A stretch of 64,000 bases of DNA, from NCBI RefSeq assembly GCF_900094555.1, contig NZ_FMAC01000002.1, forward strand, positions 682,001 to 746,000, written 5' to 3'. This document shows positions 1-64,000 of this stretch, one piece after another. The notes below the pieces were generated by a model. That model was not told where the DNA came from. It saw nothing but the letters and a program-made list of their open reading frames with translations, and made no database searches. A program made the translations under genes and the position numbers. Source of the DNA: Martinezella hainanensis. GTDB lineage: Bacteria > Pseudomonadota > Alphaproteobacteria > Rhizobiales > Rhizobiaceae. Within the stretch, counting starts at the first letter, position 1; the number at the start of each line of letters is the position of its first letter.

Positions 1-200
1 GTCGCATCGTCGGATCGGAAGGAGTTGGAGCACACGAGTTCGGCGAGATCGTCCGTCTTGTGTGCTTCCGTACCGCGCACGCCGCGCATCTCATGCAGGA
101 TGACGGGCACGCCGGTATTGGCGATTTGCCATGCGGCTTCCGAACCGGCGAGGCCGCCGCCAATGATGTGAATGGGAGAATGGGAAGTGATCTGTGTCAT
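1..200 (-). CDS. trmFO: TrmFO, tRNA (uracil-5-)-methyltransferase, 5' part only
   Basis: The first 66 residues of the folate-dependent tRNA U54 methyltransferase run off the left edge. Visible are the FAD-binding motif GGGLAG (residues 14-19), HEMRG, and LVCSNS with Cys57, which corresponds to the nucleophilic cysteine of the family. The enzyme makes 5-methyluridine in the T-loop of tRNA using methylenetetrahydrofolate and FADH2. The ATG at 198-200 starts the protein at the usual family position. The gene lies downstream of two leftward DUF1127 genes but is separated from them by a terminator, so it is probably transcribed separately. The rest of the gene cannot be judged. Confidence 0.93.
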
Positions 201-312
201 GCGCGCGTCATTATCACGGGCAGGACGGCGATCCAATGCTTTGCTAAAGCATGTCGCGCAAAAGTGGGCTGCGCTTGGGGTCCCGGCGGCATTTCAATCG
301 CCGGAATCAAAA

Positions 313-332
313 ACGGCGCCGAAAGGCGCCGT
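313..332 (-). terminator. Rho-independent terminator of the first DUF1127 gene
   Basis: An 8-bp perfect stem ACGGCGCC/GGCGCCGT with a four-base loop is followed, on the minus strand, by five T residues. It lies 30 bp past the stop codon of the DUF1127 gene at 362-505. Confidence 0.85.
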
Positions 333-361
333 CTTGAGGCAGTCTGCTCAGTCCGTTCCTA

Positions 362-505
362 TTAACGGAAAGAACGAGCAGCGATGTTGCGGATTTCGTA
401 GCGGCTGACGCCGATGTCCGAAAGGGTCTGGCTGGAGAGGTTGCCAAGTTCGTTCAGAGTGCGGCGATAGCTGATCCAGTTCTTTGCAATGCGAAGCGGG
501 TTCAT
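362..505 (-). CDS. DUF1127 domain micro-protein (47 aa)
   Basis: A 47-residue protein starting MNPLRIAKNW and ending in an Arg-rich helix with LSDIGVSRYEI, the DUF1127 signature (L-x-D-I-G-hydrophobic-x-R). These proteins are short, basic, and made of one or two helices; some alphaproteobacterial members bind RNA or affect RNA turnover and phosphate or carbon stress responses. The function of this copy is unknown. It has its own promoter (CTGCAC-N17-CTATAT at 567-595) and its own terminator (313-332), so it is a monocistronic unit. A second DUF1127 gene lies about 300 bp upstream on the same strand. Confidence 0.9.
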   Translation of the reverse strand: MNPLRIAKNWISYRRTLNELGNLSSQTLSDIGVSRYEIRNIAARSFR

Positions 506-566
506 GATCTTGTCCTTGGTATCTTGTTTGCGGGCGGTACGATTACCGCCTCAGCGCTTGCACTCT

Positions 567-595
567 ATATAGGCGCGAGGACGTGATTTGTGCAG
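567..595 (-). promoter_or_regulatory. Predicted sigma-70 promoter of DUF1127 gene 1
   Basis: On the minus strand the -35 CTGCAC (590-595) and the -10 CTATAT (567-572) are separated by 17 bp. This is close to the rhizobial housekeeping consensus CTTGAC-N17-CTATAT. It lies about 60 bp upstream of the ATG at 505. Confidence 0.65.
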
Positions 596-740
596 TGCAA
601 AGAAAAGGCGTCTGCTATGCATTTGTGCAATATGACGCCCAAAAAGCCGCCAATGCTCAAAATTTGTGTGCTTTGCAGATAGGGAATAGCTCGCAGCAGA
701 ATTGGTCATGCTGCGCTTGCTCAGTCGATAGGCAAAAAAG

Positions 741-772
741 AACGCCCGCCGCGGAGGTCCGCAACGGGCGTT
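741..772 (-). terminator. Rho-independent terminator of the second DUF1127 gene
   Basis: The outer stem AACGCCCG/CGGGCGTT and an inner stem GCGGA/TCCGC are followed on the minus strand by six T residues (734-739). It lies about 40 bp after the stop of the DUF1127 gene at 811-957. Confidence 0.85.
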
Positions 773-810
773 GAGAAGGCTTTCGCTGAAAGGCGAAGCC
801 TATCCGGCGA

Positions 811-957
811 TTAACGGCCGGTGGCTTCGCGAGCAACGCGATGGATGTCGGCGCGGTCGATGCCGAGGTCGTGCAGTTCACGCGAGCTCATACGGCCGAG
901 TTCGTTAACGGTCTGACGATACTTGCGCCAGTTGTTGAAGGAGCGGGTCAGGTTCAT
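811..957 (-). CDS. DUF1127 domain micro-protein (48 aa)
   Basis: A 48-residue basic protein starting MNLTRSFNNW with the core RELHDLGIDRADI, the DUF1127 pattern. It is a paralogue of the copy at 362-505: both begin with a short amphipathic segment containing NW and share NELG followed by S-S and a D-hydrophobic-G motif. The start ATG (955-957) is preceded on its strand by GAAAGGG, a plausible ribosome binding site. The gene has its own terminator. A minus-strand AT-rich stretch CATATATTT about 75 bp upstream may be the -10 region. Function is unknown; family members in related bacteria are linked to small-RNA processing and stress. Confidence 0.9.
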   Translation of the reverse strand: MNLTRSFNNWRKYRQTVNELGRMSSRELHDLGIDRADIHRVAREATGR

Positions 958-1073
958 TGTAGTCCCTTTCGAGGATCTCAGGATCGAGCAGTTCCAGGAT
1001 TGGTTCCGCCGTCGATCTAATGGATTTAAATATATGCTGCGCCGCGAAAACTAAAAGAGCGAAAGCTTCATGT

Positions 1074-1090
1074 CACCTATGCATTAGGTG
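1074..1090. promoter_or_regulatory. Operator-like palindrome upstream of DUF1127 gene 2
   Basis: A perfect inverted repeat CACCTA-N5-TAGGTG lies about 40 bp upstream of the AT-rich -10-like sequence serving the DUF1127 gene at 811-957. The spacing would suit a dimeric regulator, but no regulator is recognised and the site could be chance. Confidence 0.3.
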
Positions 1091-1387
1091 CAAGTCTTCG
1101 GGGCAATCTGCCCAAGATGGTGGCTGCTTTATGTGCATATCACGGCCAAACGAAGATTGCTGCTGGCGAGTCATTTCAAGCCTGTGCCCAGCATTCCCAA
1201 GCATTTGCAGAGTGCTGCCCGCTTTGGGCCATCATTTCGCCAGCCTTGCTGTTTTGGGGAGATCGATTGGCGGAAAGGCCGCTTTCGGCGGGCGCAAAGT
1301 CGGCTTGGCCGCATGCCTTGACGTCGAGAGCCATTCTTAGGGCTTCGCCCGCTTCCGAGGAGTATAAACCGATTTAGGTGGACAAAA

Positions 1388-1504
1388 AATAACGCCCACC
1401 GCGGAAGGAGGATGCGGTGGGCGTCATTTATGGTGATTGACGACTTGGGAGGAGGAGTGTCGTCAATCGATCGGAGCGCATTGGGAGGAGGAGTATGCGG
1501 CTCC
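1388..1504 (-). ncRNA. Three-hairpin small RNA with anti-Shine-Dalgarno loops (alpha-r14-like)
   Basis: Read on the minus strand, three consecutive hairpins are present. Hairpin 1 (1473-1504) has stem GGAGCCGCAT/ATGCGCTCC with one bulge and loop ACTCCTCCTCCCA. Hairpin 2 (1435-1468) has a perfect 10-bp stem GATTGACGAC/GTCGTCAATC with loop ACTCCTCCTCCCAA. Hairpin 3 (1393-1423) has a perfect 10-bp stem CGCCCACCGC/GCGGTGGGCG with loop ATCCTCCTTCC, followed by a T-run, and so is also the terminator. Each loop is complementary to a Shine-Dalgarno sequence. This is the architecture of the alpha-r14 family (NfeR1/Smr14C2 in Sinorhizobium). Family RNAs repress translation by pairing with ribosome binding sites. 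The 5' end is not certain; a candidate promoter lies at 1588-1616, giving about 190 nt, or a closer start would give the usual 115-130 nt. Confidence 0.82.
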
Positions 1505-1587
1505 GAATATGGTGTCGGGATATTCATCCCCAGGCTTTGTCCGATCTGCACCGGTCCGGCACGCCACTGCCGTCTTTGTTGTCCTAT

Positions 1588-1616
1588 AAATAGTATGACT
1601 TTTCGAATTTGTGCAG
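1588..1616 (-). promoter_or_regulatory. Candidate promoter for the anti-SD small RNA
   Basis: On the minus strand, CTGCAC (1611-1616) and CTATTT (1588-1593) are separated by exactly 17 bp. The -35 and the following AAAT are identical to the promoter of DUF1127 gene 1 at 567-595. The distance to the first hairpin is about 80 bp, so a nearer promoter is not excluded. Confidence 0.4.
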
Positions 1617-1832
1617 CGCAATAATTTCATGGGAGGCATGAGCTGCGCGCATATCTTTCGCCGGTATCTCTTTACCGGTCCAGAGCATACTCTATGATCG
1701 CTTAATTCCGTATTAATATGACACATATTCCTGTGAGCCGAAGCTTCCGCCCGAAGCACCCGGCTCGCATCGATTGTGTGGCGATTTGTGCTAACTCTGT
1801 CGCAAGCAGAATCGCAGTGAGGGGAGCCGGGC

Positions 1833-2972
1833 ATGTACAGAGGCAGGCTGGAGCGGGATCTGAAAATTTGGACCGACAAAGGGCTGGTCGACGCTGGAAC
1901 GGCGAAAGCCATACTGAGCGAATATGACGGTCGCCAGACAAGTTTCAGTGCCGGCCGGGTATTGACCATTATCGCGGCCGTGCTTCTCGGTCTCGCCATA
2001 TTGCTTTTCATTTCCGCAAACTGGGAGGCTCTTCCGAGAATTGCCCGTCTGCTGGGGCTGGTGGCGATGATCTGGGGCTTCTATCTCGCAACCGCATATC
2101 TGCTGGCGCGTGGACGTTCCATCCTCGCCGCCGGCCTTTTGATCCTCGGCACCTTGAGTTTTGGCGGCGCCATGGCGCTGGTCGGCCAAATGTACAATCT
2201 GTCCGGCGACGAGCTCAGAATGATGATCGTCTGGTTCATTGCCGCCTGTATCGTCGCGGCGTCGTTTCGCTCCTCGGCGCAGGTCGGGCTCGCCGGCTTT
2301 CTCGCCTGGGCATTTTGCGGCGTCTATCTCTGGGGGCATTTCGACGAATGGTATGGATTGATGCCCTGGATGCCGCCTTTGATGGCCGTGGTCCTGATTG
2401 TGCTGGTTCGCTATGCCGACGCGCCGGCCGCCCGGCATTTGGCCTACCTCATGCTCGTCGGCTGGCTGACATGGCTGTTTGGCCGCCACGAGGGGCTGAA
2501 TACCGCGATTCTGTTTGCCGCTCTCGGCATGGCGGCTTTCCTCGCCGTCAGCATTCCCGCGTCGCCGCTGATGCCCTTTGCACGTACAGCCGGCGCAGCA
2601 CCAGCTTTCTATGCCTTTCTCGTCGCATCGATCGGCTTCTTTCTGATCCACGCCGAAATCAGCAAAGGCTCGTTTGAGAACAATGTCTGGGTCGAAGACA
2701 AATTGCCGCTTATCATCGTAGCGGCAGCGACACTGGCGAGCTCGGTGATCGCCATCGCGCTCAGTGGCCGCGACAATGGCGCGGTGCGCTATCTCGCCTA
2801 TTTTGTCTTTTCCTGCGAGATTCTCTACCTCGCCAGCGAGACGATCGGTTCGATCATCGGCACGGCGGGGTTCTTCCTCGTTGCCGGATTGCTTGTGGCG
2901 ATCGCCGCCTGGCTGGTCATTCAGCTGGAACGGCGTTTTTCCGATAATCGCGGGCAGGGGAAGCGGGCATGA
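1833..2972 (+). CDS. DUF2157 multi-pass membrane protein
   Basis: A 379-residue protein with a soluble N-terminus (about 40 residues, containing WTDKGLVDAGTAKAILSEY, typical of DUF2157) followed by roughly ten hydrophobic segments ending near residue 365. The family is membrane-bound and uncharacterised. ATG at 1833 is preceded by AGGGGAGC. The stop codon overlaps the next start by 4 bp (ATGA), so the pair is translationally coupled. The partner is a GDYXXLXY protein, and this pairing is recurrent in proteobacteria, which suggests the two proteins act together in the inner membrane. Confidence 0.88.
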   Translation: MYRGRLERDLKIWTDKGLVDAGTAKAILSEYDGRQTSFSAGRVLTIIAAVLLGLAILLFISANWEALPRIARLLGLVAMIWGFYLATAYLLARGRSILAAGLLILGTLSFGGAMALVGQMYNLSGDELRMMIVWFIAACIVAASFRSSAQVGLAGFLAWAFCGVYLWGHFDEWYGLMPWMPPLMAVVLIVLVRYADAPAARHLAYLMLVGWLTWLFGRHEGLNTAILFAALGMAAFLAVSIPASPLMPFARTAGAAPAFYAFLVASIGFFLIHAEISKGSFENNVWVEDKLPLIIVAAATLASSVIAIALSGRDNGAVRYLAYFVFSCEILYLASETIGSIIGTAGFFLVAGLLVAIAAWLVIQLERRFSDNRGQGKRA

Positions 2973-3589
2973 TTGATTTGGCTGACAGGAGCATGGTTGC
3001 AAACGGGAATGCTCGCAGGGTCTGGATTGCCGCTATCGTCGTTGCCGCTCTGCAAACCGCTGTGCTCGGCTATATGGTCGGCGAGCGGGCCTGGGGCCTG
3101 CGCAGCGGCGTTGAGATTCTCCTGAAGACGGCGCCGGTCGATCCACGCGATCTTCTGCGCGGCGACTACGTGACCTTGAACTACGACATCTCGCGGGTTC
3201 CGTTCTCGACGATGGTCGAGGGACCACCGAAAATGAGCCGAAGTGCCGCAATCCTGTCTGTTCGCCTGAAGAAGCAGGATGATGGTTATTGGGGCATCGT
3301 CGAATCATCCTTCGGCAAGCTCGATGCGAAACCCGATACGGTCGTGCTCAAAAGCCTGCCTGTCGATTATGTTTTCTATGGCGATGCCACCGATCCATCG
3401 CAGGCGATTATCGGGGTCACCTATGGTATCGAGCGCTACTACGTGCCTGAGGGGCAGGGGCACGATATCGAGAGCGCCCGCAACGACAATCGCGTCGCCA
3501 TTGCGGCGCGGGTGTCTTCCGATGGTGCTGCCCATATCAGAAGCCTGCTTCTCGATGGCAAATCCGTCTACGAAGAGCCGCTCTACTGA
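2969..3589 (+). CDS. GDYXXLXY domain membrane-anchored protein
   Basis: A 206-residue protein with one N-terminal transmembrane segment (about residues 18-37) and then the diagnostic GDYVTLNYDI motif (around residues 66-75). The rest is predicted to be outside the cytoplasm and contains a second conserved-looking segment around YGIERYYVPEGQG. The biochemical function of the family is unknown. It overlaps the DUF2157 gene by 4 bp. An internal ATG nine codons in is possible, but the overlapped start fits operon coupling. Confidence 0.88.
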   Translation: MIDLADRSMVANGNARRVWIAAIVVAALQTAVLGYMVGERAWGLRSGVEILLKTAPVDPRDLLRGDYVTLNYDISRVPFSTMVEGPPKMSRSAAILSVRLKKQDDGYWGIVESSFGKLDAKPDTVVLKSLPVDYVFYGDATDPSQAIIGVTYGIERYYVPEGQGHDIESARNDNRVAIAARVSSDGAAHIRSLLLDGKSVYEEPLY

Positions 3590-3735
3590 CGGTATCTGCG
3601 TGAAGAGCTCCGATAAGCTTTAAGCGTCGTCGCGGAACCGTCATTTTTCCTTTGCGTGGTTTAAAACGGGTGATATAGAGACGCCGCGCTCCGGAAGGCC
3701 CCATGGGCAGGCATTCGCCATGCGGTTTTGGGAAC

Positions 3736-3820
<85 letters not shown>

Positions 3821-4098
3821 ACACTGTCTTGTGGACGGGGGAGGCTGAAGAAGCCTGTCTTCCGATATGCCGCAGGACGCGCATCTTGCCCAAAGCATCC
3901 CGCTTTCGATGAGGAAAGTGGATAAGATGTTTTGGCTCGTGACGGGATAGAGCTGCCTTTTGCGCGTTCGTTCGAATGCGCGGCGCTCTTGCAAGGTGAA
4001 AGAGAATTGCATCCAAGCCACGCTCGGGATTTTCCGGCGTCGTGCTCATCGAAACGAACGGCTGTCTGGGCACGGCCGCCATGAATGAAGGTAGGACA

Positions 4099-5589
4099 AT
4101 GCAGGTTATCGAAACGCTCGCTGAAGGGCTGAAGCGCGAAATCAAGGTGGTCATCCCGGCCAAGGACATGGAAGTGCGCATGAACGAGCGCCTGGCCGAG
4201 GTCAAGGACAAGGTCCGCATCAACGGCTTCCGCCCGGGCAAGGTTCCGGTCTCGCACCTGAAGAAGGTCTACGGCAAGTCGATCATGGCCGATCTGGTCA
4301 ACGAAATCGTTCGCGATCAGCCGCCGGCTATCCTGACCGAGCGCGGCGAAAAGTCGGCTACCCAGCCGGAAATCGCCATGACGGAAGACCAGGATGAGGC
4401 AGAAAAGATCCTCTCCGCCCAGGCCGACTTCGAATTCACGCTGTCTTACGAAGTCATCCCGGCGATCGAACTGAAGCCGGTAGGCGGCATCAAGGTCACC
4501 CGCGAAGTCGCTGAAATCGGCGAAGACGAAGTCACCGAGCAGATCCTCAAGATCGCTGAAAGCGCTCGTAGCTACGAAGCCAAGAAGGGCAAGGCTGCCA
4601 ACGGCGACCGCGTCACCATCGACTACCTCGGCAAGGTCGACGGCGTTGCCTTCGACGGCGGCAAGGACGAAGATTCGCAGCTCGTTCTCGGCTCCAACCG
4701 TTTCATCCCGGGCTTCGAAGAGCAGCTCGTCGGCGTCAAGGCTGGCGATGAGAAGGTCATCACCGTAACCTTCCCGGCCGACTATCCGGCCAAGAACCTT
4801 GCCGGCAAGGAAGCCACCTTCGACATCAACGTCAAGGAAGTTGCAGCACCCGGCGAAGTCGAAATCAACGACGAACTCGCTTCCAAGCTCGGCCTCGAAT
4901 CTGCCGATCGCCTGAAGGAAATCGTTCGCGGCCAGATCGAAAGCCAGTATGGCTCGGTCACCCGCCAGAAGGTCAAGCGTCAGATCCTCGACCAGCTCGA
5001 CGAAATGTACCAGTTCGACACCCCGCAGAAGCTTGTCGACGCTGAATTCGCCAGCATCTGGCGTCAGATCGAGACCGATCTCAGCGAATCCGGCAAGACC
5101 TTCGAAGACGAAGACACCACCGAAGAGAAGGCTCGCGAAGAATACCGCAAGCTTGCTGAGCGTCGCGTTCGCCTCGGCCTCGTTCTCTCCGAAATCGGCG
5201 AAAAGGCCGGCGTCGAAGTCAGCGAAGATGAACTGCAGCGCGCGCTTTATGCCCAGCTCCAGCAGTTCCCGGGCCAGGAAAAGGAAATCCTGGAATTCTT
5301 CCGCAACACGCCCGGCGCTTCCGCCAACCTGCGTGCGCCGATCTTCGAAGAAAAGGTCATCGATCACCTGCTGACCGAAGTGAACGTCACAGACAAGACC
5401 GTTTCCAAGGAAGCGCTGCTGGCCGACGACGAAGAAGAAGACAAGCCGGCTGCCAAGAAGGCCGCTCCGAAGAAGAAGGCTGCCGCCAAGGCTGAAGCAA
5501 CCGAAGCCGCCGCCGAAGGCGAAGAAGCTGCCGCTCCGAAGAAGAAGGCCGCTCCGAAGAAGAAGGCTGCTGAAGACAGCGCCGAATAA
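4099..5589 (+). CDS. tig: Trigger factor, ribosome-associated chaperone and prolyl isomerase
   Basis: A 496-residue protein. The N-terminal ribosome-binding domain has the signature GFRPGKVP (near residue 45). The FKBP-type isomerase domain follows (about 150-245, including [13 protein letters not shown] and [11 protein letters not shown]), then the helical chaperone domain. The final 50 or so residues are a low-complexity Lys/Ala tail with two APKKKA units, longer than the enterobacterial protein (432 aa) but common in Rhizobiales. ATG at 4099 is chosen over upstream in-frame starts because GAAGGTAGGA sits just before it and MQVIETL is the usual beginning. It is monogenic, with a strong terminator at 5615-5642. 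Confidence 0.95.
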
Positions 5590-5614
5590 TCGGTTTTCTT
5601 CCGGACTGAAATTA

Positions 5615-5642
5615 AGCCCCGCCGAAACGGCGGGGCTTTTTT
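5615..5642 (+). terminator. Rho-independent terminator of tig
   Basis: A 10-bp perfect stem AGCCCCGCCG/CGGCGGGGCT with an AAA loop is followed by six T residues, 25 bp after the tig stop codon. Confidence 0.95.
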
Positions 5643-5662
5643 GTTTTCACGCATGATTGCCT

Positions 5663-5701
5663 CCCTCTCTCCGCAGGCGGGGAAAGGGCTGGGGTGAGGG
5701 G
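5663..5701. repeat. Palindromic CCCTCTC/GGGTGAGGGG intergenic repeat
   Basis: The sequence CCCTCTCTCCGCAGGCGGGG followed by AAAGGGCTGGGGTGAGGGG forms an imperfect hairpin and looks like a small dispersed repeat common between genes in many proteobacteria. Only one copy is in the window, so family membership is from memory of the motif. Confidence 0.5.
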
Positions 5702-5722
5702 CCACGCTTATTGGCTCATACG

Positions 5723-6532
5723 CTATTCCTTACCGAGTGCGCGGCGGATGGCGATCTCGACCGGGCTATAGGCGCCATCAGGTCGTTCCAATCGACAAGG
5801 CTCGGCGAGCCCGATCGAAGGCTGCGCCATGAAGCGCGGCCTGGTGCCTCGATGCTTCTGGGCGGCATGAACAAGGAAGGGATGGCAGATGTAGACCGTG
5901 CCCGCTTTTCCCGTCGCCAGTGCCTGCGGGCGGTCGGCTCCCATGTGCTCGAGCATCATATGAGAACGACCTTGCTCTCCCGCCGGCTCGAGGTAGCGTG
6001 CCATCTCCATATGGGAACCGACGCGGATGCGGGTCGGCGCATCGTCTTCACTGATATCCGAAAACAGGAACAGCGTAAGCAGCGCACGCCCTCGCGAAGT
6101 GACATTCACACGCCAGGCGGAGAAGTCGCTTTGCTCATTCGGATCACAGTCGTCACCGGGAAAGCTAAGATCGACGTGCCAGCCGGCGTCACCGGGGTCG
6201 TCCGGGTGTGGAAAGCGCACCGGGAAGGTGCCGAGACCGTCCCGCGGCAGCCATCGCCCAGGTCCGACTAGCTGGTCGAAGGCAGCGTGTAGAACGGGCA
6301 TGTTGGCGATGGTGCGAAATGGCTCGCCGCCATAGCCCGGCAACCGGACGACAGGAAATCTCCAACTCGCCGGATCGTGTTCACTGCAGGGGATATCGCG
6401 CCACATGATGGCACGAGCTTCGGCAGCTTGTTCCTCAGAAAACGCGTCATCGATGCGTACAAAACCATGTTCGATGAAATCGTTCATTTGTGCGCGGGAA
6501 AGCGCAGCCGGGTACTGTTCCTTGGATGGCAT
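5723..6532 (-). CDS. Phytanoyl-CoA dioxygenase (PhyH) family protein
   Basis: A 269-residue protein resembling non-heme Fe(II)/2-oxoglutarate dioxygenases of the PhyH family. The likely iron-binding facial triad includes the H-x-D of GWHVDLSF and the distal histidine in HPFLVHAAQKHRG, with a nearby arginine (RPRF) placed to bind 2-oxoglutarate. The substrate cannot be predicted. ATG at 6532 (MPSKEQYP) follows GAGAGA at good spacing; an upstream in-frame start 22 codons earlier lacks one. It converges on tig and stands alone, so its role is unclear. Confidence 0.8.
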   Translation of the reverse strand: MPSKEQYPAALSRAQMNDFIEHGFVRIDDAFSEEQAAEARAIMWRDIPCSEHDPASWRFPVVRLPGYGGEPFRTIANMPVLHAAFDQLVGPGRWLPRDGLGTFPVRFPHPDDPGDAGWHVDLSFPGDDCDPNEQSDFSAWRVNVTSRGRALLTLFLFSDISEDDAPTRIRVGSHMEMARYLEPAGEQGRSHMMLEHMGADRPQALATGKAGTVYICHPFLVHAAQKHRGTRPRFMAQPSIGLAEPCRLERPDGAYSPVEIAIRRALGKE

Positions 6533-6901
6533 GAAATCTCTCTCAATCATCGCGCCGTATCTCGCCCTTCTTATTGGGGAATACGACTGTTTCAGCATAG
6601 ACCTGCCTGCGGCGTCATAGCCGCTGAGGCGGTCTCGTCTTCATTTGGCTGAAAGCCACCGGATCAGCGGCTTATGAAGAAGACCGAAACGATATTGAAA
6701 ATGCTCATCATGCCCTCAGAATAGTGAGCCCTATCTGCATGGTCAATATTATCGGGTCTGGAGCTCCGGCTTGATATCACCCATGCGGTTTCAGACACTG
6801 CCCGCAGCGCTAAATCCCTATCGGTTGCAATGGCCGTTTCTTTCCAGTGTGAGAAGCTCTATCTGGAAACGTGGCACGATAGGATGGGATGGAGGCCGAG
6901 C
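6533..6901. other. Intergenic interval between dioxygenase and HAD genes
   Basis: Contains the outward promoters of the two flanking genes and, at 6758-6796, a scrap resembling the 3' end of sthA. No gene is supported. The stretch is less GC-rich than its surroundings by eye. Confidence 0.5.
6758..6796 (-). pseudogene. Diverged remnant of an sthA 3' end
   Basis: On the minus strand this stretch encodes N-R-M-G-D-I-K-P-E-L, against N-R-M-G-D-I-K-S-E-L at the C-terminus of the intact sthA gene at 7611-9017. About 30 of 39 bases match positions 7611-7650. The differences are mostly transitions at third codon positions, as expected of an allele from a related lineage and not of a fresh duplication. 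The HAD gene lies between the two copies. Confidence 0.6.
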
Positions 6902-7573
6902 TTGATTGAAGCGGCAATGTTTGACCTTGATGAAACTCTTATCGACCGTCGCGCTGCCCTGATGGCATTCCTACCGGATCAATTCAGGCGACTGGAAGAT
7001 CAACTAAAGGGCGTAACGCTTCAGGCTTTTCAGGCAACCTTCTTTGCTCTGGAAAAGGAAGGTTTCCTCGACAAACAAAAACTTTACCCGCGATTGGCGG
7101 CGACCTTAGGCATGAGCAATGAGTCCGGAGCTCTTTTGCTTTCCGATTTTCAAATGCGATATCCATCTTTCGCCAGACCGTCGATTGGCGCTCTTGAGAT
7201 GCTGATTGCGCTGCGGGCACATGGTTTGAAGACAGCCATCATCAGCAATGGCCACACCGATGTTCAGTCCGCAAAAATGGATATCACTGGTCTTAGGGAT
7301 GCCGTCGATCTTGTTGTCATTTCGGAAGATGTCGGCTTACGCAAGCCAGACCCTGGCATTTTCCAGCTCGCCGCCGAACGTCTGGGCGTAGTGCCGGCGT
7401 GCTGCATCTTTGTCGGCGACAACCCGGAGGCCGATGTCAGGGGCGCGGAAGCCGCTGGAATGAAGGGCGTATTTTATGGTGCCGGTACGTCTTGGCCGGA
7501 CATGCTGCCATCCCCGAAGTACCGCATCGATACGTTCGTCGAAGTCTTACCCCTGATCGAAGCCCTCGCTTGA
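6902..7573 (+). CDS. HAD-superfamily hydrolase
   Basis: A haloacid-dehalogenase-type phosphatase. Motif I is FDLDETLIDR (nucleophile and acid aspartates), motif II IISNGH, motif III RKPDPGIF and motif IV GDNPEADVRGA; a helical cap lies between motifs I and II. The substrate is unknown; close family members act on small phosphorylated metabolites. A TTG at 6902 is preferred because GGAGG lies six bases upstream; an ATG at 6830 would add 24 residues without a ribosome binding site. The gene sits between the intact sthA 3' end and the sthA remnant, so it may have arrived by recombination there. Confidence 0.85.
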   Translation: MIEAAMFDLDETLIDRRAALMAFLPDQFRRLEDQLKGVTLQAFQATFFALEKEGFLDKQKLYPRLAATLGMSNESGALLLSDFQMRYPSFARPSIGALEMLIALRAHGLKTAIISNGHTDVQSAKMDITGLRDAVDLVVISEDVGLRKPDPGIFQLAAERLGVVPACCIFVGDNPEADVRGAEAAGMKGVFYGAGTSWPDMLPSPKYRIDTFVEVLPLIEALA

Positions 7574-7610
7574 AGCTCAACGCTGTCACCTGGCGTGAGC
7601 TTCATGGTGC

Positions 7611-9017
7611 CTAGAGCTCCGACTTGATGTCGCCCATACGATTCCAGGCATCGAGGCCCGCAATCTTGTAGGCTTCGGCGAGTGTCGGATAGTTGAAGGT
7701 GTTTTCGACGAAATATTCGACAGTGCCCTTGAGGTTCAGCACGGCCTGACCGATGTGCACGAGCTCGGTCGCACCTTCACCGACGATGTGGACGCCGAGG
7801 AGGCGGCGGGTCTTCAGCGAGAAGATCATTTTCAACAGGCCCGTGTCGAGGCCCATGATGTGGCCGCGCGAGGTCTCGCGGAAGCGGGCAATGCCGCATT
7901 CATAAGGGATATGCCTTTCCTTGACTTCTTCCTCGGAAAGGCCGCAGGTCGAAATTTCCGGCACGGCGTAGATGCCATAGGGGAAGTATTTCGGCGGCTC
8001 CTTGGCGATTGCGCCGACAGCGACGCGGGCGGCGATGCGGCCCTGTTCCATCGAGGTGGAAGCAAGGCTCGGGAAGCCGACGACATCGCCTGCCGCAAAG
8101 ATATGCGGGACCTTGGTGGCGAAGGTTTCCGGATTGACGCTCAAGCGGCCGCGGGCGTCGGCCTCAAGGCCGGCGGCGGGGAGATTAAGTGTATCGGTCG
8201 CACCCATGCGGCCGGCGGCGAAGAGAACCATGTCGGTGGTCAGGCGGCGGCCGTTGTCGAGCGTCAGTTCCACCTTGCCATTCGGCAGGCGCTCCACCTT
8301 CTCAGCCTTCTGGCCGAGCAGCAGCTTCATGTTGCGATCGCGCAGCTGATAGGTGAAGTCTTCGACGATCTCCTTGTCGATAAAATCAAGCATGGTCGAC
8401 TTCGGATCGATCAGCGTCACTTGCGTGTCAAGCGCACTGAAGATGGTCGCATATTCGATGCCGATGACGCCGGCGCCGATGACGACCATCGACCGGGGCA
8501 ATTCCTCGATATCAAGCAGCTCGTCGCTGTCGAGAACCGTCTTGCCATCGAAGGGCATATAATCCGGACGAAACGGCTTGGTGCCCACGGCAAGCAGAAT
8601 GCTTGCCGCGGTGACCGTGACGACTTCGCCATCATCCTTGACGACCTGCATGGTCTGCGGATCGACGAAGCTCGCCTTGCCGCGAATATGTTGAACGCGA
8701 TTGCGCGCGAACTGGTGTTCCAGCACCTCGACTTCATGGTCGAGCGTGATCAGCAGGCGACGCCGCAGATCTTCCGCGCTGATCTCCTGCTTGACGCGGT
8801 AGGCGCGACCGTAGAAGCCGCGCTCGCGCCAGCCGGAGAGGTTGAGCGCGGTTTCGCGCAGCGTCTTGGAGGGAATGGTGCCGGTGTGGACAGAAACGCC
8901 GCCAACGCGCTTGCCTTGCTCGATCACGAGCACCCTCTTGCCGAGTTTGGCGGCTTGGATAGCGCCCCTGCGGCCGGCAGGGCCGCTACCCACGACTAGA
9001 AGATCGAATTGGTCCAT
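7611..9017 (-). CDS. sthA: Soluble pyridine nucleotide transhydrogenase
   Basis: A 468-residue flavoprotein of the pyridine nucleotide-disulfide oxidoreductase class. It has the N-terminal FAD site GSGPAG, a second dinucleotide site GAGVIGIEYA and the C-terminal dimerisation domain. The segment VGGVSVHTGTIPSKTLRE lacks the redox-active cysteine pair of lipoamide dehydrogenases, which is diagnostic for SthA. It transfers hydride between NADPH and NAD+ in the cytoplasm. The length matches the family (about 465). It converges on the HAD gene, 37 bp away. Confidence 0.93.
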   Translation of the reverse strand: MDQFDLLVVGSGPAGRRGAIQAAKLGKRVLVIEQGKRVGGVSVHTGTIPSKTLRETALNLSGWRERGFYGRAYRVKQEISAEDLRRRLLITLDHEVEVLEHQFARNRVQHIRGKASFVDPQTMQVVKDDGEVVTVTAASILLAVGTKPFRPDYMPFDGKTVLDSDELLDIEELPRSMVVIGAGVIGIEYATIFSALDTQVTLIDPKSTMLDFIDKEIVEDFTYQLRDRNMKLLLGQKAEKVERLPNGKVELTLDNGRRLTTDMVLFAAGRMGATDTLNLPAAGLEADARGRLSVNPETFATKVPHIFAAGDVVGFPSLASTSMEQGRIAARVAVGAIAKEPPKYFPYGIYAVPEISTCGLSEEEVKERHIPYECGIARFRETSRGHIMGLDTGLLKMIFSLKTRRLLGVHIVGEGATELVHIGQAVLNLKGTVEYFVENTFNYPTLAEAYKIAGLDAWNRMGDIKSEL

Positions 9018-9139
9018 CGGGAAGCCTCGGCTGACTGGAATAGAGAATCAATGTCGCAATGCAACATGCTCCGTCAACCGGTAGCTGCTCAATGTTACAG
9101 ATTATCTAACAGGAAACGTCTGAGATCAGGAGCCAGATA

Positions 9140-9736
9140 TCAGGAGGCAGAGAAGCCGAGCCAGGGTTCCAGCTTCTCGAATGTCCGGTTCATGGCGTAG
9201 GCGCGCGTGAAGGAGAACGGCAGATGACCGTAGATGATCGACATCTGGCCTTCTGCGGTAGCCTCATTGGTCTTGGCAATGGCAGCAAGGTAAAGCGCCG
9301 AGGCAAGGCCGGTTCTGTCGGCGCCGGCCTGGCAATGAATGAGAATCGGCTTCGGCGCATCGCGCATGATTTCGACAAGCTGCGCGGCCTGCGCCTGTGT
9401 CAGCTCTCGGCCGGAAGACATGTGGAAATCGATATGGTTGATGTTGAGCTCTTTCGCCTCGGCAACTTCCTTATCGTACCAATGGTGCCCACTATTGTCG
9501 CCACGCAGGTTGATAATGGTCTTGATGCCGTATTGCTTCTGGAACTCGGCGATGTTGGTGGCCGACGGCTGCGAGGAGCGGTACAGTTCGCCGACGATGA
9601 CCGGATGGAAGTTTGTCGTCCAGAGCATGTGGGCATAGAAGCCGCCGGCGACCACCAGAAAAGCGCCCGCCGTAACAAGCGCGCCGCGACCGATACGAAG
9701 GAGGCGATTGGCAAGCACGGGCGACATCTTCGGCAT
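9140..9736 (-). CDS. Membrane-anchored Cys-based protein phosphatase
   Basis: A 198-residue protein with one N-terminal membrane segment (about residues 14-34) followed by a dual-specificity/tyrosine phosphatase domain. The P-loop HCQAGADRTG carries the catalytic Cys and Arg, and an upstream FHMSSGREL may supply the general-acid region. The ATG at 9736 has GGAG 8 bp upstream; the longer open frame to 9781 lacks a ribosome binding site. The anchor places the catalytic domain probably in the periplasm. Substrate unknown. It resembles the rhizobial proteins annotated as dual specificity phosphatase. Confidence 0.85.
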   Translation of the reverse strand: MPKMSPVLANRLLRIGRGALVTAGAFLVVAGGFYAHMLWTTNFHPVIVGELYRSSQPSATNIAEFQKQYGIKTIINLRGDNSGHHWYDKEVAEAKELNINHIDFHMSSGRELTQAQAAQLVEIMRDAPKPILIHCQAGADRTGLASALYLAAIAKTNEATAEGQMSIIYGHLPFSFTRAYAMNRTFEKLEPWLGFSAS

Positions 9737-9777
9737 TCGATCTCCAGATGGCCACGCATGCAGGCGAATAGGCCAAA

Positions 9778-9921
9778 TCAAACAACAGCTTCCGCCAGCG
9801 AACCTGCTGGCAGGATGTGGCGATCCTTCTGCCAGATCATCCTGACGCCGAGCTGAAAAATGAAAGGAGTGATCGCGATGACGATTTCGGGATATTTCGC
9901 CAAGATCGCAAGAACCAGAAT
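9778..9921 (-). pseudogene. Hydrophobic ORF fragment without start codon
   Basis: Minus strand, 47 sense codons ending in TGA at 9778-9780. The residues read LAKYPEIVIAITPFIFQLG and then VRMIWQKDRHILPAGSL, a plausible membrane segment plus a polar tail. A TAG lies directly before it, no usable start or ribosome binding site is seen, and the 5' side abuts a very AT-rich tract at 9922-9966. It may be the tail of a truncated gene. No homologue was recognised. Confidence 0.35.
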
Positions 9922-9966
9922 CTAAAAATAATTAAATAAAATCAAAAATATATATTATAAAATTGA
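9922..9966. other. AT-rich tract downstream of radC
   Basis: About 45 bases containing only a handful of G or C, in a genome that is otherwise clearly GC-rich. It could bind an AT-preferring protein such as a Ros/MucR regulator, or mark an old recombination junction. There is no direct evidence for either. Confidence 0.5.
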
Positions 9967-9995
9967 AGTATTTGATTATCGCGCGTGCGACAATT

Positions 9996-10853
9996 TCAAA
10001 TCAGCCGCAACGCGCGGAAGCTGACATGGCCGTTTTTCCCAATGATAACATGATCGTGAACGGTGATGCCCAAAGGCTTGGCGGTGTCGATGATTGTCTT
10101 GGTCATCTCGATATCCGCGCGGGACGGAGTTGGGTCTCCCGATGGATGGTTGTGGACCAGAATCACCGCCGATGCGGATAGTTCGAGCGCCCGTTTGACG
10201 ACTTCGCGCGGGTAGACGGGCGTATGATCGACCGTGCCGAAACCTTGAACCTCGTCGGCGATAAGAGCGTTGCGCTTATCGAGAAATAGCAGGCGGAATT
10301 GCTCGCGTGCCTCGTGCGCCATCGCGGCGTGACAATAGTCGATGAGCGCTTTCCAGGAGGAAAGCACCGGCTTGCCCGTCAGCTCGCTTTTCAGCATACG
10401 CTGTCCGACGCTCGCAACCAGCTTCAGATCGAGCGCAACGGCATCGCCGACGCCACTGACTTCGGTCAGCAGGTTGATCGGCGCGCCGAACACGCCGCCA
10501 AGCGTGCCGAAACGGGCGAGCAATGCCTTGGCGATCGGCTTCGTGTCGCGGCGTGGGATCAGCCGGAAAAGCAGCAGCTCGAGAATTTCGTAATCAGCCA
10601 ACGCCGCATCGCCGCCATCACGGTAGCGATTGCGCAGCCGTTCGCGGTGACCATGATAATGGGCCTCCACGTTCGTTGGCGCGGACTTGGTGGCCGGCGC
10701 GGATTTGTTGGTCTGTGAAACGGGTTTGGCAACCTGTTGGGCGAAGAATAGCCGCTCGTCCAGCAGCGGCGCATCTTCCAACGCCTCCGTCTTCCCACCG
10801 CTATCGAGGGGCATGTTGCCATGTCCGTTGGAAGAAGCGGGACGTTTCGCCAT
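9996..10853 (-). CDS. radC: RadC family JAB-domain protein
   Basis: A 285-residue protein. A low-complexity N-terminal region of about 65 residues precedes a helix-hairpin-helix type segment ([16 protein letters not shown]) and the JAB/MPN metalloprotease-like domain with [14 protein letters not shown], the zinc-ligand motif of the family. The historic link to DNA repair is disputed and the biochemical role is unknown. It is three bases downstream of map and on the same strand, so sfsA-map-radC is a likely operon. Confidence 0.9.
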
Positions 10854-10856
10854 GAA

Positions 10857-11693
10857 CTATCCCTGCAGCGGCAGCAGGCCGGGGCGGTCCAGACCGCCAG
10901 GCGATAGGGTGAAGATTTCGCAACCCGTCGCAGTGACGCCGACCGTATGCTCATATTGCGCCGAGAGCGAACGGTCGCGGGTAACTGCCGTCCAGCCGTC
11001 TCCGAGCACCTTCACATGCGGCTTGCCGAGATTGATCATCGGCTCGATGGTGAAGATCATACCTTCGCGCAGCTCCGGGCCGTCATTGACGCGGCCGTAA
11101 TGCAGAATATTCGGCGAGTCATGGAAGAGGCTGCCGACGCCGTGGCCGCAGAAGTCGCGCACGACCGAGCAGCGCTCGCCCTCGGCATAGCTCTGGATCG
11201 CTTCGCCGATGGCGCCGGTGCGGGCACCCGGCCGGACGGCGGCGATGCCGCGCATCAGGGATTCGTAGGTAACTTCCAGAAGACGCTCGGCCGAACGCTT
11301 GATTTCGCCGACCGGATACATGCGGCTGGAATCGCCGTGCCAGCCATCGAGCACATAGGTCACGTCGATATTGACGATATCGCCTTCGCGCAGCGGCTTG
11401 TCGTTGGGAATGCCGTGGCAGACAACATGGTTGATCGACGTGCAGGAGGACTTCATGTAGCCGCGATAGTTCAGCGTCGCCGGATAGGCGCCGTGATCCA
11501 TGCCGAATTCGAAAACGAAGCGATCGATGACGTCGGTGGCTACACCAGGCTTGACGATGGCAGCCAGTTCATCGAGGCAGCGGGCGGTCAGCTGGCATGC
11601 CTTGCGCATTCCCGCAAAGGCATCCTGCCCGTAGATGCGGATAGCGCCCGTATTCTTCGCCGGCGCCGTTGCCGCTTCGATGTAATTCACCAT
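10857..11693 (-). CDS. map: Type I methionine aminopeptidase
   Basis: A 278-residue enzyme that removes the initiator methionine from new proteins. Visible are NIDVTYVLDGWHGDSS and CGHGVG, carrying the Asp and His metal ligands, and IFTIEPMIN with a glutamate ligand. The length suits type Ia. It starts two bases downstream of the sfsA stop and is followed by radC, giving a tight three-gene unit. The pairing of map with sfsA is common in alphaproteobacteria. Confidence 0.95.
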   Translation of the reverse strand: MVNYIEAATAPAKNTGAIRIYGQDAFAGMRKACQLTARCLDELAAIVKPGVATDVIDRFVFEFGMDHGAYPATLNYRGYMKSSCTSINHVVCHGIPNDKPLREGDIVNIDVTYVLDGWHGDSSRMYPVGEIKRSAERLLEVTYESLMRGIAAVRPGARTGAIGEAIQSYAEGERCSVVRDFCGHGVGSLFHDSPNILHYGRVNDGPELREGMIFTIEPMINLGKPHVKVLGDGWTAVTRDRSLSAQYEHTVGVTATGCEIFTLSPGGLDRPGLLPLQG

Positions 11694-11695
11694 GA

Positions 11696-12442
11696 CTAGC
11701 CTTTGGTAGAGATCTTAAACTGTTCTAATGCAGCTATGCCGGGTTCGTCTATCGGGATCAACCCGGCAGGCGCGATTTCCGTCGGCGAAACCTTGCATTT
11801 CAGCGCATAGACTTCGACGCCACGCGCCAAAGCACGATCATAGGCCCGAGCGTAGACCGGATCGAGATCACCACAGATCCGGAAGCGGTCGCAATCGTTG
11901 CGCTGGATCACGAAGAGCATGATGGCCCGGTAGCCGGCCTCTGCCATATCGCCAAGCTCTTCCAGATGCTTGGCGCCGCGTGCCGTTGCCGTATCGGGAA
12001 ATTCTGCGAGACCCGGCTGCCGCATGAAGTGGACGTTTTTCACCTCGACATAGGTGGTTGTCCGCAAAGGGTCGGTCAAGAGCAGGTCGATGCGGGAGTT
12101 GCGACCATAATTCTGTTCGCGCTTGACCGTCGTGTAATCGCCGAGATCGGAGACTTGTCCGAGCGCGATCGCTTCCGCCGCGATGCGGTTCGGCATCCCG
12201 GTATTGACGCCGACCGTGGTGTCGTCGGCTTCGATCAGCTCGAAGACATGACGGTATTTTCGCTTCGCGCCCTCATGTTCGGAAAGCCATATGCGCGAGC
12301 CGGGCGTCGTCAGGCCAAGCATCGAGCCGGTATTCGGACATGAGCCGGTGATGAAGGTCCCATCCTCCAGCTCGGCATCGAAGAGGAAGCGCTTGTAGCG
12401 CGAAATCAGACGGGCAGGGACGAGAGGCGAAGGAAACTGCAT
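11696..12442 (-). CDS. sfsA: SfsA, sugar fermentation stimulation protein / predicted nuclease
   Basis: A 248-residue member of the SfsA family. N-terminal OB-like region ([24 protein letters not shown]) and a PD-(D/E)XK-like core (RIDLLLTD ... YVEVKNVHF, with the Asp and the Glu-x-Lys). The name comes from an E. coli maltose phenotype; the fold points to a DNA/RNA nuclease. The ATG at 12442 is the standard start. First gene of the sfsA-map-radC unit; phaC lies 16 bp upstream, also leftward, so co-transcription with phaC is possible. Confidence 0.92.
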
Positions 12443-12458
12443 GATCGGGTGGCTGCTC

Positions 12459-14306
12459 TTACGCCCGTTCCATGACGAAGCTGCCGGGTGCCTCTTCCAG
12501 CGCGTTGAGAGCCTTGCCTCCGGGTTGGCGGGCTGCGGTCATGCGGTGATCCTGCGCAAGGATCCAGGCGTGCCAATGCGGCCACCAGGAGCCGGGCGTC
12601 TCAGCTGCCTCGGTCAGCCAGTTTTCATAGTTGCCGCTCATCGAGCCGCCGGTCCAGAACTGGTATTTGTGCTTGTCCGGCGGGTTGACAACGCCGGCGA
12701 TATGGCCGGAACCCGTCACGACGAATTCCACAGGCCCGCCGAAATACTGGCTGCCGACGAAGACGGACTTGGCGGGCGCGATATGATCCTCGCGCGTCGC
12801 GAGATTATAGACAGGAATGCGCACGTCCTTCAGCGACAGCGTCTTGCCGTCGAGCACCATCTTGCCTTGGCTTAGCGCATTGTTGAGGTAGCAGTTGCGC
12901 AGATAGAAGGAGTGGTTGGCGGCCGCCATGCGGGTGGAATCGGCATTCCAGAACAGGAGGTCGAAGGGCAGGGGTTCCTGTCCCTTTAGATAGTTGTTGA
13001 CGAAATAGGGCCAGATCAGTTCCGAAGCGCGCAGCATGTTGAAGGCCGTCGCCATCTTCGAGCCTTCGAGATAGCCGAGCACATTCATCTGCTCTTCCAG
13101 CGCTGCAATCTGCTCCTCGTCGACGAAAACCTTGAGGTCGCCCGCGAAGGTGAAATCGACCTGCGTCGTCAGGAAGGTCACCGTGCGGATGCGCTTGTTT
13201 TTTTCCTTGGCATGGAGGGCAAGCGTGGCCGCAAGCAGCGTGCCGCCGACGCAATATCCGACAGCATTGACCTCCTGCTCGCCCGTCGCCTTTTCGATCG
13301 TATCGAGCGCGAAATCGATGCCTTCGCGAGCATAGGAAGTCCAATCCTTCGTGGCATGGCGCTGATCTGGGTTCACCCAGGAGATGACGAACACCGTGTG
13401 ACCCTGCTCCACGCACCATTTGATGAAGGATTTCTGCGGGTTGAGGTCGAGAATATAGAATTTGTTGATCCATGGCGGGCAGATCAGCAGCGGTCGCTTC
13501 AGCACCTTGTCGGTCGCCGGCTCATATTGGATAATCTGGCAGACATCGCTTTGCGCGATCACCTTGCCTGGCGTCAGCGCCATGTCGCGCCCGACAGCGA
13601 ATTTCGTCATGTCGGTTTGTCGCAGACGCAGCTCGCCATGGCCGAGGCTGATATCCTCCGCCAGCATCTTCATGCCGCGCACAAGGTTTTCAGCGTTGGA
13701 CGCGATGGTCTCGCGATAGACCTGCGGATTCGTCGCAACGAAATTGGTCGGCGAGAAGGCGGCAGTGATCTGCTTGGTGTAGAACGCTGCCTTGTGACGC
13801 GTATGCTCGTCCAGCCCTTCGGCTTCACCGACCAGCTTTTCCGCCCAATTCGACGTCAGAAGATAGGTCTGCTTCAGAAAGTCGAAGAATGGGTTCTTCT
13901 GCCAGTCTTCGTCGGCAAAGCGCCTGTCCTTGACCGGCTCAGCTTCCGCCTCGGCAGACGAATCGCCGCTGAGGCGCTGCATGGTTTTCGTCCACAGGCC
14001 GAAATAGCCGGACAGGAGCTGCGTCTGCGCCTCCAGCGTCCGGCGAGGGTCCGAAAGCCAGTATTCGCCGACCTTGGACAGCGTCTTGACCATATCGGTG
14101 AAGGGATCGGCGACCGTATCGACCTTCTCGCCGCGTTCGCGCGGTGCAAGCCAGGCGGAGGCTGCCTTGCCGAGATTCTCGAGCGCACGGGCAAAGTTGA
14201 CGGCCATCGCTTCGGGATCCCTGACGATGTAAGGCTCGACCGACTTTGGATCAAAGCCGGGAAAGCCGCCATTACCTTCATTCTTGTCCCGCTTGCTGTC
14301 GGTCAC
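12459..14306 (-). CDS. phaC: Class I poly(3-hydroxyalkanoate) synthase
   Basis: A 615-residue granule-associated enzyme that polymerises (R)-3-hydroxyacyl-CoA. The lipase-like box GYCVGG carries the nucleophile Cys352; later segments [10 protein letters not shown] and GSGHIAG supply the catalytic Asp and His. The N-terminal domain contains [11 protein letters not shown]. The start is GTG at 14306, supported by GGGAGG seven bases upstream. The phasin gene at 38652 and PhaR-like boxes elsewhere in the window belong to the same storage pathway. The upstream region contains a TGCGAC-N10-GTCGCA inverted repeat that may be an operator. Confidence 0.95.
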
Positions 14307-14411
14307 GCATCATCCTCCCGGCGGCAGCTCGTGTCTTGTTTTCCATTTGTACATCTTGCGGGAAAAGGAATACAAGTCGAATGAAACGCAACCCTGCTCT
14401 TGCTTTGCTGC

Positions 14412-14433
14412 TGCGACAAATTTAACAGTCGCA
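14412..14433. promoter_or_regulatory. Inverted repeat TGCGAC-N10-GTCGCA between phaC and a lipoprotein gene
   Basis: A perfect 6-bp inverted repeat with a ten-base spacer lies in the divergent promoter region. Its halves match parts of the TGCGTCGCA boxes upstream of the phasin gene (38558-38595), so a shared PHA regulator (PhaR) is conceivable. It does not have the compact TGC-N3-GCA spacing. Confidence 0.35.
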
Positions 14434-14466
14434 ACCCACAGCAAGGAATTGGGCAGGAAGACAATT

Positions 14467-14919
14467 ATGGGCAGCGGCATGGTGGCAAGACTGAACCGGT
14501 ATTCCGTACTCTGCGGTGCAATGTGCGGAATTCTCGCATTGACGCTCGCGGGCTGCTCGACGCCCGAGGAAAAGGCGGCCTACGCCAAGCGCAAGCAGCC
14601 GCCTCAGGCTGTCATCGTAAAGCCCGCCAAGGGCACGCCGATCGTGGAAACCAGCACGCAGCAATATTACAAGGACGGCTATCCCTCCTTCAATGCGCCG
14701 CCGACCGCAGCTAACGTGCAGATCAACGATCAACAGGCCGGCGACCTGGCCAAGCAGCTGACGGCACTGGGATCGCAGCGCAAGGCCGGTACGATCTCCG
14801 AGGCCGAATACCAGAAGCGCGTCGCTGAGATGCGCAAGCTTGCCGCCGAACATGGCCAGGATACGCTGAAGGAAATTCAGAAAGAGGGCAGCGCCCAACC
14901 GGCGCAAACGCAGAATTAG
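14467..14919 (+). CDS. Small lipoprotein with C-terminal helical SHOCT-like tail
   Basis: A 150-residue protein with a signal peptide and lipobox LALTLAGC, so Cys31 or thereabouts is lipidated. The middle is Pro/Lys-rich and low in predicted structure. The last 55 residues (LAKQLTALGSQRKAGTISEAEYQKR) form a helical segment like SHOCT oligomerisation tails. ATG at 14467 is chosen because AGGAAG lies just upstream; the longer frame begins in poorly coding sequence. Divergent from phaC. Function unknown; the protein is probably attached to the inner or outer membrane facing the periplasm. Confidence 0.75.
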   Translation: MGSGMVARLNRYSVLCGAMCGILALTLAGCSTPEEKAAYAKRKQPPQAVIVKPAKGTPIVETSTQQYYKDGYPSFNAPPTAANVQINDQQAGDLAKQLTALGSQRKAGTISEAEYQKRVAEMRKLAAEHGQDTLKEIQKEGSAQPAQTQN

Positions 14920-15141
14920 CCTTGCGTTTCAGGTAATTTGGACGCAAAGCGTTCGGATAGGCCGAATTTGGATGTGTCTGACCGGCGAATTGCACTTTGC
15001 GTGCATAATCGCCCAAGATTCACCTTATCTTTCGAGTCAGCATGGTTGCGGCGCCGCGATTTCCAAGTTCGTATCGCGGCTGGCCGGTAGATCAACGAAC
15101 TTCAGCGCGGTTTTGAGGGCCGCTGTCCCATGGGGAAAGAA

Positions 15142-16362
15142 ATGGAAGAGTTTCATAAAGTCCGGCGTTTGCCGCCCTACGTTTTCGAACAGGTCAATCG
15201 TTTGAAAGCGAGCGCGCGAGCGGGCGGGGCGGACATTATCGACCTCGGCATGGGCAATCCAGATCTTCCGACCCCCAAGGCGATCGTCGACAAGCTGTGC
15301 GAAGTGGTTCAGGACCCGCGCACGCATCGTTACTCCTCCTCAAAGGGCATTCCCGGCCTTCGCCGCGCGCAGGCCGCTTACTACGCCCGCCGCTTCGGCG
15401 TGAAGCTCAATCCGGATACGCAGGTGGTCGCCACCCTCGGCTCCAAGGAAGGCTTCGCCAACATGGCGCAGGCGATCACCGCGCCTGGCGACGTCATTCT
15501 CTGCCCGAACCCGACCTATCCGATCCACGCCTTCGGCTTCCTGATGGCCGGCGGCGTGATCCGTTCGATCCCGGTCGAGCCCGATGACAGCTTCTTCCCG
15601 CCGCTGGAGCGGGCCGTGCGTCACTCGATCCCGAAGCCGCTGGCGCTGATCCTGAACTATCCGTCGAACCCGACGGCCTATGTCGCGACGCTCGATTTCT
15701 ACAAGGAAGTCGTCGCCTTCGCGAAGAAGCACGACATCATCGTGCTGTCGGATCTGGCCTATTCGGAAATCTATTTCGATGACGCACCGCCGCCGTCCGT
15801 TCTGGAGGTTCCGGGTGCTATCGACGTCACGGTCGAGTTCACCTCGATGTCGAAGACCTTCTCGATGCCTGGATGGCGCATGGGCTTCGCTGTCGGCAAC
15901 GAGCGGCTGATCGCTGCGCTGACGCGCGTAAAGTCCTATCTCGATTACGGCGCCTTCACGCCGATCCAGGTGGCGGCGACCCACGCGCTTAACGGCGACG
16001 GTTCCGATATTGCCGAGGTCCGTAGCATCTACAAGCGCCGCCGCGACGTCCTGGTCGACAGCTTCGGCAAGGCCGGCTTCGACGTGCCGCCGCCAGCCGC
16101 GACCATGTTTGCCTGGGCGAAGATCCCGGAGAAGTTCCGTCATCTCGGCTCGCTGGAGTTTTCCAAGCTGCTGGTCGAGAAGGCCGACATCGCGGTTGCT
16201 CCCGGCATCGGCTTCGGCGAGCAGGGCGACGATTATGTTCGCATCGCGCTCGTTGAAAACGAACACCGCATCCGTCAGGCAGCGCGCAATCTGAAGCGCT
16301 TCCTCTCCACGGCGGATGAGACGATGCACAATGTCATTTCGCTGAACGCTCATCGTTCGTAA
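15142..16362 (+). CDS. alaC: PLP-dependent class I/II aminotransferase, AlaC-like
   Basis: A 406-residue fold-type I aminotransferase. The pyridoxal-phosphate lysine is in SMSKTFSMPGWRMGF; NYPSNPTAY and DLAYSEIYFD carry the Asn and Asp/Tyr cofactor contacts; the C-terminal VRIALVEN supplies the substrate-carboxylate arginine. Sequence style matches rhizobial alanine/glutamate-pyruvate aminotransferases, also annotated as LL-diaminopimelate aminotransferases. ATG at 15142 is preferred to the one four codons earlier because GGGGAAAG precedes it. hom follows 57 bp later, so both may serve aspartate-family or alanine metabolism. Confidence 0.88.
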   Translation: MEEFHKVRRLPPYVFEQVNRLKASARAGGADIIDLGMGNPDLPTPKAIVDKLCEVVQDPRTHRYSSSKGIPGLRRAQAAYYARRFGVKLNPDTQVVATLGSKEGFANMAQAITAPGDVILCPNPTYPIHAFGFLMAGGVIRSIPVEPDDSFFPPLERAVRHSIPKPLALILNYPSNPTAYVATLDFYKEVVAFAKKHDIIVLSDLAYSEIYFDDAPPPSVLEVPGAIDVTVEFTSMSKTFSMPGWRMGFAVGNERLIAALTRVKSYLDYGAFTPIQVAATHALNGDGSDIAEVRSIYKRRRDVLVDSFGKAGFDVPPPAATMFAWAKIPEKFRHLGSLEFSKLLVEKADIAVAPGIGFGEQGDDYVRIALVENEHRIRQAARNLKRFLSTADETMHNVISLNAHRS

Positions 16363-16419
16363 TATCGCGCGGCAGCTGCTCCGGTGGCTGCCGTTCCCCA
16401 TACCGATCAGGAATTTTCC

Positions 16420-17739
16420 ATGGCAGATGCCCTCAAAATCGGCATTGCGGGCTTGGGCACCGTTGGTGCCTCGCTCGTCCGCATCATCCAGAGCCGCGCT
16501 AACGAGCTTGCCGTTACCTGCGGTCGTCCCGTCAAGATCGTCGCCGTCACCGCGCGCGATCGCACGCGGGATCGCGGCATCGATTTGACAGGCATCGAAT
16601 GGTTCGGCGGTCCGGTCGATCTCGCGCAGAAGGCCGATATCGACGTTTTCGTCGAGCTGATCGGCGGCTCCGAGGGCGCTGCCAACGCTGCCGTGCGGGC
16701 GGCCCTGGCGCGGGGCCTGCATGTCGTCACCGCCAACAAGGCGCTGCTTGCCTATCACGGCGTCGAGCTTGCGCAGATCGCGGAAGAAAAGGGCGTCCTG
16801 CTTAACTTCGAAGCGGCCGTCGCCGGTGGCATTCCGGTCATCAAGGCGCTGCGCGAATCCCTGACCGGCAATACGATTTCCCGCGTCTACGGCATCATGA
16901 ACGGCACCTGCAACTACATCCTGACCCGGATGGAGAAGGAAGGCCTGTCCTTTGCCGATTGCCTCAAGGAAGCACAGCGTCTCGGCTATGCCGAAGCCGA
17001 TCCGGCTTTCGACATCGAGGGCAACGACACCGCCCACAAGCTCGCCATCCTGACGACGCTTGCCTTCGGCAATCGCATCGCGGCCGACGACATCTATCTC
17101 GAGGGTATCACCAACGTCTCCATCGAGGATATCCGCGCAGCCGCCGATCTCGGCTACCGCATCAAGCTGCTCGGCGTTGCCCAACGCACCGAAAGCGGTA
17201 TCGAACAGCGGGTGCATCCGACCATGGTGCCGCTCGATTCGGTCATCGCTCAGGTCGATGGCGTCACCAATGCCGTGGCGATCGAATCCGATATCCTCGG
17301 TGAACTGTTGATGGTCGGCCCCGGCGCCGGCGGCAATGCGACGGCATCCTCCGTGCTCGGCGACATCGCCGATATCGCTAAGAGCCGTCCGGGCGAGCAG
17401 CGCGTGCCGGTGCTCGGCCATCCTGCCAAGGCGCTGGAGCCCTATCGCAAGGCGCAGATGCAGAGCCATGAAGGCGGCTATTTCATCCGCCTGACGGTGC
17501 TCGATCGTACTGGTGTCTTCGCAAGCGTCGCTACCCGCATGGCGGAAAACCATATTTCGCTCGAATCGATCGTGCAGCGCTCGAAGCAGCATCTGGCACC
17601 CTCCGATCATCAGACGATCATCCTCGTCACCCATGCGACGACGGAGGATTCGGTACGCAAGGCGGTTGCCTCCATCAAGAACGAAGGCTATCTCGTCGGC
17701 GAACCGCAGGTCATCCGTATCGAGCGGCCGAAAGAGTAG
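16420..17739 (+). CDS. hom: Homoserine dehydrogenase
   Basis: A 439-residue enzyme converting aspartate semialdehyde to homoserine for Met and Thr synthesis. N-terminal NAD(P) motif GIAGLGTVG, catalytic-domain signature GIMNGTCNYILTRM, conserved AEADPAFDIEGNDTAHKL with the catalytic lysine, and a C-terminal ACT domain (about 350-430) that implies threonine feedback. ATG at 16420 (MADALKIG) follows CAGGAA. It lies in the same direction as the aminotransferase. A double-palindrome repeat begins at its stop codon and fills most of the gap to recJ. Confidence 0.95.
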   Translation: MADALKIGIAGLGTVGASLVRIIQSRANELAVTCGRPVKIVAVTARDRTRDRGIDLTGIEWFGGPVDLAQKADIDVFVELIGGSEGAANAAVRAALARGLHVVTANKALLAYHGVELAQIAEEKGVLLNFEAAVAGGIPVIKALRESLTGNTISRVYGIMNGTCNYILTRMEKEGLSFADCLKEAQRLGYAEADPAFDIEGNDTAHKLAILTTLAFGNRIAADDIYLEGITNVSIEDIRAAADLGYRIKLLGVAQRTESGIEQRVHPTMVPLDSVIAQVDGVTNAVAIESDILGELLMVGPGAGGNATASSVLGDIADIAKSRPGEQRVPVLGHPAKALEPYRKAQMQSHEGGYFIRLTVLDRTGVFASVATRMAENHISLESIVQRSKQHLAPSDHQTIILVTHATTEDSVRKAVASIKNEGYLVGEPQVIRIERPKE

Positions 17740-17840
17740 AGCAATTCCAGGAAAAGTGCACAGCGGTTTTCCGTCCGGAATTGCGAGAAAATAAACAGAT
17801 AGAGCGGTTTAGAGATTTCGTGAAAAGCTGAACCGCTCTA
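17738..17840 (+). repeat. Double-palindrome intergenic repeat (RIME-like), copy 1
   Basis: Begins at the hom stop codon. Left hairpin: GCAATTCC ... GGAATTGC with an inner GGAAAA/TTTTCC stem. Right hairpin: GAGCGGTT ... AACCGCTC. Related copies are at 36139-36230, 49391-49494 (inverted) and 56649-56752. Confidence 0.85.
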
Positions 17841-17894
17841 AGCTGACAGCGGCGGCGGATCCCGTAAGGACGCCGCCCTCAAATTCCGGGAGAG

Positions 17895-19700
17895 ATGGTG
17901 GAGCAACCGGTCGATCCAGTTCAGCGGGCGTTTCTGGGCGTCGAGCGCTCGGTATCGGGCAATCGCTGGGTTTCCCGGCTCGATCAGGCGGGCCAGAACA
18001 GGGCGCTCGCCATTGCGCAGACCCATGGCTTGCCGGAGCTGATTGCCCGAGTGCTTGCAGGACGTGGCGTCGGGCAAGACGAGGCCATGGCCTTCCTCGA
18101 TCCGACCATTCGCGGCCTGATGCCGGACCCGCATCTGCTGACCGATTGCGAGAAGGCGGCGAGGCGTCTCCTGCACGCGATCAAGAAGGGCGAGACGGTC
18201 GCGGTCTTCGGCGATTACGATGTCGACGGCGCAGCCTCCTCGGCGCTTATCTATCGCTTCCTGACGCATTTCGGTGTTCCGGCCAGCATCTATATTCCCG
18301 ACCGCATCTTTGAAGGCTACGGCCCCAATCCGACTGCCATCGGCCAGCTCATCGACAATGGCGCGACATTGATCGTCACGGTCGATTGCGGCTCCACCAG
18401 CTTCGAATCGCTTGAGGTGGCCAAGGCGCGGGGCATCGATGTCGTCGTCATAGATCACCACCAGGTGGCGCACGAACTGCCGCCGTGCCATGCGCTGGTC
18501 AATCCGAACCGTGAGGATGATCTGTCGGGGCAGGGGCATCTTTGCGCTGCTGGCGTGGTCTTCATGGTTCTGGTCGCGGCCTTGCGGCTGTTGCGCGAGG
18601 CGGGCGATTCCCGTGTGCGATCCATCGACCTGCTTGCCTGGCTCGATATCGTCGCGCTCGCGACCGTTTGCGATGTCGTGCCGCTGAAGGGCTTGAACCG
18701 CGCCTATGTCGTCAAGGGGCTGATCGCCGCGCGCCATCAGGGCAATCTTGGGCTTGCAGCGCTGTTTCGCAAGGCGGGTCTCAACGGTCCTGTCTCGCCG
18801 TATCATTTCGGCTTCCTCATCGGTCCGCGCATCAATGCCGGCGGCCGCATTGGTGATGCGGCACTCGGCGCGCGTCTGCTGACGCTCGACGATACCGGCG
18901 AGGCCGAGACGATCGCCGCAAAGCTCGACGAGCTCAATCGCGAGAGGCAGGCCATGGAGGCCGCCATGCTGCAGGAGGCCGAGGCCGAAGCGCTGGCGGA
19001 ATATGGCAATGGCGATGGCGCCTCCGTCATCGTCACGGCGCGCGAGAGCTGGCATCCGGGCATCGTCGGGCTGATCGCCTCGCGCCTCAAGGACAAGTTC
19101 CGCCGACCAGCCTTCGCCATCGCCTTCGATCCGATGGGAAAGGGCACCGGCTCCGGCCGCTCCATCAATGGTTTCGACATGGGCCGCATGGTGCGCGCCG
19201 CCGTCGATGCCGGCCTGTTGGTCAAGGGTGGCGGCCATGCCATGGCTGCCGGCCTGACGGTTGAACGAAGCAATCTCGGCAAGCTGCGCGCCTTCTTCAC
19301 AGAGAAGGCGGAAAAACAGGTGGCCGGGCTGGTCGCCAATGAAACGCTGAAGATCGACGGCGCTCTCGGTGCGAGCGGCGCGACCGTGGAGCTCATCGAC
19401 AGGCTCGAGACGGCCGGTCCCTACGGGTCGGGCCATCCGCAGCCCGTCTTTGCGCTTCCGAGCCATCGGCTGCGCGATTCCCGCCTCGTCGGCCAGTCGC
19501 ACATCAAGATCACGCTGGAGGCGATGGACGGCGGCCGCGTGGACGGCATCGCCTTCCGTGCGGCGGAGACACCTTTAGGCGAATTGCTGATGTCTTCCCG
19601 CGGCGCACAAATCCATGTTGCCGGGACATTGGGCGCCGATCATTGGCAGGGAAGCCGACGCGTACAGCTGCGTGTCACGGATGCGGCAAAAGCTCCGTGA
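17895..19700 (+). CDS. recJ: Single-stranded-DNA-specific exonuclease RecJ
   Basis: A 601-residue 5'-3' exonuclease of the DHH superfamily, used in recombination and mismatch repair. Motifs: FGDYDVDGA (motif I), VTVDCGS, the DHH box VIDHHQVAHELP, the DHHA1 domain with SGRSINGFDM and GGGHAMAAG, and a C-terminal OB region. The ATG at 17895 follows GGGAG. Length is in the family range (570-610). hom lies 155 bp upstream with a repeat between them. Confidence 0.95.
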   Translation: MVEQPVDPVQRAFLGVERSVSGNRWVSRLDQAGQNRALAIAQTHGLPELIARVLAGRGVGQDEAMAFLDPTIRGLMPDPHLLTDCEKAARRLLHAIKKGETVAVFGDYDVDGAASSALIYRFLTHFGVPASIYIPDRIFEGYGPNPTAIGQLIDNGATLIVTVDCGSTSFESLEVAKARGIDVVVIDHHQVAHELPPCHALVNPNREDDLSGQGHLCAAGVVFMVLVAALRLLREAGDSRVRSIDLLAWLDIVALATVCDVVPLKGLNRAYVVKGLIAARHQGNLGLAALFRKAGLNGPVSPYHFGFLIGPRINAGGRIGDAALGARLLTLDDTGEAETIAAKLDELNRERQAMEAAMLQEAEAEALAEYGNGDGASVIVTARESWHPGIVGLIASRLKDKFRRPAFAIAFDPMGKGTGSGRSINGFDMGRMVRAAVDAGLLVKGGGHAMAAGLTVERSNLGKLRAFFTEKAEKQVAGLVANETLKIDGALGASGATVELIDRLETAGPYGSGHPQPVFALPSHRLRDSRLVGQSHIKITLEAMDGGRVDGIAFRAAETPLGELLMSSRGAQIHVAGTLGADHWQGSRRVQLRVTDAAKAP

Positions 19701-19761
19701 CGTAGAGTACGCGCGGTGTCGCTCTGAGAATAAAAATCAACGGTTTAGCGGGAAGAAACAG

Positions 19762-19836
19762 TGGCACGCCCTAGGGGAGTCGAACCCCTCTTTACAGAAT
19801 GAAAATCTGTCGTCCTAACCGATAGACGAAGGGCGC
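19762..19836 (-). tRNA. tRNA-Glu (anticodon TTC), copy 3 of the array
   Basis: 75 nt including encoded CCA. Acceptor GCGCCCT pairs with AGGGCGT (one G-U at the end), anticodon stem ACAGA/TCTGT with loop anticodon TTC, T-loop GTTCGACTC. Nearly identical to the genes at 19965 and 20124. Confidence 0.95.
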
Positions 19837-19964
19837 GTGCTGTGGCGCCCTTATAGTCAGCACCTTTTGTTCCCGCAAGCGGAAAATCGAGAAAAATCCC
19901 AGAAAAATCGATGACTAGGCGAAGATTTTTCGAGGCACTTGTGGAAAACATCGAGCCACGCGGT

Positions 19965-20039
19965 TGGCACGCCCTAGGGGAGTCGAACCCCTCTTTACAG
20001 AATGAGAATCTGTCGTCCTAACCGATAGACGAAGGGCGC
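19965..20039 (-). tRNA. tRNA-Glu (anticodon CTC)
   Basis: 75 nt including CCA. The same body as its two neighbours but with a single base change in the anticodon loop, giving CTC. Confidence 0.95.
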
Positions 20040-20123
20040 GTGCTCTGCCGCGTAGATAGGAATAGCCTATTGCGTCCGCAAGCGGTAGCTTAAATGAATT
20101 GTCCATGGGGAGGGGAGCAACAG

Positions 20124-20198
20124 TGGCACGCCCTAGGGGAGTCGAACCCCTCTTTACAGAATGAAAATCTGTCGTCCTAACCGATAGACGAAGGGCGC
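20124..20198 (-). tRNA. tRNA-Glu (anticodon TTC), copy 1 of the array
   Basis: 75 nt including CCA, anticodon TTC. First of three tandem tRNA-Glu genes on the minus strand, spaced by 84 and 128 bp. The spacing allows one precursor transcript or separate promoters. Confidence 0.95.
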
Positions 20199-20372
20199 GT
20201 GCAGCTGCTGTGTGGCGCGCTTATAGCGGGGTGATTTCATTCCTGCAAGCGGCAATTTTGCTTTTTTGTGGAAAAAATGACAGATGGGTGAAACGGCGGC
20301 CGACCACGAATAAGTGAGACTTAACAGGCTCTTGCCGGCGACATTGAAGAATCCCTGGAAACGCGGGCTTTT

Positions 20373-21167
20373 CTACTGACCATTGGCGCCTGGCACAGGC
20401 TGCACTAGCAGCTTGCCATTCTGGGGTTGGTTCTTCGCGGCGATGAATTGCGCCAGCGCTGCCGCCTGTCTGCCGTTCAGCTCGCGCACATTCGGGTTCG
20501 GCGTCGCCGAAACTCCCGACGCTGTCACCTGCGCGATCGGCTGTGGCGAAGCCGCAGCCGGCGAGGTCGAGTGGCGGATGACCGGCGGTGGCAGCATGTC
20601 CGCCGAAGTGCGGCCATTGGGCACGCCGGCGGCATCCATGGTTTGTGGTGCCGCGGCCTGCATTGCTGCTGGCGGTGTGCTGTAGACACTGCGCATCATC
20701 GGCGTGATCGTTTGACCGCTATCAGCTTGGGTCTTGGCGAGCGTCCCATCTGGATTGACGGCAATAGGCGGCGGGGCGGAAAAGATGCTGCTTCTGTTCG
20801 CATTGACGCCGGTCGGTTGTGTGACCAGCCCGGCAATACCGGTTTGCCCGTCGGGAGGCGTTTCCGCAGGCGCCGGATAGAGCGCTTGATTCTGCTGGGC
20901 GACGATCTGCTGGCGTGTGCCGTTGACGCTGTGCACCAGGGGGTCACGGTAGCCAAGGTCGGCTTTGCGTCGCCGGGCGTCCGCCTTGTTGTTCATATCG
21001 GCCGCGAGCTGTTCGGCTGCCGTCGGCTGCGCCGCTGGCGCGATGTCGGATGTTTCGGTCGGCTTTTTGGCCGTGGTCGCACAGCCGGCAATCATCACAA
21101 ATGAGGCAAGAACGGCAATTGTGCTTGCTAGCTTCTTCCTGCCGTATAAAATCTGTTGATCGCACAT
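20373..21167 (-). CDS. Proline/alanine-rich lipoprotein
   Basis: A 264-residue predicted lipoprotein. It has a signal peptide with lipobox ASFVMIAGC (Cys about residue 29), then a charged helix (AADMNNKADARRRKADLGYR) and a long low-complexity Pro/Ala/Gln/Thr-rich region. A short ordered C-terminal part follows with RELNGRQAAALAQFIAAKN. The ATG at 21167 (MCDQQILY) is chosen because the signal peptide begins there; the frame extends upstream without coding character. No enzyme motif is visible; a structural or peptidoglycan-associated role is possible but not shown. Confidence 0.7.
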   Translation of the reverse strand: MCDQQILYGRKKLASTIAVLASFVMIAGCATTAKKPTETSDIAPAAQPTAAEQLAADMNNKADARRRKADLGYRDPLVHSVNGTRQQIVAQQNQALYPAPAETPPDGQTGIAGLVTQPTGVNANRSSIFSAPPPIAVNPDGTLAKTQADSGQTITPMMRSVYSTPPAAMQAAAPQTMDAAGVPNGRTSADMLPPPVIRHSTSPAAASPQPIAQVTASGVSATPNPNVRELNGRQAAALAQFIAAKNQPQNGKLLVQPVPGANGQ

Positions 21168-21372
21168 AGGACGTTCCCTGCAAAAAAGGCTTGCATCGGA
21201 ACGGCCTCTTGCGAGGGACGACGATACCGCACGCGCCGACTGGGAACGATGGCCGCGCGATATCCGATGCATGATGCTTCGAGTCGTCCAAGCATGCCGG
21301 AGGATGGGCATGGGCGGCAAGCGCGAAACGGATGGCTCCGCGCATGCCGTAAGCCTCGCGAAAGCTTAGGCC

Positions 21373-21813
21373 TTACCAGGAGCCGGTGTTGGCCATGGAA
21401 GCCCAGGGTTCGGCTGAGGGAAGATTGGCGCCCTTCTGCAGGATCTCGATGGAAATGCCGTCTGGAGAACGCACGAAAGCCATGTGACCATCGCGCGGCG
21501 GGCGGTTGATCGTGATGCCGTTGTCCATCAGCTTCTGGCAGGTCGCATAGATATCGTCGACCTCGTAGGCGAGGTGGCCGAAATTGCGTCCTCCGCTATA
21601 TTCTTCCGGGTCCCAGTTGTAGGTCAGTTCCAGGCTGGGGGCACCATTGCTGCGGGATGATTCGGCGTCCTCGCTGGCCGCAAGGAAAACGAGTGTGAAA
21701 CGACCTTTCTCGTTTTCGTAGCGGCGGGTTTCGGTAAGTCCGAATAGGGTGCTATAAAAATGCAACGAGGCGTCGAGATCGGTGACGCGAACCATCGTAT
21801 GGAGATAACGCAT
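21373..21813 (-). CDS. gloA: Lactoylglutathione lyase (glyoxalase I), VOC family
   Basis: A 146-residue VOC metalloenzyme that isomerises the methylglyoxal-glutathione hemithioacetal. Two beta-alpha-beta-beta-beta modules are seen, with likely metal ligands His5 (YLHTMVRV), a Glu in SLELTYNW, His in FGHLAYEV and Glu in ISIEILQKG. The length is typical of bacterial Ni/Co-type GloA, with an extra C-terminal 15 residues. It is monocistronic and divergent from the cold-shock gene. Confidence 0.9.
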
Positions 21814-22010
21814 TCTATTTCCTCTCTTAATGTTGAGCCGGGCGGATCTTCGATCGGGGCACCAGCTTCGCGCAAGTCTTGGAGCGATAATCTTAGGGTG
21901 GGAATAAACGAAAACTAGGACTTGCGCTTTTCCGTTACCAAGATGTTAATCTTGATATCAGGGAATCAGTTAACCGTAACAGTGTGACGCGTAATCGAGG
22001 GCTGGCTAGG

Positions 22011-22589
22011 ATGGGTGACAGAATTTCATCGAAGGGAGTTGTCGACTTCGAGGAGATGTCGGGCGATACCGTCGAGCTCATCGAAATCTCAGGCGTCGTC
22101 AAGTGGTTCGATGTCGCCAAGGGATTCGGTTTCATCGTGCCGGATAACGGCATGCAGGATGTCTTGCTGCATGTGACGTGTCTGCGCCGTGATGGTTATC
22201 AGACGATTCTCGAAGGAACCCGCATCGTCGCGCTGATTCAGCGTCGGGAGCGTGGTTATCAGGCCTTCAAGATCCTCTCCATGGACCAATCGACTGCAGT
22301 GCATCCCTCGCAGATGCCGCCGGTGCGCACGCATGTGCAGGTAACGGCGACGAGCGGCCTGGAGCGAGCGCTGGTGAAGTGGTTCAACCGCACCAAGGGT
22401 TTTGGCTTCCTGACACGCGGCGAAGGCACGGAGGATATCTTCGTGCACATGGAAACGCTGCGTCGCTTCGGCCTGGCTGAGCTGCGGCCGGGGCAGGTGG
22501 TTCTCGTCCGCTTCGGACCGGGTGAAAAGGGCCTGATGGCCGCGGAAATCCACCCGGATGCACCGAGCCCGGTCACGCGGCCGCATTGA
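22011..22589 (+). CDS. Double cold-shock-domain protein
   Basis: A 192-residue protein with two cold-shock domains. Domain 1 (about 25-95) has [15 protein letters not shown] and VLLHVTCL; domain 2 (about 120-185) has [15 protein letters not shown] and IFVHMETL, i.e. paired RNP1/RNP2 motifs. Two-domain CspA-like proteins of this kind are typical of Rhizobiales and probably bind single-stranded RNA or DNA. ATG at 22011 (MGDRISSKG) is the family-like start; an upstream GTG at 21984 would add nine residues. A DUF192 gene follows one base after the stop. Confidence 0.88.
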
Positions 22590-22590
22590 T

Positions 22591-23103
22591 ATGAAGAGAG
22601 ATGGATTTCTCGGAATTTTGAAAAGCGCCATTTTGGCGCTTTTTCTCGTTGGGGCCGTAGCCCCATCGTCTTTCGCGGCACAGATCGCAGGGCAGCAGTC
22701 GATGGCTTTCGATTCGGAACCGCTTTCGATCGCATCGCCCAAAGGCCAGACGCATAAATTCACCGTGGAACTGGCCTTGACGCCGCCACAGCTCGAATTC
22801 GGCCTGATGTACCGCGACAAGATGCCGGCCGACCATGGCATGCTGTTCGACTTCGGCACGCCGCGGCCGGTCATGATGTGGATGAAGAACACCGAGTTGC
22901 CGCTCGACATGCTCTTTCTGGATCAAAAAGGTGTCGTCACACATATCCAGGAAAACGCCGTTCCCTATTCCGAAGCGATTATCAACTCCAATGGGCCGGT
23001 CGCTTACGTAATCGAGCTGAATGGTGGAGTGGTCAAGAAACTCGGCCTGGCTGTGGGCGACAAGGTGACGAGCGCCACCATTGCGGCCAAGCTCGGCAAG
23101 TAG
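22591..23103 (+). CDS. DUF192 secreted protein
   Basis: A 170-residue protein with an N-terminal signal peptide (hydrophobic core AILALFLVGAVA, likely cut after FAA) and the DUF192 domain. The domain signature is present: ELALTPPQLEFGLMYRDKMPADHGMLFDF, then WMKNTELPLDMLFLD and the C-terminal GVVKKLGLAVGDKV. The family is small, beta-rich and of unknown function, and is usually exported. It starts one base after the cold-shock stop, so the two genes are probably cotranscribed. Confidence 0.88.
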   Translation: MKRDGFLGILKSAILALFLVGAVAPSSFAAQIAGQQSMAFDSEPLSIASPKGQTHKFTVELALTPPQLEFGLMYRDKMPADHGMLFDFGTPRPVMMWMKNTELPLDMLFLDQKGVVTHIQENAVPYSEAIINSNGPVAYVIELNGGVVKKLGLAVGDKVTSATIAAKLGK

Positions 23104-23119
23104 ATTTTCCTAGGGGAAG

Positions 23120-23158
23120 ATCTGCCCGGCAAGATTTTACCTGTTGCAGCGGGCAGAT
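23120..23158 (+). terminator. Hairpin after the DUF192 gene
   Basis: A perfect 9-bp stem ATCTGCCCG/CGGGCAGAT with a 21-base loop, starting 17 bp after the stop. It has no T-run after it, so it may be a processing or Rho-associated structure and not an intrinsic terminator. Confidence 0.4.
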
Positions 23159-23249
23159 GAACCGTGTATCTCCCCACTCGTTCCGCAGGAGAGTTATCCG
23201 GCGGCACGAAATCAGGACATGATCCCTCTGTGATCATACTGAAACGGTA

Positions 23250-23326
<77 letters not shown>

Positions 23327-23405
23327 CTAATTGAAGTCATCCCGAAATTTCAGACCTGTAGACGACGGCAATCGCTTGATCGTGGCTGCGGCTTGCGTCC
23401 CATTG

Positions 23406-24002
23406 TCAGGTCGGCGAGACCGCATGTCTTGTAAGTATCCAGTAGTTGCGCCCCGTTACCCTTTCGAAACAGCGAATCTCGTCGCTGAAACCAAGGCGTT
23501 GATAGAAGGGCAGGCTCAGGGGATTGAAAGTCTCCAGAAAGCAGGTGGCGCCCCGGAGATCGGCTCGGCGTAGCGTCATTTCGATGAGGTGTTGTGCCAA
23601 TCCCCGTCCTCGAGCTGCCCGCCTTACGCCCAGGATCGAGAGATACCAGGCATCGGCGAGGTGAGGCGGTGCGTGCTCCGCCATGGATTCGGATATCCGC
23701 AGATAATTGCCGAAGCCTGCGTCTCCAAGCAGCGCAGCAAGCCCCTGCTTGCGCGCTTTGACATAGGCTGCAGTGTCATCGGCATGCGCTTCATTGGTAT
23801 GCCAGATAGCGGCGCCGTCGGCGTTGGCATAGTGCACTTCGCCAATTCCATCCGCCTCGGCAATCGCGAGTTCGAAATATTGCGCCAGAACTCCTTGTCT
23901 TCTCTCTTCATCCTCCCCCGATTCGACCGTCACGGCGCGATAGAACGGATCGTCGAGAAGGGCTTCCGCGAGGGACGCGCAAGCAGATGAAATTTGGCTC
24001 AC
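23406..24002 (-). CDS. GNAT family N-acetyltransferase
   Basis: A 198-residue acetyltransferase-like protein. The acetyl-CoA site is in YLSILGVRRAARGRGLAQHLIEMTL (motif A, R-x-x-G-x-G-like), followed by CFLETFNPLSLPFYQRLGF (motif B). The substrate is unknown. A GTG start at 24002 is preferred because GGAG lies six bases upstream and the residues before it in the open frame lack domain character; an ATG at 24173 would add 57 residues. The gene is alone on its strand between tRNA-Pro and a small membrane-peptide gene. Confidence 0.78.
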   Translation of the reverse strand: MSQISSACASLAEALLDDPFYRAVTVESGEDEERRQGVLAQYFELAIAEADGIGEVHYANADGAAIWHTNEAHADDTAAYVKARKQGLAALLGDAGFGNYLRISESMAEHAPPHLADAWYLSILGVRRAARGRGLAQHLIEMTLRRADLRGATCFLETFNPLSLPFYQRLGFSDEIRCFERVTGRNYWILTRHAVSPT

Positions 24003-24207
24003 AAACAACTCCAGTGATGACGGGTCGGGATTGGGGCAGATAGCGCAACGGACAATCCGCGTCTTGCGTTCTTTGGAAGGCTCCGCCAGCATCTTAGAGA
24101 GGGCGGGTCGCATAGGTCCAGCCCAAAATGGGTCGGTGCGAGTTTTCAGGAAAGGACGATAGGCGCCGCGCAAGTTGGCTCGCTAGGGATTGGTGCCGTC
24201 TCGGATA

Positions 24208-24294
24208 TCAGCGAATGAACTGCAGGGCCATGAGACCGAGTGTCGCCAAAGCGGAGGACACCGTCAAAGCAATCAGCACCGAAGTCGACATCAT
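24208..24294 (-). CDS. Putative 28-aa single-pass membrane peptide
   Basis: A 28-residue frame beginning with two Met codons and consisting almost wholly of one hydrophobic helix (VLIALTVSSALATLGLMAL) with a C-terminal Arg. GGGAG lies seven bases upstream of the first ATG, an optimal ribosome binding site. No homologue was recognised; it is too short for ordinary gene finders. It lies just upstream of the GNAT gene on the same strand. Confidence 0.5.
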   Translation of the reverse strand: MMSTSVLIALTVSSALATLGLMALQFIR

Positions 24295-24685
24295 ATCGCT
24301 CCCCAAAAGGTCTTGCCGCAAAAGCCGGCTGCTGCTTACAGGAACGGAAGCAGGCTGTCGCGTGACATGGGCGTGACATGATGATGGCGGATTGCCTGTT
24401 CGCCTCGAACAACTGCGCGTCAAGGCGAATGTCCGGGAATGGTTCAGGTTTACCGTCCCCGCCGCGGGCGCTGGCATATTGTCGGTGTCGAGCGGCCGTT
24501 TCGCTATCAGCGCGAAGCCACGTTTCGGTGGAAGAATTCCTGCGGATTTCGGCTGCCTTTTTGCTTGAAAACAAAGGGATTCGCAGCTAATCAAAATCGA
24601 GATGTGCCCGACCTGCAGAGGACGCGGCAAGACAAGTGAAGCACAAAGGCGGGTCGCTCCCGCTTCATTCGGAGGCGCTGCAGCA
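24295..24685. other. Intergenic interval upstream of the NDUFS4-like gene
   Basis: No gene is supported. An open frame through the right part starts MCPTCRGRGKT, which resembles a DnaJ zinc-ribbon unit, but it is a single unit with no partner and no ribosome binding site. Promoters for the flanking divergent genes should lie here. Confidence 0.5.
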
Positions 24686-24991
24686 ATGCCTGCCAAGATT
24701 TATCGTCCCGCAAAGACCGCCATGCAGTCCGGCAAGGCCAAGACCAATGTCTGGGTTCTGGAGTTCGACCAGGAAACGCCGCGCAAGATCGATCCGATCA
24801 TGGGCTATACGTCGTCGGGCGACATGCGCCAGCAGCTCAAGCTGACGTTCGATACGCAGGAGCAGGCGGAGGACTATGCCAAGCGCGAAGGCATCGAATA
24901 CCGCGTCATCGCGCCGAAGGATCCTATCCGGCAGACCGTATCCTATTCCGACAACTTCCGCTTCAACCGCATGCAGCCCTGGACTCACTGA
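24686..24991 (+). CDS. NDUFS4-like complex I subunit (ETC complex I conserved region)
   Basis: A 101-residue protein matching the conserved region of the 18-kDa (NDUFS4/AQDQ) accessory subunit of respiratory complex I, which alphaproteobacteria share with mitochondria. Recognisable segments are the N-terminal AKIYRPAKTAMQSGKAKT, WVLEFDQE, and the C-terminal YSDNFRFNRMQPWTH. ATG at 24686 follows GGAGG at a slightly long distance. It probably sits on the matrix-arm side (cytoplasmic) of NADH dehydrogenase. A zinc-finger NDUFS6-like gene is at 34908-35153. Confidence 0.92.
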   Translation: MPAKIYRPAKTAMQSGKAKTNVWVLEFDQETPRKIDPIMGYTSSGDMRQQLKLTFDTQEQAEDYAKREGIEYRVIAPKDPIRQTVSYSDNFRFNRMQPWTH

Positions 24992-25082
24992 AGCCAAGCA
25001 CTTATTGAACGCCAGCCATTGAGTTTGGTGGCGCTTTCAGGCATGTGTTGCCCGCCGCGCGTAAAGCGTGGCGAGGCCCTAC

Positions 25083-25159
25083 GGCCCCTTAGCTCAGCTG
25101 GATAGAGCACTTGCCTTCTAAGCATGTGGTCGCAGGTTCGAATCCTGCAGGGGTCGCCA
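25083..25159 (+). tRNA. tRNA-Arg (anticodon TCT)
   Basis: 77 nt with CCA. Acceptor GGCCCCT/AGGGGTC, D-arm AGCTCAGCTGGATAGAGC, anticodon arm TTGCCTTCTAAGCA with TCT, T-arm GCAGGTTCGAATCCTGC. Such 3' ends are common integration sites, but no second copy of the 3' end was found to the right. Confidence 0.96.
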
Positions 25160-25378
25160 AAACTTTAAATGTTACAGCCGCTTGCTGGTATTTTCTCAGC
25201 TCAACGACTAATTTTGCGACGAAACCGCACGGAATGTCGCAAGGAAGTCGTACGCTTATCCGAGAGTGCCATCCGGGTACGGCATAGAATGTAGTCGCAA
25301 CACTCCTGGCATTGCGCCCGTGCTTTGATGAAATGTGAAAGACCGAGAAATTCGAAATAACTGCCCAAAGGAGAGCTT

Positions 25379-25924
25379 ATGACGACGCTGGACACAATCC
25401 TCCGATCCGACAGAGTCGAATCTTTTGGGAAGGCAACCTCGGCAGCGCTCGAACGCCTGGTGAACGAACACGGCATATATCTTTCACAGGACTACATCCA
25501 CTTTCTAACCTGTTGCAACGGTTTGCGCACGACGTTCGACTTCGATGAGGTAAAGCGGGTCGGCCTGAGTATGGCTTTAGCGGATATCAATACCTTCTAT
25601 GGTGTCGAAAATGGGCGTGACTACGCTGATATTCTGACCATTATTCCGAAGATGGACGCATCCGGAAGAGAATTGCTCGCCTTTGCGCCGCCGATTGCCG
25701 TCGGAGGCGACTTTTGCACCTTTGTTGAAATCACGGAGGGTTCGAGGCTTGGCGAGATCATGTACACGGATGGCGAGATGTACTGGGGCTATTTTGAAGA
25801 GGCTGAGACCGACTGGACCAACACGCCCGATGCCCTGATTAGCACGTTTATCGAGCATGGCTTCTTCATGCCGATTGCTCCCTCATTCAACGCTTTGCTG
25901 GAGATGTATGCCAAACTGGTCTGA
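25379..25924 (+). CDS. SMI1/KNR4 (SUKH) family protein
   Basis: A 181-residue protein with the SUKH fold pattern: an N-terminal helix, then LSQDYIHFLTCCNGLRT, a glycine-containing strand region, and a final helical part. SUKH proteins in bacteria are mostly immunity proteins against contact-dependent or polymorphic toxins. No toxin gene is adjacent, so this copy is an orphan or has another role. A strong ribosome binding site AAAGGAGAGC precedes ATG. Base composition is lower in GC than neighbouring genes by eye, and it sits just after a tRNA-Arg gene, which fits horizontal arrival. Confidence 0.75.
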   Translation: MTTLDTILRSDRVESFGKATSAALERLVNEHGIYLSQDYIHFLTCCNGLRTTFDFDEVKRVGLSMALADINTFYGVENGRDYADILTIIPKMDASGRELLAFAPPIAVGGDFCTFVEITEGSRLGEIMYTDGEMYWGYFEEAETDWTNTPDALISTFIEHGFFMPIAPSFNALLEMYAKLV

Positions 25925-26358
25925 TTGCAGTTGCCCTTATTCAGAAATGAGGTTCCACATACGCTCGATGAACTGTCGTAACTCAGCGGCAGTGGCATTC
26001 GATACATCAACCTCTTCAGATGTCTTTCAATTCCTCAAATTCTGAGCTTTGCATATATTCCAGATAAGCTATTGTTTTGTTTTGGATAAATTACTTTTCA
26101 GAGCTATTTTTTAGTCTTTTAAAGCTGCTGACTCATCCTGATTATTTTAATCCTCAATATGTGCGAGTGCCGAGATCTATTGTCTCGGCGCAACGCGGTC
26201 ATGCCGCAGATTTTACATTCGCTCGATTGCCGATTTATTTTATATAAACCGATAGTTATCGCTGTTCAGACTTTCGTCGTTGGTGGGTCGCCATTTCTCC
26301 GTATTTGCCTTTATCGCATCAAGCGGGCAATCTATGGCGTTGGCTGCTCAAGCCCTAC
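25925..26358. other. AT-rich gene-free interval
   Basis: About 430 bp, AT-rich by eye compared with the rest of the window, especially 26040-26160. No supported gene, RNA or repeat was found. The short open frames in it lack ribosome binding sites and family features. Confidence 0.5.
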
Positions 26359-26520
26359 TTAGTTCACCGCCGTCGGCCAGCCGCCGGCATCTTTCGGCCT
26401 GGTAGCATCGACCGCCATCTGGATCAGGTCGTAGCCGTATATTGCTCCGGCCAGCTTGATGACGATGATGGCGACGCTTAATAGAGCGAGCCCGCCGATG
26501 ATTCTGTCGCTTTTTTTCAC
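26359..26520 (-). CDS. Small single-pass membrane protein
   Basis: A 53-residue protein when started at the GTG at 26520 (reading KKSDRIIGG after the first residue), with one transmembrane helix (about residues 8-28, LALLSVAIIVIKLAGAIYG) and a short polar C-terminus. GGGGAAG lies upstream of the GTG. An ATG at 26601 would add 27 Arg-rich residues. No family was recognised. It is followed on the other side by a LysE exporter gene in the same direction, 90 bp upstream. Confidence 0.55.
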   Translation of the reverse strand: MKKSDRIIGGLALLSVAIIVIKLAGAIYGYDLIQMAVDATRPKDAGGWPTAVN

Positions 26521-26610
26521 GGCTCGCTTCCCCCGACGTCGCGTGAATCCCGCATTATTCGCGGTACCGGAAACTATATCGCGTTCTGCGCAAAGCGCCA
26601 CTCGGCTTAC

Positions 26611-27219
26611 TCACGCTGCCAATCGCCAGGCGGCAATCAGGAGGAGACAGCCTGCGATACCCTCGGTCCAACGCCGATGGCGATCGCTGAAACCGGCGCG
26701 CGATCCGATCGTTGCCAGGCTGATGCTGAGGAGGACATCGACGATCGCGCAGAGCCCGATGAACACGGATGATAGCAATGATGCTTGCAGCGCTATGTTT
26801 CCACCGTGGTTGATGAACTGCGGCAGGATGGCGAAATAGATCATCATGCCCTTGGGATTGAGGACAGAGGTCAGAAAGCCACGCCGAAATCCATTTGTCG
26901 CAATTCTGGATACTGGCGTGACCTCGCCAGCCTTCATTGAGGAACTTATGAGGCGGGCCGCAAGGTAGGCAAGATAAGCGATGCCGACCCAGCGCAGCAG
27001 CATGAACAGGAGGGGAAAGGCGGTGATGATGGCCGCTACGCCGAGGGCAGCCAGCATGGAATGGACGATGTAGCCGATGCAGATGCCGGCCGTCGAACGT
27101 AGTCCGGCGATGGCACCGCCGGAGATCGTCTGCGATGCCACGAACAGTATATCCGGCCCTGGCGTGCAGATAAGAGGCAAGACGGTGGCTGCAAAAAGAA
27201 GAAGATTGGCGTTTTCCAT
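26611..27219 (-). CDS. LysE/RhtB family amino-acid exporter
   Basis: A 202-residue inner-membrane protein with about six hydrophobic segments. The family signature TPGPDILFVASQ is at residues 19-30, and a conserved GFRRGFLTSVLNPKG loop lies in the middle. Such proteins export amino acids or homoserine derivatives. ATG at 27219 (MENANLLL) is chosen as the signature begins soon after. It is divergent from an Lrp-type regulator 110 bp away, the classic arrangement in which the regulator controls the exporter. Confidence 0.88.
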   Translation of the reverse strand: MENANLLLFAATVLPLICTPGPDILFVASQTISGGAIAGLRSTAGICIGYIVHSMLAALGVAAIITAFPLLFMLLRWVGIAYLAYLAARLISSSMKAGEVTPVSRIATNGFRRGFLTSVLNPKGMMIYFAILPQFINHGGNIALQASLLSSVFIGLCAIVDVLLSISLATIGSRAGFSDRHRRWTEGIAGCLLLIAAWRLAA

Positions 27220-27329
27220 GAACGGAAGCCTAGAGGCTTGCCGGCGCAATTGGCTTGCAAAAATGCTAGCTTATACCCCATAATTGGCATTGGAATCCAA
27301 AAAATCTATTTTGCTGGTGGAGAATGCCA

Positions 27330-27791
27330 ATGCGGCTGGACGAGATCGACAAGCGTATCTTGCGGGCGCTGCAGCGCGACGGGCGGATGCAGAATGTGGA
27401 GCTGGCAAAAGAGGTCGGGCTTTCGCCATCGCCTTGCCTGCGGCGTGTGAAGCTCCTGGAGGATGCCGGCATCATCGATCGTTATGTGGCCGTCGTGAAT
27501 CCGGTCAAGGCTGGCCTGCCGCTATCGATGTTCGCGCGGGTCTGGCTGACGGCGCAGGATGCGGAAACGATCGACCATTTCATCGCAGCGATGAAGAAAC
27601 TGTCTGAGGTGATGGAATGCTACATCATGCTCGGGGAGAGTGACGCGCTGCTGCGTGTCGCTGTTTCCGATCTCGACGACTACAGGCGGTTCCAGTCGAC
27701 GCATCTGACGAAGGTCAACGGCATTCAGAACGTCAAGACCGATGTGCCGAGCCAGATCGTCAAACAGACCTATGCTCTGCCGTTGCGCTGA
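27330..27791 (+). CDS. Lrp/AsnC family transcriptional regulator
   Basis: A 153-residue regulator. The N-terminal winged helix-turn-helix (LDEIDKRILRALQRDGRMQNVELAKEVGLSPSPCLRRVKLLE) is followed by a C-terminal RAM/Lrp ligand-binding domain (about 70-145). Ligands are usually amino acids. The second of two ATGs is preferred because the GGAG is only one base before the first and seven before the second. Divergent from the LysE exporter, which is its most likely target; the shared 110-bp interval should hold the operator. Confidence 0.92.
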   Translation: MRLDEIDKRILRALQRDGRMQNVELAKEVGLSPSPCLRRVKLLEDAGIIDRYVAVVNPVKAGLPLSMFARVWLTAQDAETIDHFIAAMKKLSEVMECYIMLGESDALLRVAVSDLDDYRRFQSTHLTKVNGIQNVKTDVPSQIVKQTYALPLR

Positions 27792-27837
27792 GCGGCCCTG
27801 CTTCGCCGCATGCGTGGAGAGCGGCATTCAATGAAAA

Positions 27838-27867
27838 ACCCGCCGGCTGCGTGGCAGCGGCGGGTTC
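27838..27867 (-). terminator. Bidirectional terminator between lrp-type gene and aapP
   Basis: A stem AACCCGCCG/CGGCGGGTT is extended by an inner CTGC/GCAG stem. A run of T follows on the minus strand; a few T follow on the plus strand too. It ends the aap operon and may also serve the Lrp gene. Confidence 0.85.
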
Positions 27868-27888
27868 TTGCATTCGATCTACGCCGGA

Positions 27889-28662
27889 TCAGTGCAGGAT
27901 CTGGCTGAGGAAAAGCTTGGTGCGCTCATGTTGCGGATTGTCGAAGAATTCCTTCGGCGAATTCTGTTCGACGATCTGCCCCTGGTCCATGAAGATGACG
28001 CGGTTGGCGACCTGGCGGGCAAAGCCCATTTCGTGGGTCACGCACAGCATCGTCATGCCTTCTTCGGCAAGGCCAACCATGGTGTCGAGCACTTCCTTGA
28101 TCATTTCCGGGTCGAGCGCCGAGGTCGGCTCGTCAAACAGCATGATCTTCGGGTTCATGCAGAGCGAGCGGGCGATCGCCACGCGCTGCTGCTGGCCGCC
28201 GGAAAGCTGGCCGGGATACTTCTTCGCCTGTTCCGGAATCTTGACGCGGGTGAGGAAGTGCATGGCGATTTCTTCCGCCTGCTTCTTCGGCATCTTGCGC
28301 ACCCAGATCGGCGCCAGCGTGCAGTTTTCCAGAATGGTCAGATGTGGGAAGAGGTTGAAGTGCTGGAACACCATGCCGACTTCGCGACGCACTTCATCGA
28401 TCTTCTTCAGGTCGTTCGTCAGCTCGACGCCGTCAACGATGATCTGGCCCTTCTGGTGTTCTTCCAGGCGGTTGATGCAGCGGATCATCGTCGATTTGCC
28501 CGAGCCGGAAGGGCCGGCAATGACGATGCGCTCGCCGCGCATGACCTTGAGGTTGATATCGCGCAGCACGTGGAAGTCGCCATACCACTTGTTCATGTTG
28601 ATCATGTCGACCGCGACTTCTGTCTCGGAGACGGTCATTTTTTTCGATTGGGCTTCAGCCAT
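27889..28662 (-). CDS. aapP: General L-amino acid ABC transporter, ATP-binding protein
   Basis: A 257-residue ABC ATPase with Walker [11 protein letters not shown]-loop [15 protein letters not shown], signature [15 protein letters not shown], Walker [15 protein letters not shown] and switch His VTHEMGF. Style and gene order match AapP of the rhizobial broad-range amino-acid uptake system, in the polar amino-acid transport family. Last gene of aapJ-aapQ-aapM-aapP; it starts 18 bp after the aapM stop. Confidence 0.95.
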
Positions 28663-28680
28663 TTTGTATTTCCCTCAATT

Positions 28681-29835
28681 TTATCGCTTGTGGCCGGTGT
28701 CGAGATGGCGTTCCACAAAGCCTGAATAGCGCGACATGCCGAAGCAGAACAGCCAAAAAACGAAGCCGGCGAAAACAAGACCCGTTACGGGGGTCACCGC
28801 ACTTGCCCAAGTGGCATCCGCGAAGTTCTGACGGACGATGCCAAGCAGGTCGAACATGCCGATGATCGCCACGAGCGACGTGTCCTTGAACATGCCGATG
28901 TAGGTGTTGACGATGCCGGGGATGACCAGCTTGATCGCCTGCGGCAGAATGATCAGCCGCATCTTCTGCCAGTAGCCGAGGCCGAGCGAGTCAGCGCCCT
29001 CGAACTGGCCCTTGGGTATCGCCTGCAGGCCGCCGCGAATGACTTCCGCCATATAGGCAGAGGTGAAGATCGCAACGCCGACGACGGCGCGCAACAGCTT
29101 ATCGACAGTCCAGCCCTGCGGCATGAACAGCGGCAGCATGTAGCTGGCCATGAACAGCACCGTGATCAACGGCACGCCGCGGATGATTTCGATGAACGAC
29201 ACGCAGAGCATGCGGACGACGGGCATCTTGGAGCGACGGCCGAGCGCGAGCACGATGCCGAAGGGGAAGGAGACTGCGATCGCAACGAAGGCGATCACCA
29301 GCGTCACCAGCAGGCCGCCCCATCTTTCCGTTTCGACGGTCTCAAGGCCGAAGCCCCCGTGGAGCAGGAAGAACGAAACAACCGGCAGCACGAAGAACGC
29401 CAGGATAGCGTTCAATCCCTTCCTGGGAACGGACGGTATCAGCAGCGGTGCGAAGCTGACGACCATCAGGATGCAGACGAGTATCGGCCGCCAGCGCTCG
29501 TCCGGCGGATAAAGGCCGAACATGAAGATGGCGAATTTCGCGCGGACGAAGGCCCAGCAGGCGGCATTCCAGCCGTCCGGCTGCGTTCCGCCTTGAACCG
29601 TGGTGGCGCAGAAGGTGCGGTCGGTTCCGCTCCAGACTGCATTTATGAACAGCCAGTTGACCAGATGCGGGATCGTCCAGGCCAGAAAGGTGACGGCAAG
29701 CACGGTCAGGACGATGTCCTTCGGCGTGGCAAACAGGTTCTTTTTCAACCAGTGCCACATGCCCTTTTCGCTGGCGGGTGCTGGCTGAGCCACGAGCAGT
29801 GTCTTGCTGACGAAGTGTTGATCTACGCTCGACAT
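28681..29835 (-). CDS. aapM: General L-amino acid ABC transporter, permease AapM
   Basis: A 384-residue inner-membrane permease with about eight hydrophobic segments. The C-terminal half carries the HisM-type permease domain with the EAA loop ([23 protein letters not shown]), which contacts the ATPase. Long N-terminal extensions relative to HisM/GlnP are typical of AapQ and AapM. It is one base from aapQ and forms the transmembrane channel with it. Confidence 0.94.
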
Positions 29836-29836
29836 C

Positions 29837-31030
29837 CTATCTCTCCACCAGGGCCATCTTGGCGTTGAACCAGTTCATGAACAGCGACGTTACGATGCTC
29901 AGGGCGAGATAGATGATCATCCAGATGATGACGACTTCGACGGCTCGGCCGGACTGATTGAGGATCACGCCGCCGACGGCGACGAGATCGGCATAGCCGA
30001 TGGCGATGGCGAGGGACGAGTTCTTGATCAGATTGAGATATTGGCTCGTCAGCGGTGGAATGATGATGCGCATTGCCTGCGGTATGATGATCAGCCGGTT
30101 GATGGCTGACGCCCGCAGACCAAGTGCACCTGCCGCTTCCGATTGCCCCTTCGGCACGCCACGGATGCCGGCACGAACGATCTCGGCAATATAGGATGCG
30201 GTGTAAAGGGAAAGGGCGAGGAGAAGCGCGAGGAACTCCGGTCCTATGACCGTGCCTCCCGTCAGGTTGAACTTGCCGGCGATGGGGTAATCGAAGGAAA
30301 GCGGCATGCCGGTCACAAGGAAGACCAGCAACGGCAGGCCGATCAATATGCCGATCGACACCCAGATCGTGTGGAATTGCTGGCCGGTTGCCACCTGGCG
30401 CTTGTGCGCCCAGCGCGCCACAAAAAAGACCGCGGCTATGGCGACGAGGAAGGCAATGCCGACTGCCCACATGCCTGCACCGAAGATCGGGCTCGGGAAG
30501 GCGAGGCCGCGATTGCTGAGATAGCTGGAGAACGGCAGATGCACAGCATCGCGCGCCTGCGGCAGCAACACCAGAACGCCGCTGTACCAGAAGAAGATGA
30601 CGAGCAGGGGCGGGATGTTGCGGAAGATTTCGACATAGGCCTGGGAGAGCTTCGCAATCAGCCAATTATGCGAAAGTCTGCCGATGCCGATGACGAAGCC
30701 GACGACCGTCGCAGCAATAATGCCCACCACCGAAATCAAGAGTGTGTTGAGCACGCCGACGAGAAGGGCGGTGGCGTTGGTCGAATCGCTGGAATAGGGA
30801 ATCAGCGCTTGTCCCAGGTTGAAGCCGGCGCGCCCTTCGAGAAAACCAAAGCCGAATGAGCGGTTCAATGCGCGCAGGTTATCGATGGTATTCGTGACGA
30901 TAAACCAGCAGAGCCCCGCGAGAATGACGATGGTAAGCGCCTGATAGAAGGCGCCCCGAACTTTGGGGTCGTACAACGCCGCCGATAAGGCTGAACGCTC
31001 GCCTTCAGGCGAGTTTACAGTAATTGCCAT
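29837..31030 (-). CDS. aapQ: General L-amino acid ABC transporter, permease AapQ
   Basis: A 397-residue permease homologous to AapM, with about eight hydrophobic segments. The EAA loop is in the C-terminal half ([23 protein letters not shown]). The central domain holds a long insertion, a hallmark of AapQ. The stop abuts the aapM start. A hairpin lies between it and aapJ (31079-31104), which may reduce expression of the membrane genes relative to the binding protein. Confidence 0.94.
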
Positions 31031-31078
31031 ATAGAGTTTTTCCCCAATGTGCCTGTTTCAGGCTTGTTTTCTTGAGGG

Positions 31079-31104
31079 GAGAAAGGCGGATTGCCGCCTT
31101 TCTC
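31079..31104 (-). promoter_or_regulatory. Intra-operon hairpin between aapJ and aapQ
   Basis: A perfect 11-bp stem GAGAAAGGCGG/CCGCCTTTCTC with a four-base loop. There is no T-run, so it is more likely an mRNA-stabilising or attenuating element that keeps aapJ in excess, as is common after binding-protein genes. Confidence 0.6.
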
Positions 31105-31126
31105 TGGAAGTCTGGTCGTTTGCGAC

Positions 31127-32152
31127 TTAGCGGACCGGAGGCGCGTACTGGATACCGCCCTTGTTCCACAGGGCATTGAGGCCGCGAGCGATTTTCAACG
31201 GGCTGCCTGCGCCGATGTTGCGGTCGAAGACTTCGCCGTAGTTACCGACGCCCTTGATGATGTTGTAGGCCCAGTCATTGGTCAGGCCGAGGTCGGTGCC
31301 GATGGTGGAGCCCTGCTCGGCGCCGAGGAAGCGCTTGATGTCCGGGTTAGCCGAACCCTTCATCTCGTCGACGTTCTTCTGCGTGATGCCGAATTCTTCG
31401 GCGTTCACGAGCGCATAGGCCGTCCAGCTGACGATGTTGAACCACTGGTCGTCGCCCTGGCGAACGGCCGGGCCGAGCGGCTCCTTGGAGATGATCTCAG
31501 GCAGAACGACGTTGTCGTCCGGGTTCTTCAAGGTCAGGCGCAGAGAGTAGAGACCGGACTGGTCGGTCGTATAGACGTCGCAACGGCCGGAATCATAGGC
31601 CGTGTTGACTTCTTCGAGCTTGTCGAAGACGACCGGATTGTACTGCAGGTTGTTGGTCTTGAAGTAGTCTGCGAGGTTCAGCTCGGTCGTCGTGCCGGAC
31701 TGGACGCAGATGGCAGCACCCGACAGTTCGAGCGCCGACTTCACGTTCAGCTCCTTGCGGACCATGAAGCCCTGGCCGTCATAATAGGTGACAGGACGGA
31801 ACTTGAGGCCGAGCGCGGTGTCGCGGTTGATGGTCCAGGTCGTGTTACGGGAAAGCACATCGATTTCACCGGACTGCAGCGCGGTGAAACGGTCTTTGGC
31901 GCTGAGAGGCGTGTATTTCACCTTGGTCGGATCGCCGAATACGGCGGAAGCGACAGCCTTGCAGAAGTCGATATCGAAGCCCGCCCAGTTACCGGACGCG
32001 TCCGGCTGCGCGAAGCCGAGAAGGCCCGTATTCACGCCGCATTGAACGAAGCCCTTGGCCTTTACGTCGCTCAGCGTCGACGCCGAAGCGCCCGACGCGG
32101 TGTAAGCCAAGGCTGCGACTCCGAGGAATGCGGAGAGAGCAATCTTTTTCAT
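31127..32152 (-). CDS. aapJ: General L-amino acid ABC transporter, periplasmic binding protein
   Basis: A 341-residue family 3 solute-binding protein with a signal peptide (ALSAFLGVAALAYTASGASA). It shows the typical binding signature GFDIDFCKAVASAVFGDPTKVKY and the later cysteine pair (GAAICVQSG and SGRCDVYTTD) that is usual in this family. AapJ binds many L-amino acids with high affinity and delivers them to AapQM. First gene of the operon; its promoter should lie in the AT-rich interval 32153-32523. In rhizobia the system is often controlled by Ntr and by the AbcR small RNAs; no such site was positively identified here. Confidence 0.95.
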   Translation of the reverse strand: MKKIALSAFLGVAALAYTASGASASTLSDVKAKGFVQCGVNTGLLGFAQPDASGNWAGFDIDFCKAVASAVFGDPTKVKYTPLSAKDRFTALQSGEIDVLSRNTTWTINRDTALGLKFRPVTYYDGQGFMVRKELNVKSALELSGAAICVQSGTTTELNLADYFKTNNLQYNPVVFDKLEEVNTAYDSGRCDVYTTDQSGLYSLRLTLKNPDDNVVLPEIISKEPLGPAVRQGDDQWFNIVSWTAYALVNAEEFGITQKNVDEMKGSANPDIKRFLGAEQGSTIGTDLGLTNDWAYNIIKGVGNYGEVFDRNIGAGSPLKIARGLNALWNKGGIQYAPPVR

Positions 32153-32523
32153 TTTCCCTACCTTTGTCTCTTTGTTTTATAGTTAAAGTGTATCGCGTCC
32201 GAAGCAGGTTCCTGGAGAACCGTGTTCCTTCCCTTCCCGGTGCGAGTGGTGCTATCACAGTCGCAAATGGTGTAGCGGTCAAGAGATCGCCCCGATTATT
32301 GCGGATTTATTCGGCATTTTCGCCGCGCGCTGTCGAAAAATGGGCATTTGGCGTCAAAATGAGCGGTGTTTTGCCAAAAATCTGCGCGAAAATGCGGTTT
32401 CCTTCACTATTTTCGTTATTTTAGCCTTCTAATAATATGTGGTGTCGGAATGATCGGGGTTGACCCCACTGGACTTGGCCGCCACAAATCCAGCTTCCTA
32501 CAGCGCCAAAGGCATATCCGGAC
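32153..32523. other. Divergent promoter region of aapJ and metC
   Basis: About 370 bp with no gene. The half nearest metC is AT-rich (about 32300-32440). No riboswitch (for example SAM-II) was recognised upstream of metC. The frames through it are shadows. Confidence 0.5.
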
Positions 32524-33714
32524 ATGAAAGACAAAGACAACTTCCTGCACAACGCCGGCATCAACACGCGTTTGTCCCATATCGGCAATTCGCCCTTTGA
32601 TTATCACGGCTTCGTCAATCCACCCGTGGTGCATGCTTCGACGGTGCTGTTCCCCAATGCCCGGGTGATGGAGACGCACGACCAGAAATATACCTATGGC
32701 ACGCGCGGCACGCCGACGACGGATGCGCTATGCGAGGCGATGGATGCGCTGGAAGGGTCGGCTGGAACGGTTATCGTGCCATCCGGGCTTGCGGCAGTCA
32801 CCGTGCCGTTCCTTGCCTACTTGTCCGCCGGCGATCACGCGCTGGTCGTTGATTCGGTTTACGGCCCCACGCGCTTCTTCTGCGATACCATGCTGAAGCG
32901 CCTCGGCATCGAGGTGGATTATTACGATCCGCTTGTCGGCGCCGGCATCGAGCAACTGATCAAGCCGAACACCCGGTTGGTTCATACCGAAGCGCCAGGC
33001 TCCAACACCTTCGAAATGCAGGATATTCCGGCGATTTCCGCTGCAGCTCACCGCCACGGCTGTGTCGTCACCATGGACAATACCTGGGCGACGCCGCTCT
33101 ATTTCAAGCCGCTTGATCACGGTGTCGACGTTTCCATCCACGCGGTGACGAAGTATCCGGCCGGCCATTCCGATATTCTGATGGGAACCGTGTCGGCCAA
33201 TGAGACGCACTGGAAGCAGCTGCTCGATGCGCATGGCCAGCTCGGCATTTGCGGCGCGCCTGATGATGCCTATCAAGTACTGCGCGGTTTGCGCACCATG
33301 GGCGTACGCCTGGAGCGTCACCAGGAAAGCGCTCTGGCGATCGCACAGTGGCTTGAGGGCAGGGAAGAAGTCGCCCGCGTGCTGCATCCAGCCCTGCCAA
33401 GCTTCCCGGGTCACGATCTTTGGAAGCGTGACTTCAAGGGTGCAAGCGGCATCTTCTCTTTCGTTCTCGCCGTCGACGATCCACAGAAGTTCAAGGTGAA
33501 GGCGCACGCCTTCCTTGATGCCTTGCGTATTTTCGGTCTCGGCTACTCCTGGGGCGGCTTCGAAAGCCTTGCCTTGCAGGTCAACCTCAACGACCGGCGC
33601 GTGACCAAGGCTCCAAAGGAGGGGCCAGTCATCCGCCTGCAGATCGGCCTGGAAGACGTCGCCGATATCAAGGCGGATATCGAAAAGGGCTTTGCTGCAG
33701 CCAAAGCGGTCTGA
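32524..33714 (+). CDS. metC: Cystathionine beta-lyase
   Basis: A 396-residue PLP enzyme of the Cys/Met metabolism family. The cofactor lysine is in IHAVTKYPAGHSDILMG; TMDNTWATPLYFKPLDHG precedes it, and the C-terminal SWGGFESLA is conserved. It cleaves cystathionine to homocysteine, pyruvate and ammonia in methionine synthesis, downstream of hom in the same pathway. The family also includes sulfur-amino-acid lyases of similar sequence, so the exact reaction is by resemblance. The stop codon abuts the stop of the next, convergent gene. Confidence 0.93.
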   Translation: MKDKDNFLHNAGINTRLSHIGNSPFDYHGFVNPPVVHASTVLFPNARVMETHDQKYTYGTRGTPTTDALCEAMDALEGSAGTVIVPSGLAAVTVPFLAYLSAGDHALVVDSVYGPTRFFCDTMLKRLGIEVDYYDPLVGAGIEQLIKPNTRLVHTEAPGSNTFEMQDIPAISAAAHRHGCVVTMDNTWATPLYFKPLDHGVDVSIHAVTKYPAGHSDILMGTVSANETHWKQLLDAHGQLGICGAPDDAYQVLRGLRTMGVRLERHQESALAIAQWLEGREEVARVLHPALPSFPGHDLWKRDFKGASGIFSFVLAVDDPQKFKVKAHAFLDALRIFGLGYSWGGFESLALQVNLNDRRVTKAPKEGPVIRLQIGLEDVADIKADIEKGFAAAKAV

Positions 33715-34878
33715 TCAGCCGATGGCGCGATAGCCGTAGATCCAGTCCATGTCCGCCGCGAGGCTTTGCGGCGGGCGAAGTGAGAGAACGAGATCGCGCG
33801 CCAGGCGGATCGGGCCGCGGGCGTGATAGGCAAATTGATTGAAGGCTGCACGCTGGCGCAGGCGAGCGATCCGCGGCGCTCGATGCTTTTCATGGAGCTC
33901 GAAGGCTTGCGCCGGTGATCGGGCCGAAAGCAGTCCGGCGAGTTCGAAGGCGTCCTCGATCGCCATGGCCGCGCCCTGAGCCGCAAACGGCATCATCGCA
34001 TGTGCAGCGTCCCCGATCAGGATCGTATCGCTGCCATTGTGCCACCGGCCGTCCTTCATTTCATAGAGCGGCCAGAAGCTCGCCTGTTGCTGGGCTTCGA
34101 GCATTTGCAGGATCGTTGCGTTCCAGCCGGAAAAGCCTCGCAGCATCTGCTCGCGCTGCGTTTTGCTGCCGGCGGCACCCCAATCGCGGTTGGCGCTGCT
34201 GCCGGAGACGATGGCGACGATGTTAAAGGCTGCATTTTCACGGATGGGATAGCAGACGAGATGGCTGGAAGGCCCGAGAAACGCCGTGACGCTGGTCTTG
34301 TCCAGGATGCCCGGTGCCGCCGCCTCGGCAATCGAGAAGCGCCAGGCAATATTGCCGGAGAAGAGCGGCGAGGGCGCTCCAGGCACCATCGCATGCGCCT
34401 TTGACCAAACGCCATCGGCACCGATGACGAGATCGAATTCTCTTCCGGCCATCTCCTCGAGCGCCCGCTTGTTTCTGATATCGATCTGCCGGCCGAGATG
34501 CAGCCTGCAGAGCTCATTGGAGTTCACGGCTTCGAGAAGCGCTTTCTGCAGGGTCGCCCGATGCGCGGTGCCATAGGGCGCGCCCCATCGCTCTCTTGCA
34601 AATTTTCCACAGGGAACGGATGCAACGGGACGCAGCGCCGAGCCGGATACGAGCCGAACTTCCTCCGGCTCCAGCCAAACGGACCGAAGCTTGACGAGTA
34701 CGCCAAGCGTATCGAGGATGCGAGAAGCATTCGGTGAAATCTGCAAGCCGGCGCCGACTTCGGTCAGCACCTCTGCCTGTTCGAAAATGTCGGAGGCAAT
34801 GCCATGTCTCGCCAGCGCCAGCGCCGCCGTCAATCCGGCTATTCCGGCGCCGATGATTGCGGCTGCTTTGATCGGCAT
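33715..34878 (-). CDS. FAD-dependent monooxygenase, salicylate hydroxylase-like
   Basis: A 387-residue group A flavoprotein hydroxylase. It has the N-terminal dinucleotide motif IIGAGIAGLTAALALARHG, the DG motif DLVIGADGVWS and the GD motif LIGDAAHAMMPFAAQGAAMAIED. Relatives hydroxylate aromatic acids, but the substrate is unknown. The three motifs are complete, so it should be active. It converges end to end with metC with no gap. Confidence 0.88.
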   Translation of the reverse strand: MPIKAAAIIGAGIAGLTAALALARHGIASDIFEQAEVLTEVGAGLQISPNASRILDTLGVLVKLRSVWLEPEEVRLVSGSALRPVASVPCGKFARERWGAPYGTAHRATLQKALLEAVNSNELCRLHLGRQIDIRNKRALEEMAGREFDLVIGADGVWSKAHAMVPGAPSPLFSGNIAWRFSIAEAAAPGILDKTSVTAFLGPSSHLVCYPIRENAAFNIVAIVSGSSANRDWGAAGSKTQREQMLRGFSGWNATILQMLEAQQQASFWPLYEMKDGRWHNGSDTILIGDAAHAMMPFAAQGAAMAIEDAFELAGLLSARSPAQAFELHEKHRAPRIARLRQRAAFNQFAYHARGPIRLARDLVLSLRPPQSLAADMDWIYGYRAIG

Positions 34879-34907
34879 GTCCCTATGTCCGATCGAAGGC
34901 TACGCTA

Positions 34908-35153
34908 TCACGCTGCCTTGAAATGGAAGACGCAGCCAGCCGGGTTGGTCTGGTCCGCCTTCAGCGACGGATTGTAGCGGTAAAGCGTCGAGCAGTAGGA
35001 GCAGACCTTCTCGCTCTCGTCGCCGAGATCGATGAAGATGTGCGGATGATCATAGGGAATCGAGGCGCCGGTGCACATGAATTCCTTCACGCCGATTTCG
35101 ATGACGCGATGTCCGCCGTCGTTCTGGAAATGGGGAATATTATGGCCGGCCAT
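34908..35153 (-). CDS. Zinc-finger protein, NDUFS6-like
   Basis: An 81-residue protein resembling NDUFS6/zinc-finger complex I subunits of alphaproteobacteria. Potential zinc ligands are His in GGHRVIEIGVKEFMCTGA and the CSYCSTLYRYN motif (C-x-x-C). It is the counterpart of the mitochondrial 13-kDa subunit that holds Zn near the Fe-S clusters. It is 30 bp upstream of the monooxygenase start; cotranscription is possible without a functional link. Confidence 0.88.
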   Translation of the reverse strand: MAGHNIPHFQNDGGHRVIEIGVKEFMCTGASIPYDHPHIFIDLGDESEKVCSYCSTLYRYNPSLKADQTNPAGCVFHFKAA

Positions 35154-35354
35154 GATGATCTCCGAATGCGTCTTGCCGAAAGCGGCATGAATGTTGCGCC
35201 AGACTTGGTAGCCCCTCTTTATAATCCTTCTTCCCGATTGTGTAGTGCGAAAGTCCGGCTTGATGCAGAGATTTTCGCAGGCTTAGGGTTCATTTGGTAT
35301 CACCGATAAAATATGGTCCGGCGCCGACAGGATCTAGCTTGCAAAGACAAAGCC

Positions 35355-36140
35355 ATGAATTTGAATGCTCCCCCGATGTCCCATTTTGTCCGAGACGGAT
35401 TGAAGCTCGCCTTTTTCGATGAAGGCGATCCGAACGGCCCGCCGGTGCTGCTCATTCACGGTTTCGCTTCGACTGCGATTGCCAACTGGGTCAATCCCGG
35501 TTGGCTGAAGACGCTCGGTGAGGCGGGTTATCGTGTCATTGCCATCGACAATCGCGGCCACGGTTTGAGTGACAAGCTCTATGATGCCGATGTCTACCAT
35601 CCCTGGATCATGGCCGAGGATGCCCTTGCCCTTCTTGACCATCTGGGCATCTCCGAGGCGCACGTCATGGGCTATTCCATGGGCGCCCGCGTTTCGACCT
35701 TCATGGCCATCGCGCATCCCGATCGCGTCCGCTCGCTGGTGCTGGGGGGCCTTGGTATCGGCATGGTCGAGGGCGTCGGTGACTGGGACCCGATCGCCGA
35801 TGCGCTGGTTGCGCCCTCGCTCGACGATGTCACCCATGCGCGCGGCCGCATGTTCCGCGCTTTTGCCGAGCAGACGAAAAGCGACCGGCAGGCGCTGGCC
35901 GCCTGTATCCAGGGCTCGCGCGATCTGGCGGCAAGAGAGGATGTGGCGAAGATCGAGGCGCCGACCTTGATTGCAGTCGGCACCAAGGACGATATCGCCG
36001 GCTCCGGTCATGAACTCGCCGCTTTGATGCCGAACGCCGAGGCCATAGACATTCCGAACCGTGATCACATGCTCGCTGTCGGCGACAAGATCTTCAAGGC
36101 GGCGGTTCTGGAATTCTACCAGCGTCTCGACAGGCGCTAG
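35355..36140 (+). CDS. Alpha/beta hydrolase
   Basis: A 261-residue alpha/beta hydrolase. The oxyanion-hole motif is LIHGFAS, the nucleophile elbow GYSMGARVS (Ser107 or thereabouts), with DDIAGSG and NRDHMLAVG supplying Asp and His. The substrate is unknown; relatives are esterases or C-C hydrolases. ATG at 35355 (MNLNAPP) is chosen. Its stop codon is the first base set of a double-palindrome repeat. Confidence 0.88.
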   Translation: MNLNAPPMSHFVRDGLKLAFFDEGDPNGPPVLLIHGFASTAIANWVNPGWLKTLGEAGYRVIAIDNRGHGLSDKLYDADVYHPWIMAEDALALLDHLGISEAHVMGYSMGARVSTFMAIAHPDRVRSLVLGGLGIGMVEGVGDWDPIADALVAPSLDDVTHARGRMFRAFAEQTKSDRQALAACIQGSRDLAAREDVAKIEAPTLIAVGTKDDIAGSGHELAALMPNAEAIDIPNRDHMLAVGDKIFKAAVLEFYQRLDRR

Positions 36141-36230
36141 AGCAATTCCAGGAAAAGTGCGCAGCGGTTTTCCGTCCGGAGTTGCGTAAAAAAAGAGATA
36201 GAGCGATGCCGCGAACGAGGAATCGCTCTA
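36139..36230 (+). repeat. Double-palindrome intergenic repeat (RIME-like), copy 2
   Basis: Fills the gap between two convergent genes, starting at the hydrolase stop and ending two bases before the crotonase stop. The left hairpin is conserved (GCAATTCC ... GGAGTTGC, one change); the right hairpin is GAGCGAT ... ATCGCTC, a different sequence from copy 1 but still paired. Confidence 0.85.
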
Positions 36231-36232
36231 GG

Positions 36233-37033
36233 TCACTTGCCGGTGAAGTGCGGCTTTCGTCGCTCCGCAAAGGCGGCGCGACCCTCCGCATAATCGGCGC
36301 TGTCGAAAGTCTCGGCGCCGATCACTTCCGCTTCGCGCAGCAAGTCACCATCCTGCTCGATGACGGCGCGGATCGCGAGCTTCGAGGCATGCAGCGCAAT
36401 AGGTGCATTGGCGGCAATCGCATGGGCGAGGGCGGATACTTCCTGATCGAACGCATCAACCTCGATTTCCTCCAGAAGAAAGCCGGCGGCAACCATCTTC
36501 TCGCTCGACATCGGAGCACCGGTGAATAGCGTGACCTTGGCCATCTGCGGCCCGAGCGCGTTGACGATATCCTGCACGGCGTCGGCGGGATAGGCGATGC
36601 CGAGGCGAACGGCGGGCACGGAAAACCGTGCGCCTCTTTCGGCGATGCGCAGATCACAGGCGGCAGCAAGCCCGAAGCCGCCGCCGTAGCAGATGCCTCG
36701 GATTGCTGCTATCGTCGGTACGCGGCAGTGGCGGATGGCGGTAAAGGCCTGGCTGTTCAGCGCTTCATAGGCGACCGCCGTCTCGGAATTCTTGCGCACG
36801 CTGTCGAATTCGCTGATATCGGCGCCGGCCGAAAAGTCCGCGCCTGTGCCGCGCAGGATGATCACATGCGCATGCGCTTCATCGGTCAGAATGCGCGCTG
36901 CCTGTGGGATGGCGCGCCACATGGCGGCTGTCACGGCATTCTTTCTATCGGGATTGCTGATCGTGATCGTGCCTATGGCATCGCCGCATGTCGCGCGAAT
37001 GGACCCCCCGGCAAAGTCATGCTCGAAATTCAT
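36233..37033 (-). CDS. Enoyl-CoA hydratase/isomerase family protein
   Basis: A 266-residue crotonase-fold protein. Segments GADFSAGADISEF and GICYGGGFGLAAACDLRIA form the CoA-binding and oxyanion-hole regions, and VRLGIAYPADAVQDI follows. Not all hydratase glutamates are evident, so it may be an isomerase or a hydrolase. The ATG at 37033 (MNFEHDFAGG) is chosen over one five codons earlier. It is divergent from cysE, 76 bp away. Confidence 0.85.
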   Translation of the reverse strand: MNFEHDFAGGSIRATCGDAIGTITISNPDRKNAVTAAMWRAIPQAARILTDEAHAHVIILRGTGADFSAGADISEFDSVRKNSETAVAYEALNSQAFTAIRHCRVPTIAAIRGICYGGGFGLAAACDLRIAERGARFSVPAVRLGIAYPADAVQDIVNALGPQMAKVTLFTGAPMSSEKMVAAGFLLEEIEVDAFDQEVSALAHAIAANAPIALHASKLAIRAVIEQDGDLLREAEVIGAETFDSADYAEGRAAFAERRKPHFTGK

Positions 37034-37109
37034 GCGCGACCAACCCATTTGTCTTGTGTGGCATTTATTCTATATAATGCACCCCTGACAGAAAATCGGG
37101 AGACCGCCA

Positions 37110-37973
37110 ATGGTCGCAGCAACGGATATTCGCCAGGTAGAAGGCTTGGGCGCGGTGAAGGTCATGGACCCGATCTGGGACAGCATGCGCGAGGAAGCAC
37201 GCGCTGCTGCCGCACAGGACCCACTGCTTGCCGCTTTCCTCTATTCGACGATCATAAATCATCGCTCGCTGGAGGAATGCGTCATCTATCGCATCTGCGA
37301 GCGCCTCGACCATCCGGACCTGCAGGCCATCCTCCTGCGGCAGACCTTCGAGGAAATGCTGGCCGACTGGCCGGAATGGGGATCGATCCTTCGTGTCGAT
37401 ATCCAGGCCGTCTACGATCGCGATCCGGCCTGCCTGAGGTTCCTGGAGCCCGTGCTCTATTTCAAGGGCTTCCATGCGCTGCAGACGCACCGCCTCGCGC
37501 ACTGGCTCTATAATCGCGGCCGCCGCGATTTCGCGCTTTATCTGCAGAGCCGATCCTCCAGCGTCTTCCAGACCGACATCAATCCGGCGGCGCGTATCGG
37601 CAAGGGCATCTTCCTCGATCACGCGACCGGCCTTGTGGTGGGCGAAACGGCCGTGATCGGCGATAACGTCTCGATCCTGCATGGCGTCACGCTTGGCGGC
37701 ACCGGCAAGGAAGGCAGCGACCGCCACCCGAAGATCGCCCATGGCGTCTTGATCGGCGCGGGAGCCAAGATCCTCGGCAATATCCAGATTGGCCATTGCT
37801 CGCGCATCGCCGCCGGCTCGGTGGTACTGAAGGAAGTACCCGCCAAGACGACCGTTGCCGGCGTGCCGGCCAAGGTGGTCGGAGAAGCAGGGTGTTCGGA
37901 ACCCTCACGCTCGATGGACCAGCTCTTGGCCGAGCAATTGGTCGTGGATCAGATCATGGGCGCGGGAATCTAG
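37110..37973 (+). CDS. cysE: Serine O-acetyltransferase
   Basis: A 287-residue enzyme making O-acetylserine for cysteine synthesis. N-terminal helical domain, then left-handed beta-helix hexapeptide repeats from about residue 155 (INPAARIGKGIFLDHATGLVVGE), the loop GGTGKEGSDRHPKIAHG, and the C-terminal helix. The catalytic His-Asp pair is in FLDHATG and DRHPK. Length is in the long-form range typical of alphaproteobacteria. DUF3126 follows in the same direction. Confidence 0.95.
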   Translation: MVAATDIRQVEGLGAVKVMDPIWDSMREEARAAAAQDPLLAAFLYSTIINHRSLEECVIYRICERLDHPDLQAILLRQTFEEMLADWPEWGSILRVDIQAVYDRDPACLRFLEPVLYFKGFHALQTHRLAHWLYNRGRRDFALYLQSRSSSVFQTDINPAARIGKGIFLDHATGLVVGETAVIGDNVSILHGVTLGGTGKEGSDRHPKIAHGVLIGAGAKILGNIQIGHCSRIAAGSVVLKEVPAKTTVAGVPAKVVGEAGCSEPSRSMDQLLAEQLVVDQIMGAGI

Positions 37974-38097
37974 GAAAATCCAGACTGACTTTCGGAGGCT
38001 TGCGCTGTCGCTGGGGAGCTATGCGCGGTTCCGGTCTTTACACCGCCGCTTTTCCTATGCAAGAAGCGGCCAACCGAGATCCTCACGGAGAAGCATT

Positions 38098-38301
38098 GTG
38101 AAGCCAGAAGAAATCAAGAAACTCGACGCCTATTTCAAGCGCACGTTCAACCCGCAGGTCGTGGTGAAGGCTCGCCCGCGCAAGAACGATTCGGCTGAAG
38201 TCTATCTCGGTGAAGAGTTTCTGGGTGTCGTCTACATTGACGACGAAGATGGCGATCGCTCCTATAATTTCTCGATGGCCATCCTGGACGTCGATCTCTG
38301 A
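38098..38301 (+). CDS. DUF3126 family protein
   Basis: A 67-residue protein starting at GTG (38098) after GGAG, reading KPEEIKKLDAYFKRTF, with LGEEFLGVVYIDDEDGDRSYNFSMAILDVDL at the end. This matches the alphaproteobacterial DUF3126 family. Function unknown; it is small, acidic at the C-terminus, and often found next to cysE or related metabolic genes. A strong terminator follows at 38334-38358. Confidence 0.85.
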   Translation: MKPEEIKKLDAYFKRTFNPQVVVKARPRKNDSAEVYLGEEFLGVVYIDDEDGDRSYNFSMAILDVDL

Positions 38302-38333
38302 TTATATCGGTCGCGTATAGCGATTGAATATCG

Positions 38334-38358
38334 GGCCGTATTTCATTGAAATACGGCC
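38334..38358 (+). terminator. Rho-independent terminator after the DUF3126 gene
   Basis: An 11-bp perfect stem GGCCGTATTTC/GAAATACGGCC with an ATT loop, then a T-run, 33 bp after the stop. Confidence 0.92.
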
Positions 38359-38495
38359 TTTTTCTTTGGCAATCGCCAATTTGATCATTCCGTGGCCGTT
38401 CTGATCTACGGTAGCTTCTTTGAGCTAAATGCCAATATTTTAATCAAAGCCTGTGGTTGCAGGCGCAATGATATATATTAGGAAAAACAAAATGA

Positions 38496-38603
38496 TGCGG
38501 CGCACTCACTGTTGCTGACATTGCGTTGTCATTCGAAATGCAACCAAGAGGTGATATTGCGTCGCACAAGACTACTTGACTAATTGTGCGTCGCATTTAA
38601 CCT
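38496..38603 (+). promoter_or_regulatory. Phasin promoter with three TGC-N3-GCA boxes (PhaR-like operators)
   Basis: Boxes: TGCGGCGCA (38496-38504), TGCGTCGCA (38558-38566), TGCGTCGCA (38587-38595). A -35 CTTGAC (38575-38580), 17 bp and TAACCT as the -10 (38598-38603) form a rhizobial-type promoter. Box 3 lies between -35 and -10 and box 2 just upstream of -35; their centres are 29 bp apart. TGC-N3/4-GCA is the pattern bound by PhaR repressors of PHA genes in Rhodobacter and relatives. So PHA-responsive repression is likely. Confidence 0.65.
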
Positions 38604-38651
38604 TTATCCCTGTAAACCGGCCGCCGGCCGGCCAACAAGGGACGGAGAAGC

Positions 38652-39017
38652 ATGTTCAATTTCGATGAAGCAAACAAGAAGGGCAAGGAAGCCATGGACA
38701 CGGCGCTGAAGAGCTATTCCGATGTCACCAAGGGCTTTCAGGCGATTGCTGCTGAAGCTGCTGAATACTCCAAGAAGTCGTTCCAGGATGGCGTTGCACA
38801 TTTCGAAACGCTCGCCGGCGTCAAGAGCTTCGAAGCTGCCTTCGAACTGCAGAGCAGCTATGTGAAGTCCTCCTACGAAAACTTCGTCGCTGAAGCCACG
38901 AAGCTCGGCGAAATGTATGCCGATCTCGCCAAGAACGCCTACAAGCCTTACGAAGCGCCCGTTGCGGCTGCGACGAAGGCTGCCAGCAAGGCAGCAGCAA
39001 CGGCGACCGCCGCTTAA
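38652..39017 (+). CDS. Phasin family PHA granule-associated protein
   Basis: A 121-residue helical, amphipathic protein with the phasin pattern (FNFDEANKKGKEAMD and later AEYSKKSFQDGVAHFETLAGVKSFEAAFELQSSYVKSSYENFVAEA) and an Ala/Lys-rich C-terminal tail. It coats polyhydroxybutyrate granules and limits their coalescence. It belongs to the same pathway as phaC at 12459. An inverted terminator follows at 39046-39076. The promoter carries PhaR-like boxes. Confidence 0.92.
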   Translation: MFNFDEANKKGKEAMDTALKSYSDVTKGFQAIAAEAAEYSKKSFQDGVAHFETLAGVKSFEAAFELQSSYVKSSYENFVAEATKLGEMYADLAKNAYKPYEAPVAAATKAASKAAATATAA

Positions 39018-39045
39018 ACTTTCGCCGAAAGGCAAAATTTCCGGA

Positions 39046-39076
39046 AAGGCCGGCTGCGCGATGCGTGGCCGGTCTT
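39046..39076 (+). terminator. Terminator of the phasin gene
   Basis: A 9-bp stem AAGGCCGGC/GCCGGTCTT (one G-U) with a 13-base loop, followed by a short T-run. Confidence 0.65.
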
Positions 39077-39303
39077 TTGCGTTTTGGCGCGCTGAACCGG
39101 ACGTGACGATATGCAGCGACTTTTTTGACCGCAGCCCGTTTTGTCAGCGAATTGTGATTGCAGTGTCCCGCAAGGGGCTTAAAATCACGCCAATATGAAC
39201 TAAGTTAGAGGTTCGGATATCCGGCCCGACCAAGTGAAGAAACCAACCCAGTGCCAAGTCGGAATGCGATAGCTTCTGCCGGATGATTTGAGGAACGAAT
39301 GAA

Positions 39304-39657
39304 ATGATCGCTGAGCCGATCCGGATGCAAAACAACAGCGAAAGGAACGGGGACAACGGAAACCGTGGGACCTCGGTCATCACACGTACCAAGCCCAAGA
39401 CCAAAAAACCGAACCTGTATCGCGTGCTGCTTCTGAATGACGACTATACGCCCATGGACTTCGTGATCCATATCCTGGAGCGTTTCTTCCAAAAGGATCT
39501 AGAAGGTGCCACCCGCATCATGCTTCATGTCCACAACCATGGCGTGGGCGAATGCGGGATATATACATATGAAGTAGCCGAAACGAAGGTGAGCCAGGTG
39601 ATGGACTTTGCCCGGCAGCACCAGCATCCGCTGCAATGTGTTATGGAAAAGAAGTGA
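39304..39657 (+). CDS. clpS: ClpS, ATP-dependent Clp protease adaptor
   Basis: A 117-residue N-end-rule adaptor. The conserved core is [25 protein letters not shown] and later [24 protein letters not shown], the substrate and ClpA binding elements. The N-terminal 35 residues are a disordered arm. It delivers proteins with destabilising N-terminal residues to ClpAP. The stop is 10 bp from the GTG of clpA, typical of clpS-clpA operons. Confidence 0.95.
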
Positions 39658-39667
39658 GGATCTGAAC

Positions 39668-42196
39668 GTGCCAACATTTTCGCCTAGTCTTGAGAAGGCG
39701 CTGCATCAGGCACTGACCTACGCGAACGAGCGGCATCACGAGTATGCCACGCTGGAACATCTGCTTTTGGCGCTGGTAGACGACGCCGACGCCGCAGCTG
39801 TCATGGGCGCGTGCAATGTTGATCTCGACGCGCTCCGTAAGACTCTGACTGAATACGTCGATAATGAACTCTCCAACCTGGTCACGGGCTATGACGAGGA
39901 CTCGAAGCCGACCTCCGGCTTCCAGCGCGTCATCCAGCGCGCCGTGATCCATGTACAATCTTCCGGCCGCGAGGAAGTGACGGGTGCCAATGTTCTCGTC
40001 GCGATTTTCGCCGAACGGGAAAGCCATGCGGCCTTCTTCCTGCAGGAGCAGGAAATGACCCGCTACGACGCGGTCAACTATATCTCGCACGGCATCGGCA
40101 AGCGCCCGGGTTCCTCCCAGACCCGCACGCCGCGCGGCGCCGAGGAAAGCGAATCCGAAAGCAAGCCGACCTCCCGCGGCGAGCAGGAGGAAGGGAATGG
40201 CAAGAAGCAGCAGGACGCGCTGAAGGCCTATTGCGTCAACCTCAACGAGAAGGCCAAGAACGGCAAGATCGATCCGTTGATCGGCCGTCACTCGGAGGTC
40301 AACCGGACCATCCAGGTGCTGTGCCGTCGCTCGAAGAACAATCCGCTCTATGTCGGTGATCCCGGCGTCGGCAAGACGGCGATTGCCGAAGGCCTTGCCA
40401 AGCGTATCGTCGAGGGCAAGGTTCCCGAAGCTCTGGCCGATGCCACGATCTTTTCGCTCGATATGGGCACGCTGCTTGCCGGCACCCGTTATCGCGGCGA
40501 TTTCGAGGAACGTCTGAAGCAGGTCGTCAAGGAACTCGAAGAATATCCGGGCGCCGTGCTGTTCATCGACGAGATCCACACCGTCATCGGTGCGGGCGCG
40601 ACTTCCGGCGGTGCGATGGATGCATCGAACCTGCTGAAGCCGGCTCTTTCCTCGGGGGCGATCCGTTGCATCGGTTCGACCACCTATAAGGAATATCGTC
40701 AGTTCTTCGAGAAGGACCGGGCACTCGTACGCCGCTTCCAGAAGATCGACGTCAACGAGCCGAGCATCGAGGATGCCATCGAAATCATGAAGGGCCTGAA
40801 GCCCTATTTCGAAGAGTATCATCATCTGCGCTACTCGAACGACGCCATCAAGTCGGCTGTCGAGCTGTCGGCTCGTTATATCTCCGACCGCAAGCTGCCG
40901 GACAAGGCGATCGACGTCATTGACGAGACGGGTGCCGCGCAAATGCTGCTGCCGCCGTCGAAGCGCCGCAAGCTGATCACCGAGCGCGAGATCGAGGTCA
41001 CGATCGCGACCATGGCCCGCATTCCGCCGAAGACGGTTTCCAAGGATGACGAGATGGTTCTCGCCAACCTCGAACAGGAACTGCGTTCGGTCGTCTACGG
41101 CCAAGATACGGCAATCGAAGCGCTGTCGACCTCGATCAAGCTGGCACGCGCCGGCCTGCGCGAGCCGAACAAGCCGATCGGCTGCTACGTCTTCTCCGGC
41201 CCCACCGGCGTCGGCAAGACGGAAGTCGCCAAGCAGCTTGCTTCCTCGCTCGGCGTCGAACTGCTGCGCTTCGACATGTCGGAATACATGGAGCGTCATA
41301 CGGTTTCCCGTCTGCTCGGTGCACCTCCCGGCTATGTCGGCTTCGACCAGGGCGGCCTCCTGACCGATGGCGTCGACCAGCATCCGCACAGCGTGGTTTT
41401 GCTCGACGAAATCGAGAAGGCGCATCCGGATATCTTCAATATCCTGCTGCAGGTCATGGACCATGGCGCGCTGACCGACCACAACGGCAAGAAGATCGAC
41501 TTCCGCAACGTCATCCTGATCATGACGACCAATGCGGGCGCTTCGGAAATGGCCAAGGCCGCCATCGGCTTCGGTTCGTCCAAGCGCACGGGCGAGGACG
41601 AAGAGGCTCTCAACCGGATGTTCACGCCGGAATTCCGCAACCGTCTGGATGCGGTCATTCCCTTCGCGCCGCTGCCGACCACGGTCATCCACAAGGTCGT
41701 GCAGAAGTTCATCATGCAGCTGGAAGCACAGCTTTCGGAACGCAACGTGACCTTCGACCTGCACGAGGACGCCATCGCCTGGCTGTCCGAGAAGGGCTAC
41801 GACGACAAGATGGGCGCCCGTCCGCTGGCGCGTGTCATCCAGGAAAACATCAAGAAGCCGCTGGCGAACGAAATCCTTTTCGGCAAGCTGAAGAAGGGTG
41901 GCGTCGTCACCGTCACGGTCGGCAAGAAGGAAGACGGTTCAACCGGCATCCTGCTCGATGCGACTGCCGATACTGCGCCGATCCGGCCGAAGCCGGAGGC
42001 CGAAGTCGGTGAACAGCATGTCGAGGTGGAAGAGGATGACGGCGACACCACCGTCAAGGCCAGAAGCCGTGCCGGCAAGGCTGCAACGGCAGCCGACAGC
42101 CGCCGCTCGGCCAAGGCCTCGACGTTGAGCGACGAGTCCGAGGGCAAGTCGCCGCGCAAGGGCGGTGGCACGGTTCCAAAGGTTCCGCGCAAGTAG
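39668..42196 (+). CDS. clpA: ClpA, ATP-dependent Clp protease ATPase
   Basis: An 842-residue AAA+ unfoldase. The N-domain binds ClpS (first about 145 residues). D1 has Walker A GDPGVGKT and Walker B VLFIDEIHT; D2 has GPTGVGKT and VLLDEIEKAHPD. The C-terminal 80 residues are Lys/Glu/Ser-rich and disordered, longer than E. coli ClpA. The GTG at 39668 (reading PTFSPSLEKALHQAL) is chosen over the out-of-character upstream extension; GAGGATC precedes it. Works with ClpP. Confidence 0.95.
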   Translation: MPTFSPSLEKALHQALTYANERHHEYATLEHLLLALVDDADAAAVMGACNVDLDALRKTLTEYVDNELSNLVTGYDEDSKPTSGFQRVIQRAVIHVQSSGREEVTGANVLVAIFAERESHAAFFLQEQEMTRYDAVNYISHGIGKRPGSSQTRTPRGAEESESESKPTSRGEQEEGNGKKQQDALKAYCVNLNEKAKNGKIDPLIGRHSEVNRTIQVLCRRSKNNPLYVGDPGVGKTAIAEGLAKRIVEGKVPEALADATIFSLDMGTLLAGTRYRGDFEERLKQVVKELEEYPGAVLFIDEIHTVIGAGATSGGAMDASNLLKPALSSGAIRCIGSTTYKEYRQFFEKDRALVRRFQKIDVNEPSIEDAIEIMKGLKPYFEEYHHLRYSNDAIKSAVELSARYISDRKLPDKAIDVIDETGAAQMLLPPSKRRKLITEREIEVTIATMARIPPKTVSKDDEMVLANLEQELRSVVYGQDTAIEALSTSIKLARAGLREPNKPIGCYVFSGPTGVGKTEVAKQLASSLGVELLRFDMSEYMERHTVSRLLGAPPGYVGFDQGGLLTDGVDQHPHSVVLLDEIEKAHPDIFNILLQVMDHGALTDHNGKKIDFRNVILIMTTNAGASEMAKAAIGFGSSKRTGEDEEALNRMFTPEFRNRLDAVIPFAPLPTTVIHKVVQKFIMQLEAQLSERNVTFDLHEDAIAWLSEKGYDDKMGARPLARVIQENIKKPLANEILFGKLKKGGVVTVTVGKKEDGSTGILLDATADTAPIRPKPEAEVGEQHVEVEEDDGDTTVKARSRAGKAATAADSRRSAKASTLSDESEGKSPRKGGGTVPKVPRK

Positions 42197-42223
42197 TCGC
42201 CGGCCGGTGATGTAAGAAAAATG

Positions 42224-42255
42224 AAAGGCTGCATTGGAGACAACGCAGCCTTTTT
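42224..42255 (+). terminator. Rho-independent terminator of clpSA
   Basis: A 9-bp stem AAAGGCTGC/GCAGCCTTT with a 12-base loop, then five T residues. Confidence 0.92.
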
Positions 42256-42285
42256 ATATGCTTATTTGAATGTATTAATATAATG

Positions 42286-42576
42286 CTAGAGGTTCGTGTA
42301 GTCGATTTCGAGAAAGGCTACGACTTCAGGCAACCATCGATCCCTGACGAAAGCGACATGGTCAGGGTGGACGTTGTAGGCGTCGTAACCTGACTGGTCA
42401 TCGAATTCCATCGAGAAGCCGAAGGTAAAGTCGTTTTTCGGGCTCGTCTGCCGAAGCTGCTCGAAGTTCCGGACGCTCGGTATCTTCTCCAGAACAAGAG
42501 CGTCCTTGAGAAAGCTGGCCTCTTCAGCCGAGCCGGCTTCGTGTTTCAGGCGGAAGGCGACGGTATGGCGAATCAT
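42286..42576 (-). CDS. Dabb (stress-responsive A/B barrel) family protein
   Basis: A 96-residue protein with the Dabb pattern: IRHTVAFRLKHEAG at the start, PSVRNFEQLRQTSPKNDFTFGFSMEF, then YNVHPDHVAFVRDRWLPEVVAFLEIDY near the end. The fold is a dimeric alpha+beta barrel seen in stress-responsive and polyketide-cyclase proteins; no catalytic role is proven. ATG at 42576 is the family start. It follows the HIT gene by 13 bp on the same strand. Confidence 0.85.
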   Translation of the reverse strand: MIRHTVAFRLKHEAGSAEEASFLKDALVLEKIPSVRNFEQLRQTSPKNDFTFGFSMEFDDQSGYDAYNVHPDHVAFVRDRWLPEVVAFLEIDYTNL

Positions 42577-42589
42577 CTGCCTCTCCAGT

Positions 42590-43018
42590 TCAGGCCAGCG
42601 CTTCGATGATCTTCCTGGCGTTTTCCGCCAGCACCGCACCATCCTCCATCTTGCCCGAATGCGGCTTCAGCGCGACGCCTTCAAGCCGCGGGATGACGTG
42701 GAAATGGAGATGGAACACGGTCTGGCCGGCCGATGGCTCATTGAACTGGGCAATATAGACGCCATCGGCATCGAAGGCTTCCTGAACCGCTATGGCGATT
42801 TTTTGGACAACCGTGATCGCCTGCTGCAAGGCAGCCGGATCGGCGTCGAGAATATTGCGCGAGGGTGCCTTCGGCACGACAAGCGTATGGCCGGGCGACT
42901 GCGGCATCACGTCCATGAAGGCGACTGTGTGCTCATCCTCATAGACACGGTAGGACGGGATATCGCCCTTCAGGATCTTTGCGAAGATATTGTTGTCGTC
43001 ATAGGCGGGGCTGGTCAT
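42590..43018 (-). CDS. HIT family hydrolase
   Basis: A 142-residue protein of the histidine-triad superfamily. The HIT motif is HLHFHVIP (the nucleophilic His is the third), with FAKILKGDIPSYRVYEDE at the N-terminus typical of Hint-like proteins. It probably hydrolyses nucleoside phosphoramidates or dinucleoside polyphosphates. Same strand as, and just upstream of, the Dabb gene. Confidence 0.92.
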   Translation of the reverse strand: MTSPAYDDNNIFAKILKGDIPSYRVYEDEHTVAFMDVMPQSPGHTLVVPKAPSRNILDADPAALQQAITVVQKIAIAVQEAFDADGVYIAQFNEPSAGQTVFHLHFHVIPRLEGVALKPHSGKMEDGAVLAENARKIIEALA

Positions 43019-43059
43019 CCAGTGTCTCCTCGTCTTGCGTTTGTGTTTGCTTCGAATGG

Positions 43060-44247
43060 TTAGATATCTTGCCGCTCACCCTTGCGGAAGGGGCTGTGCT
43101 CGGTGAGGATTTCGCTCATTTCCTCCACCTGTTCCCGCTCGTGCTTTAGATAGTCGGCAACGGCGCGTCGCAGGCCCTGGTGGCCGATATAGTGCGCCGA
43201 ATGGGTGATGACGGGAAGATAGCCGCGCGCCAGCTTGTGCTCGCCCTGCGCGCCGGCTTCCACCCGTTTCAATCCCTTGTTCAGCGCGAAATCGATCGCC
43301 TGATGATAGCAGACCTCGAAATGCAGGAAGGGATGATCTTCGATGCAGCCCCAGTGCCGGCCGTACAGTGTCTCGCCGCCGATGAAATTGATGGCGCCGG
43401 CGATATAGCGGCCCTCGCGCTTGGCCATGACGAGCAAGACATCGTCAGGCATGCGTTCGCCGATCAGCGAATAGAATTTCCGCGTGAGATAGGGGCGGCC
43501 CCATTTGCGGCTGCCGGTATCCATATAGAAGGCGAAGAATTGGTCCCAGATGTTTTCGGTGAGATCGCTGCCGGTCAGCCAGTCGATGGTAATGCCGTGC
43601 TCGACTGCCGCGCGCCGCTCCTTCTTCAGCGCCTTGCGCTTGCGCGACGCCAGTGTCTCCAGAAAAGCGTCGTGATCGGCATAGCCTTCGTTGATGAAGT
43701 GGAACTGCTGATCGGTGCGATGCAGATAGCCATCGCCTTCGAAGACCGAAGCTTCGTCTTCGGGCAGGAAGGTGATGTGCGCGGAGGAAACGCCGAGCTG
43801 CCGGGTGACTTCCTTGAGGCTTTCGGCCAGCGCCGGCTGCAGCGCGCTGCGGTCCTGCCCCTCGGCAACGAGCAGCCGTGGCCCGGTGGCGGGCGTGAAG
43901 GGAATGGAGCATTGCAGCTTCGGATAATAGCGGCCGCCAGCCCGTTCGAAGGCATCGGCCCAGCCATGGTCGAAGACATATTCGCCCTGGCTATGGCTCT
44001 TCAGGTATCCCACGACGGCGCCGAGCAATTCGCCGCCATCGGTTTCCAGTAGCAGGTGATTGCCGAGCCACCCGGTCTTGTCGGTGGCGGAGCCGGACTC
44101 CTCCAGCGACGAAAGGAAGGCGTGCGAGACAAAGGGATTGTATGGCAGCACGCTGCCGGTTCTGGCCGCTCCGGCCAGCTTCGACCAGCTCTCCCGGGCG
44201 ATATTCTTGAAGGATCGTTCGACTCGAATGGATAATTCGTCTGTCAT
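43060..44247 (-). CDS. FemAB/GNAT-like protein (DUF482, peptidogalycan biosynthesis family)
   Basis: A 395-residue protein with a duplicated GNAT-like fold. Characteristic segments are LPYNPFVSHAFLSSLEESG, YVFDHGWADAFERAGGRYYPKLQCSIPFTP, and HFEVCYHQAIDFALNKGLKRVEAGAQGEHKLARGY, which is the DUF482 signature. The family is thought to act on cell-wall or sugar-peptide substrates, without proof. The ATG at 44247 is preferred to the TTG one codon earlier. The upstream neighbour is the GDPD gene, 123 bp away. Confidence 0.82.
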   Translation of the reverse strand: MTDELSIRVERSFKNIARESWSKLAGAARTGSVLPYNPFVSHAFLSSLEESGSATDKTGWLGNHLLLETDGGELLGAVVGYLKSHSQGEYVFDHGWADAFERAGGRYYPKLQCSIPFTPATGPRLLVAEGQDRSALQPALAESLKEVTRQLGVSSAHITFLPEDEASVFEGDGYLHRTDQQFHFINEGYADHDAFLETLASRKRKALKKERRAAVEHGITIDWLTGSDLTENIWDQFFAFYMDTGSRKWGRPYLTRKFYSLIGERMPDDVLLVMAKREGRYIAGAINFIGGETLYGRHWGCIEDHPFLHFEVCYHQAIDFALNKGLKRVEAGAQGEHKLARGYLPVITHSAHYIGHQGLRRAVADYLKHEREQVEEMSEILTEHSPFRKGERQDI

Positions 44248-44370
44248 CAAACTCTTGCGCTAAGAAGGAAGGGAGGGCTCTCACCGCTGCGCCATGCGTC
44301 CGATGGGACGCGCCACAGGCGCAGCGATAATTTGGGTTTGCGCAAAGCCTCTCCTTCAGTCGATCCCGAT

Positions 44371-45090
44371 TTACGAGACTATGCGCGGGTCAAAACCTTC
44401 GAAGGTCATCTGGTCTGCATTGGCAAATGTATGTTTGCGGGCCGCTTCGTCGCGCACGGTCCAGGTGATGACCGGAATACCGCGCTGGCGCTGCGCCGTG
44501 ACAAAGGGGTTCGGCAGGTGGCCGTAGAAGTACGAAATGAAGTCTAGCCCAAGATGCATGGCTTCGTCATGCTGAAAAAACGTCTCAGGCTTGTTTCCTT
44601 CAGCCGTCAGTCCCACAGGGTAGGGTGCATCGAGCGCCTTGAGGTCCTTGAGCAGCCAATGGTCGAAGCTCATCAGGGCCACATGTCCCTTGTAGCCTTC
44701 GAGCACTTCAAGAACGGATTCCGCAAAGCCATCATCGTCGCCTTCGCGTCCCTTCAGCTCCAGCACCAGCGGCACCTTACCGTCGCAAAGTCGCAGGAGC
44801 TGCTTCAGCGTCGGGATCTTGTCCTTGGTGCCGCCGATTGACAGCAGGCCGAGTTCGGCCGAGGTGCGCTCGCGCACTTCGCCCGGCAGGTTGCAGACGC
44901 GCTGCAGATCGTCGTCATGGAAGACGACCGGAACGCCGTCCGAGGCATAATGCAGGTCGCACTCGATGGCGAAACCCGCTTCGATGGCGCGGCTGAAGGC
45001 TGAGAGCGTGTTCTCCCAGACTTGGCCGTTCATGTCATGATAGCCGCGGTGAGCGACGGGACGTTCGGTCAACCAGGCAAGCTTGCTCAT
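44371..45090 (-). CDS. Glycerophosphodiester phosphodiesterase family protein
   Basis: A 239-residue TIM-barrel GDPD. N-terminal VAHRGYHDMNGQVWENTLSAF carries the catalytic His and the metal-binding Glu; IECDLHYASDGVPVVFHDDDLQRV has the second metal motif and catalytic His. C-terminal IPVITWTVRD closes the barrel. It hydrolyses glycerophosphodiesters to glycerol-3-phosphate. Its start overlaps the RidA stop by one base, so the two genes form an operon. Confidence 0.9.
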   Translation of the reverse strand: MSKLAWLTERPVAHRGYHDMNGQVWENTLSAFSRAIEAGFAIECDLHYASDGVPVVFHDDDLQRVCNLPGEVRERTSAELGLLSIGGTKDKIPTLKQLLRLCDGKVPLVLELKGREGDDDGFAESVLEVLEGYKGHVALMSFDHWLLKDLKALDAPYPVGLTAEGNKPETFFQHDEAMHLGLDFISYFYGHLPNPFVTAQRQRGIPVITWTVRDEAARKHTFANADQMTFEGFDPRIVS

Positions 45091-45557
45091 CAGGCAATTT
45101 CCAGAATGGCATCGATTTCGACGGCGGCATTGAGCGGCAGGGCTGCCATGCCGACGGCGGCGCGGGCATGCTTGCCAGCTTCGCCCAGTACATTTGCCAG
45201 AAGATTGGAAGCGCCGTTGATCACAAGGTGTTGTTCGACGAAATCAGGCGTCGAGGCAACGAAGCCGTTCAGCTTGATCAGGCGCTTGACGCGGCCGAGA
45301 TCGCCGCCGAGAGCAGCCTTCGCCTGGGCGAGAATGTTGATGGCGCAGAGTTCGGCAGCGCGCTGGCCGCCGGCAACGTCGACGTCCTTGCCGAGATGGC
45401 CCGTCACGCCGATCTTGCCGTTTTCCATCGGCAGCTGGCCCGAGAGATAGAGGAGATTGCCGCTGATGACGTAGGGAACGTAGTTGGCGGCCGGTGCCGC
45501 AGCCTGCGGCAGAACGATGCCGAGTTCCTTCAGGCGGCCCTCAATAGCGTCGGACAT
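45090..45557 (-). CDS. RidA family protein
   Basis: A 155-residue RidA (YjgF/YER057c/UK114) family protein with the core NLLYLSGQLPMENGKIGVTGHLGKDVD, CAINILAQAKAAL and the C-terminal AAVGMAALPLNAAVEIDAILEIA, whose conserved arginine precedes it. It may deaminate reactive enamines/imines; longer members of this type are often called Rid subfamily proteins. ATG at 45557 is preferred because GGGAG is six bases upstream of it and directly adjacent to the alternative ATG at 45563. Confidence 0.88.
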   Translation of the reverse strand: MSDAIEGRLKELGIVLPQAAAPAANYVPYVISGNLLYLSGQLPMENGKIGVTGHLGKDVDVAGGQRAAELCAINILAQAKAALGGDLGRVKRLIKLNGFVASTPDFVEQHLVINGASNLLANVLGEAGKHARAAVGMAALPLNAAVEIDAILEIA

Positions 45558-45692
45558 TTTCATCTCCCGTTTTGTTGTAAAAACTTCAAAAATCCGGCAT
45601 CAAGACTAAATTCCGTCACTTAGGATCGGCAGCCTCGTTTCAGCCGAAAGCGTTCTTATAACATCGCGTGCGAGTCCAACAGGAGATAATGA

Positions 45693-46520
45693 ATGTTCCG
45701 CTCGAGTCTTGCTGCTACTGTCATTTCGGGGCTGAGCATTCTGTCTTTGGGGACTTCTGCTGCCTATGCCGCCGGTGCGAGCGGACTGATTGCGCATCGC
45801 GCCGTTTATGATCTCGAGTTGAAGGATGCCTCCGATCGGTCCGGCATTTCCGGCATGGTAGGCCGCATGGTCTATGAGTTCGAAGGCTCCGATTGCACGG
45901 GCTTCACCACCAATTTCCGCTTCGTGACGAAGATCGATACCGGTGATTCCACCCGCGTCAGCGACCAGCAGACCACGACGTTCGAGGATCTCAGCAAGCG
46001 CCTGTTCCGCTTCGAGACCAAGTCCTATACCGACAGCCAGCTCGACAAGGACGTACGCGGTGCCGCAAGCGACGACCAGAAGGGCATAAAAGTCGATCTC
46101 ACCCAGCCGCACAACAAGCAGGTCCAGATCATCGAAAGCCGCTTCCCGACGGAGCATATGCTCGACATCATCCACAATGCGAAGCTCGGCAAGAATTTCT
46201 TCGAGGCGCAGGTCTTTGACGGTTCCGATGACGGCGACAAGCCGTTGATCGCGACCACTGTCGTCGGAAAGGAGCAGACACCGGCCAAGGATGATCCCGA
46301 TGCCGACAAGGCTGGCGCCTTTGCCACGACGCCTTTCTGGCCGGTGACCGTGGCTTATTTCAATGAAAAGTCCACGGGCGACGCCATGCCCGTCTATCGC
46401 ATGTCCTTCAAGCTCTATGAGAACGGCATCACGCGCGATCTGACCATGGACTACGGCGACTTCGTGCTGACCGGCAAGCTCACCAAGCTCGAGGTTCTCG
46501 ATAACAAGGCGTGTCAATAG
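45693..46520 (+). CDS. eipB: EipB, cell envelope integrity protein (DUF1849)
   Basis: A 275-residue periplasmic protein with a signal peptide (cut after AYA, near residue 26). The DUF1849 family, known in Brucella as EipB, forms an unusual spiral beta fold, is held by one disulfide, and supports envelope integrity and beta-lactam tolerance. Cys69 (SDCTG) and Cys274 (penultimate residue) fit that disulfide. The start follows GGAGATAATGA. Standing alone, divergent from ridA. Confidence 0.85.
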   Translation: MFRSSLAATVISGLSILSLGTSAAYAAGASGLIAHRAVYDLELKDASDRSGISGMVGRMVYEFEGSDCTGFTTNFRFVTKIDTGDSTRVSDQQTTTFEDLSKRLFRFETKSYTDSQLDKDVRGAASDDQKGIKVDLTQPHNKQVQIIESRFPTEHMLDIIHNAKLGKNFFEAQVFDGSDDGDKPLIATTVVGKEQTPAKDDPDADKAGAFATTPFWPVTVAYFNEKSTGDAMPVYRMSFKLYENGITRDLTMDYGDFVLTGKLTKLEVLDNKACQ

Positions 46521-46733
46521 CTCTTCTGCGGTGCGGCTCCCGGCGTGAAATCTCTGTCATAAAACTGTGATCCAAGTTTCACTATTGTGTGAAATGATCG
46601 GCACGCAGAGGTAAGCGTTACTTCCCTTTGTTTCGATCTTGAATTGCAGTGGGGCGCGCGGGGGCATCGTCTTGGGGGCGATTGGCAATTTTTGCGGTCG
46701 GCTCCCTAGTCTATGGACGAGAAAGCACGACCT

Positions 46734-47813
46734 ATGAGCAATACCGATATATCAGCCGGCTCCAACAATACGCTGCCGGCTGTCACAGCCGACCCGACGG
46801 AAATCGCCCGCATCGGCGACAGCATCGATATCACCGACCGCGCCGGCATCTCGGTCTATGGCGATCGCGCCCAGCAAGCCGTTTCCGACTATTCCGATCG
46901 TATCCTGCGCGAGGTGCGCAATCGCGATCTCGGCGAAGTCGGCAAGCTGCTGACCGATATCATCGTCAAGTCGAAGAAGCTCGATCCGGCCTCACTGAAG
47001 GACGAGGGTTTCCTGTCACGGATGTTTTCCTCGTTCAGGGCCAAGCTGGAGCGCTTCAAGGAGCAGTTCGAGGATGTCGCCGGCCAGATCGACCGCATTG
47101 GCCTCGAGCTCGATCGGCACAAGGACATCCTGCGCCGGGATATTGCTCTCCTCGACGATCTGCATGAGGAGACAAAGCAATCTATCGTGCAGCTCGATGC
47201 CTATGTGCAGGCTGGCAAGGATTTCGCCGAGCGTTTTCGCGCGACCGACCTTCCCCGACTGAAAAGTGCCGCCGATGCAGCCTCGGCCAATCCCGGCGGC
47301 GGCATGCTGGAGGCGCAGATCTATCAGGACAGCCTCCAGGCGCTCGACCGTCTGGAAAAGCGCATATTCTACCTGCAGCAGGCCCGCCAGCTCGGCATCC
47401 AGCAATTGCCGCAGATCAGAATCGTTCAGGCCGGTGATGAAACGCTGATCGAGAACCTGCAGGCAACATCGGCGCTGACCGTACCGGCCTGGAAGCAGAA
47501 GATGGTGATTCTGCTCGGCCTGACCCAGCAGAAATCCGCGCTTGAACTGCAGAAGACCGTCACCGACGCCACGAACGACATGATCCGCCAGGCATCGAAA
47601 ATGATGAAGGATCAGGCGATCGCCATAGAACAGCAATCGCAGCGCGGTATCGTCGATATCGACACGCTTGCCGCCGCCAATCGCGACCTGATCGACACGA
47701 TCGGTGGTGTCCTGAAGGTGCAGGAAGATGGCCGCGCCAAGCGGGCCGAGGCCGAACAGCGAATGCAGAAAATGACCATCGAGCTCAAGAAAGCAATGAT
47801 CGAGGCGCGGTAA
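46734..47813 (+). CDS. TelA/KlaA family toxic anion resistance protein
   Basis: A 359-residue cytoplasmic coiled-coil protein of the TelA family (PF05816-like). Recognisable features are the long helical region (SRMFSSFRAKLERFKEQFEDVAGQIDRIGLELDRHKDILRRDIALLDDLHE), the segment LEKRIFYLQQARQLGIQQLPQIRIVQAGDETLIENLQATSALTVPAWKQKM typical of the family, and GIVDIDTLAAANRDLIDTI near the C-terminus. Family members confer tellurite resistance in some plasmids, though most chromosomal copies have no proven role. ATG at 46734 has AGAAAG upstream; one 21 bases earlier is possible. It is the first of four genes including an SBP-vWA lipoprotein and XpaC. Confidence 0.9.
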   Translation: MSNTDISAGSNNTLPAVTADPTEIARIGDSIDITDRAGISVYGDRAQQAVSDYSDRILREVRNRDLGEVGKLLTDIIVKSKKLDPASLKDEGFLSRMFSSFRAKLERFKEQFEDVAGQIDRIGLELDRHKDILRRDIALLDDLHEETKQSIVQLDAYVQAGKDFAERFRATDLPRLKSAADAASANPGGGMLEAQIYQDSLQALDRLEKRIFYLQQARQLGIQQLPQIRIVQAGDETLIENLQATSALTVPAWKQKMVILLGLTQQKSALELQKTVTDATNDMIRQASKMMKDQAIAIEQQSQRGIVDIDTLAAANRDLIDTIGGVLKVQEDGRAKRAEAEQRMQKMTIELKKAMIEAR

Positions 47814-47818
47814 TTCGC

Positions 47819-49393
47819 ATGACAATCCGCACATTCGTTACCGGCCTGACGCTCGTGGCAGCTCTCGCGCTGAGCGGCTGCGACGTCGGCGGGCAAGGCC
47901 CGAAATTCTCGATCATCTCCGGCTCGGAAAACACGGTTCTTCAGCCGATCGTCGAGGAATTCTGCAAGGAAAAGAAGGCGACCTGCAGCTTCAGCTATGA
48001 AGGCACGCTGGATATCGGCCTGGCGCTCCAGAGCGAGCAGGGCGTCGAGCAGGATGCCGTCTGGCCGGCGTCTGGCGTCTGGGTCGATATGTTCGATACA
48101 AAGCGCCGGGTGAAGTCGCTGACGTCGGTCGCGCAGATGCCCGTCATTCTCGGCGTGCGCAAATCCAAGGCCGAGGCGCTCGGTTGGGTCGGCAGGCCGG
48201 TCTATATGAAAGACATATTGGCGGCGGTGAAGAACGGCTCGCTGAAATTTCTCATGACATCGGCGACGCAATCCAATTCCGGCGCCAGCGCCTATCTGGC
48301 CATGCTGTCGAGCGCACTCGGCAACAAGCCGGTCATCGAGCCTGGCGATCTCGACAAGCCCGATGTCCAGGGCGCGGTTCGCGGGCTACTTGCCGGTGTC
48401 GAGCGTTCCTCGGGCTCGTCCGGCTGGCTTGCGGATCTCTACACGGATTCGGCCGGCAAGGGCGTGCTCTATGACGCCATGTGGAACTACGAGGCGATCC
48501 TGAAGGAAACCAACGACAAGCTGACCGGCATGGGCAAGGAGCCGCTTTACGCAATCTACCCGGCCGATGGCGTCGTCGTTGCCGATTCGCCGATCGGCTT
48601 CGTAGATCACGGGCGAGGGCAGGAGGTTGAGACCTTCTTCAATCAGCTCGTCGACTATTTGCGCTCCGCCCCGGTGCAGAAGCGCATCGCCGATACCGGG
48701 CGTCGCATTCCCCTTTCCGATATCGCCGCCAAGCCGGACCCGACATGGAACTTCGATCCGACCCGGATCGTGACGGCTATCCGCATGCCGGAGCCCGCCA
48801 TGATCCGCCAGGCGCTGGATCTCTATCAGGTTGCATTGCGCAAGCCGTCGCTGACCGCCCTCTGCCTCGATTTTTCGGGCTCGATGGCGGGCAAGGGCGA
48901 GGAACAGCTCCAGGCGGCCATGCAGTTCCTGTTCAATCCGGATGAAACAGGCAAGGTTCTGGCGCAATGGACGCCTGCCGATCGCATCATGGTCATTCCC
49001 TTCGACGCCAATGTGCGAACGACCTTTGAGGGCACGGGAAATCCGGCTCAGCAGAAAATGCTGGTCGACAAGGTTTCTCACCAGCGCGCCGGCGGCGGCA
49101 CGGACATGTATGCCTGCGCGAGCCGGGCGCTTGACTGGATGAAGGGCACAGGAGATCTGTCATCCTATCTGCCGGCAATCGTCATCATGACCGATGGAAA
49201 GTCTGATGATGCCAATGGCGATTTCATGAGCCGGTGGGCGGCGGTCAACCCGCATGTGCCCGTGTTCGGTATCACCTTCGGCGATGCGGATAAGCGGCAG
49301 CTCGATGCGCTCGCGCAGGAAACCGCGGCGCGTGTCTTCGATGGCCGCGGTGATCTGGTCAGCGCATTCCGGGCAGTGCGCGGCTATAACTAG
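47819..49393 (+). CDS. Lipoprotein with solute-binding domain fused to a von Willebrand factor A domain
   Basis: A 524-residue protein. The signal peptide ends in lipobox LALSGC (Cys21). Residues 30-320 form a periplasmic binding domain of SBP_bac_11 style, with VWPAS (81-85), SNSG (152-155) and YAIYPADGVVVAD (244-256). Residues 340-520 are a vWA domain whose metal-ion dependent adhesion site is complete: D-F-S-G-S (351-355), the Thr in GGGTD (428), and DG (459-460). No ABC permease or ATPase is nearby, so a transport role is doubtful; a sensing or scaffolding role at the membrane is plausible. It follows telA by 5 bp. Confidence 0.88.
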   Translation: MTIRTFVTGLTLVAALALSGCDVGGQGPKFSIISGSENTVLQPIVEEFCKEKKATCSFSYEGTLDIGLALQSEQGVEQDAVWPASGVWVDMFDTKRRVKSLTSVAQMPVILGVRKSKAEALGWVGRPVYMKDILAAVKNGSLKFLMTSATQSNSGASAYLAMLSSALGNKPVIEPGDLDKPDVQGAVRGLLAGVERSSGSSGWLADLYTDSAGKGVLYDAMWNYEAILKETNDKLTGMGKEPLYAIYPADGVVVADSPIGFVDHGRGQEVETFFNQLVDYLRSAPVQKRIADTGRRIPLSDIAAKPDPTWNFDPTRIVTAIRMPEPAMIRQALDLYQVALRKPSLTALCLDFSGSMAGKGEEQLQAAMQFLFNPDETGKVLAQWTPADRIMVIPFDANVRTTFEGTGNPAQQKMLVDKVSHQRAGGGTDMYACASRALDWMKGTGDLSSYLPAIVIMTDGKSDDANGDFMSRWAAVNPHVPVFGITFGDADKRQLDALAQETAARVFDGRGDLVSAFRAVRGYN

Positions 49394-49494
49394 GGCACTT
49401 CTGCTTTGAACGAAGCAACAGAAATGCTCTATCTCTTTGTTTTCACGCAATTCCGGACGCGAAGCCGCTTCGCACCTTTGCTGGAATTGTTCTA
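49391..49494 (-). repeat. Double-palindrome intergenic repeat (RIME-like), copy 4 (inverted)
   Basis: Inverted relative to the other three copies. Read on the minus strand: CAATTCC ... GGAATTG conserved left hairpin, then GAGCATTTCTG ... CAGAAGTGCCC as a different right hairpin. It fills the gap between the SBP-vWA and xpaC stop/start, ending 9 bp before the xpaC ATG. Confidence 0.75.
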
Positions 49495-49502
49495 GGACGA
49501 TA

Positions 49503-50120
49503 ATGCGCAATTGGTTCGGCAATGACTGGAATTGGATCGTGGCGGGGCTTGCCGCCGCCATCGTCGTGCCTTTGCTCAGCTTCTTTGCCGGCATGCCGAT
49601 ATGGATCGCCGCGATCATCGGTCTTTTCGTTTTCGTCGGCCTGATCTTCGTGCTCGCGCCGAAGCGCATGTTCGAGGGGCTGGATGCCAAGGCGATCGGC
49701 CGGGGACGCATCGAATTTGCCCGTGACCTGTTGAGCGCTGCGGCACCTGCCGCCGACAGGCTCGAGGCATCGGCAAAACAGATCGGCAGCAAGGACGTGG
49801 CAAAGCGGGTTCGGCATCTGGCGGAAATCGCCGCCGACGTCTTCGCCAAGGTGGAGGCCAATCCGGAAAGTGCCGGCACGGTCCGGCGATTCCTTAGCTA
49901 TTATTTGCCAAGGGCGGCTGAAGTGGCGGAGGGATTTGCCGTTATCGAGGCGAAGCGGCAGCCGGATGCCGCACGCCTGCAGGAGGTCGGCCTCGTACTG
50001 ACCAAGCTGGAAGACGCGTTCGTACATTATTCCGACAGCCTGGTCGAAGACAGGCTCGATACGCTTGATACGGAGCTGCGCCTCATACAGGCCTCGCTCA
50101 AAGAGGACATAGGACGCTGA
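49503..50120 (+). CDS. XpaC-like membrane protein (5-bromo-4-chloroindolyl phosphate hydrolysis family)
   Basis: A 205-residue protein with two hydrophobic helices near the N-terminus (about residues 10-30 and 33-52) and a helical cytoplasmic domain (ASAKQIGSKDVAKRVRHLAEIAADVFAKVEANPESAGTVRRFLSYYLPRA). The pattern matches the XpaC family, which in several bacteria is encoded next to TelA. The ribosome binding site lies in AGGA just after the repeat. Its stop overlaps the start of the next gene (ATGA). Function unknown; the name is historical. Confidence 0.82.
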   Translation: MRNWFGNDWNWIVAGLAAAIVVPLLSFFAGMPIWIAAIIGLFVFVGLIFVLAPKRMFEGLDAKAIGRGRIEFARDLLSAAAPAADRLEASAKQIGSKDVAKRVRHLAEIAADVFAKVEANPESAGTVRRFLSYYLPRAAEVAEGFAVIEAKRQPDAARLQEVGLVLTKLEDAFVHYSDSLVEDRLDTLDTELRLIQASLKEDIGR

Positions 50121-51226
50121 TGGCCATTTCCCGCCGCGCTTTTGGAGTAGGGCTTCTTGCCGCCGGTGTCGCAGGGACCGGAGGCTATTTCGCCGTCAAG
50201 GACCGGCCCGAGCTGCAGGGGCTGCTCGGCAACAGCACCAAGCTCTTCGGCTTCATCGGCGGCGAGAAGGAAGCATTCCTCGCCGATCAGGATGTGATCT
50301 CGGCGCTGCACGGCCATGGGCTCGAAATCAACAGCCGTGTCGCGGGCTCCGTGGAGATGGTGCGGGAGCAGGCGCTTCTGTCGCAAAATCCGGCCTTCCT
50401 GTGGCCCTCCTCGTCGATCATGGTCGATATCGCCCGGCAGGGTGGCATCAAGATCCGTAACGACCGCGTCATCCTCAACACGCCCGTCGTCGTCTATTCC
50501 TGGCAGCCTGTGGTCGACGGATTGACCAAGGCGGGGCTCGTCACCACGACGCCAGAGGGGCAACACCAGCTCGATCTCAAGGCGCTGCTGGATGCCGTGC
50601 TTGCGGGGACGAATTGGTCGAAGCTTGGCGTCAATTCGCTCTATGGTCAGGCGAGGATCGTCTCGACCGACCCGAATCGTTCCAATTCCGGCTTCATGTT
50701 TTCCGGCCTGGTGCTGAGTCTCTTGAGCGGCAACGTGGCGAGCGCGGACGCTCTCGCGCAGTTCGGCGACAAGGCCCAGGCAATTTTCCGCAACATGGGT
50801 TTCAAGTCGTCGTCGTCGGGCAAGCTGTTCGAGCAGTATCTCGCCGGCGGCATTGGTGGCGAACCGATGATCGTCGGCTACGAGAATCAGCTGGTGGAAT
50901 GGATCATCGCCGATCCGCAGCGCTGGAAGCGGGTGCAGGCGAGCAACAGCGCCAAGCCCGTCGTGCTCTATCCGCACCCGACCGTCTATTCCGCGCATCC
51001 GCTCATCGCCATCGACGAACAGGTCGATCGCATGATTGAGGCTCTCATCAGTCCGCGATTGCAGGAGCTCGCCTGGACCAAGCACGGCTTCCGCGGGCCG
51101 CTCGGCACGGCGACCGGCGATGCCGACAGCGCGATTGCCGGTCTGCTGCCCGCAGAAATCGATGCCGTATTGCCCATGCCGGACGCCAATGTCATGCTGG
51201 CGCTGCTCAACAAACTCGCCGCTTGA
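50120..51226 (+). CDS. Tat-type periplasmic solute-binding protein, paralogue of the SBP-vWA domain
   Basis: A 368-residue protein. The N-terminus MAISRRAFGVGLL looks like a twin-arginine signal. The body shows the same landmarks as the SBP part of the preceding lipoprotein: FLWPSSS (94-99; compare VWPAS), TPVVVYSWQPVVDGL, SNSG (188-191) and PMIVGYENQLVEW. So it is a paralogue of that domain without vWA. It overlaps the xpaC stop by 4 bp, and it ends the cluster. The ligand is unknown. A possible weak terminator CCGGGA/TCCGG with a T-run lies at 51322-51344. Confidence 0.82.
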   Translation: MAISRRAFGVGLLAAGVAGTGGYFAVKDRPELQGLLGNSTKLFGFIGGEKEAFLADQDVISALHGHGLEINSRVAGSVEMVREQALLSQNPAFLWPSSSIMVDIARQGGIKIRNDRVILNTPVVVYSWQPVVDGLTKAGLVTTTPEGQHQLDLKALLDAVLAGTNWSKLGVNSLYGQARIVSTDPNRSNSGFMFSGLVLSLLSGNVASADALAQFGDKAQAIFRNMGFKSSSSGKLFEQYLAGGIGGEPMIVGYENQLVEWIIADPQRWKRVQASNSAKPVVLYPHPTVYSAHPLIAIDEQVDRMIEALISPRLQELAWTKHGFRGPLGTATGDADSAIAGLLPAEIDAVLPMPDANVMLALLNKLAA

Positions 51227-51414
51227 GGGCGGGGCGCGATCGTTTTTTGCTTCAAAAGCCTTGCATTCCAAGCGAATCGAATGTAAGGGCACCCGCATTC
51301 CACACGTAAGGCATGGGATTGTCCGGGAGAAATCCGGATTTTTCCGCCCGGTGGCATTCTCGAAGAGGATGCTGTTCGCCTTGCGGAGGTTCAACCGGAA
51401 AAGGATACAAAGGC

Positions 51415-52182
51415 ATGGCATTGCCCGATTTTTCTATGCGCCAGCTTCTCGAAGCAGGTGTTCACTTCGGCCACCAGACGCATCGCTGGAACCCGAAGAT
51501 GAAGCCGTACATTTTCGGCGATCGTAACAACATCCACATCATCGACCTCGCCCAGACGGTTCCGATGCTGAGCCGCGCTCTGCAGGTTGTCAGCGACACC
51601 GTTGCCCGTGGCGGCCGCGTTCTGTTCGTCGGCACCAAGCGTCAGGCGTCCGAACTGATCGCCGACAGCGCAAAGCGTTCGGCTCAGTATTACGTCAACG
51701 CCCGCTGGCTCGGCGGCATGATGACCAACTGGAAGACGATCTCCAACTCGATCCAGCGTCTGCGCAAGCTCGACGAAATCCTCTCCGGCGAAGCCCAGGG
51801 CTTCACGAAGAAGGAGCGTCTGAACCTCGAGCGCGAACGCGAAAAGCTCGACAAGGCCCTCGGCGGTATCAAGGACATGGGCGGCACGCCGGACCTGATG
51901 TTCATCATCGACACCAACAAGGAAAAGATCGCGATCGACGAAGCCAAGCGCCTCGGCATCCCGGTCGTCGCCATCATCGACTCGAACTGCGATCCGGACC
52001 TGATCGACTATCCGATCCCGGGCAACGACGACGCCTCGCGCGCCATCGCTCTTTACTGCGACCTGATCTCGCGCGCTGCCATCGACGGCATCGCTCGCCA
52101 GCAGAGCGCATCGGGCCGTGACCTCGGCGCTTCTGAAGAAGCTCCGGTCGAGCCGACCCTGGCGGACGGCACCGAAGCCTGA
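51415..52182 (+). CDS. rpsB: 30S ribosomal protein S2
   Basis: A 255-residue ribosomal protein with the S2 signatures [36 protein letters not shown] and, near the middle, [52 protein letters not shown] at 51415 ([10 protein letters not shown]) is chosen; AAAGG precedes it. The gene precedes tsf as in most bacteria, but here a terminator and palindromic sequence separate the two. Confidence 0.97.
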
Positions 52183-52234
52183 TCGCGCCACGAGGCGGAC
52201 AATAAACTGTCCGCCCAAGCGCAATGACATCCGG

Positions 52235-52282
52235 GATAAGGCCGTTTGCGACTTCAACAAGTTCGAGCGGCCTTATCGCGTT
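52235..52282 (+). terminator. Rho-independent terminator of rpsB
   Basis: A 10-bp perfect stem GATAAGGCCG/CGGCCTTATC encloses a 23-base loop containing a smaller CTT/AAG pairing, and is followed by five T residues. The rpsB and tsf genes are thus probably transcribed, in part, separately. Confidence 0.8.
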
Positions 52283-52305
52283 TTTGGTAACGCCTCGCCT
52301 ACTGC

Positions 52306-52394
52306 ATAGTTCCTTAAATCGAAATCGATTTAAGGGCGAAATTATGCAGCGGATTTAAAGTGCTGCAGCGACCTTTGCGCGTCACTTATGACGC
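52306..52394. repeat. Palindrome-rich intergenic element between rpsB and tsf
   Basis: Contains a perfect 10-bp inverted repeat CCTTAAATCG-N4-CGATTTAAGG (52312-52335) and a GCGTCA-N4-TGACGC hairpin (52379-52394) with AT-rich TTTAAAGTGCTGCAGCGACC between. The layout resembles dispersed rhizobial intergenic elements, but only one copy lies in the window. Confidence 0.5.
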
Positions 52395-52558
52395 ACGGAG
52401 CTGTAGGCGGTAAATCCAGGCACGTTCCAAACAGAATTCCATAGTATGACGCTGCTTCATAACGCTGTCATACTTACGGGTACATTTCGTCCCTCAAATC
52501 GGTGCAGCTTCAGCTCGAAACCGCGTGCCGCACCGTATGAACCGACAAGAGGAAGCTT

Positions 52559-53485
52559 ATGACCGAAATTACGGCTGCACTGGTGAAAGAACTGCGCGAA
52601 AAGTCTGGCGCGGGCATGATGGACTGCAAGAAGGCGCTCACCGAGACGAACGGCGATATCGAAGCCGCGATCGACTGGCTGCGCGCCAAGGGCATCTCCA
52701 AGGCCGACAAGAAGTCCGGCCGCACCGCCGCTGAAGGCCTGGTCGCCATTGCCGGCGCCGGTCACAAGGCTGTCGTCGTCGAGCTCAACTCCGAAACCGA
52801 CTTCGTTGCCCGTAACGATGCCTTCCAGGACCTCGCTCGCGGCATCGCCGAAGTCGCGCTGTCCACCAACGGCACGGTCGAAGCCATTTCGGCTGCGACC
52901 TACCCGGCATCCGGCAAGCCGGTCGCCGAAGCCATCAAGGACGCAATCGCAACCATCGGCGAGAACATGACGCTTCGTCGTGCCGCCAAGCTGGAAGTCG
53001 AGCACGGCGTCGTCGCGACCTACATCCACAACGCTGCCGGCGACGGCATCGGCAAGCTCGGCGTTCTGGTCGCCCTGAAGTCGGTCGGCGACAAGGCCGT
53101 TCTGACGTCGATCGGCCGCCAGGTTGCCATGCACATCGCTGCGACCAACCCGCTCGCTATCCGCGCCGAAGAAGTCGACGCCGCCGTCGCCGAGCGCGAA
53201 CGCAACGTCTTCATCGAGCAGTCGCGCGAATCCGGCAAGCCGGAAGCCATTATCGAAAAGATGGTCGAAGGCCGCATGCGCAAGTTCTTCGAGGAAGTCG
53301 CTCTTCTCTCGCAGGCTTTCGTCATCAATCCGGACCTGACGGTCGGCGCTGCCATCAAGGAAGCTGAAAAGGCCGCCGGCGCCCCGATCGAAATCACCGG
53401 CATGGCGCGTCTGCTCCTCGGCGAAGGCGTCGAGAAGGAAGAAACCGACTTCGCCGCCGAAGTTGCTGCCGTCGCCAAGGGCTGA
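52559..53485 (+). CDS. tsf: Elongation factor Ts
   Basis: A 308-residue guanine-nucleotide exchange factor for EF-Tu. The N-terminal UBA-like domain has [21 protein letters not shown]; the core domain has [10 protein letters not shown] and [12 protein letters not shown], the EF-Tu contact. Length and motifs are typical for alphaproteobacteria. A hairpin without a T-run (53540-53565) lies between it and pyrH. Confidence 0.97.
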
Positions 53486-53539
53486 TAGCCGAAAAGAGAC
53501 ATATCCCGGTTTGGTGAAACCATATCAGGGAAAACGTAT

Positions 53540-53565
53540 GGGCATCGCGTGACAACGCGGTGCCC
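53540..53565 (+). other. Hairpin between tsf and pyrH
   Basis: Stem GGGCATCGCG/CGCGGTGCCC (one mismatch) with a six-base loop and no T-run. It may modulate transcription into pyrH or stabilise the tsf end. Confidence 0.45.
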
Positions 53566-53620
53566 TTCGTGTATCCGGCTTTCACAATCATTCCCCCGGT
53601 GATCACTTCAAGGAGCTACG

Positions 53621-54340
53621 ATGTCCCAGCCGATCTACAAGCGCGTGTTGCTCAAGGCCTCCGGTGAAGCTCTGATGGGCAGCCAGGGCTTCGGTATCGA
53701 CGTCACCGTCGCCGACCGGATTGCCGGCGATATCGCGGAAGCGCGCGCCATGGGTGTCGAAGTTGGTGTCGTCGTCGGAGGTGGCAATATCTTCCGTGGC
53801 GTTGCCGTAGCCTCCAAGGGTGGCGACCGCGTGACCGGCGACCACATGGGCATGCTCGGCACCGTCATCAACGCGCTCGCGCTGGCGACCTCGCTGCGCA
53901 AGCTCGATATTGATACCGTCGTGCTCTCGGCCATCTCCATGCCGGAAATTTGCGAAAGCTTTTCGCAGCGCGCCACGCTCTATCATCTCTCGCTCGGCCG
54001 CGTGGTGATCTTTGCCGGCGGCACGGGCAATCCCTTCTTCACGACCGATTCTGCTGCAGCGCTGCGCGCCGCCGAGATGGGCGCCGAGGCGATCTTCAAG
54101 GGAACCCAGGTCGACGGCATCTATTCCGCCGATCCGAAGAAGTTCCCCGATGCCGAGCGCTTCGACCATCTCACCCATAGCCAGGTGCTCGAGAAGGGGC
54201 TTGCCGTCATGGATATCGCCGCCGTGGCGCTTGCACGCGAAAATTCCATTCCGATCGTCGTCTTCTCCATTCACGAGAAGGGCGGCTTCGCGGAAATCTT
54301 GACCGGCGGCGGCCGCAAGACCATCGTATCAGACAATTGA
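53621..54340 (+). CDS. pyrH: Uridylate kinase (UMP kinase)
   Basis: A 239-residue UMP kinase of the amino-acid kinase fold. [18 protein letters not shown] (P-loop-like start), [12 protein letters not shown] and later [27 protein letters not shown] are the usual landmarks. It converts UMP to UDP and is allosterically regulated by GTP and UTP in the family. frr follows 55 bp later. Confidence 0.97.
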
Positions 54341-54395
54341 CATTCCTGTGACGCCGGGTCGGCCCGGTGTCGCCTCATTACAGGGGAGCATAGAC

Positions 54396-54956
54396 ATGAG
54401 TGAAGCCAGCGATCTCAAGGAACTGAAGCGCCGTATGGATGGCGCCATTGCGGCATTCAAGAGCGACATCGCCTCGCTGCGCACCGGACGTGCATCCGCC
54501 AACATTCTCGATCCGGTCACGATCGAAGCCTATGGCTCGCGCATGCCGCTGAACCAGGTCGCGAATATCACCGTGCCGGAGCCGCGCATGTTGACTGTGT
54601 CTGTTTGGGACAAGTCGATGGTCAGCGCTGTCGAGCGCGCCATCCGCGAATCCAACCTCGGCCTCAATCCCATCGTCGATGGCCAGAACCTGCGCATCCC
54701 GCTGCCGGAGCTCAACGAGGAGCGTCGCCGTTCGTTGGTGAAGGTCGCCCATGAATATGCCGAAAAGGCGAAGGTGGCGATTCGCCATGTACGCCGTGAT
54801 GGCATGGATGGCCTCAAAAAGGCCGAAAAGGATGGCGTAATCGGCCAGGATGAGAGCCGCTCTCTCTCCGAACGTGTGCAGAAGATGACGGATGAGACGA
54901 TTTCGGAAATCGACCGCTTGCTCGCCGACAAAGAAAAGGAAATCATGCAGGTCTGA
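54396..54956 (+). CDS. frr: Ribosome recycling factor
   Basis: A 186-residue protein that releases ribosomes from mRNA after termination with EF-G. Motifs: [40 protein letters not shown], and the C-terminal [32 protein letters not shown] at 54396 is preceded by AGGGGAGC. Length 185-186 is the family standard. Confidence 0.97.
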
Positions 54957-55065
54957 TCGTACGCTGGGGAATGTCGCACTTTCGATTTTCGCAATATTGA
55001 AAGCGGCGGCCGCGCCCTAGATTACGAGGCCAGAACTCCTTTCTGCCGAACGAAACTGGACCCAT

Positions 55066-55812
55066 ATGTCAGCTCCTACGTTCTCTGTTGTTCCTGAACA
55101 CGTTGCCATCATCATGGATGGTAACGGTCGCTGGGCCAATGCGCGCGGCCTGCCGCGCACCATGGGCCATCGCAAGGGCGTGGAGGCGGTCCGGGAGACG
55201 GTGCGGGCGGCCGGCGACATCGGCATAAAATATCTGACGCTGTTTGCCTTTTCTTCGGAGAACTGGCGCAGGCCCGAAGCCGAGGTGAGCGACCTCCTTG
55301 GCCTCCTCAAGGCCTTCATTCGGCGAGACCTTGCCGAACTTCATCGTCAGAATGTGCGCATCCGCGTCATCGGCGATCGAACCGGCCTGCGCGGCGATAT
55401 CCTGCCCTTGTTGATCGAGGCGGAGGAGACCACGAGGAACAATACTGCCCTGACGCTGGTCATTGCCTTCAATTACGGTTCGCGCGACGAAATCACGCGT
55501 GCCTTTGCCGGCCTTGCAAAAGATGTCGAGGCCGGGCGGCTGCGCCCGCAGGATATCACTCCGGAACTGGTCGATGCCCGTCTGGACACCGCCGGCATTC
55601 CCGATCCGGATCTCATTATCCGCACGAGCGGCGAAGAGCGGCTCTCGAATTTCCTGCTCTGGCAGGCGGCCTATTCGGAATTCATGTTCGTGCCGGACTA
55701 TTGGCCCGATTTCAGCCGCGATCTCTTCTTCGCCGCACTGGAGAAATATGCTGCGCGCGACCGGCGCTTTGGCGGGCTTTCCGCCAAACAGGCGGCGGCC
55801 GTGGGGTCCTGA
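55066..55812 (+). CDS. uppS: Undecaprenyl diphosphate synthase
   Basis: A 248-residue cis-prenyltransferase making the C55 carrier for peptidoglycan and O-antigen. [15 protein letters not shown] holds the catalytic Asp-Gly-Asn-Gly-Arg-Trp, FSSENWRRP follows, and [26 protein letters not shown] is the C-terminal signature. Its stop overlaps the cdsA start (ATGA). Confidence 0.96.
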
Positions 55813-56645
55813 TGAGTCGCGAACTCAGGCTGCGCATCATCTCCGGCATTATCCTCGCCGTCATCGTTCTTGCCGCTACCTGGTATGGCGGTTCAGGTTT
55901 TCGCCTGTTGGCCGCGGTCATCGGCCTGCTCGTCTATTATGAATGGTCGACGATATCGGATCTGCACGGCCGCGACCCTCAGGGAAACGCGCTCGGCTGG
56001 CTTGGGCTCGTATTGATCGCCGGTGCGACGGCATTGAGCGAATCCGTCTATTCCATCGAGGTTCTGGCCGCCTTCGTTGCCGTCACGGCGATCATGGTCG
56101 CCGTACGTGGCAAGAGCTGGTGGCTTCCGGGTGGCATATTCTATTCCGGATTGACGGCGATTGCTCTTGCGGAGATCCGCGATGATGATTTTCGCGGCTT
56201 CGTGCTGATGCTGTTCGTCTTTGCCACGGTATGGGCGACCGACATTTTTGCCTATTTCGTCGGCCGAGCCATCGGCGGCCCGAAGCTTGCGCCGAGCATA
56301 TCGCCGGGCAAGACCTGGTCAGGCGCTATCGGCGGTGCTATCGCGGCCGTAATCGCGGGAACGGCGGTGGTCTGGAGCTTTTTTTCCGCCGAAGACCTGT
56401 GGATTCCTCTCCTTGCCCTGGTGCTTTCCGTCTGCAGCCAGATCGGCGACCTGTTCGAGTCGTTCGTCAAGCGCAAGTTTGGCGTGAAAGACTCCAGCCG
56501 TCTGATTCCCGGCCATGGCGGCGTCATGGATCGGGTCGATGGACTAATTTTTGCTTGTTTTGCAGCGTTTTTGTTGGCTATCGTAATAACGCTGACAATG
56601 AGCGGCGAGACCTTTTCATTGGGCGGCGTTCTGCTCGGGGTCTGA
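55812..56645 (+). CDS. cdsA: Phosphatidate cytidylyltransferase
   Basis: A 277-residue inner-membrane enzyme making CDP-diacylglycerol from phosphatidic acid and CTP. About seven hydrophobic helices and the C-terminal signature SQIGDLFESFVKRKFGVKDSSRLIPGHGGVMDRVDG. It starts within the uppS stop, giving tight coupling. A double-palindrome repeat follows three bases after the stop, then rseP. Confidence 0.96.
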   Translation: MSRELRLRIISGIILAVIVLAATWYGGSGFRLLAAVIGLLVYYEWSTISDLHGRDPQGNALGWLGLVLIAGATALSESVYSIEVLAAFVAVTAIMVAVRGKSWWLPGGIFYSGLTAIALAEIRDDDFRGFVLMLFVFATVWATDIFAYFVGRAIGGPKLAPSISPGKTWSGAIGGAIAAVIAGTAVVWSFFSAEDLWIPLLALVLSVCSQIGDLFESFVKRKFGVKDSSRLIPGHGGVMDRVDGLIFACFAAFLLAIVITLTMSGETFSLGGVLLGV

Positions 56646-56648
56646 TAC

Positions 56649-56752
56649 TAGAGCAATTCCAGGAAAAGCGCGCCGCGTTTTTCCGTCCGGAATTGTGAGA
56701 AAACAGAAAGATGGAGCGGTTCGGAGCTTCCGTGAAAGTCGAACCGCTCTAA
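56649..56752 (+). repeat. Double-palindrome intergenic repeat (RIME-like), copy 3
   Basis: Left hairpin GCAATTCC ... GGAATTG with inner GGAAAA-like/TTTTTCC, right hairpin GAGCGGTTCG ... CGAACCGCTC. It fills most of the cdsA-rseP gap. The right-arm sequence differs from copies 1, 2 and 4 with preserved pairing. Confidence 0.85.
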
Positions 56753-56770
56753 CACGAACAGGATCGTTGC

Positions 56771-58444
56771 ATGGGTAGCGCGGCTGGCTTCATCGGTTTC
56801 TTGACGAACAACGTCATCACATTTGTCTTTGTGCTGTCGCTGCTCGTTTTTGTGCACGAGATGGGCCATTATCTGGTCGGTCGCTGGTCCGGCATCCGCA
56901 TCATGGCTTTTTCGATCGGCTTCGGGCCGGAGATTGCCGGATTTACCGACAGACACGGCACGCGCTGGAAGCTTTCCCTCATTCCGCTCGGCGGTTACGT
57001 GCGATTCTTTGGCGACGAGGACGCCTCCAGCAAGACCGACGTGGATCAGCTCTCGGCCATGACGGAGGAGGAGCGCGCCCAATCCTTCGCTGGAGCCAAG
57101 CTCTGGAAGCGGGCTGCAACCGTTGCGGCCGGACCGATCGCCAATTTCCTGCTCGCCATTGTGATCTTTGCCGTTCTCTTTAGCGTTTACGGCCGTACGG
57201 TCGCCGATCCCGTTGTTGCGATGGTGACGCGTGACGGCGCTGCCGCGGAGGCCGGCATCGAGCCGGGTGATCGCCTGATCGCCGTCGACGGCAACAAAGT
57301 GACGACTTTCGATGAAGTGCAGCGCTATGTCGGCCTGCGTCCAGGCCGCACCATTGTGTTGACGGTCGACCGGGATGGGCAGAATCGTGATTTCCGCATC
57401 GTTCCGAAACTGGTCGAAGACACGGATCAGTTCGGCAACAAGATGGAGATGGGCCGCATCGGCATTGCGCTCGTTGACCCGGTCGTGACTGCGGTGGAAC
57501 CGGCCGGGCCGGCGGCAAAGGCTGGCGTGCAGGCAGGCGACCGCCTGATTGCTGTCGATGGCAATAATGCCGCTACTTATTACGATATCGGCCGCTATAT
57601 CGCCGAGCGCCCGGGCAAGAGCGTCGTGTTGACCATACAGCGTAATGGCGCGATCCGCGATTTGCCGGTCATGACGGCGACATTGGTTGATACGGATGCG
57701 TCCGGCAACAAAAAGGATGTCGGCAGCATCGGCATTGCGCCGATCGATCCCCTGATTGCATCGATCGGCTCCGACAGTCCTGCCCAGACTGCGGGCTTGG
57801 AACTTGGTGATCGCATTCTTTCTGTGGATGGACGGGAGATCGGCTCCATCGGCGAAGTGCAGCGTTATGCGGCAGCTCACGCCGACAAGCCCATCGCGCT
57901 GTCGATCGAGCGTACCGGCCAGACGCGCGACGTGACGGTGACGCCGAGAAAGTCGGAGGAGACCGATGTCTTCGGCGCAAGGACGGAGATTGCCACGATC
58001 GGTATCGGCGATGGTCAGAAGCCGATCAGGCTGCGTTACGAGGTCTACGGGCCGCTGCAGGCGCTTACCGAAGGCGTGAAGCAGACCGGCAGCATCGTTT
58101 CCGGCACCTTCGAATATATCGGCAACGTCATCGGCGGATACATGAAGGCCGATCAGCTCGGCGGGCCGATTCGGGTTGCGCAGCTATCCGGACAAATGGC
58201 AACCTTGGGTTTTGCTGCGGTGCTCCAATTCGCCGCCATACTTTCTGTTTCAATAGGGTTATTAAATTTGATGCCGGTCCCGGTACTTGATGGCGGGCAT
58301 CTGATGTTCTATGCGATTGAAGCCGTACGGGGAAAACCCCTGGGTGCACGAGCACAGGATATCGCTTTCCGGATTGGATTTGCGATGGTGCTCTCGCTCA
58401 TGGTGTTTGCGACCTGGAACGATATTAGTTCCAGAATAGGCTAG
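56771..58444 (+). CDS. rseP: RIP metalloprotease RseP with three tandem PDZ units
   Basis: A 557-residue site-2 protease. The zinc motif H-E-M-G-H is at residues 29-33 in the first transmembrane helix, and NLMPVPVLDGG (499-509, Asp507) gives the third ligand. Between them lie three consecutive PDZ units of exactly 90 residues each, at 146-235, 236-325 and 326-415 (57206-58015); by hand count, units 1 and 2 share about 44 of 90 residues. Rhizobial RseP proteins are usually about 375 residues with one PDZ, E. coli has two in 450. The enzyme cleaves anti-sigma factors within the membrane. The two extra units look like an in-frame tandem expansion. Followed by bamA. Confidence 0.93.
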   Translation: MGSAAGFIGFLTNNVITFVFVLSLLVFVHEMGHYLVGRWSGIRIMAFSIGFGPEIAGFTDRHGTRWKLSLIPLGGYVRFFGDEDASSKTDVDQLSAMTEEERAQSFAGAKLWKRAATVAAGPIANFLLAIVIFAVLFSVYGRTVADPVVAMVTRDGAAAEAGIEPGDRLIAVDGNKVTTFDEVQRYVGLRPGRTIVLTVDRDGQNRDFRIVPKLVEDTDQFGNKMEMGRIGIALVDPVVTAVEPAGPAAKAGVQAGDRLIAVDGNNAATYYDIGRYIAERPGKSVVLTIQRNGAIRDLPVMTATLVDTDASGNKKDVGSIGIAPIDPLIASIGSDSPAQTAGLELGDRILSVDGREIGSIGEVQRYAAAHADKPIALSIERTGQTRDVTVTPRKSEETDVFGARTEIATIGIGDGQKPIRLRYEVYGPLQALTEGVKQTGSIVSGTFEYIGNVIGGYMKADQLGGPIRVAQLSGQMATLGFAAVLQFAAILSVSIGLLNLMPVPVLDGGHLMFYAIEAVRGKPLGARAQDIAFRIGFAMVLSLMVFATWNDISSRIG

Positions 58445-58641
58445 TGGGGCGACGAGAGGAAAATTACGATTTATTTACGATGTTTCAAAGCCGTAGTGGC
58501 GAATGGGCCACGCTTTGAAATGAAGTAAACAGAAATTAACGTGCTCCCTTGCTTGTATGTCAAAAGCGGGTAAAACGACACACGTGGCCGGAATCGGGTT
58601 CGCTCGGGGCTGGGGACGATTGAAAAAAGGTAAGAAGTGAA

Positions 58642-60975
58642 ATGAAGGCTGGTTCAAAATTTTTGAACGCAGTGTCGGCGGTAGCGCTGTCTGCAGGTGT
58701 TGTTGCGTCGGGCGCTGGTGTGATCACCCTTGCCTCTGTTTCAGTCGCGGAAGCAGCTGTTATTCAGCGGGTTGACGTTCGCGGGGCTGGGCGTGTCGGT
58801 GAGACGGCTGTCCGGGACAATATCACTATTAAGCCCGGTAAGAGCTTCTCCCCCAGTGACATCGACGCTTCGGTGAAGCAGCTTTATGCCACCGGATATT
58901 TCTCCGATGTCCACATCACCGTTTCGGGCAGCACGCTGGTCGTATCGGTCAGCGAAAACAAGCTCATCAACGCCGTGGTCTTCAACGGCAACCGAAAGAT
59001 CAAGGATGACAAGCTGCAGGGGATCGTCCAGACCCATGCGGCAGGCCCGTATAACGAGGCGACCATCCAGGCTGACGTCAAGACCATCAAGGATGCCTAT
59101 GCATCCATCGGTCGTAACGATGTGCAGGTAACGACGCAGACCGCCGAGGTCGCGCCGGGCCGCCTGAACGTGGCTTTCGTCATCAACGAGGGCGATCGCA
59201 CCAAGATCGACAAGATCAATTTCTCGGGTAACCAGGCCTATGGCAGTGGTCGCCTTGCTTCGGTCATCAGCACGAAGAAGAGCAACTTCCTGTCGTTCCT
59301 GACGCGCAAGGACGTCTATAGCCCCGAGCGCCTGCAGGGCGACCAGGATCAGCTGCGTCAGTTCTACTATAACCATGGTTATGCCGACTTCCGCGTCGTC
59401 AGCGCCGATGCGACGCTGAACGAGCAGAACAACGAATACACGCTGAACTTCAATGTCGATGAAGGTCCGCGTTATACCTACGGCGATGTCAACGTCATCT
59501 CGACCGTCGAAGGCGTCAATGCCGACGAACTGAAGGGCCTTGTCATCACCCACAAGGGCGATGTCTACAGCGCCAAGGATATCCAGACTTCGATCGAGAA
59601 CATTTCCAAGCGTGTTGCGGCTGCCGGCTATCCATTCGCCCGCATCACGCCGCGCGGCAACCGCGATCTGTCCGGTCACACCATCGGTATCGAATATCTG
59701 GTCGACCAGGGCGAGCGCGCCTATGTCGAGCGTATTGAAATCCGCGGCAACACCCGCACGCGCGATTACGTCATCCGCCGCGAGTTCGACCTGAACGAAG
59801 GCGATGCCTTCAACCAGGAAATGATCACGCGCGCCAAGCGTCGCCTCGATGCGCTCGGCTACTTCACCAAGGTCGATATCTCGACGGCTCAGGGCAGTGC
59901 TCCGGATCGCGTCATCGTCATCGTCAACGTCGAAGACCAGCCGACAGGCTCCTTCGGTATCGGAGCCGGTTACGCTGTCGGCAACAACGGCGGCCTGCTT
60001 CTCGAAGCTTCGGTTGAAGAAAAGAACTTCCTGGGCCGCGGTCAGTACATCCGTCTCGCCGCAGGCGCCGGTACGGAAGGCAATCGTACCTACAACATCT
60101 CGTTCACCGAGCCTTATTTCCTCGGTTATCGTCTGGCTGCCGGTTTCGATATCTTCAAGAACCAGACGTCGAGCGACGATTACTACGACTATTCGGAAGA
60201 AGGTTTCTCGCTGCGCGTCACCGCGCCGATCACCGAGAACCTGGCGACAACCCTGCGCTACAACTACAAGCGCCTGACCTACGATGGCACGAACGATTGG
60301 CAGAACAATCTTTCGGCTCCGTATCTCAACCTCGTAGAGAACGGCCCGTGGGTACAGTCGACGGTTTCGCAGACCTTCACCTACAACACGCTGGACGATC
60401 AGAACCTTCCGCGTGAGGGTATCATCGCCAAGTTCACGCATGAATTTGCAGGTCTCGGCGGCGACTCCGACTTCTATAAGCTGAGCGGCAAGGCTCGTTA
60501 CTACCAGATGATCAGCGACGAAGCCGATATCATCGGCTCGCTGACGGTGGGTGCCGGCTATGTGATGCCGACGAATGGCAAGCTGAACGTCTTCGATCAA
60601 TTCACGCTCGGCGGCCGTGAAATCCGCGGCTTCGAGAATGCAGGTATCGGTCCGCGTTCGTCGCATGGCGATCCGCTTGGTGGTACGACCTACTTCACCG
60701 CTTCGGCTGAAGCGAGCATGCCGATGCCGGGTGTTCCCCAGGATATCGGCCTGCGTATTGCAGCCTTCGCTGACGCAGGCACGCTCTACGGCAACAAGGC
60801 GAATCTCTTCGGCGATACGCTTCACAACGACAATTCGATCCGTGCATCGCTTGGTGCAGGTCTGATCTGGTCGTCGCCGTTCGGCGTCATCCGCGTCGAC
60901 TATGCCGTACCGGTCCTGAAGGAAGATTACGACAAGGTCGAGAATTTCCGGTTTGGCATCGCCAACCAGTTCTGA
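58642..60975 (+). CDS. bamA: Outer membrane protein assembly factor BamA
   Basis: A 777-residue outer-membrane insertase. A signal peptide (cut near residue 38) is followed by five POTRA domains (about 40-430, starting IQRVDVRGAGRV) and a 16-strand beta-barrel. The conserved R-G-F motif is in GGREIRGFENAGIG, and the C-terminus ends in aromatic Phe (FGIANQF), the barrel signal. In this order it is flanked by rseP and lpxD as in many proteobacteria. An antisense frame of over 1,000 codons is a composition artefact. Confidence 0.96.
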   Translation: MKAGSKFLNAVSAVALSAGVVASGAGVITLASVSVAEAAVIQRVDVRGAGRVGETAVRDNITIKPGKSFSPSDIDASVKQLYATGYFSDVHITVSGSTLVVSVSENKLINAVVFNGNRKIKDDKLQGIVQTHAAGPYNEATIQADVKTIKDAYASIGRNDVQVTTQTAEVAPGRLNVAFVINEGDRTKIDKINFSGNQAYGSGRLASVISTKKSNFLSFLTRKDVYSPERLQGDQDQLRQFYYNHGYADFRVVSADATLNEQNNEYTLNFNVDEGPRYTYGDVNVISTVEGVNADELKGLVITHKGDVYSAKDIQTSIENISKRVAAAGYPFARITPRGNRDLSGHTIGIEYLVDQGERAYVERIEIRGNTRTRDYVIRREFDLNEGDAFNQEMITRAKRRLDALGYFTKVDISTAQGSAPDRVIVIVNVEDQPTGSFGIGAGYAVGNNGGLLLEASVEEKNFLGRGQYIRLAAGAGTEGNRTYNISFTEPYFLGYRLAAGFDIFKNQTSSDDYYDYSEEGFSLRVTAPITENLATTLRYNYKRLTYDGTNDWQNNLSAPYLNLVENGPWVQSTVSQTFTYNTLDDQNLPREGIIAKFTHEFAGLGGDSDFYKLSGKARYYQMISDEADIIGSLTVGAGYVMPTNGKLNVFDQFTLGGREIRGFENAGIGPRSSHGDPLGGTTYFTASAEASMPMPGVPQDIGLRIAAFADAGTLYGNKANLFGDTLHNDNSIRASLGAGLIWSSPFGVIRVDYAVPVLKEDYDKVENFRFGIANQF

Positions 60976-61026
60976 TATCGGCAGTCCAGAACTGCGGGCT
61001 TGAACACCCTTCTGGAGCTGGTGCTT

Positions 61027-62094
61027 ATGGAACATACTGGTTTTTTCCCGCCCCATGGTGGCGTCAGCTTGAAACAACTGGCTGAACATCTTGGGGCGGA
61101 ACTGGCTGATACGGCCTCTTCGGAGGTCGTCATCAGGTCTATCGCCCCCGTGTATCGGGCAGGCGAAGGTGATATTTGCTATATCCTTTCCCGGAAGAAT
61201 CGCGCTGAGCTGGAGACCTGCAAGGCTTCGGCCATTATCTGCCTGCCGGCGCTGAAATCTTTCGTTCCCGATCATATTCCGGTGCTTTTGTCGAAAAAGC
61301 CGCATACGGATTTCGCCATCGTCGGTGGGTTGCTGCATCCGGAGGCCACGCGACCGGTGGCATTTACCTCGAATCTCGGAGCAATCTCGCCGGCCGCCAC
61401 TATCGATCCCACCGCAAAGCTCGAAGCCAATATCGGCATCGAACCTGGTGCGGTTATCGGCGCAGGTGCCGAGATCGGTGAGGGGACCTATATCGGCGCC
61501 AATGCCCTTATCGGGCCGGGTGTCAAGATCGGCCGCAATTGCAATATTGGTGGTGGCGCGAGCGTGCTCTGCGCCTATCTCGGCAATGGCGTGATCGTCC
61601 ATAATGGTGCGCGCATCGGCCAGGACGGTTTCGGCTATGCGCCGGGGCCGCGCGGCATGGTCAAGATCGTGCAGATCGGCCGCGTCATCATCCAGGACAA
61701 TGTCGAGATCGGCGCCAATACGACGATCGATCGCGGCACCATGGATGATACCGTGATCGGTGAGGGCACGAAGATCGACAATCAGGTTCAGATCGGACAT
61801 AACGTCCGCATCGGTCGGCATTGTGCTATCGTCAGCCAGGTTGGTATCGCCGGCAGCACGGTGATCGGAGATGGTGTCCAGATCGGCGGCCAGGCAGGCC
61901 TCAACGGCCACATCCACATCGGCGACGGCGTGCAGATCGGTGCCAAGAGCGGCGTGATGAACAGTATTCCGGCGGGAGAGCGCTATGCGGGCCTTCCAGC
62001 GCGGCCTCTATGGGATTTTCTAAGGGAATCGGCGGAGATCGCGAAGCGGTCAGGAGCCAGGGAAAAGAAAGACGGGAGTGCGGAGCATGACTGA
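61027..62094 (+). CDS. lpxD: UDP-3-O-(3-hydroxymyristoyl)glucosamine N-acyltransferase
   Basis: A 355-residue lipid A enzyme. N-terminal uridine-binding domain, then left-handed beta-helix hexapeptides ([22 protein letters not shown] and many more), with the catalytic His in [11 protein letters not shown]. It adds the second acyl chain. The ATG at 61027 ([12 protein letters not shown]) is chosen because it is the family start; an earlier GTG/TTG-type start at 61000 would add nine residues. fabZ overlaps its end by 8 bp. Confidence 0.95.
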
Positions 62095-62560
62095 GGAAGC
62101 CAAGGCGTCGTTGTCGTCGGCCGACGTTCTGGAAATTATGAAGCTGTTGCCGCATCGCTATCCCTTCCTGATGGTCGACAAGATCATCGAGATCGATAGC
62201 GACAATTCCGCGATCGGCATCAAGAATGTGACGGCCAATGAGCCGCAATTCACCGGGCATTTTCCGGAATCGCCGATCATGCCGGGTGTGCTGCTCATCG
62301 AAGGGATGGCTCAGACCGCCGGTGCGATCTGCGCCCGCAAGGATGGCATCGGCGGCAATCTCGTCTATTTCATGACGATCGATAACGCCCGCTTCCGCAG
62401 GCCGGTTGTTCCTGGCGACCGCGTCGAATTCCATGTCGTCAAGCAGAAGCAGCGCGGCACAATCTGGAAGTTCCATTGTGATGCCAAGGTCGACGGTTCC
62501 CTGGTCGCCGAGGCCGATATCGGTGCAATGATCGTACGGAAGGATCAGGAACAGGCATGA
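62087..62560 (+). CDS. fabZ: 3-hydroxyacyl-ACP dehydratase FabZ
   Basis: A 157-residue hotdog-fold dehydratase. [14 protein letters not shown] and the catalytic [23 protein letters not shown] (His and Glu) are the signature motifs. It supplies unsaturated acyl-ACP and shares substrates with the lipid A acyltransferases beside it. Overlaps lpxD by 8 bp and lpxA by 4 bp, i.e. translationally coupled. Confidence 0.97.
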
Positions 62561-63372
62561 GCAGCATCGCAAAGAGCGCCCGCATCCATAAGCTGGCGGT
62601 TGTCGAAGACGGCGCGGTCGTCGGCGAGAATGTTGTTGTCGGCCCGTTCTGCTATGTCGGTCCCAAAGTTGTGCTGCATGACGATATTCAGTTGCTCAAC
62701 AATGCTGTCGTGACGGGTCGTACGACGATCGGCAAGGGAACGAAGATCTTTCCGATGGCCGTCGTTGGCGGTGATCCGCAGAGCGTTCATCATCACGGCG
62801 AGGAAACGACACTTGATGTCGGCGAGAATTGCACAATCCGCGAGGGCGTGACGATCAACACCGGCACGGCCGATTACGGCGGCAAGACGATTATCGGCAA
62901 CAACAACCTGTTCCTTGCCAATTCGCATGTCGCTCACGACTGCCGTGTGGGCAACAACGTGATCATGTCGAACAACGTCATGCTGGCTGGACATGTCACC
63001 ATCGAGGACCGCGCCATTCTTGGCGGTGGCTGTGCGGTGCATCAGTTTACCCGCATTGGTCGACAGGCTTTTATCGGTGGTCTCACGGCCGCGAGTTACG
63101 ATGTCATTCCCTATGGCATGCTGAACGGCAATCCGGGCGTGCTCTCCGGGCTGAATATCGTCGGCATGACGCGCGCGGGCATCGACCGCGCTGTCATTCA
63201 TCGGGTTCGCCGCGCTTACAAGAGCATCTTCGAGACCGAAGGTTCGGTTCGCGATAATGCCGCCGCCATCCGTGACGAATATGCCGACTGCAGGGAAGCG
63301 ATGGAGATCCTCGATTTCATCGCTGCCGATAGCGATCGCGCATTGTCGTCGCCCAACCGCGGCAAGGCCTGA
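62557..63372 (+). CDS. lpxA: UDP-N-acetylglucosamine acyltransferase
   Basis: A 271-residue trimeric left-handed beta-helix enzyme that performs the first step of lipid A synthesis. Hexapeptide repeats start at [20 protein letters not shown]; the catalytic His is in [13 protein letters not shown], and the C-terminal helical part includes [17 protein letters not shown]. Overlaps fabZ by 4 bp (ATGA). lpxI starts two bases after its stop. Confidence 0.97.
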
Positions 63373-63374
63373 GG

Positions 63375-64000
63375 GTGGTTTCGGCCGGCCAGAACGACAA
63401 GGGCAGGCTGGCGATCATCGCAGGCAGTGGCCTTTTGCCTGTCTATGTCGCAGATGCTGCCCGGCAGGCCGGTGAAAATCCCGTGATCATCGCTTTGACC
63501 GACGAGGCGGACCGCGATTGGTCCGCCTTCGATCACGCCAATCTTGGCGTCGGAAATTTTGCTGGCCTCGAGGCGATGTTCCGTCGTCACGGCGTCGATC
63601 GCGTCGTCATGTCGGGCGGTGTGGCGCGGCGCCCCTCTTGGCGGCAGGTGCATCCGACCTGGCGCGTCATCAGGGACTTGCCCTCGACGATCCGCACACT
63701 TCTTTCGGGCGGCGACAATGCCGTCCTGCAGATGGTCATTCGCCTGATCGAGGCTGGCGGCGTTCGCGTCGTGGGCGCGCATGAAATCGCGCCCGATCTT
63801 TTGGCAACGACAGGCCCACTGGGGGAAATCGCGCCGGCGGAAGAGGATTTGCGCGACATTGCGCAGGGTGCCAAGGCTGCGGATGCGCTGGGACTTCTCG
63901 ATGTGGGGCAGGGCGCAGTCAGTGTCGGCGGTCGCGTCGTCGCGCTCGAAGGCGCCGAAGGCACGGACAAGATGATTGAGCGGGTTGCCGAACTGCGCGC
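63375..64000 (+). CDS. lpxI: UDP-2,3-diacylglucosamine pyrophosphatase LpxI, 3' end missing
   Basis: The first 208 codons of LpxI (DUF1009), which replaces LpxH in alphaproteobacteria and hydrolyses UDP-diacylglucosamine to lipid X. Features: LAIIAGSGLLPVYVADAARQAG at the N-terminus, GDNAVLQMVIRLIEAGGVRVVGAHEIAPDLLA, and a glycine-rich VGGRVVALEGAEGTDKM at the cut. It starts at GTG (63375) after GAGG, two bases after lpxA. The gene is open at the right edge; lpxB is expected next. Confidence 0.93.
   Translation, partial: MVSAGQNDKGRLAIIAGSGLLPVYVADAARQAGENPVIIALTDEADRDWSAFDHANLGVGNFAGLEAMFRRHGVDRVVMSGGVARRPSWRQVHPTWRVIRDLPSTIRTLLSGGDNAVLQMVIRLIEAGGVRVVGAHEIAPDLLATTGPLGEIAPAEEDLRDIAQGAKAADALGLLDVGQGAVSVGGRVVALEGAEGTDKMIERVAELR

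Follow-up and report, generated by a model that had tools for sequence, protein, structure and literature searches.

Described systems closest to the locus

TelA and XpaC are widespread proteins that were named from incidental phenotypes (tellurite and indolyl-phosphate hydrolysis, respectively). The module described here shares with the TelA-XpaC (YaaN-XpaC) pair the adjacency of these two genes. Such pairs made up 10 of the 19 TelA loci that we examined in Alphaproteobacteria (the neighbourhood survey leaves out G645 and G562, each with a weak TelA match that stays below the cut-off) but, unlike the module, those 10 lack both substrate-binding proteins (SBPs), as judged by our profiles, and have no PHO box. 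HptA (which we take to be entry 6lkg) is a sensor SBP that works with a histidine kinase, and its fold matches the predicted model of the SBP-vWA protein of the module, whereas no kinase gene was found among the neighbours of the module that were tested. The alpha2-delta subunits of calcium channels combine an anchored extracytoplasmic ligand domain (Cache) with a MIDAS, and alpha2-delta-1 is matched by the vWA part of our profile (E about 4e-7), but their ligand domain and partner differ, and the analogy is one of design only. The two-domain order of the SBP-vWA protein is also seen in a Variovorax homologue annotated as a "substrate-binding and VWA domain-containing protein", a phrase that was not found in the literature searched. 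Finally, the Ter system (TerB/C/D/F, TelA) contains TelA, as the module does, and is said in the available part of one source to include a vWA protein, TerF (PMC7824862). The vWA domain of the module differs from it in being part of an exported lipoprotein, where it is fused to an SBP, and TerD is absent from this genome (0 matches, where the control matches Bacillus subtilis). In a full-text literature search of incomplete coverage we recognised no description of this gene set or of TelA as a member of the Pho regulon; as for the vWA proteins mentioned in the available parts of PMC11103875, PMC11406972 and PMC3188799, locus names or context suggest that they are other genes.

A four-gene module conserved across families

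The window (the whole stretch of DNA that was analysed, 64,000 nucleotides long) contains the features collected in Table 1. The four co-directional genes reported in an earlier note on this DNA, which encode TelA, an SBP-vWA lipoprotein, XpaC and an anchored SBP, were all found where it had placed them and on the same strand, and the gap of 5 nt between the first two was confirmed, whereas the last two overlap by 1 nt (TGATG) and not by the 4 bp that had been claimed. By eye, no signal peptide is seen on TelA, and XpaC has two N-terminal hydrophobic segments followed by a helical domain.

Table 1. Features of the locus, with positions counted from the first letter of the window
Feature	Position	Strand	Details
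PHO box	46554-46571	+	CTGTCAT-AAAA-CTGTGAT; 13/14 consensus positions; between EipB-like gene and TelA
Third 11-nt repeat unit, GTTTCAC	46576-46582	+	Continues the PHO box
TelA	46734-47813	+	359 aa; PF05816 E 1.1e-92, 311.2 bits against a curated cut-off of 30
SBP-vWA lipoprotein	47819-49393	+	524 aa; PF13531 E 7.5e-10, PF13519 E 9.3e-9
MIDAS codons, D351-x-S353-x-S355	48869-48883	+
MIDAS codon, T428	49100-49102	+
MIDAS codon, D459	49193-49195	+
Dispersed intergenic repeat	49396-49500	+	Between SBP-vWA and XpaC; outside the ancestral operon
XpaC	49503-50120	+	205 aa; PF10112 E 5.8e-29, 101.9 bits against a curated cut-off of 29.8
Second SBP	50120-51226	+	368 aa; N-terminal anchor with twin-arginine motif SRRAF

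The repeat that had been taken to separate the two gene pairs is real, with at least 40 matches genome-wide (40 of the 80 first-look candidates having been scored), but it is not a border. The gap between SBP-vWA and XpaC exceeds 60 bp in only seven of 79 relatives, and in 45 of 84 it is just 7 or 8 nt. Since the repeat is found in few relatives, it represents an insertion without function as a border, and the four genes are to be read as a single operon.

The order TelA, SBP-vWA, XpaC, SBP is kept in 80 named loci across several families, with TelA and XpaC present in 79 of them and the second SBP in 78; the exceptions are one locus at a contig end (L079) and one orphan (L093). The genes flanking the module vary by genus while its own order stays the same, and because that order recurs with different flanks across families the linkage goes beyond chance: the four genes form a single conserved unit. 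The earlier note had proposed just such a linked envelope module and had named a lack of linkage outside the genus as the finding that would speak against it; our neighbourhood survey finds the homologues linked well beyond the genus. Clustering of the flanking ORFs gave no convincing fifth gene, the only cluster spanning four groups being a chained one of 348 ORFs.

In a survey of 349 genomes of Pseudomonadota, the phylum that was sampled, the second SBP was found in eight among the matches listed, and full-length SBP-vWA was found in the same eight, at neighbouring coordinates; scoring covered no more than 4 or 5 first-look candidates per genome, and eight is what was found in this way. In Actinomycetota and Deinococcota the module is known from plasmid records only. 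A permuted order, SBP-TelA-SBP-vWA-XpaC-like, was observed in Betaproteobacteria and one actinomycete; the third gene of these permuted loci has no Pfam match and aligns to XpaC with an hhalign probability of 46, and the L131 gene bridges the two. TelA sits outside the module in genome G453 and was not found on a Deinococcus plasmid that carries the module. A TelA tree, from which L161 and L170 (both shorter than 200 aa) and L141 were left out, groups 13 of the 15 TelAs from four-gene loci in the first arrangement, together with the orphan L163, in a supported clade that excludes those of the pairs. L168 and L169 have long branches and lie outside this clade; one genome, G178, has both a TelA-XpaC pair and the module.

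None of the four proteins matched a family of known anti-phage defence in PADLOC-DB at E 0.01, and a role in such defence was set aside for want of any match.

Two paralogous binding proteins

The SBP-vWA lipoprotein has a lipobox (LSGC, Cys21), a type II SBP domain at about residues 26-342 and a vWA domain at about 342-524. The MIDAS of the latter is complete, as had been noted earlier, with DxSxS, T and D all in place in the window, and it is intact in 78 of the 79 relatives scored (one fusion shorter than 500 aa was set aside from 80), the sole broken copy being the orphan. A metal ion is predicted at this site.

The predicted model of this protein reaches Z 27.3 to 5um2 (286 residues, rmsd 3.1), and the nearest fold neighbours of its SBP are sulfate-binding proteins, at Z 27.3 and 26.9, the next one standing at 24.9. 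Its top Foldseek match is 6lkg (E 3.0e-12), an entry titled two-component system signal-transduction protein. A PDB search with the single sequence of the SBP gave no match, and a profile search gave P5PA (E 0.002), the HptA entry (0.0067) and a ferric-binding protein (0.026), E-values too weak for a ligand to be named from these matches. The second SBP has no Pfam and no NCBIfam match, and its predicted model reaches Z 22.7 to ThiB (2qry; 275 residues, rmsd 3.2), 21.8 to a sulfate-binding protein and 21.5 to a ferric-binding protein. Since ferric-, thiamin-, polyamine- and sugar-phosphate-binding proteins are also among the fold neighbours of the two proteins, the ligand is not decided by fold. 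PstS is not among the matches listed by Foldseek or VIA-align, an absence that constitutes no evidence.

That the fourth gene encodes an SBP, as first read from its sequence, agrees both with the fold of its predicted model and with the profile comparison to the SBP of gene 2 (hhalign probability 99, E 3.6e-18). This comparison and the residues common to both (GxE, G, WP, SNSG, SS, YE and YP) likewise bear out the paralogy that had been suggested, and the two are old paralogues. The common residues lie near strand-helix junctions in both predicted models, and since the same residues are predicted to line both clefts, the two proteins probably bind one common ligand. The twin-arginine motif pointed out in the earlier note, S/T-R-R-x-[FLVT], is present at the N terminus of the second SBP in the window and in 77 of 77 full-length relatives (the 65-aa second SBP of L061 was set aside), and marks it as a putative Tat substrate; four distant homologues lack the full motif.

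Probable phosphate regulation and a proposed receptor complex

The region ahead of the operon contains a PHO box that the earlier reading of the sequence had missed. It was first spotted by eye in an upstream alignment and tested afterwards, using the textbook consensus, checked against the available part of a source that defines the box as two 7-nt repeats with a 4-nt spacer (PMC4415409), and not one fitted to these sites. A score of at least 12/14 is reached in 42 of 78 upstream regions (the window and 77 of the 79 TelA-frame loci, those with enough upstream sequence), compared with two of 780 dinucleotide shuffles and three of 1450 stretches of 300 bp drawn at random from these loci. The holders of the box include Rhizobium, Mesorhizobium, Bradyrhizobium, Bosea and a Devosia MAG, with differing flanking genes; the 40 Rhizobium/Neorhizobium regions are homologous and hence not independent. 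Motifs of EcfG, RpoE, RpoH and sigma70 type were found upstream of TelA in 0, 1, 2 and 0 of 79 regions, close to their mononucleotide-shuffle means (1.15, 0.75, 1.1 and 1.0), and a general-stress, RpoE, RpoH or sigma70-type promoter was rejected on these counts. Regulation by phosphate starvation thus appears well supported within Hyphomicrobiales, with PhoB as the presumed regulator.

Judged by box scores, this control is not universal. Within Hyphomicrobiales the other 36 of the 78 regions do not reach 12, and no good box is present at either of the two Pseudochelatococcus loci. Outside the order, where TelA starts were placed by profile alignments, and against one consensus only, the four-gene loci of four Alphaproteobacteria score 12, 11, 10 and 9, the modules in Variovorax, Nonomuraea and Deinococcus score 10, 9 and 10, and G330 scores 11. 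G178, of another order, has a box of 12/14 at 46 nt upstream of TelA. By locus, L130 and L164 reach 12/14 and 11/14, both about 45 nt upstream of TelA, L134 reaches 11/14, and L168, L169, L097, L098 and L099 score 10 or less, as do all 10 TelA-XpaC pairs, two TelA plus XpaC-like loci and one orphan TelA. One may consider that the module senses an unrelated ligand (a metal chelate, polyamine or thiamin-like compound), phosphate control being a side input in one bacterial group. The several four-gene loci outside Hyphomicrobiales that have no PHO box would fit such a scenario, as would the nearly equal Z-scores of the second SBP for ThiB and the ferric-binding protein and the two conserved glutamates among the residues common to both SBPs. 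However, no shared cis signal other than the PHO box was found, and in a betaproteobacterium, Sphaerotilus, a PhoX phosphatase gene stands in line with the module, ending 4 bp before it, so that we consider this explanation very unlikely. In the reading that we prefer, the ligand would most likely be a phosphorus oxyanion or a phosphate ester.

Our preferred reading, to which we give an even chance of being right, is that of a Pho-regulon operon encoding a permease-less receptor complex for such a ligand, coupled through the MIDAS vWA domain to XpaC and TelA. When phosphate is exhausted, phosphorylated PhoB would bind the PHO box and switch on the operon, the products of which we infer to assemble at the inner membrane as one complex. 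Its base would consist of XpaC, with two membrane passes, and of TelA in the cytoplasm, as in the simpler TelA-XpaC pairs, while the periplasm would hold the two paralogous SBPs, one on its own N-terminal anchor and the other lipid-held with its vWA domain. Both would capture the same ligand, since both clefts use the same residues, and the vWA domain, with a metal ion in its MIDAS, would dock on an acidic residue provided by a partner, a contact that would connect the two receptors or lock the complex, depending on the ligand. The resulting state would then be relayed via XpaC to TelA.

SBPs normally serve ABC transporters, and one might expect the two proteins to collect a phosphorus compound for a distant permease (of Pst, Ugp or Phn type) or for PhoX, with XpaC and TelA merely organising the site. 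A Pho-type promoter and the PhoX gene in line with the Sphaerotilus module would agree with this, and in L086, L092 and L091 an ABC-type ATPase frame (Walker motif by eye) lies 2-5 kb upstream. However, the earlier observation that the locus has no permease or ATPase holds for the adjacent genes tested, with no ABC gene in the 20 long ORFs that were taken from 10 loci at up to 2.5 kb distance (open frames picked without gene calling; five lack a Pfam match and may represent antisense frames) or among eight window genes. Moreover, two SBPs with vWA, TelA and XpaC are unlike a transporter, and the vWA fusion should hinder docking of the SBP on a permease. Such a role in trans therefore seems unlikely.

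In the earlier note the suggested trigger was stress on the envelope or from toxic anions, whereas the promoter evidence points to phosphate starvation. The two might be combined if the SBPs bind and hold a toxic anion in phosphate-starved cells, as a protection during membrane-lipid remodelling or against arsenate or tellurite entering via high-affinity phosphate uptake. This would accord with the history of the TelA family: in the available parts of the sources, a disruption mutant of Listeria lmo1967 shows a 4-fold rise in susceptibility to nisin and a 2-fold rise in that to tellurite (PMC12791056), and TelA is suggested to build structures beneath the membrane (PMC7824862). The gene 2 SBP, with its fold closest to oxyanion binders, and the EipB-like gene upstream of TelA in the window also speak for protection. 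Nevertheless, no tellurite or arsenate gene was found among the flanking ORFs tested, and with TerD missing from the genome as well we regard protection as rather improbable.

Returning to the receptor complex, its most specific form would be a transmembrane receptor with neither kinase nor permease, in which paired SBPs for one phosphorus ligand, connected by the MIDAS vWA domain in dependence on both ligand and metal, signal across the inner membrane via XpaC to a TelA scaffold, within the rhizobial phosphate-starvation response. We put this forward tentatively, as a possibility that is still doubtful. If true, two receptors that are paralogues and share a cleft signature, one of them carrying a MIDAS vWA domain, would be a new design of ligand sensor that is free of kinase and transporter. 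The module is a first handle on the role of the poorly understood TelA and XpaC, and with its PHO box it suggests under which growth condition, with which regulator and with what class of ligand they can be studied, in laboratory rhizobia that are harmless.

Across the genome (7.25 Mb), allowing at most one mismatch, there are 11 box sites including that of the window, compared with two for the reversed pattern. This is a fairer count than that of the exact pattern (three sites, control 0), which is biased, having been widened by one letter to admit the site of the window. Of the 10 other sites, a single one lies ahead of a gene with an evident link to phosphate (phytase-like). The remainder precede genes for DUF2794, a hydrolase, NAD synthase, a porin or transport, or genes without a Pfam match, and one is intragenic. 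Both PF12849 genes of this genome have the same motif upstream, at 12/14.

Linkage and operon structure

Comparison of genomes shows the four genes to be a conserved module, in which two paralogous SBPs carry a common residue signature, the MIDAS of the vWA domain is intact and, in Hyphomicrobiales, a PHO box precedes the first gene. All four lie on the forward strand where they had been read from the sequence alone, although the XpaC and second SBP genes, then thought to overlap by 4 bp, overlap by 1 nt. No NCBIfam family scored above cut-off for any of the four proteins. TelA is matched only once in the genome, whose nearest named kin is Rhizobium tropici: its fusion is 96% identical at the protein level to that of R. 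tropici PTD1.

Genes of the module and their Pfam matches
Gene	Position	Strand	Pfam
TelA	46734-47813	+	TelA, E 1.1e-92
SBP-vWA fusion	47819-49393	+	SBP_bac_11 plus VWA_2
XpaC	49503-50120	+	Halogen_Hydrol (XpaC), E 5.8e-29
Second SBP	50120-51226	+	no match

A scan of genome contigs with a five-sequence profile confirmed 87 loci, of which the best 80 were used. In these, tblastn found TelA in 79/80, XpaC in 79/80 and the second SBP in 78/80 (83/84, 83/84 and 82/84 with four more loci added), and the order TelA, SBP-vWA, XpaC, SBP was kept wherever the genes were present. The exceptions to the full module are a contig end (L079) and an orphan fusion (L093). The linkage, for which the earlier note had proposed a survey across Rhizobiales, is kept in genera that include Rhizobium, Neorhizobium, Mesorhizobium, Bradyrhizobium, Bosea and Pseudochelatococcus, as well as in MAGs assigned to Devosia and Xanthobacter. 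In Mesorhizobium sophorae (L061 10126-10323) the second SBP frame stops at 65 aa, with TelA, fusion and XpaC of normal length.

The rpsB-tsf surroundings of the window recur in 40/84 loci; at others the flanks tested (20 long ORFs in 10 loci) were unrelated housekeeping genes or had no match. None of these 20 ORFs was an ABC permease or ATPase, which agrees with the earlier reading that neither adjoins the module. A serious rival to a signalling role is that the SBPs deliver their ligand to a transporter in trans, and by eye an ABC-type ATPase frame lies 2-5 kb upstream in three loci (L086, L092 and L091). The window neighbours tested were FemAB-like, GDPD, RidA-like and EipB-like proteins, ribosomal S2, EF-Ts and an amino-acid-kinase-family protein, presumably PyrH; a Clp-type AAA protein lies farther from the module.

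The repeat of about 100 bp that had been read as dividing two gene pairs turns out to be an insertion, missing from the corresponding gap in most relatives. This SBP-vWA/XpaC gap is usually 7-8 nt in relatives (45/84) and exceeds 60 bp in 7/79; in alignment the additional sequence is one block, missing for example from R. tropici PTD1, and a block of other sequence occupies the same site in locus L021. The window's repeat (49396-49500) folds better than shuffles (z -2.5) and has 40 matches listed in the genome, its own copy counted (40/80 candidates scored). It is probably a rhizobial intergenic mosaic element, and three further partial copies lie elsewhere in the window (17737-17805, 36137-36204 and 56648-56717). 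To judge from this spacing, the four genes are one predicted operon rather than two pairs.

Distribution, permuted arrangement and history

The fusion profile matched 142 of 349 Pseudomonadota genomes, with only 4-5 candidates scored per genome, and was full-length in eight; the matches listed outside these eight were confined to the vWA part or to other short stretches. The second SBP was found in the same 8/349 genomes and no others, at neighbouring coordinates. Since five of the eight come from one family (f1), they are not independent. Within the order, a fusion homologue with E <1e-180 was present in 5/150 genomes, the window's included, and TelA in 8/150; within the class, TelA matches were obtained in 19/190 genomes (17 above cut-off). 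The 19 neighbourhoods examined among 21 such matches comprised five four-gene loci (counting L169, whose XpaC match is weak), 10 TelA-XpaC pairs, two of TelA with a permuted-type XpaC-like gene and two of TelA alone by profiles. One genome (G178) holds both a pair and a four-gene locus, and in another (G453) SBP-vWA, XpaC and SBP stand together with TelA at another site. TelA-XpaC pairs are already known, whereas the module adds both SBPs; for the SBP-vWA architecture an annotation name already exists. In the full-text literature searched, which did not include a key 2012 Ter paper, we recognised no account of either the four-gene set or PhoB control of TelA.

Plasmid records of Sphaerotilus, Variovorax and Nonomuraea hold a permuted arrangement (SBP, TelA, SBP-vWA and a third gene), which also occurs in a genome of another class (G330); in Variovorax a short annotated ORF lies between TelA and the fusion. 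A Deinococcus plasmid has SBP, SBP-vWA and the third gene, and TelA was not found on it. The third gene, in whose product two hydrophobic segments can be made out by eye at the N terminus, is likely, if not firmly, related to XpaC: the hhalign probability is 46, and one gene (in L131) is matched by the profiles of both (2.8e-13 and 1.5e-5). On the Variovorax plasmid (L097 5091-17452) the module and a set of genes with Wadjet-type annotation (JetA family, SbcC/MukB-like) are ~2.4 kb apart. Each of two Streptomyces megaplasmids has one isolated gene distantly related to the second SBP (L202 7770-8996 and L203 7767-8993), and profiles found none of the other three module genes within 8 kb.

The two SBPs are homologous (hhalign probability 99, E 3.6e-18). 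In a joint tree, built by a quick method with SH-aLRT support only and a midpoint root, a fully supported branch splits 21/21 fusion SBP domains from 21/21 second SBPs; given this split by family, the pair would most simply have arisen by a single old duplication and remained linked since. On the fusion side the two arrangements separate (support 93 and 94), and on the other side a clade (100) unites the permuted type, but none is resolved for the first type. The TelA tree likewise has a deep split between arrangements: 13/15 first-type four-gene TelAs form, with an orphan (L163), a supported clade separate from the pairs, and the four-gene loci L168 and L169 fall outside it. Long branches restrict the detail of both histories.

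The PHO box and phosphate

Stress had been suggested as the trigger, but no stress promoter motif was found upstream of TelA, where there is instead a PHO box, CTGTCATAAAACTGTGAT (46554-46571), followed in register by a third unit, GTTTCAC. Such boxes consist of two 7-nt repeats with a 4-nt spacer, CTGTCAT in E. coli (PMC4415409), and sites were scored against CTGTCAT-N4-CTGTCAY, which has this form and the E. coli repeat. At least 12/14 was reached in 42/78 upstream regions, as against 2/780 dinucleotide shuffles and 3/1450 random stretches of the same loci. By group the counts were Rhizobium/Neorhizobium 21/40, Mesorhizobium 9/21, Bradyrhizobium 8/10, Bosea 1/1, Devosia MAG 1/1, other MAGs 1/2, Pseudochelatococcus 0/2 and the window 1/1, and outside Rhizobium the distance to the start is mostly 33-79 nt. 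The box is missing from the control loci that have no SBPs: 10 TelA-XpaC pairs, two of TelA with an XpaC-like gene and a lone TelA, with scores of 8-10. Beyond the order, the score is 12 in L130 and 11 in L164, each ~45 nt before TelA, 10 in L168, 9 in L169 and 11 in L131, there with the site overlapping a possible start; it is 11 in G330, 10 in Variovorax, 9 in Nonomuraea and 10 in Deinococcus.

With at most one mismatch, the window's genome has 11 sites, versus 2 for the reversed pattern. Among the 10 further sites, one (L193 1501-1557, G000:C10:809752) lies 38 nt before the frame of a phytase-like gene, whose product has a phytase-like esterase domain, and one sits inside a gene, the remainder being upstream of genes without evident phosphate role or without Pfam match. 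Both genes of this genome in PF12849, the family to which PstS belongs, have a 12/14 site upstream. On the Sphaerotilus plasmid (L096 2563-9206) a PhoX gene (PF05787, E 1.1e-169), with a 12/14 site upstream, ends 4 bp before the permuted SBP-TelA-SBP-vWA-third gene set, an independent phosphate link in a betaproteobacterium.

As we propose, PhoB would control the module. TelA has been proposed to build sub-membrane structures (PMC7824862) and a Listeria telA mutant had higher sensitivity to nisin and tellurite (PMC12791056), which makes it a serious rival reading that the module protects the envelope when phosphate is scarce.

The binding proteins and their candidate ligand

A lipobox is present in all fusions of the 79 relatives scored, and a twin-arginine motif in 77/77 full-length second SBPs of these loci; four distant homologues have no full motif, so the constant feature is the N-terminal anchor, not the Tat route. 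In 25 aligned columns the same residue reaches at least 75% in each SBP family (13 and 14 rows), the common columns including GxE, G, WP, SNSG, SS, YE and YP. In predicted models (mean pLDDT 84.2 and 84.6) the motifs sit at or beside strand ends and helix starts, where type II SBPs bind their ligand, and the natural reading is that both SBPs would take one common ligand. VIA-align ranks sulfate-binding proteins first for the fusion SBP (Z 27.3 and 26.9, against 24.9 for the next match); for the second SBP it gives a near tie, with Z 22.7 for ThiB, 21.8 for a sulfate-binding protein and 21.5 for ferric-binding proteins. Foldseek placed the HptA entry, AfuA and P5PA on top for the fusion. On the likeliest model, the common ligand would be a phosphorus oxyanion or ester, and the four products would assemble at the inner membrane, with TelA as a cytoplasmic receiver and the vWA domain as a metal-dependent joint. 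The MIDAS is intact in 78/79 fusions, the sole exception being the orphan of a Xanthobacteraceae MAG (L093 4379-5950), which lies on a 6.6-kb contig without any partner gene and has a degraded MIDAS, the second Ser being replaced by E, T by S and D by N; loss of the MIDAS alongside loss of the partners fits, in this one case, a putative docking role.
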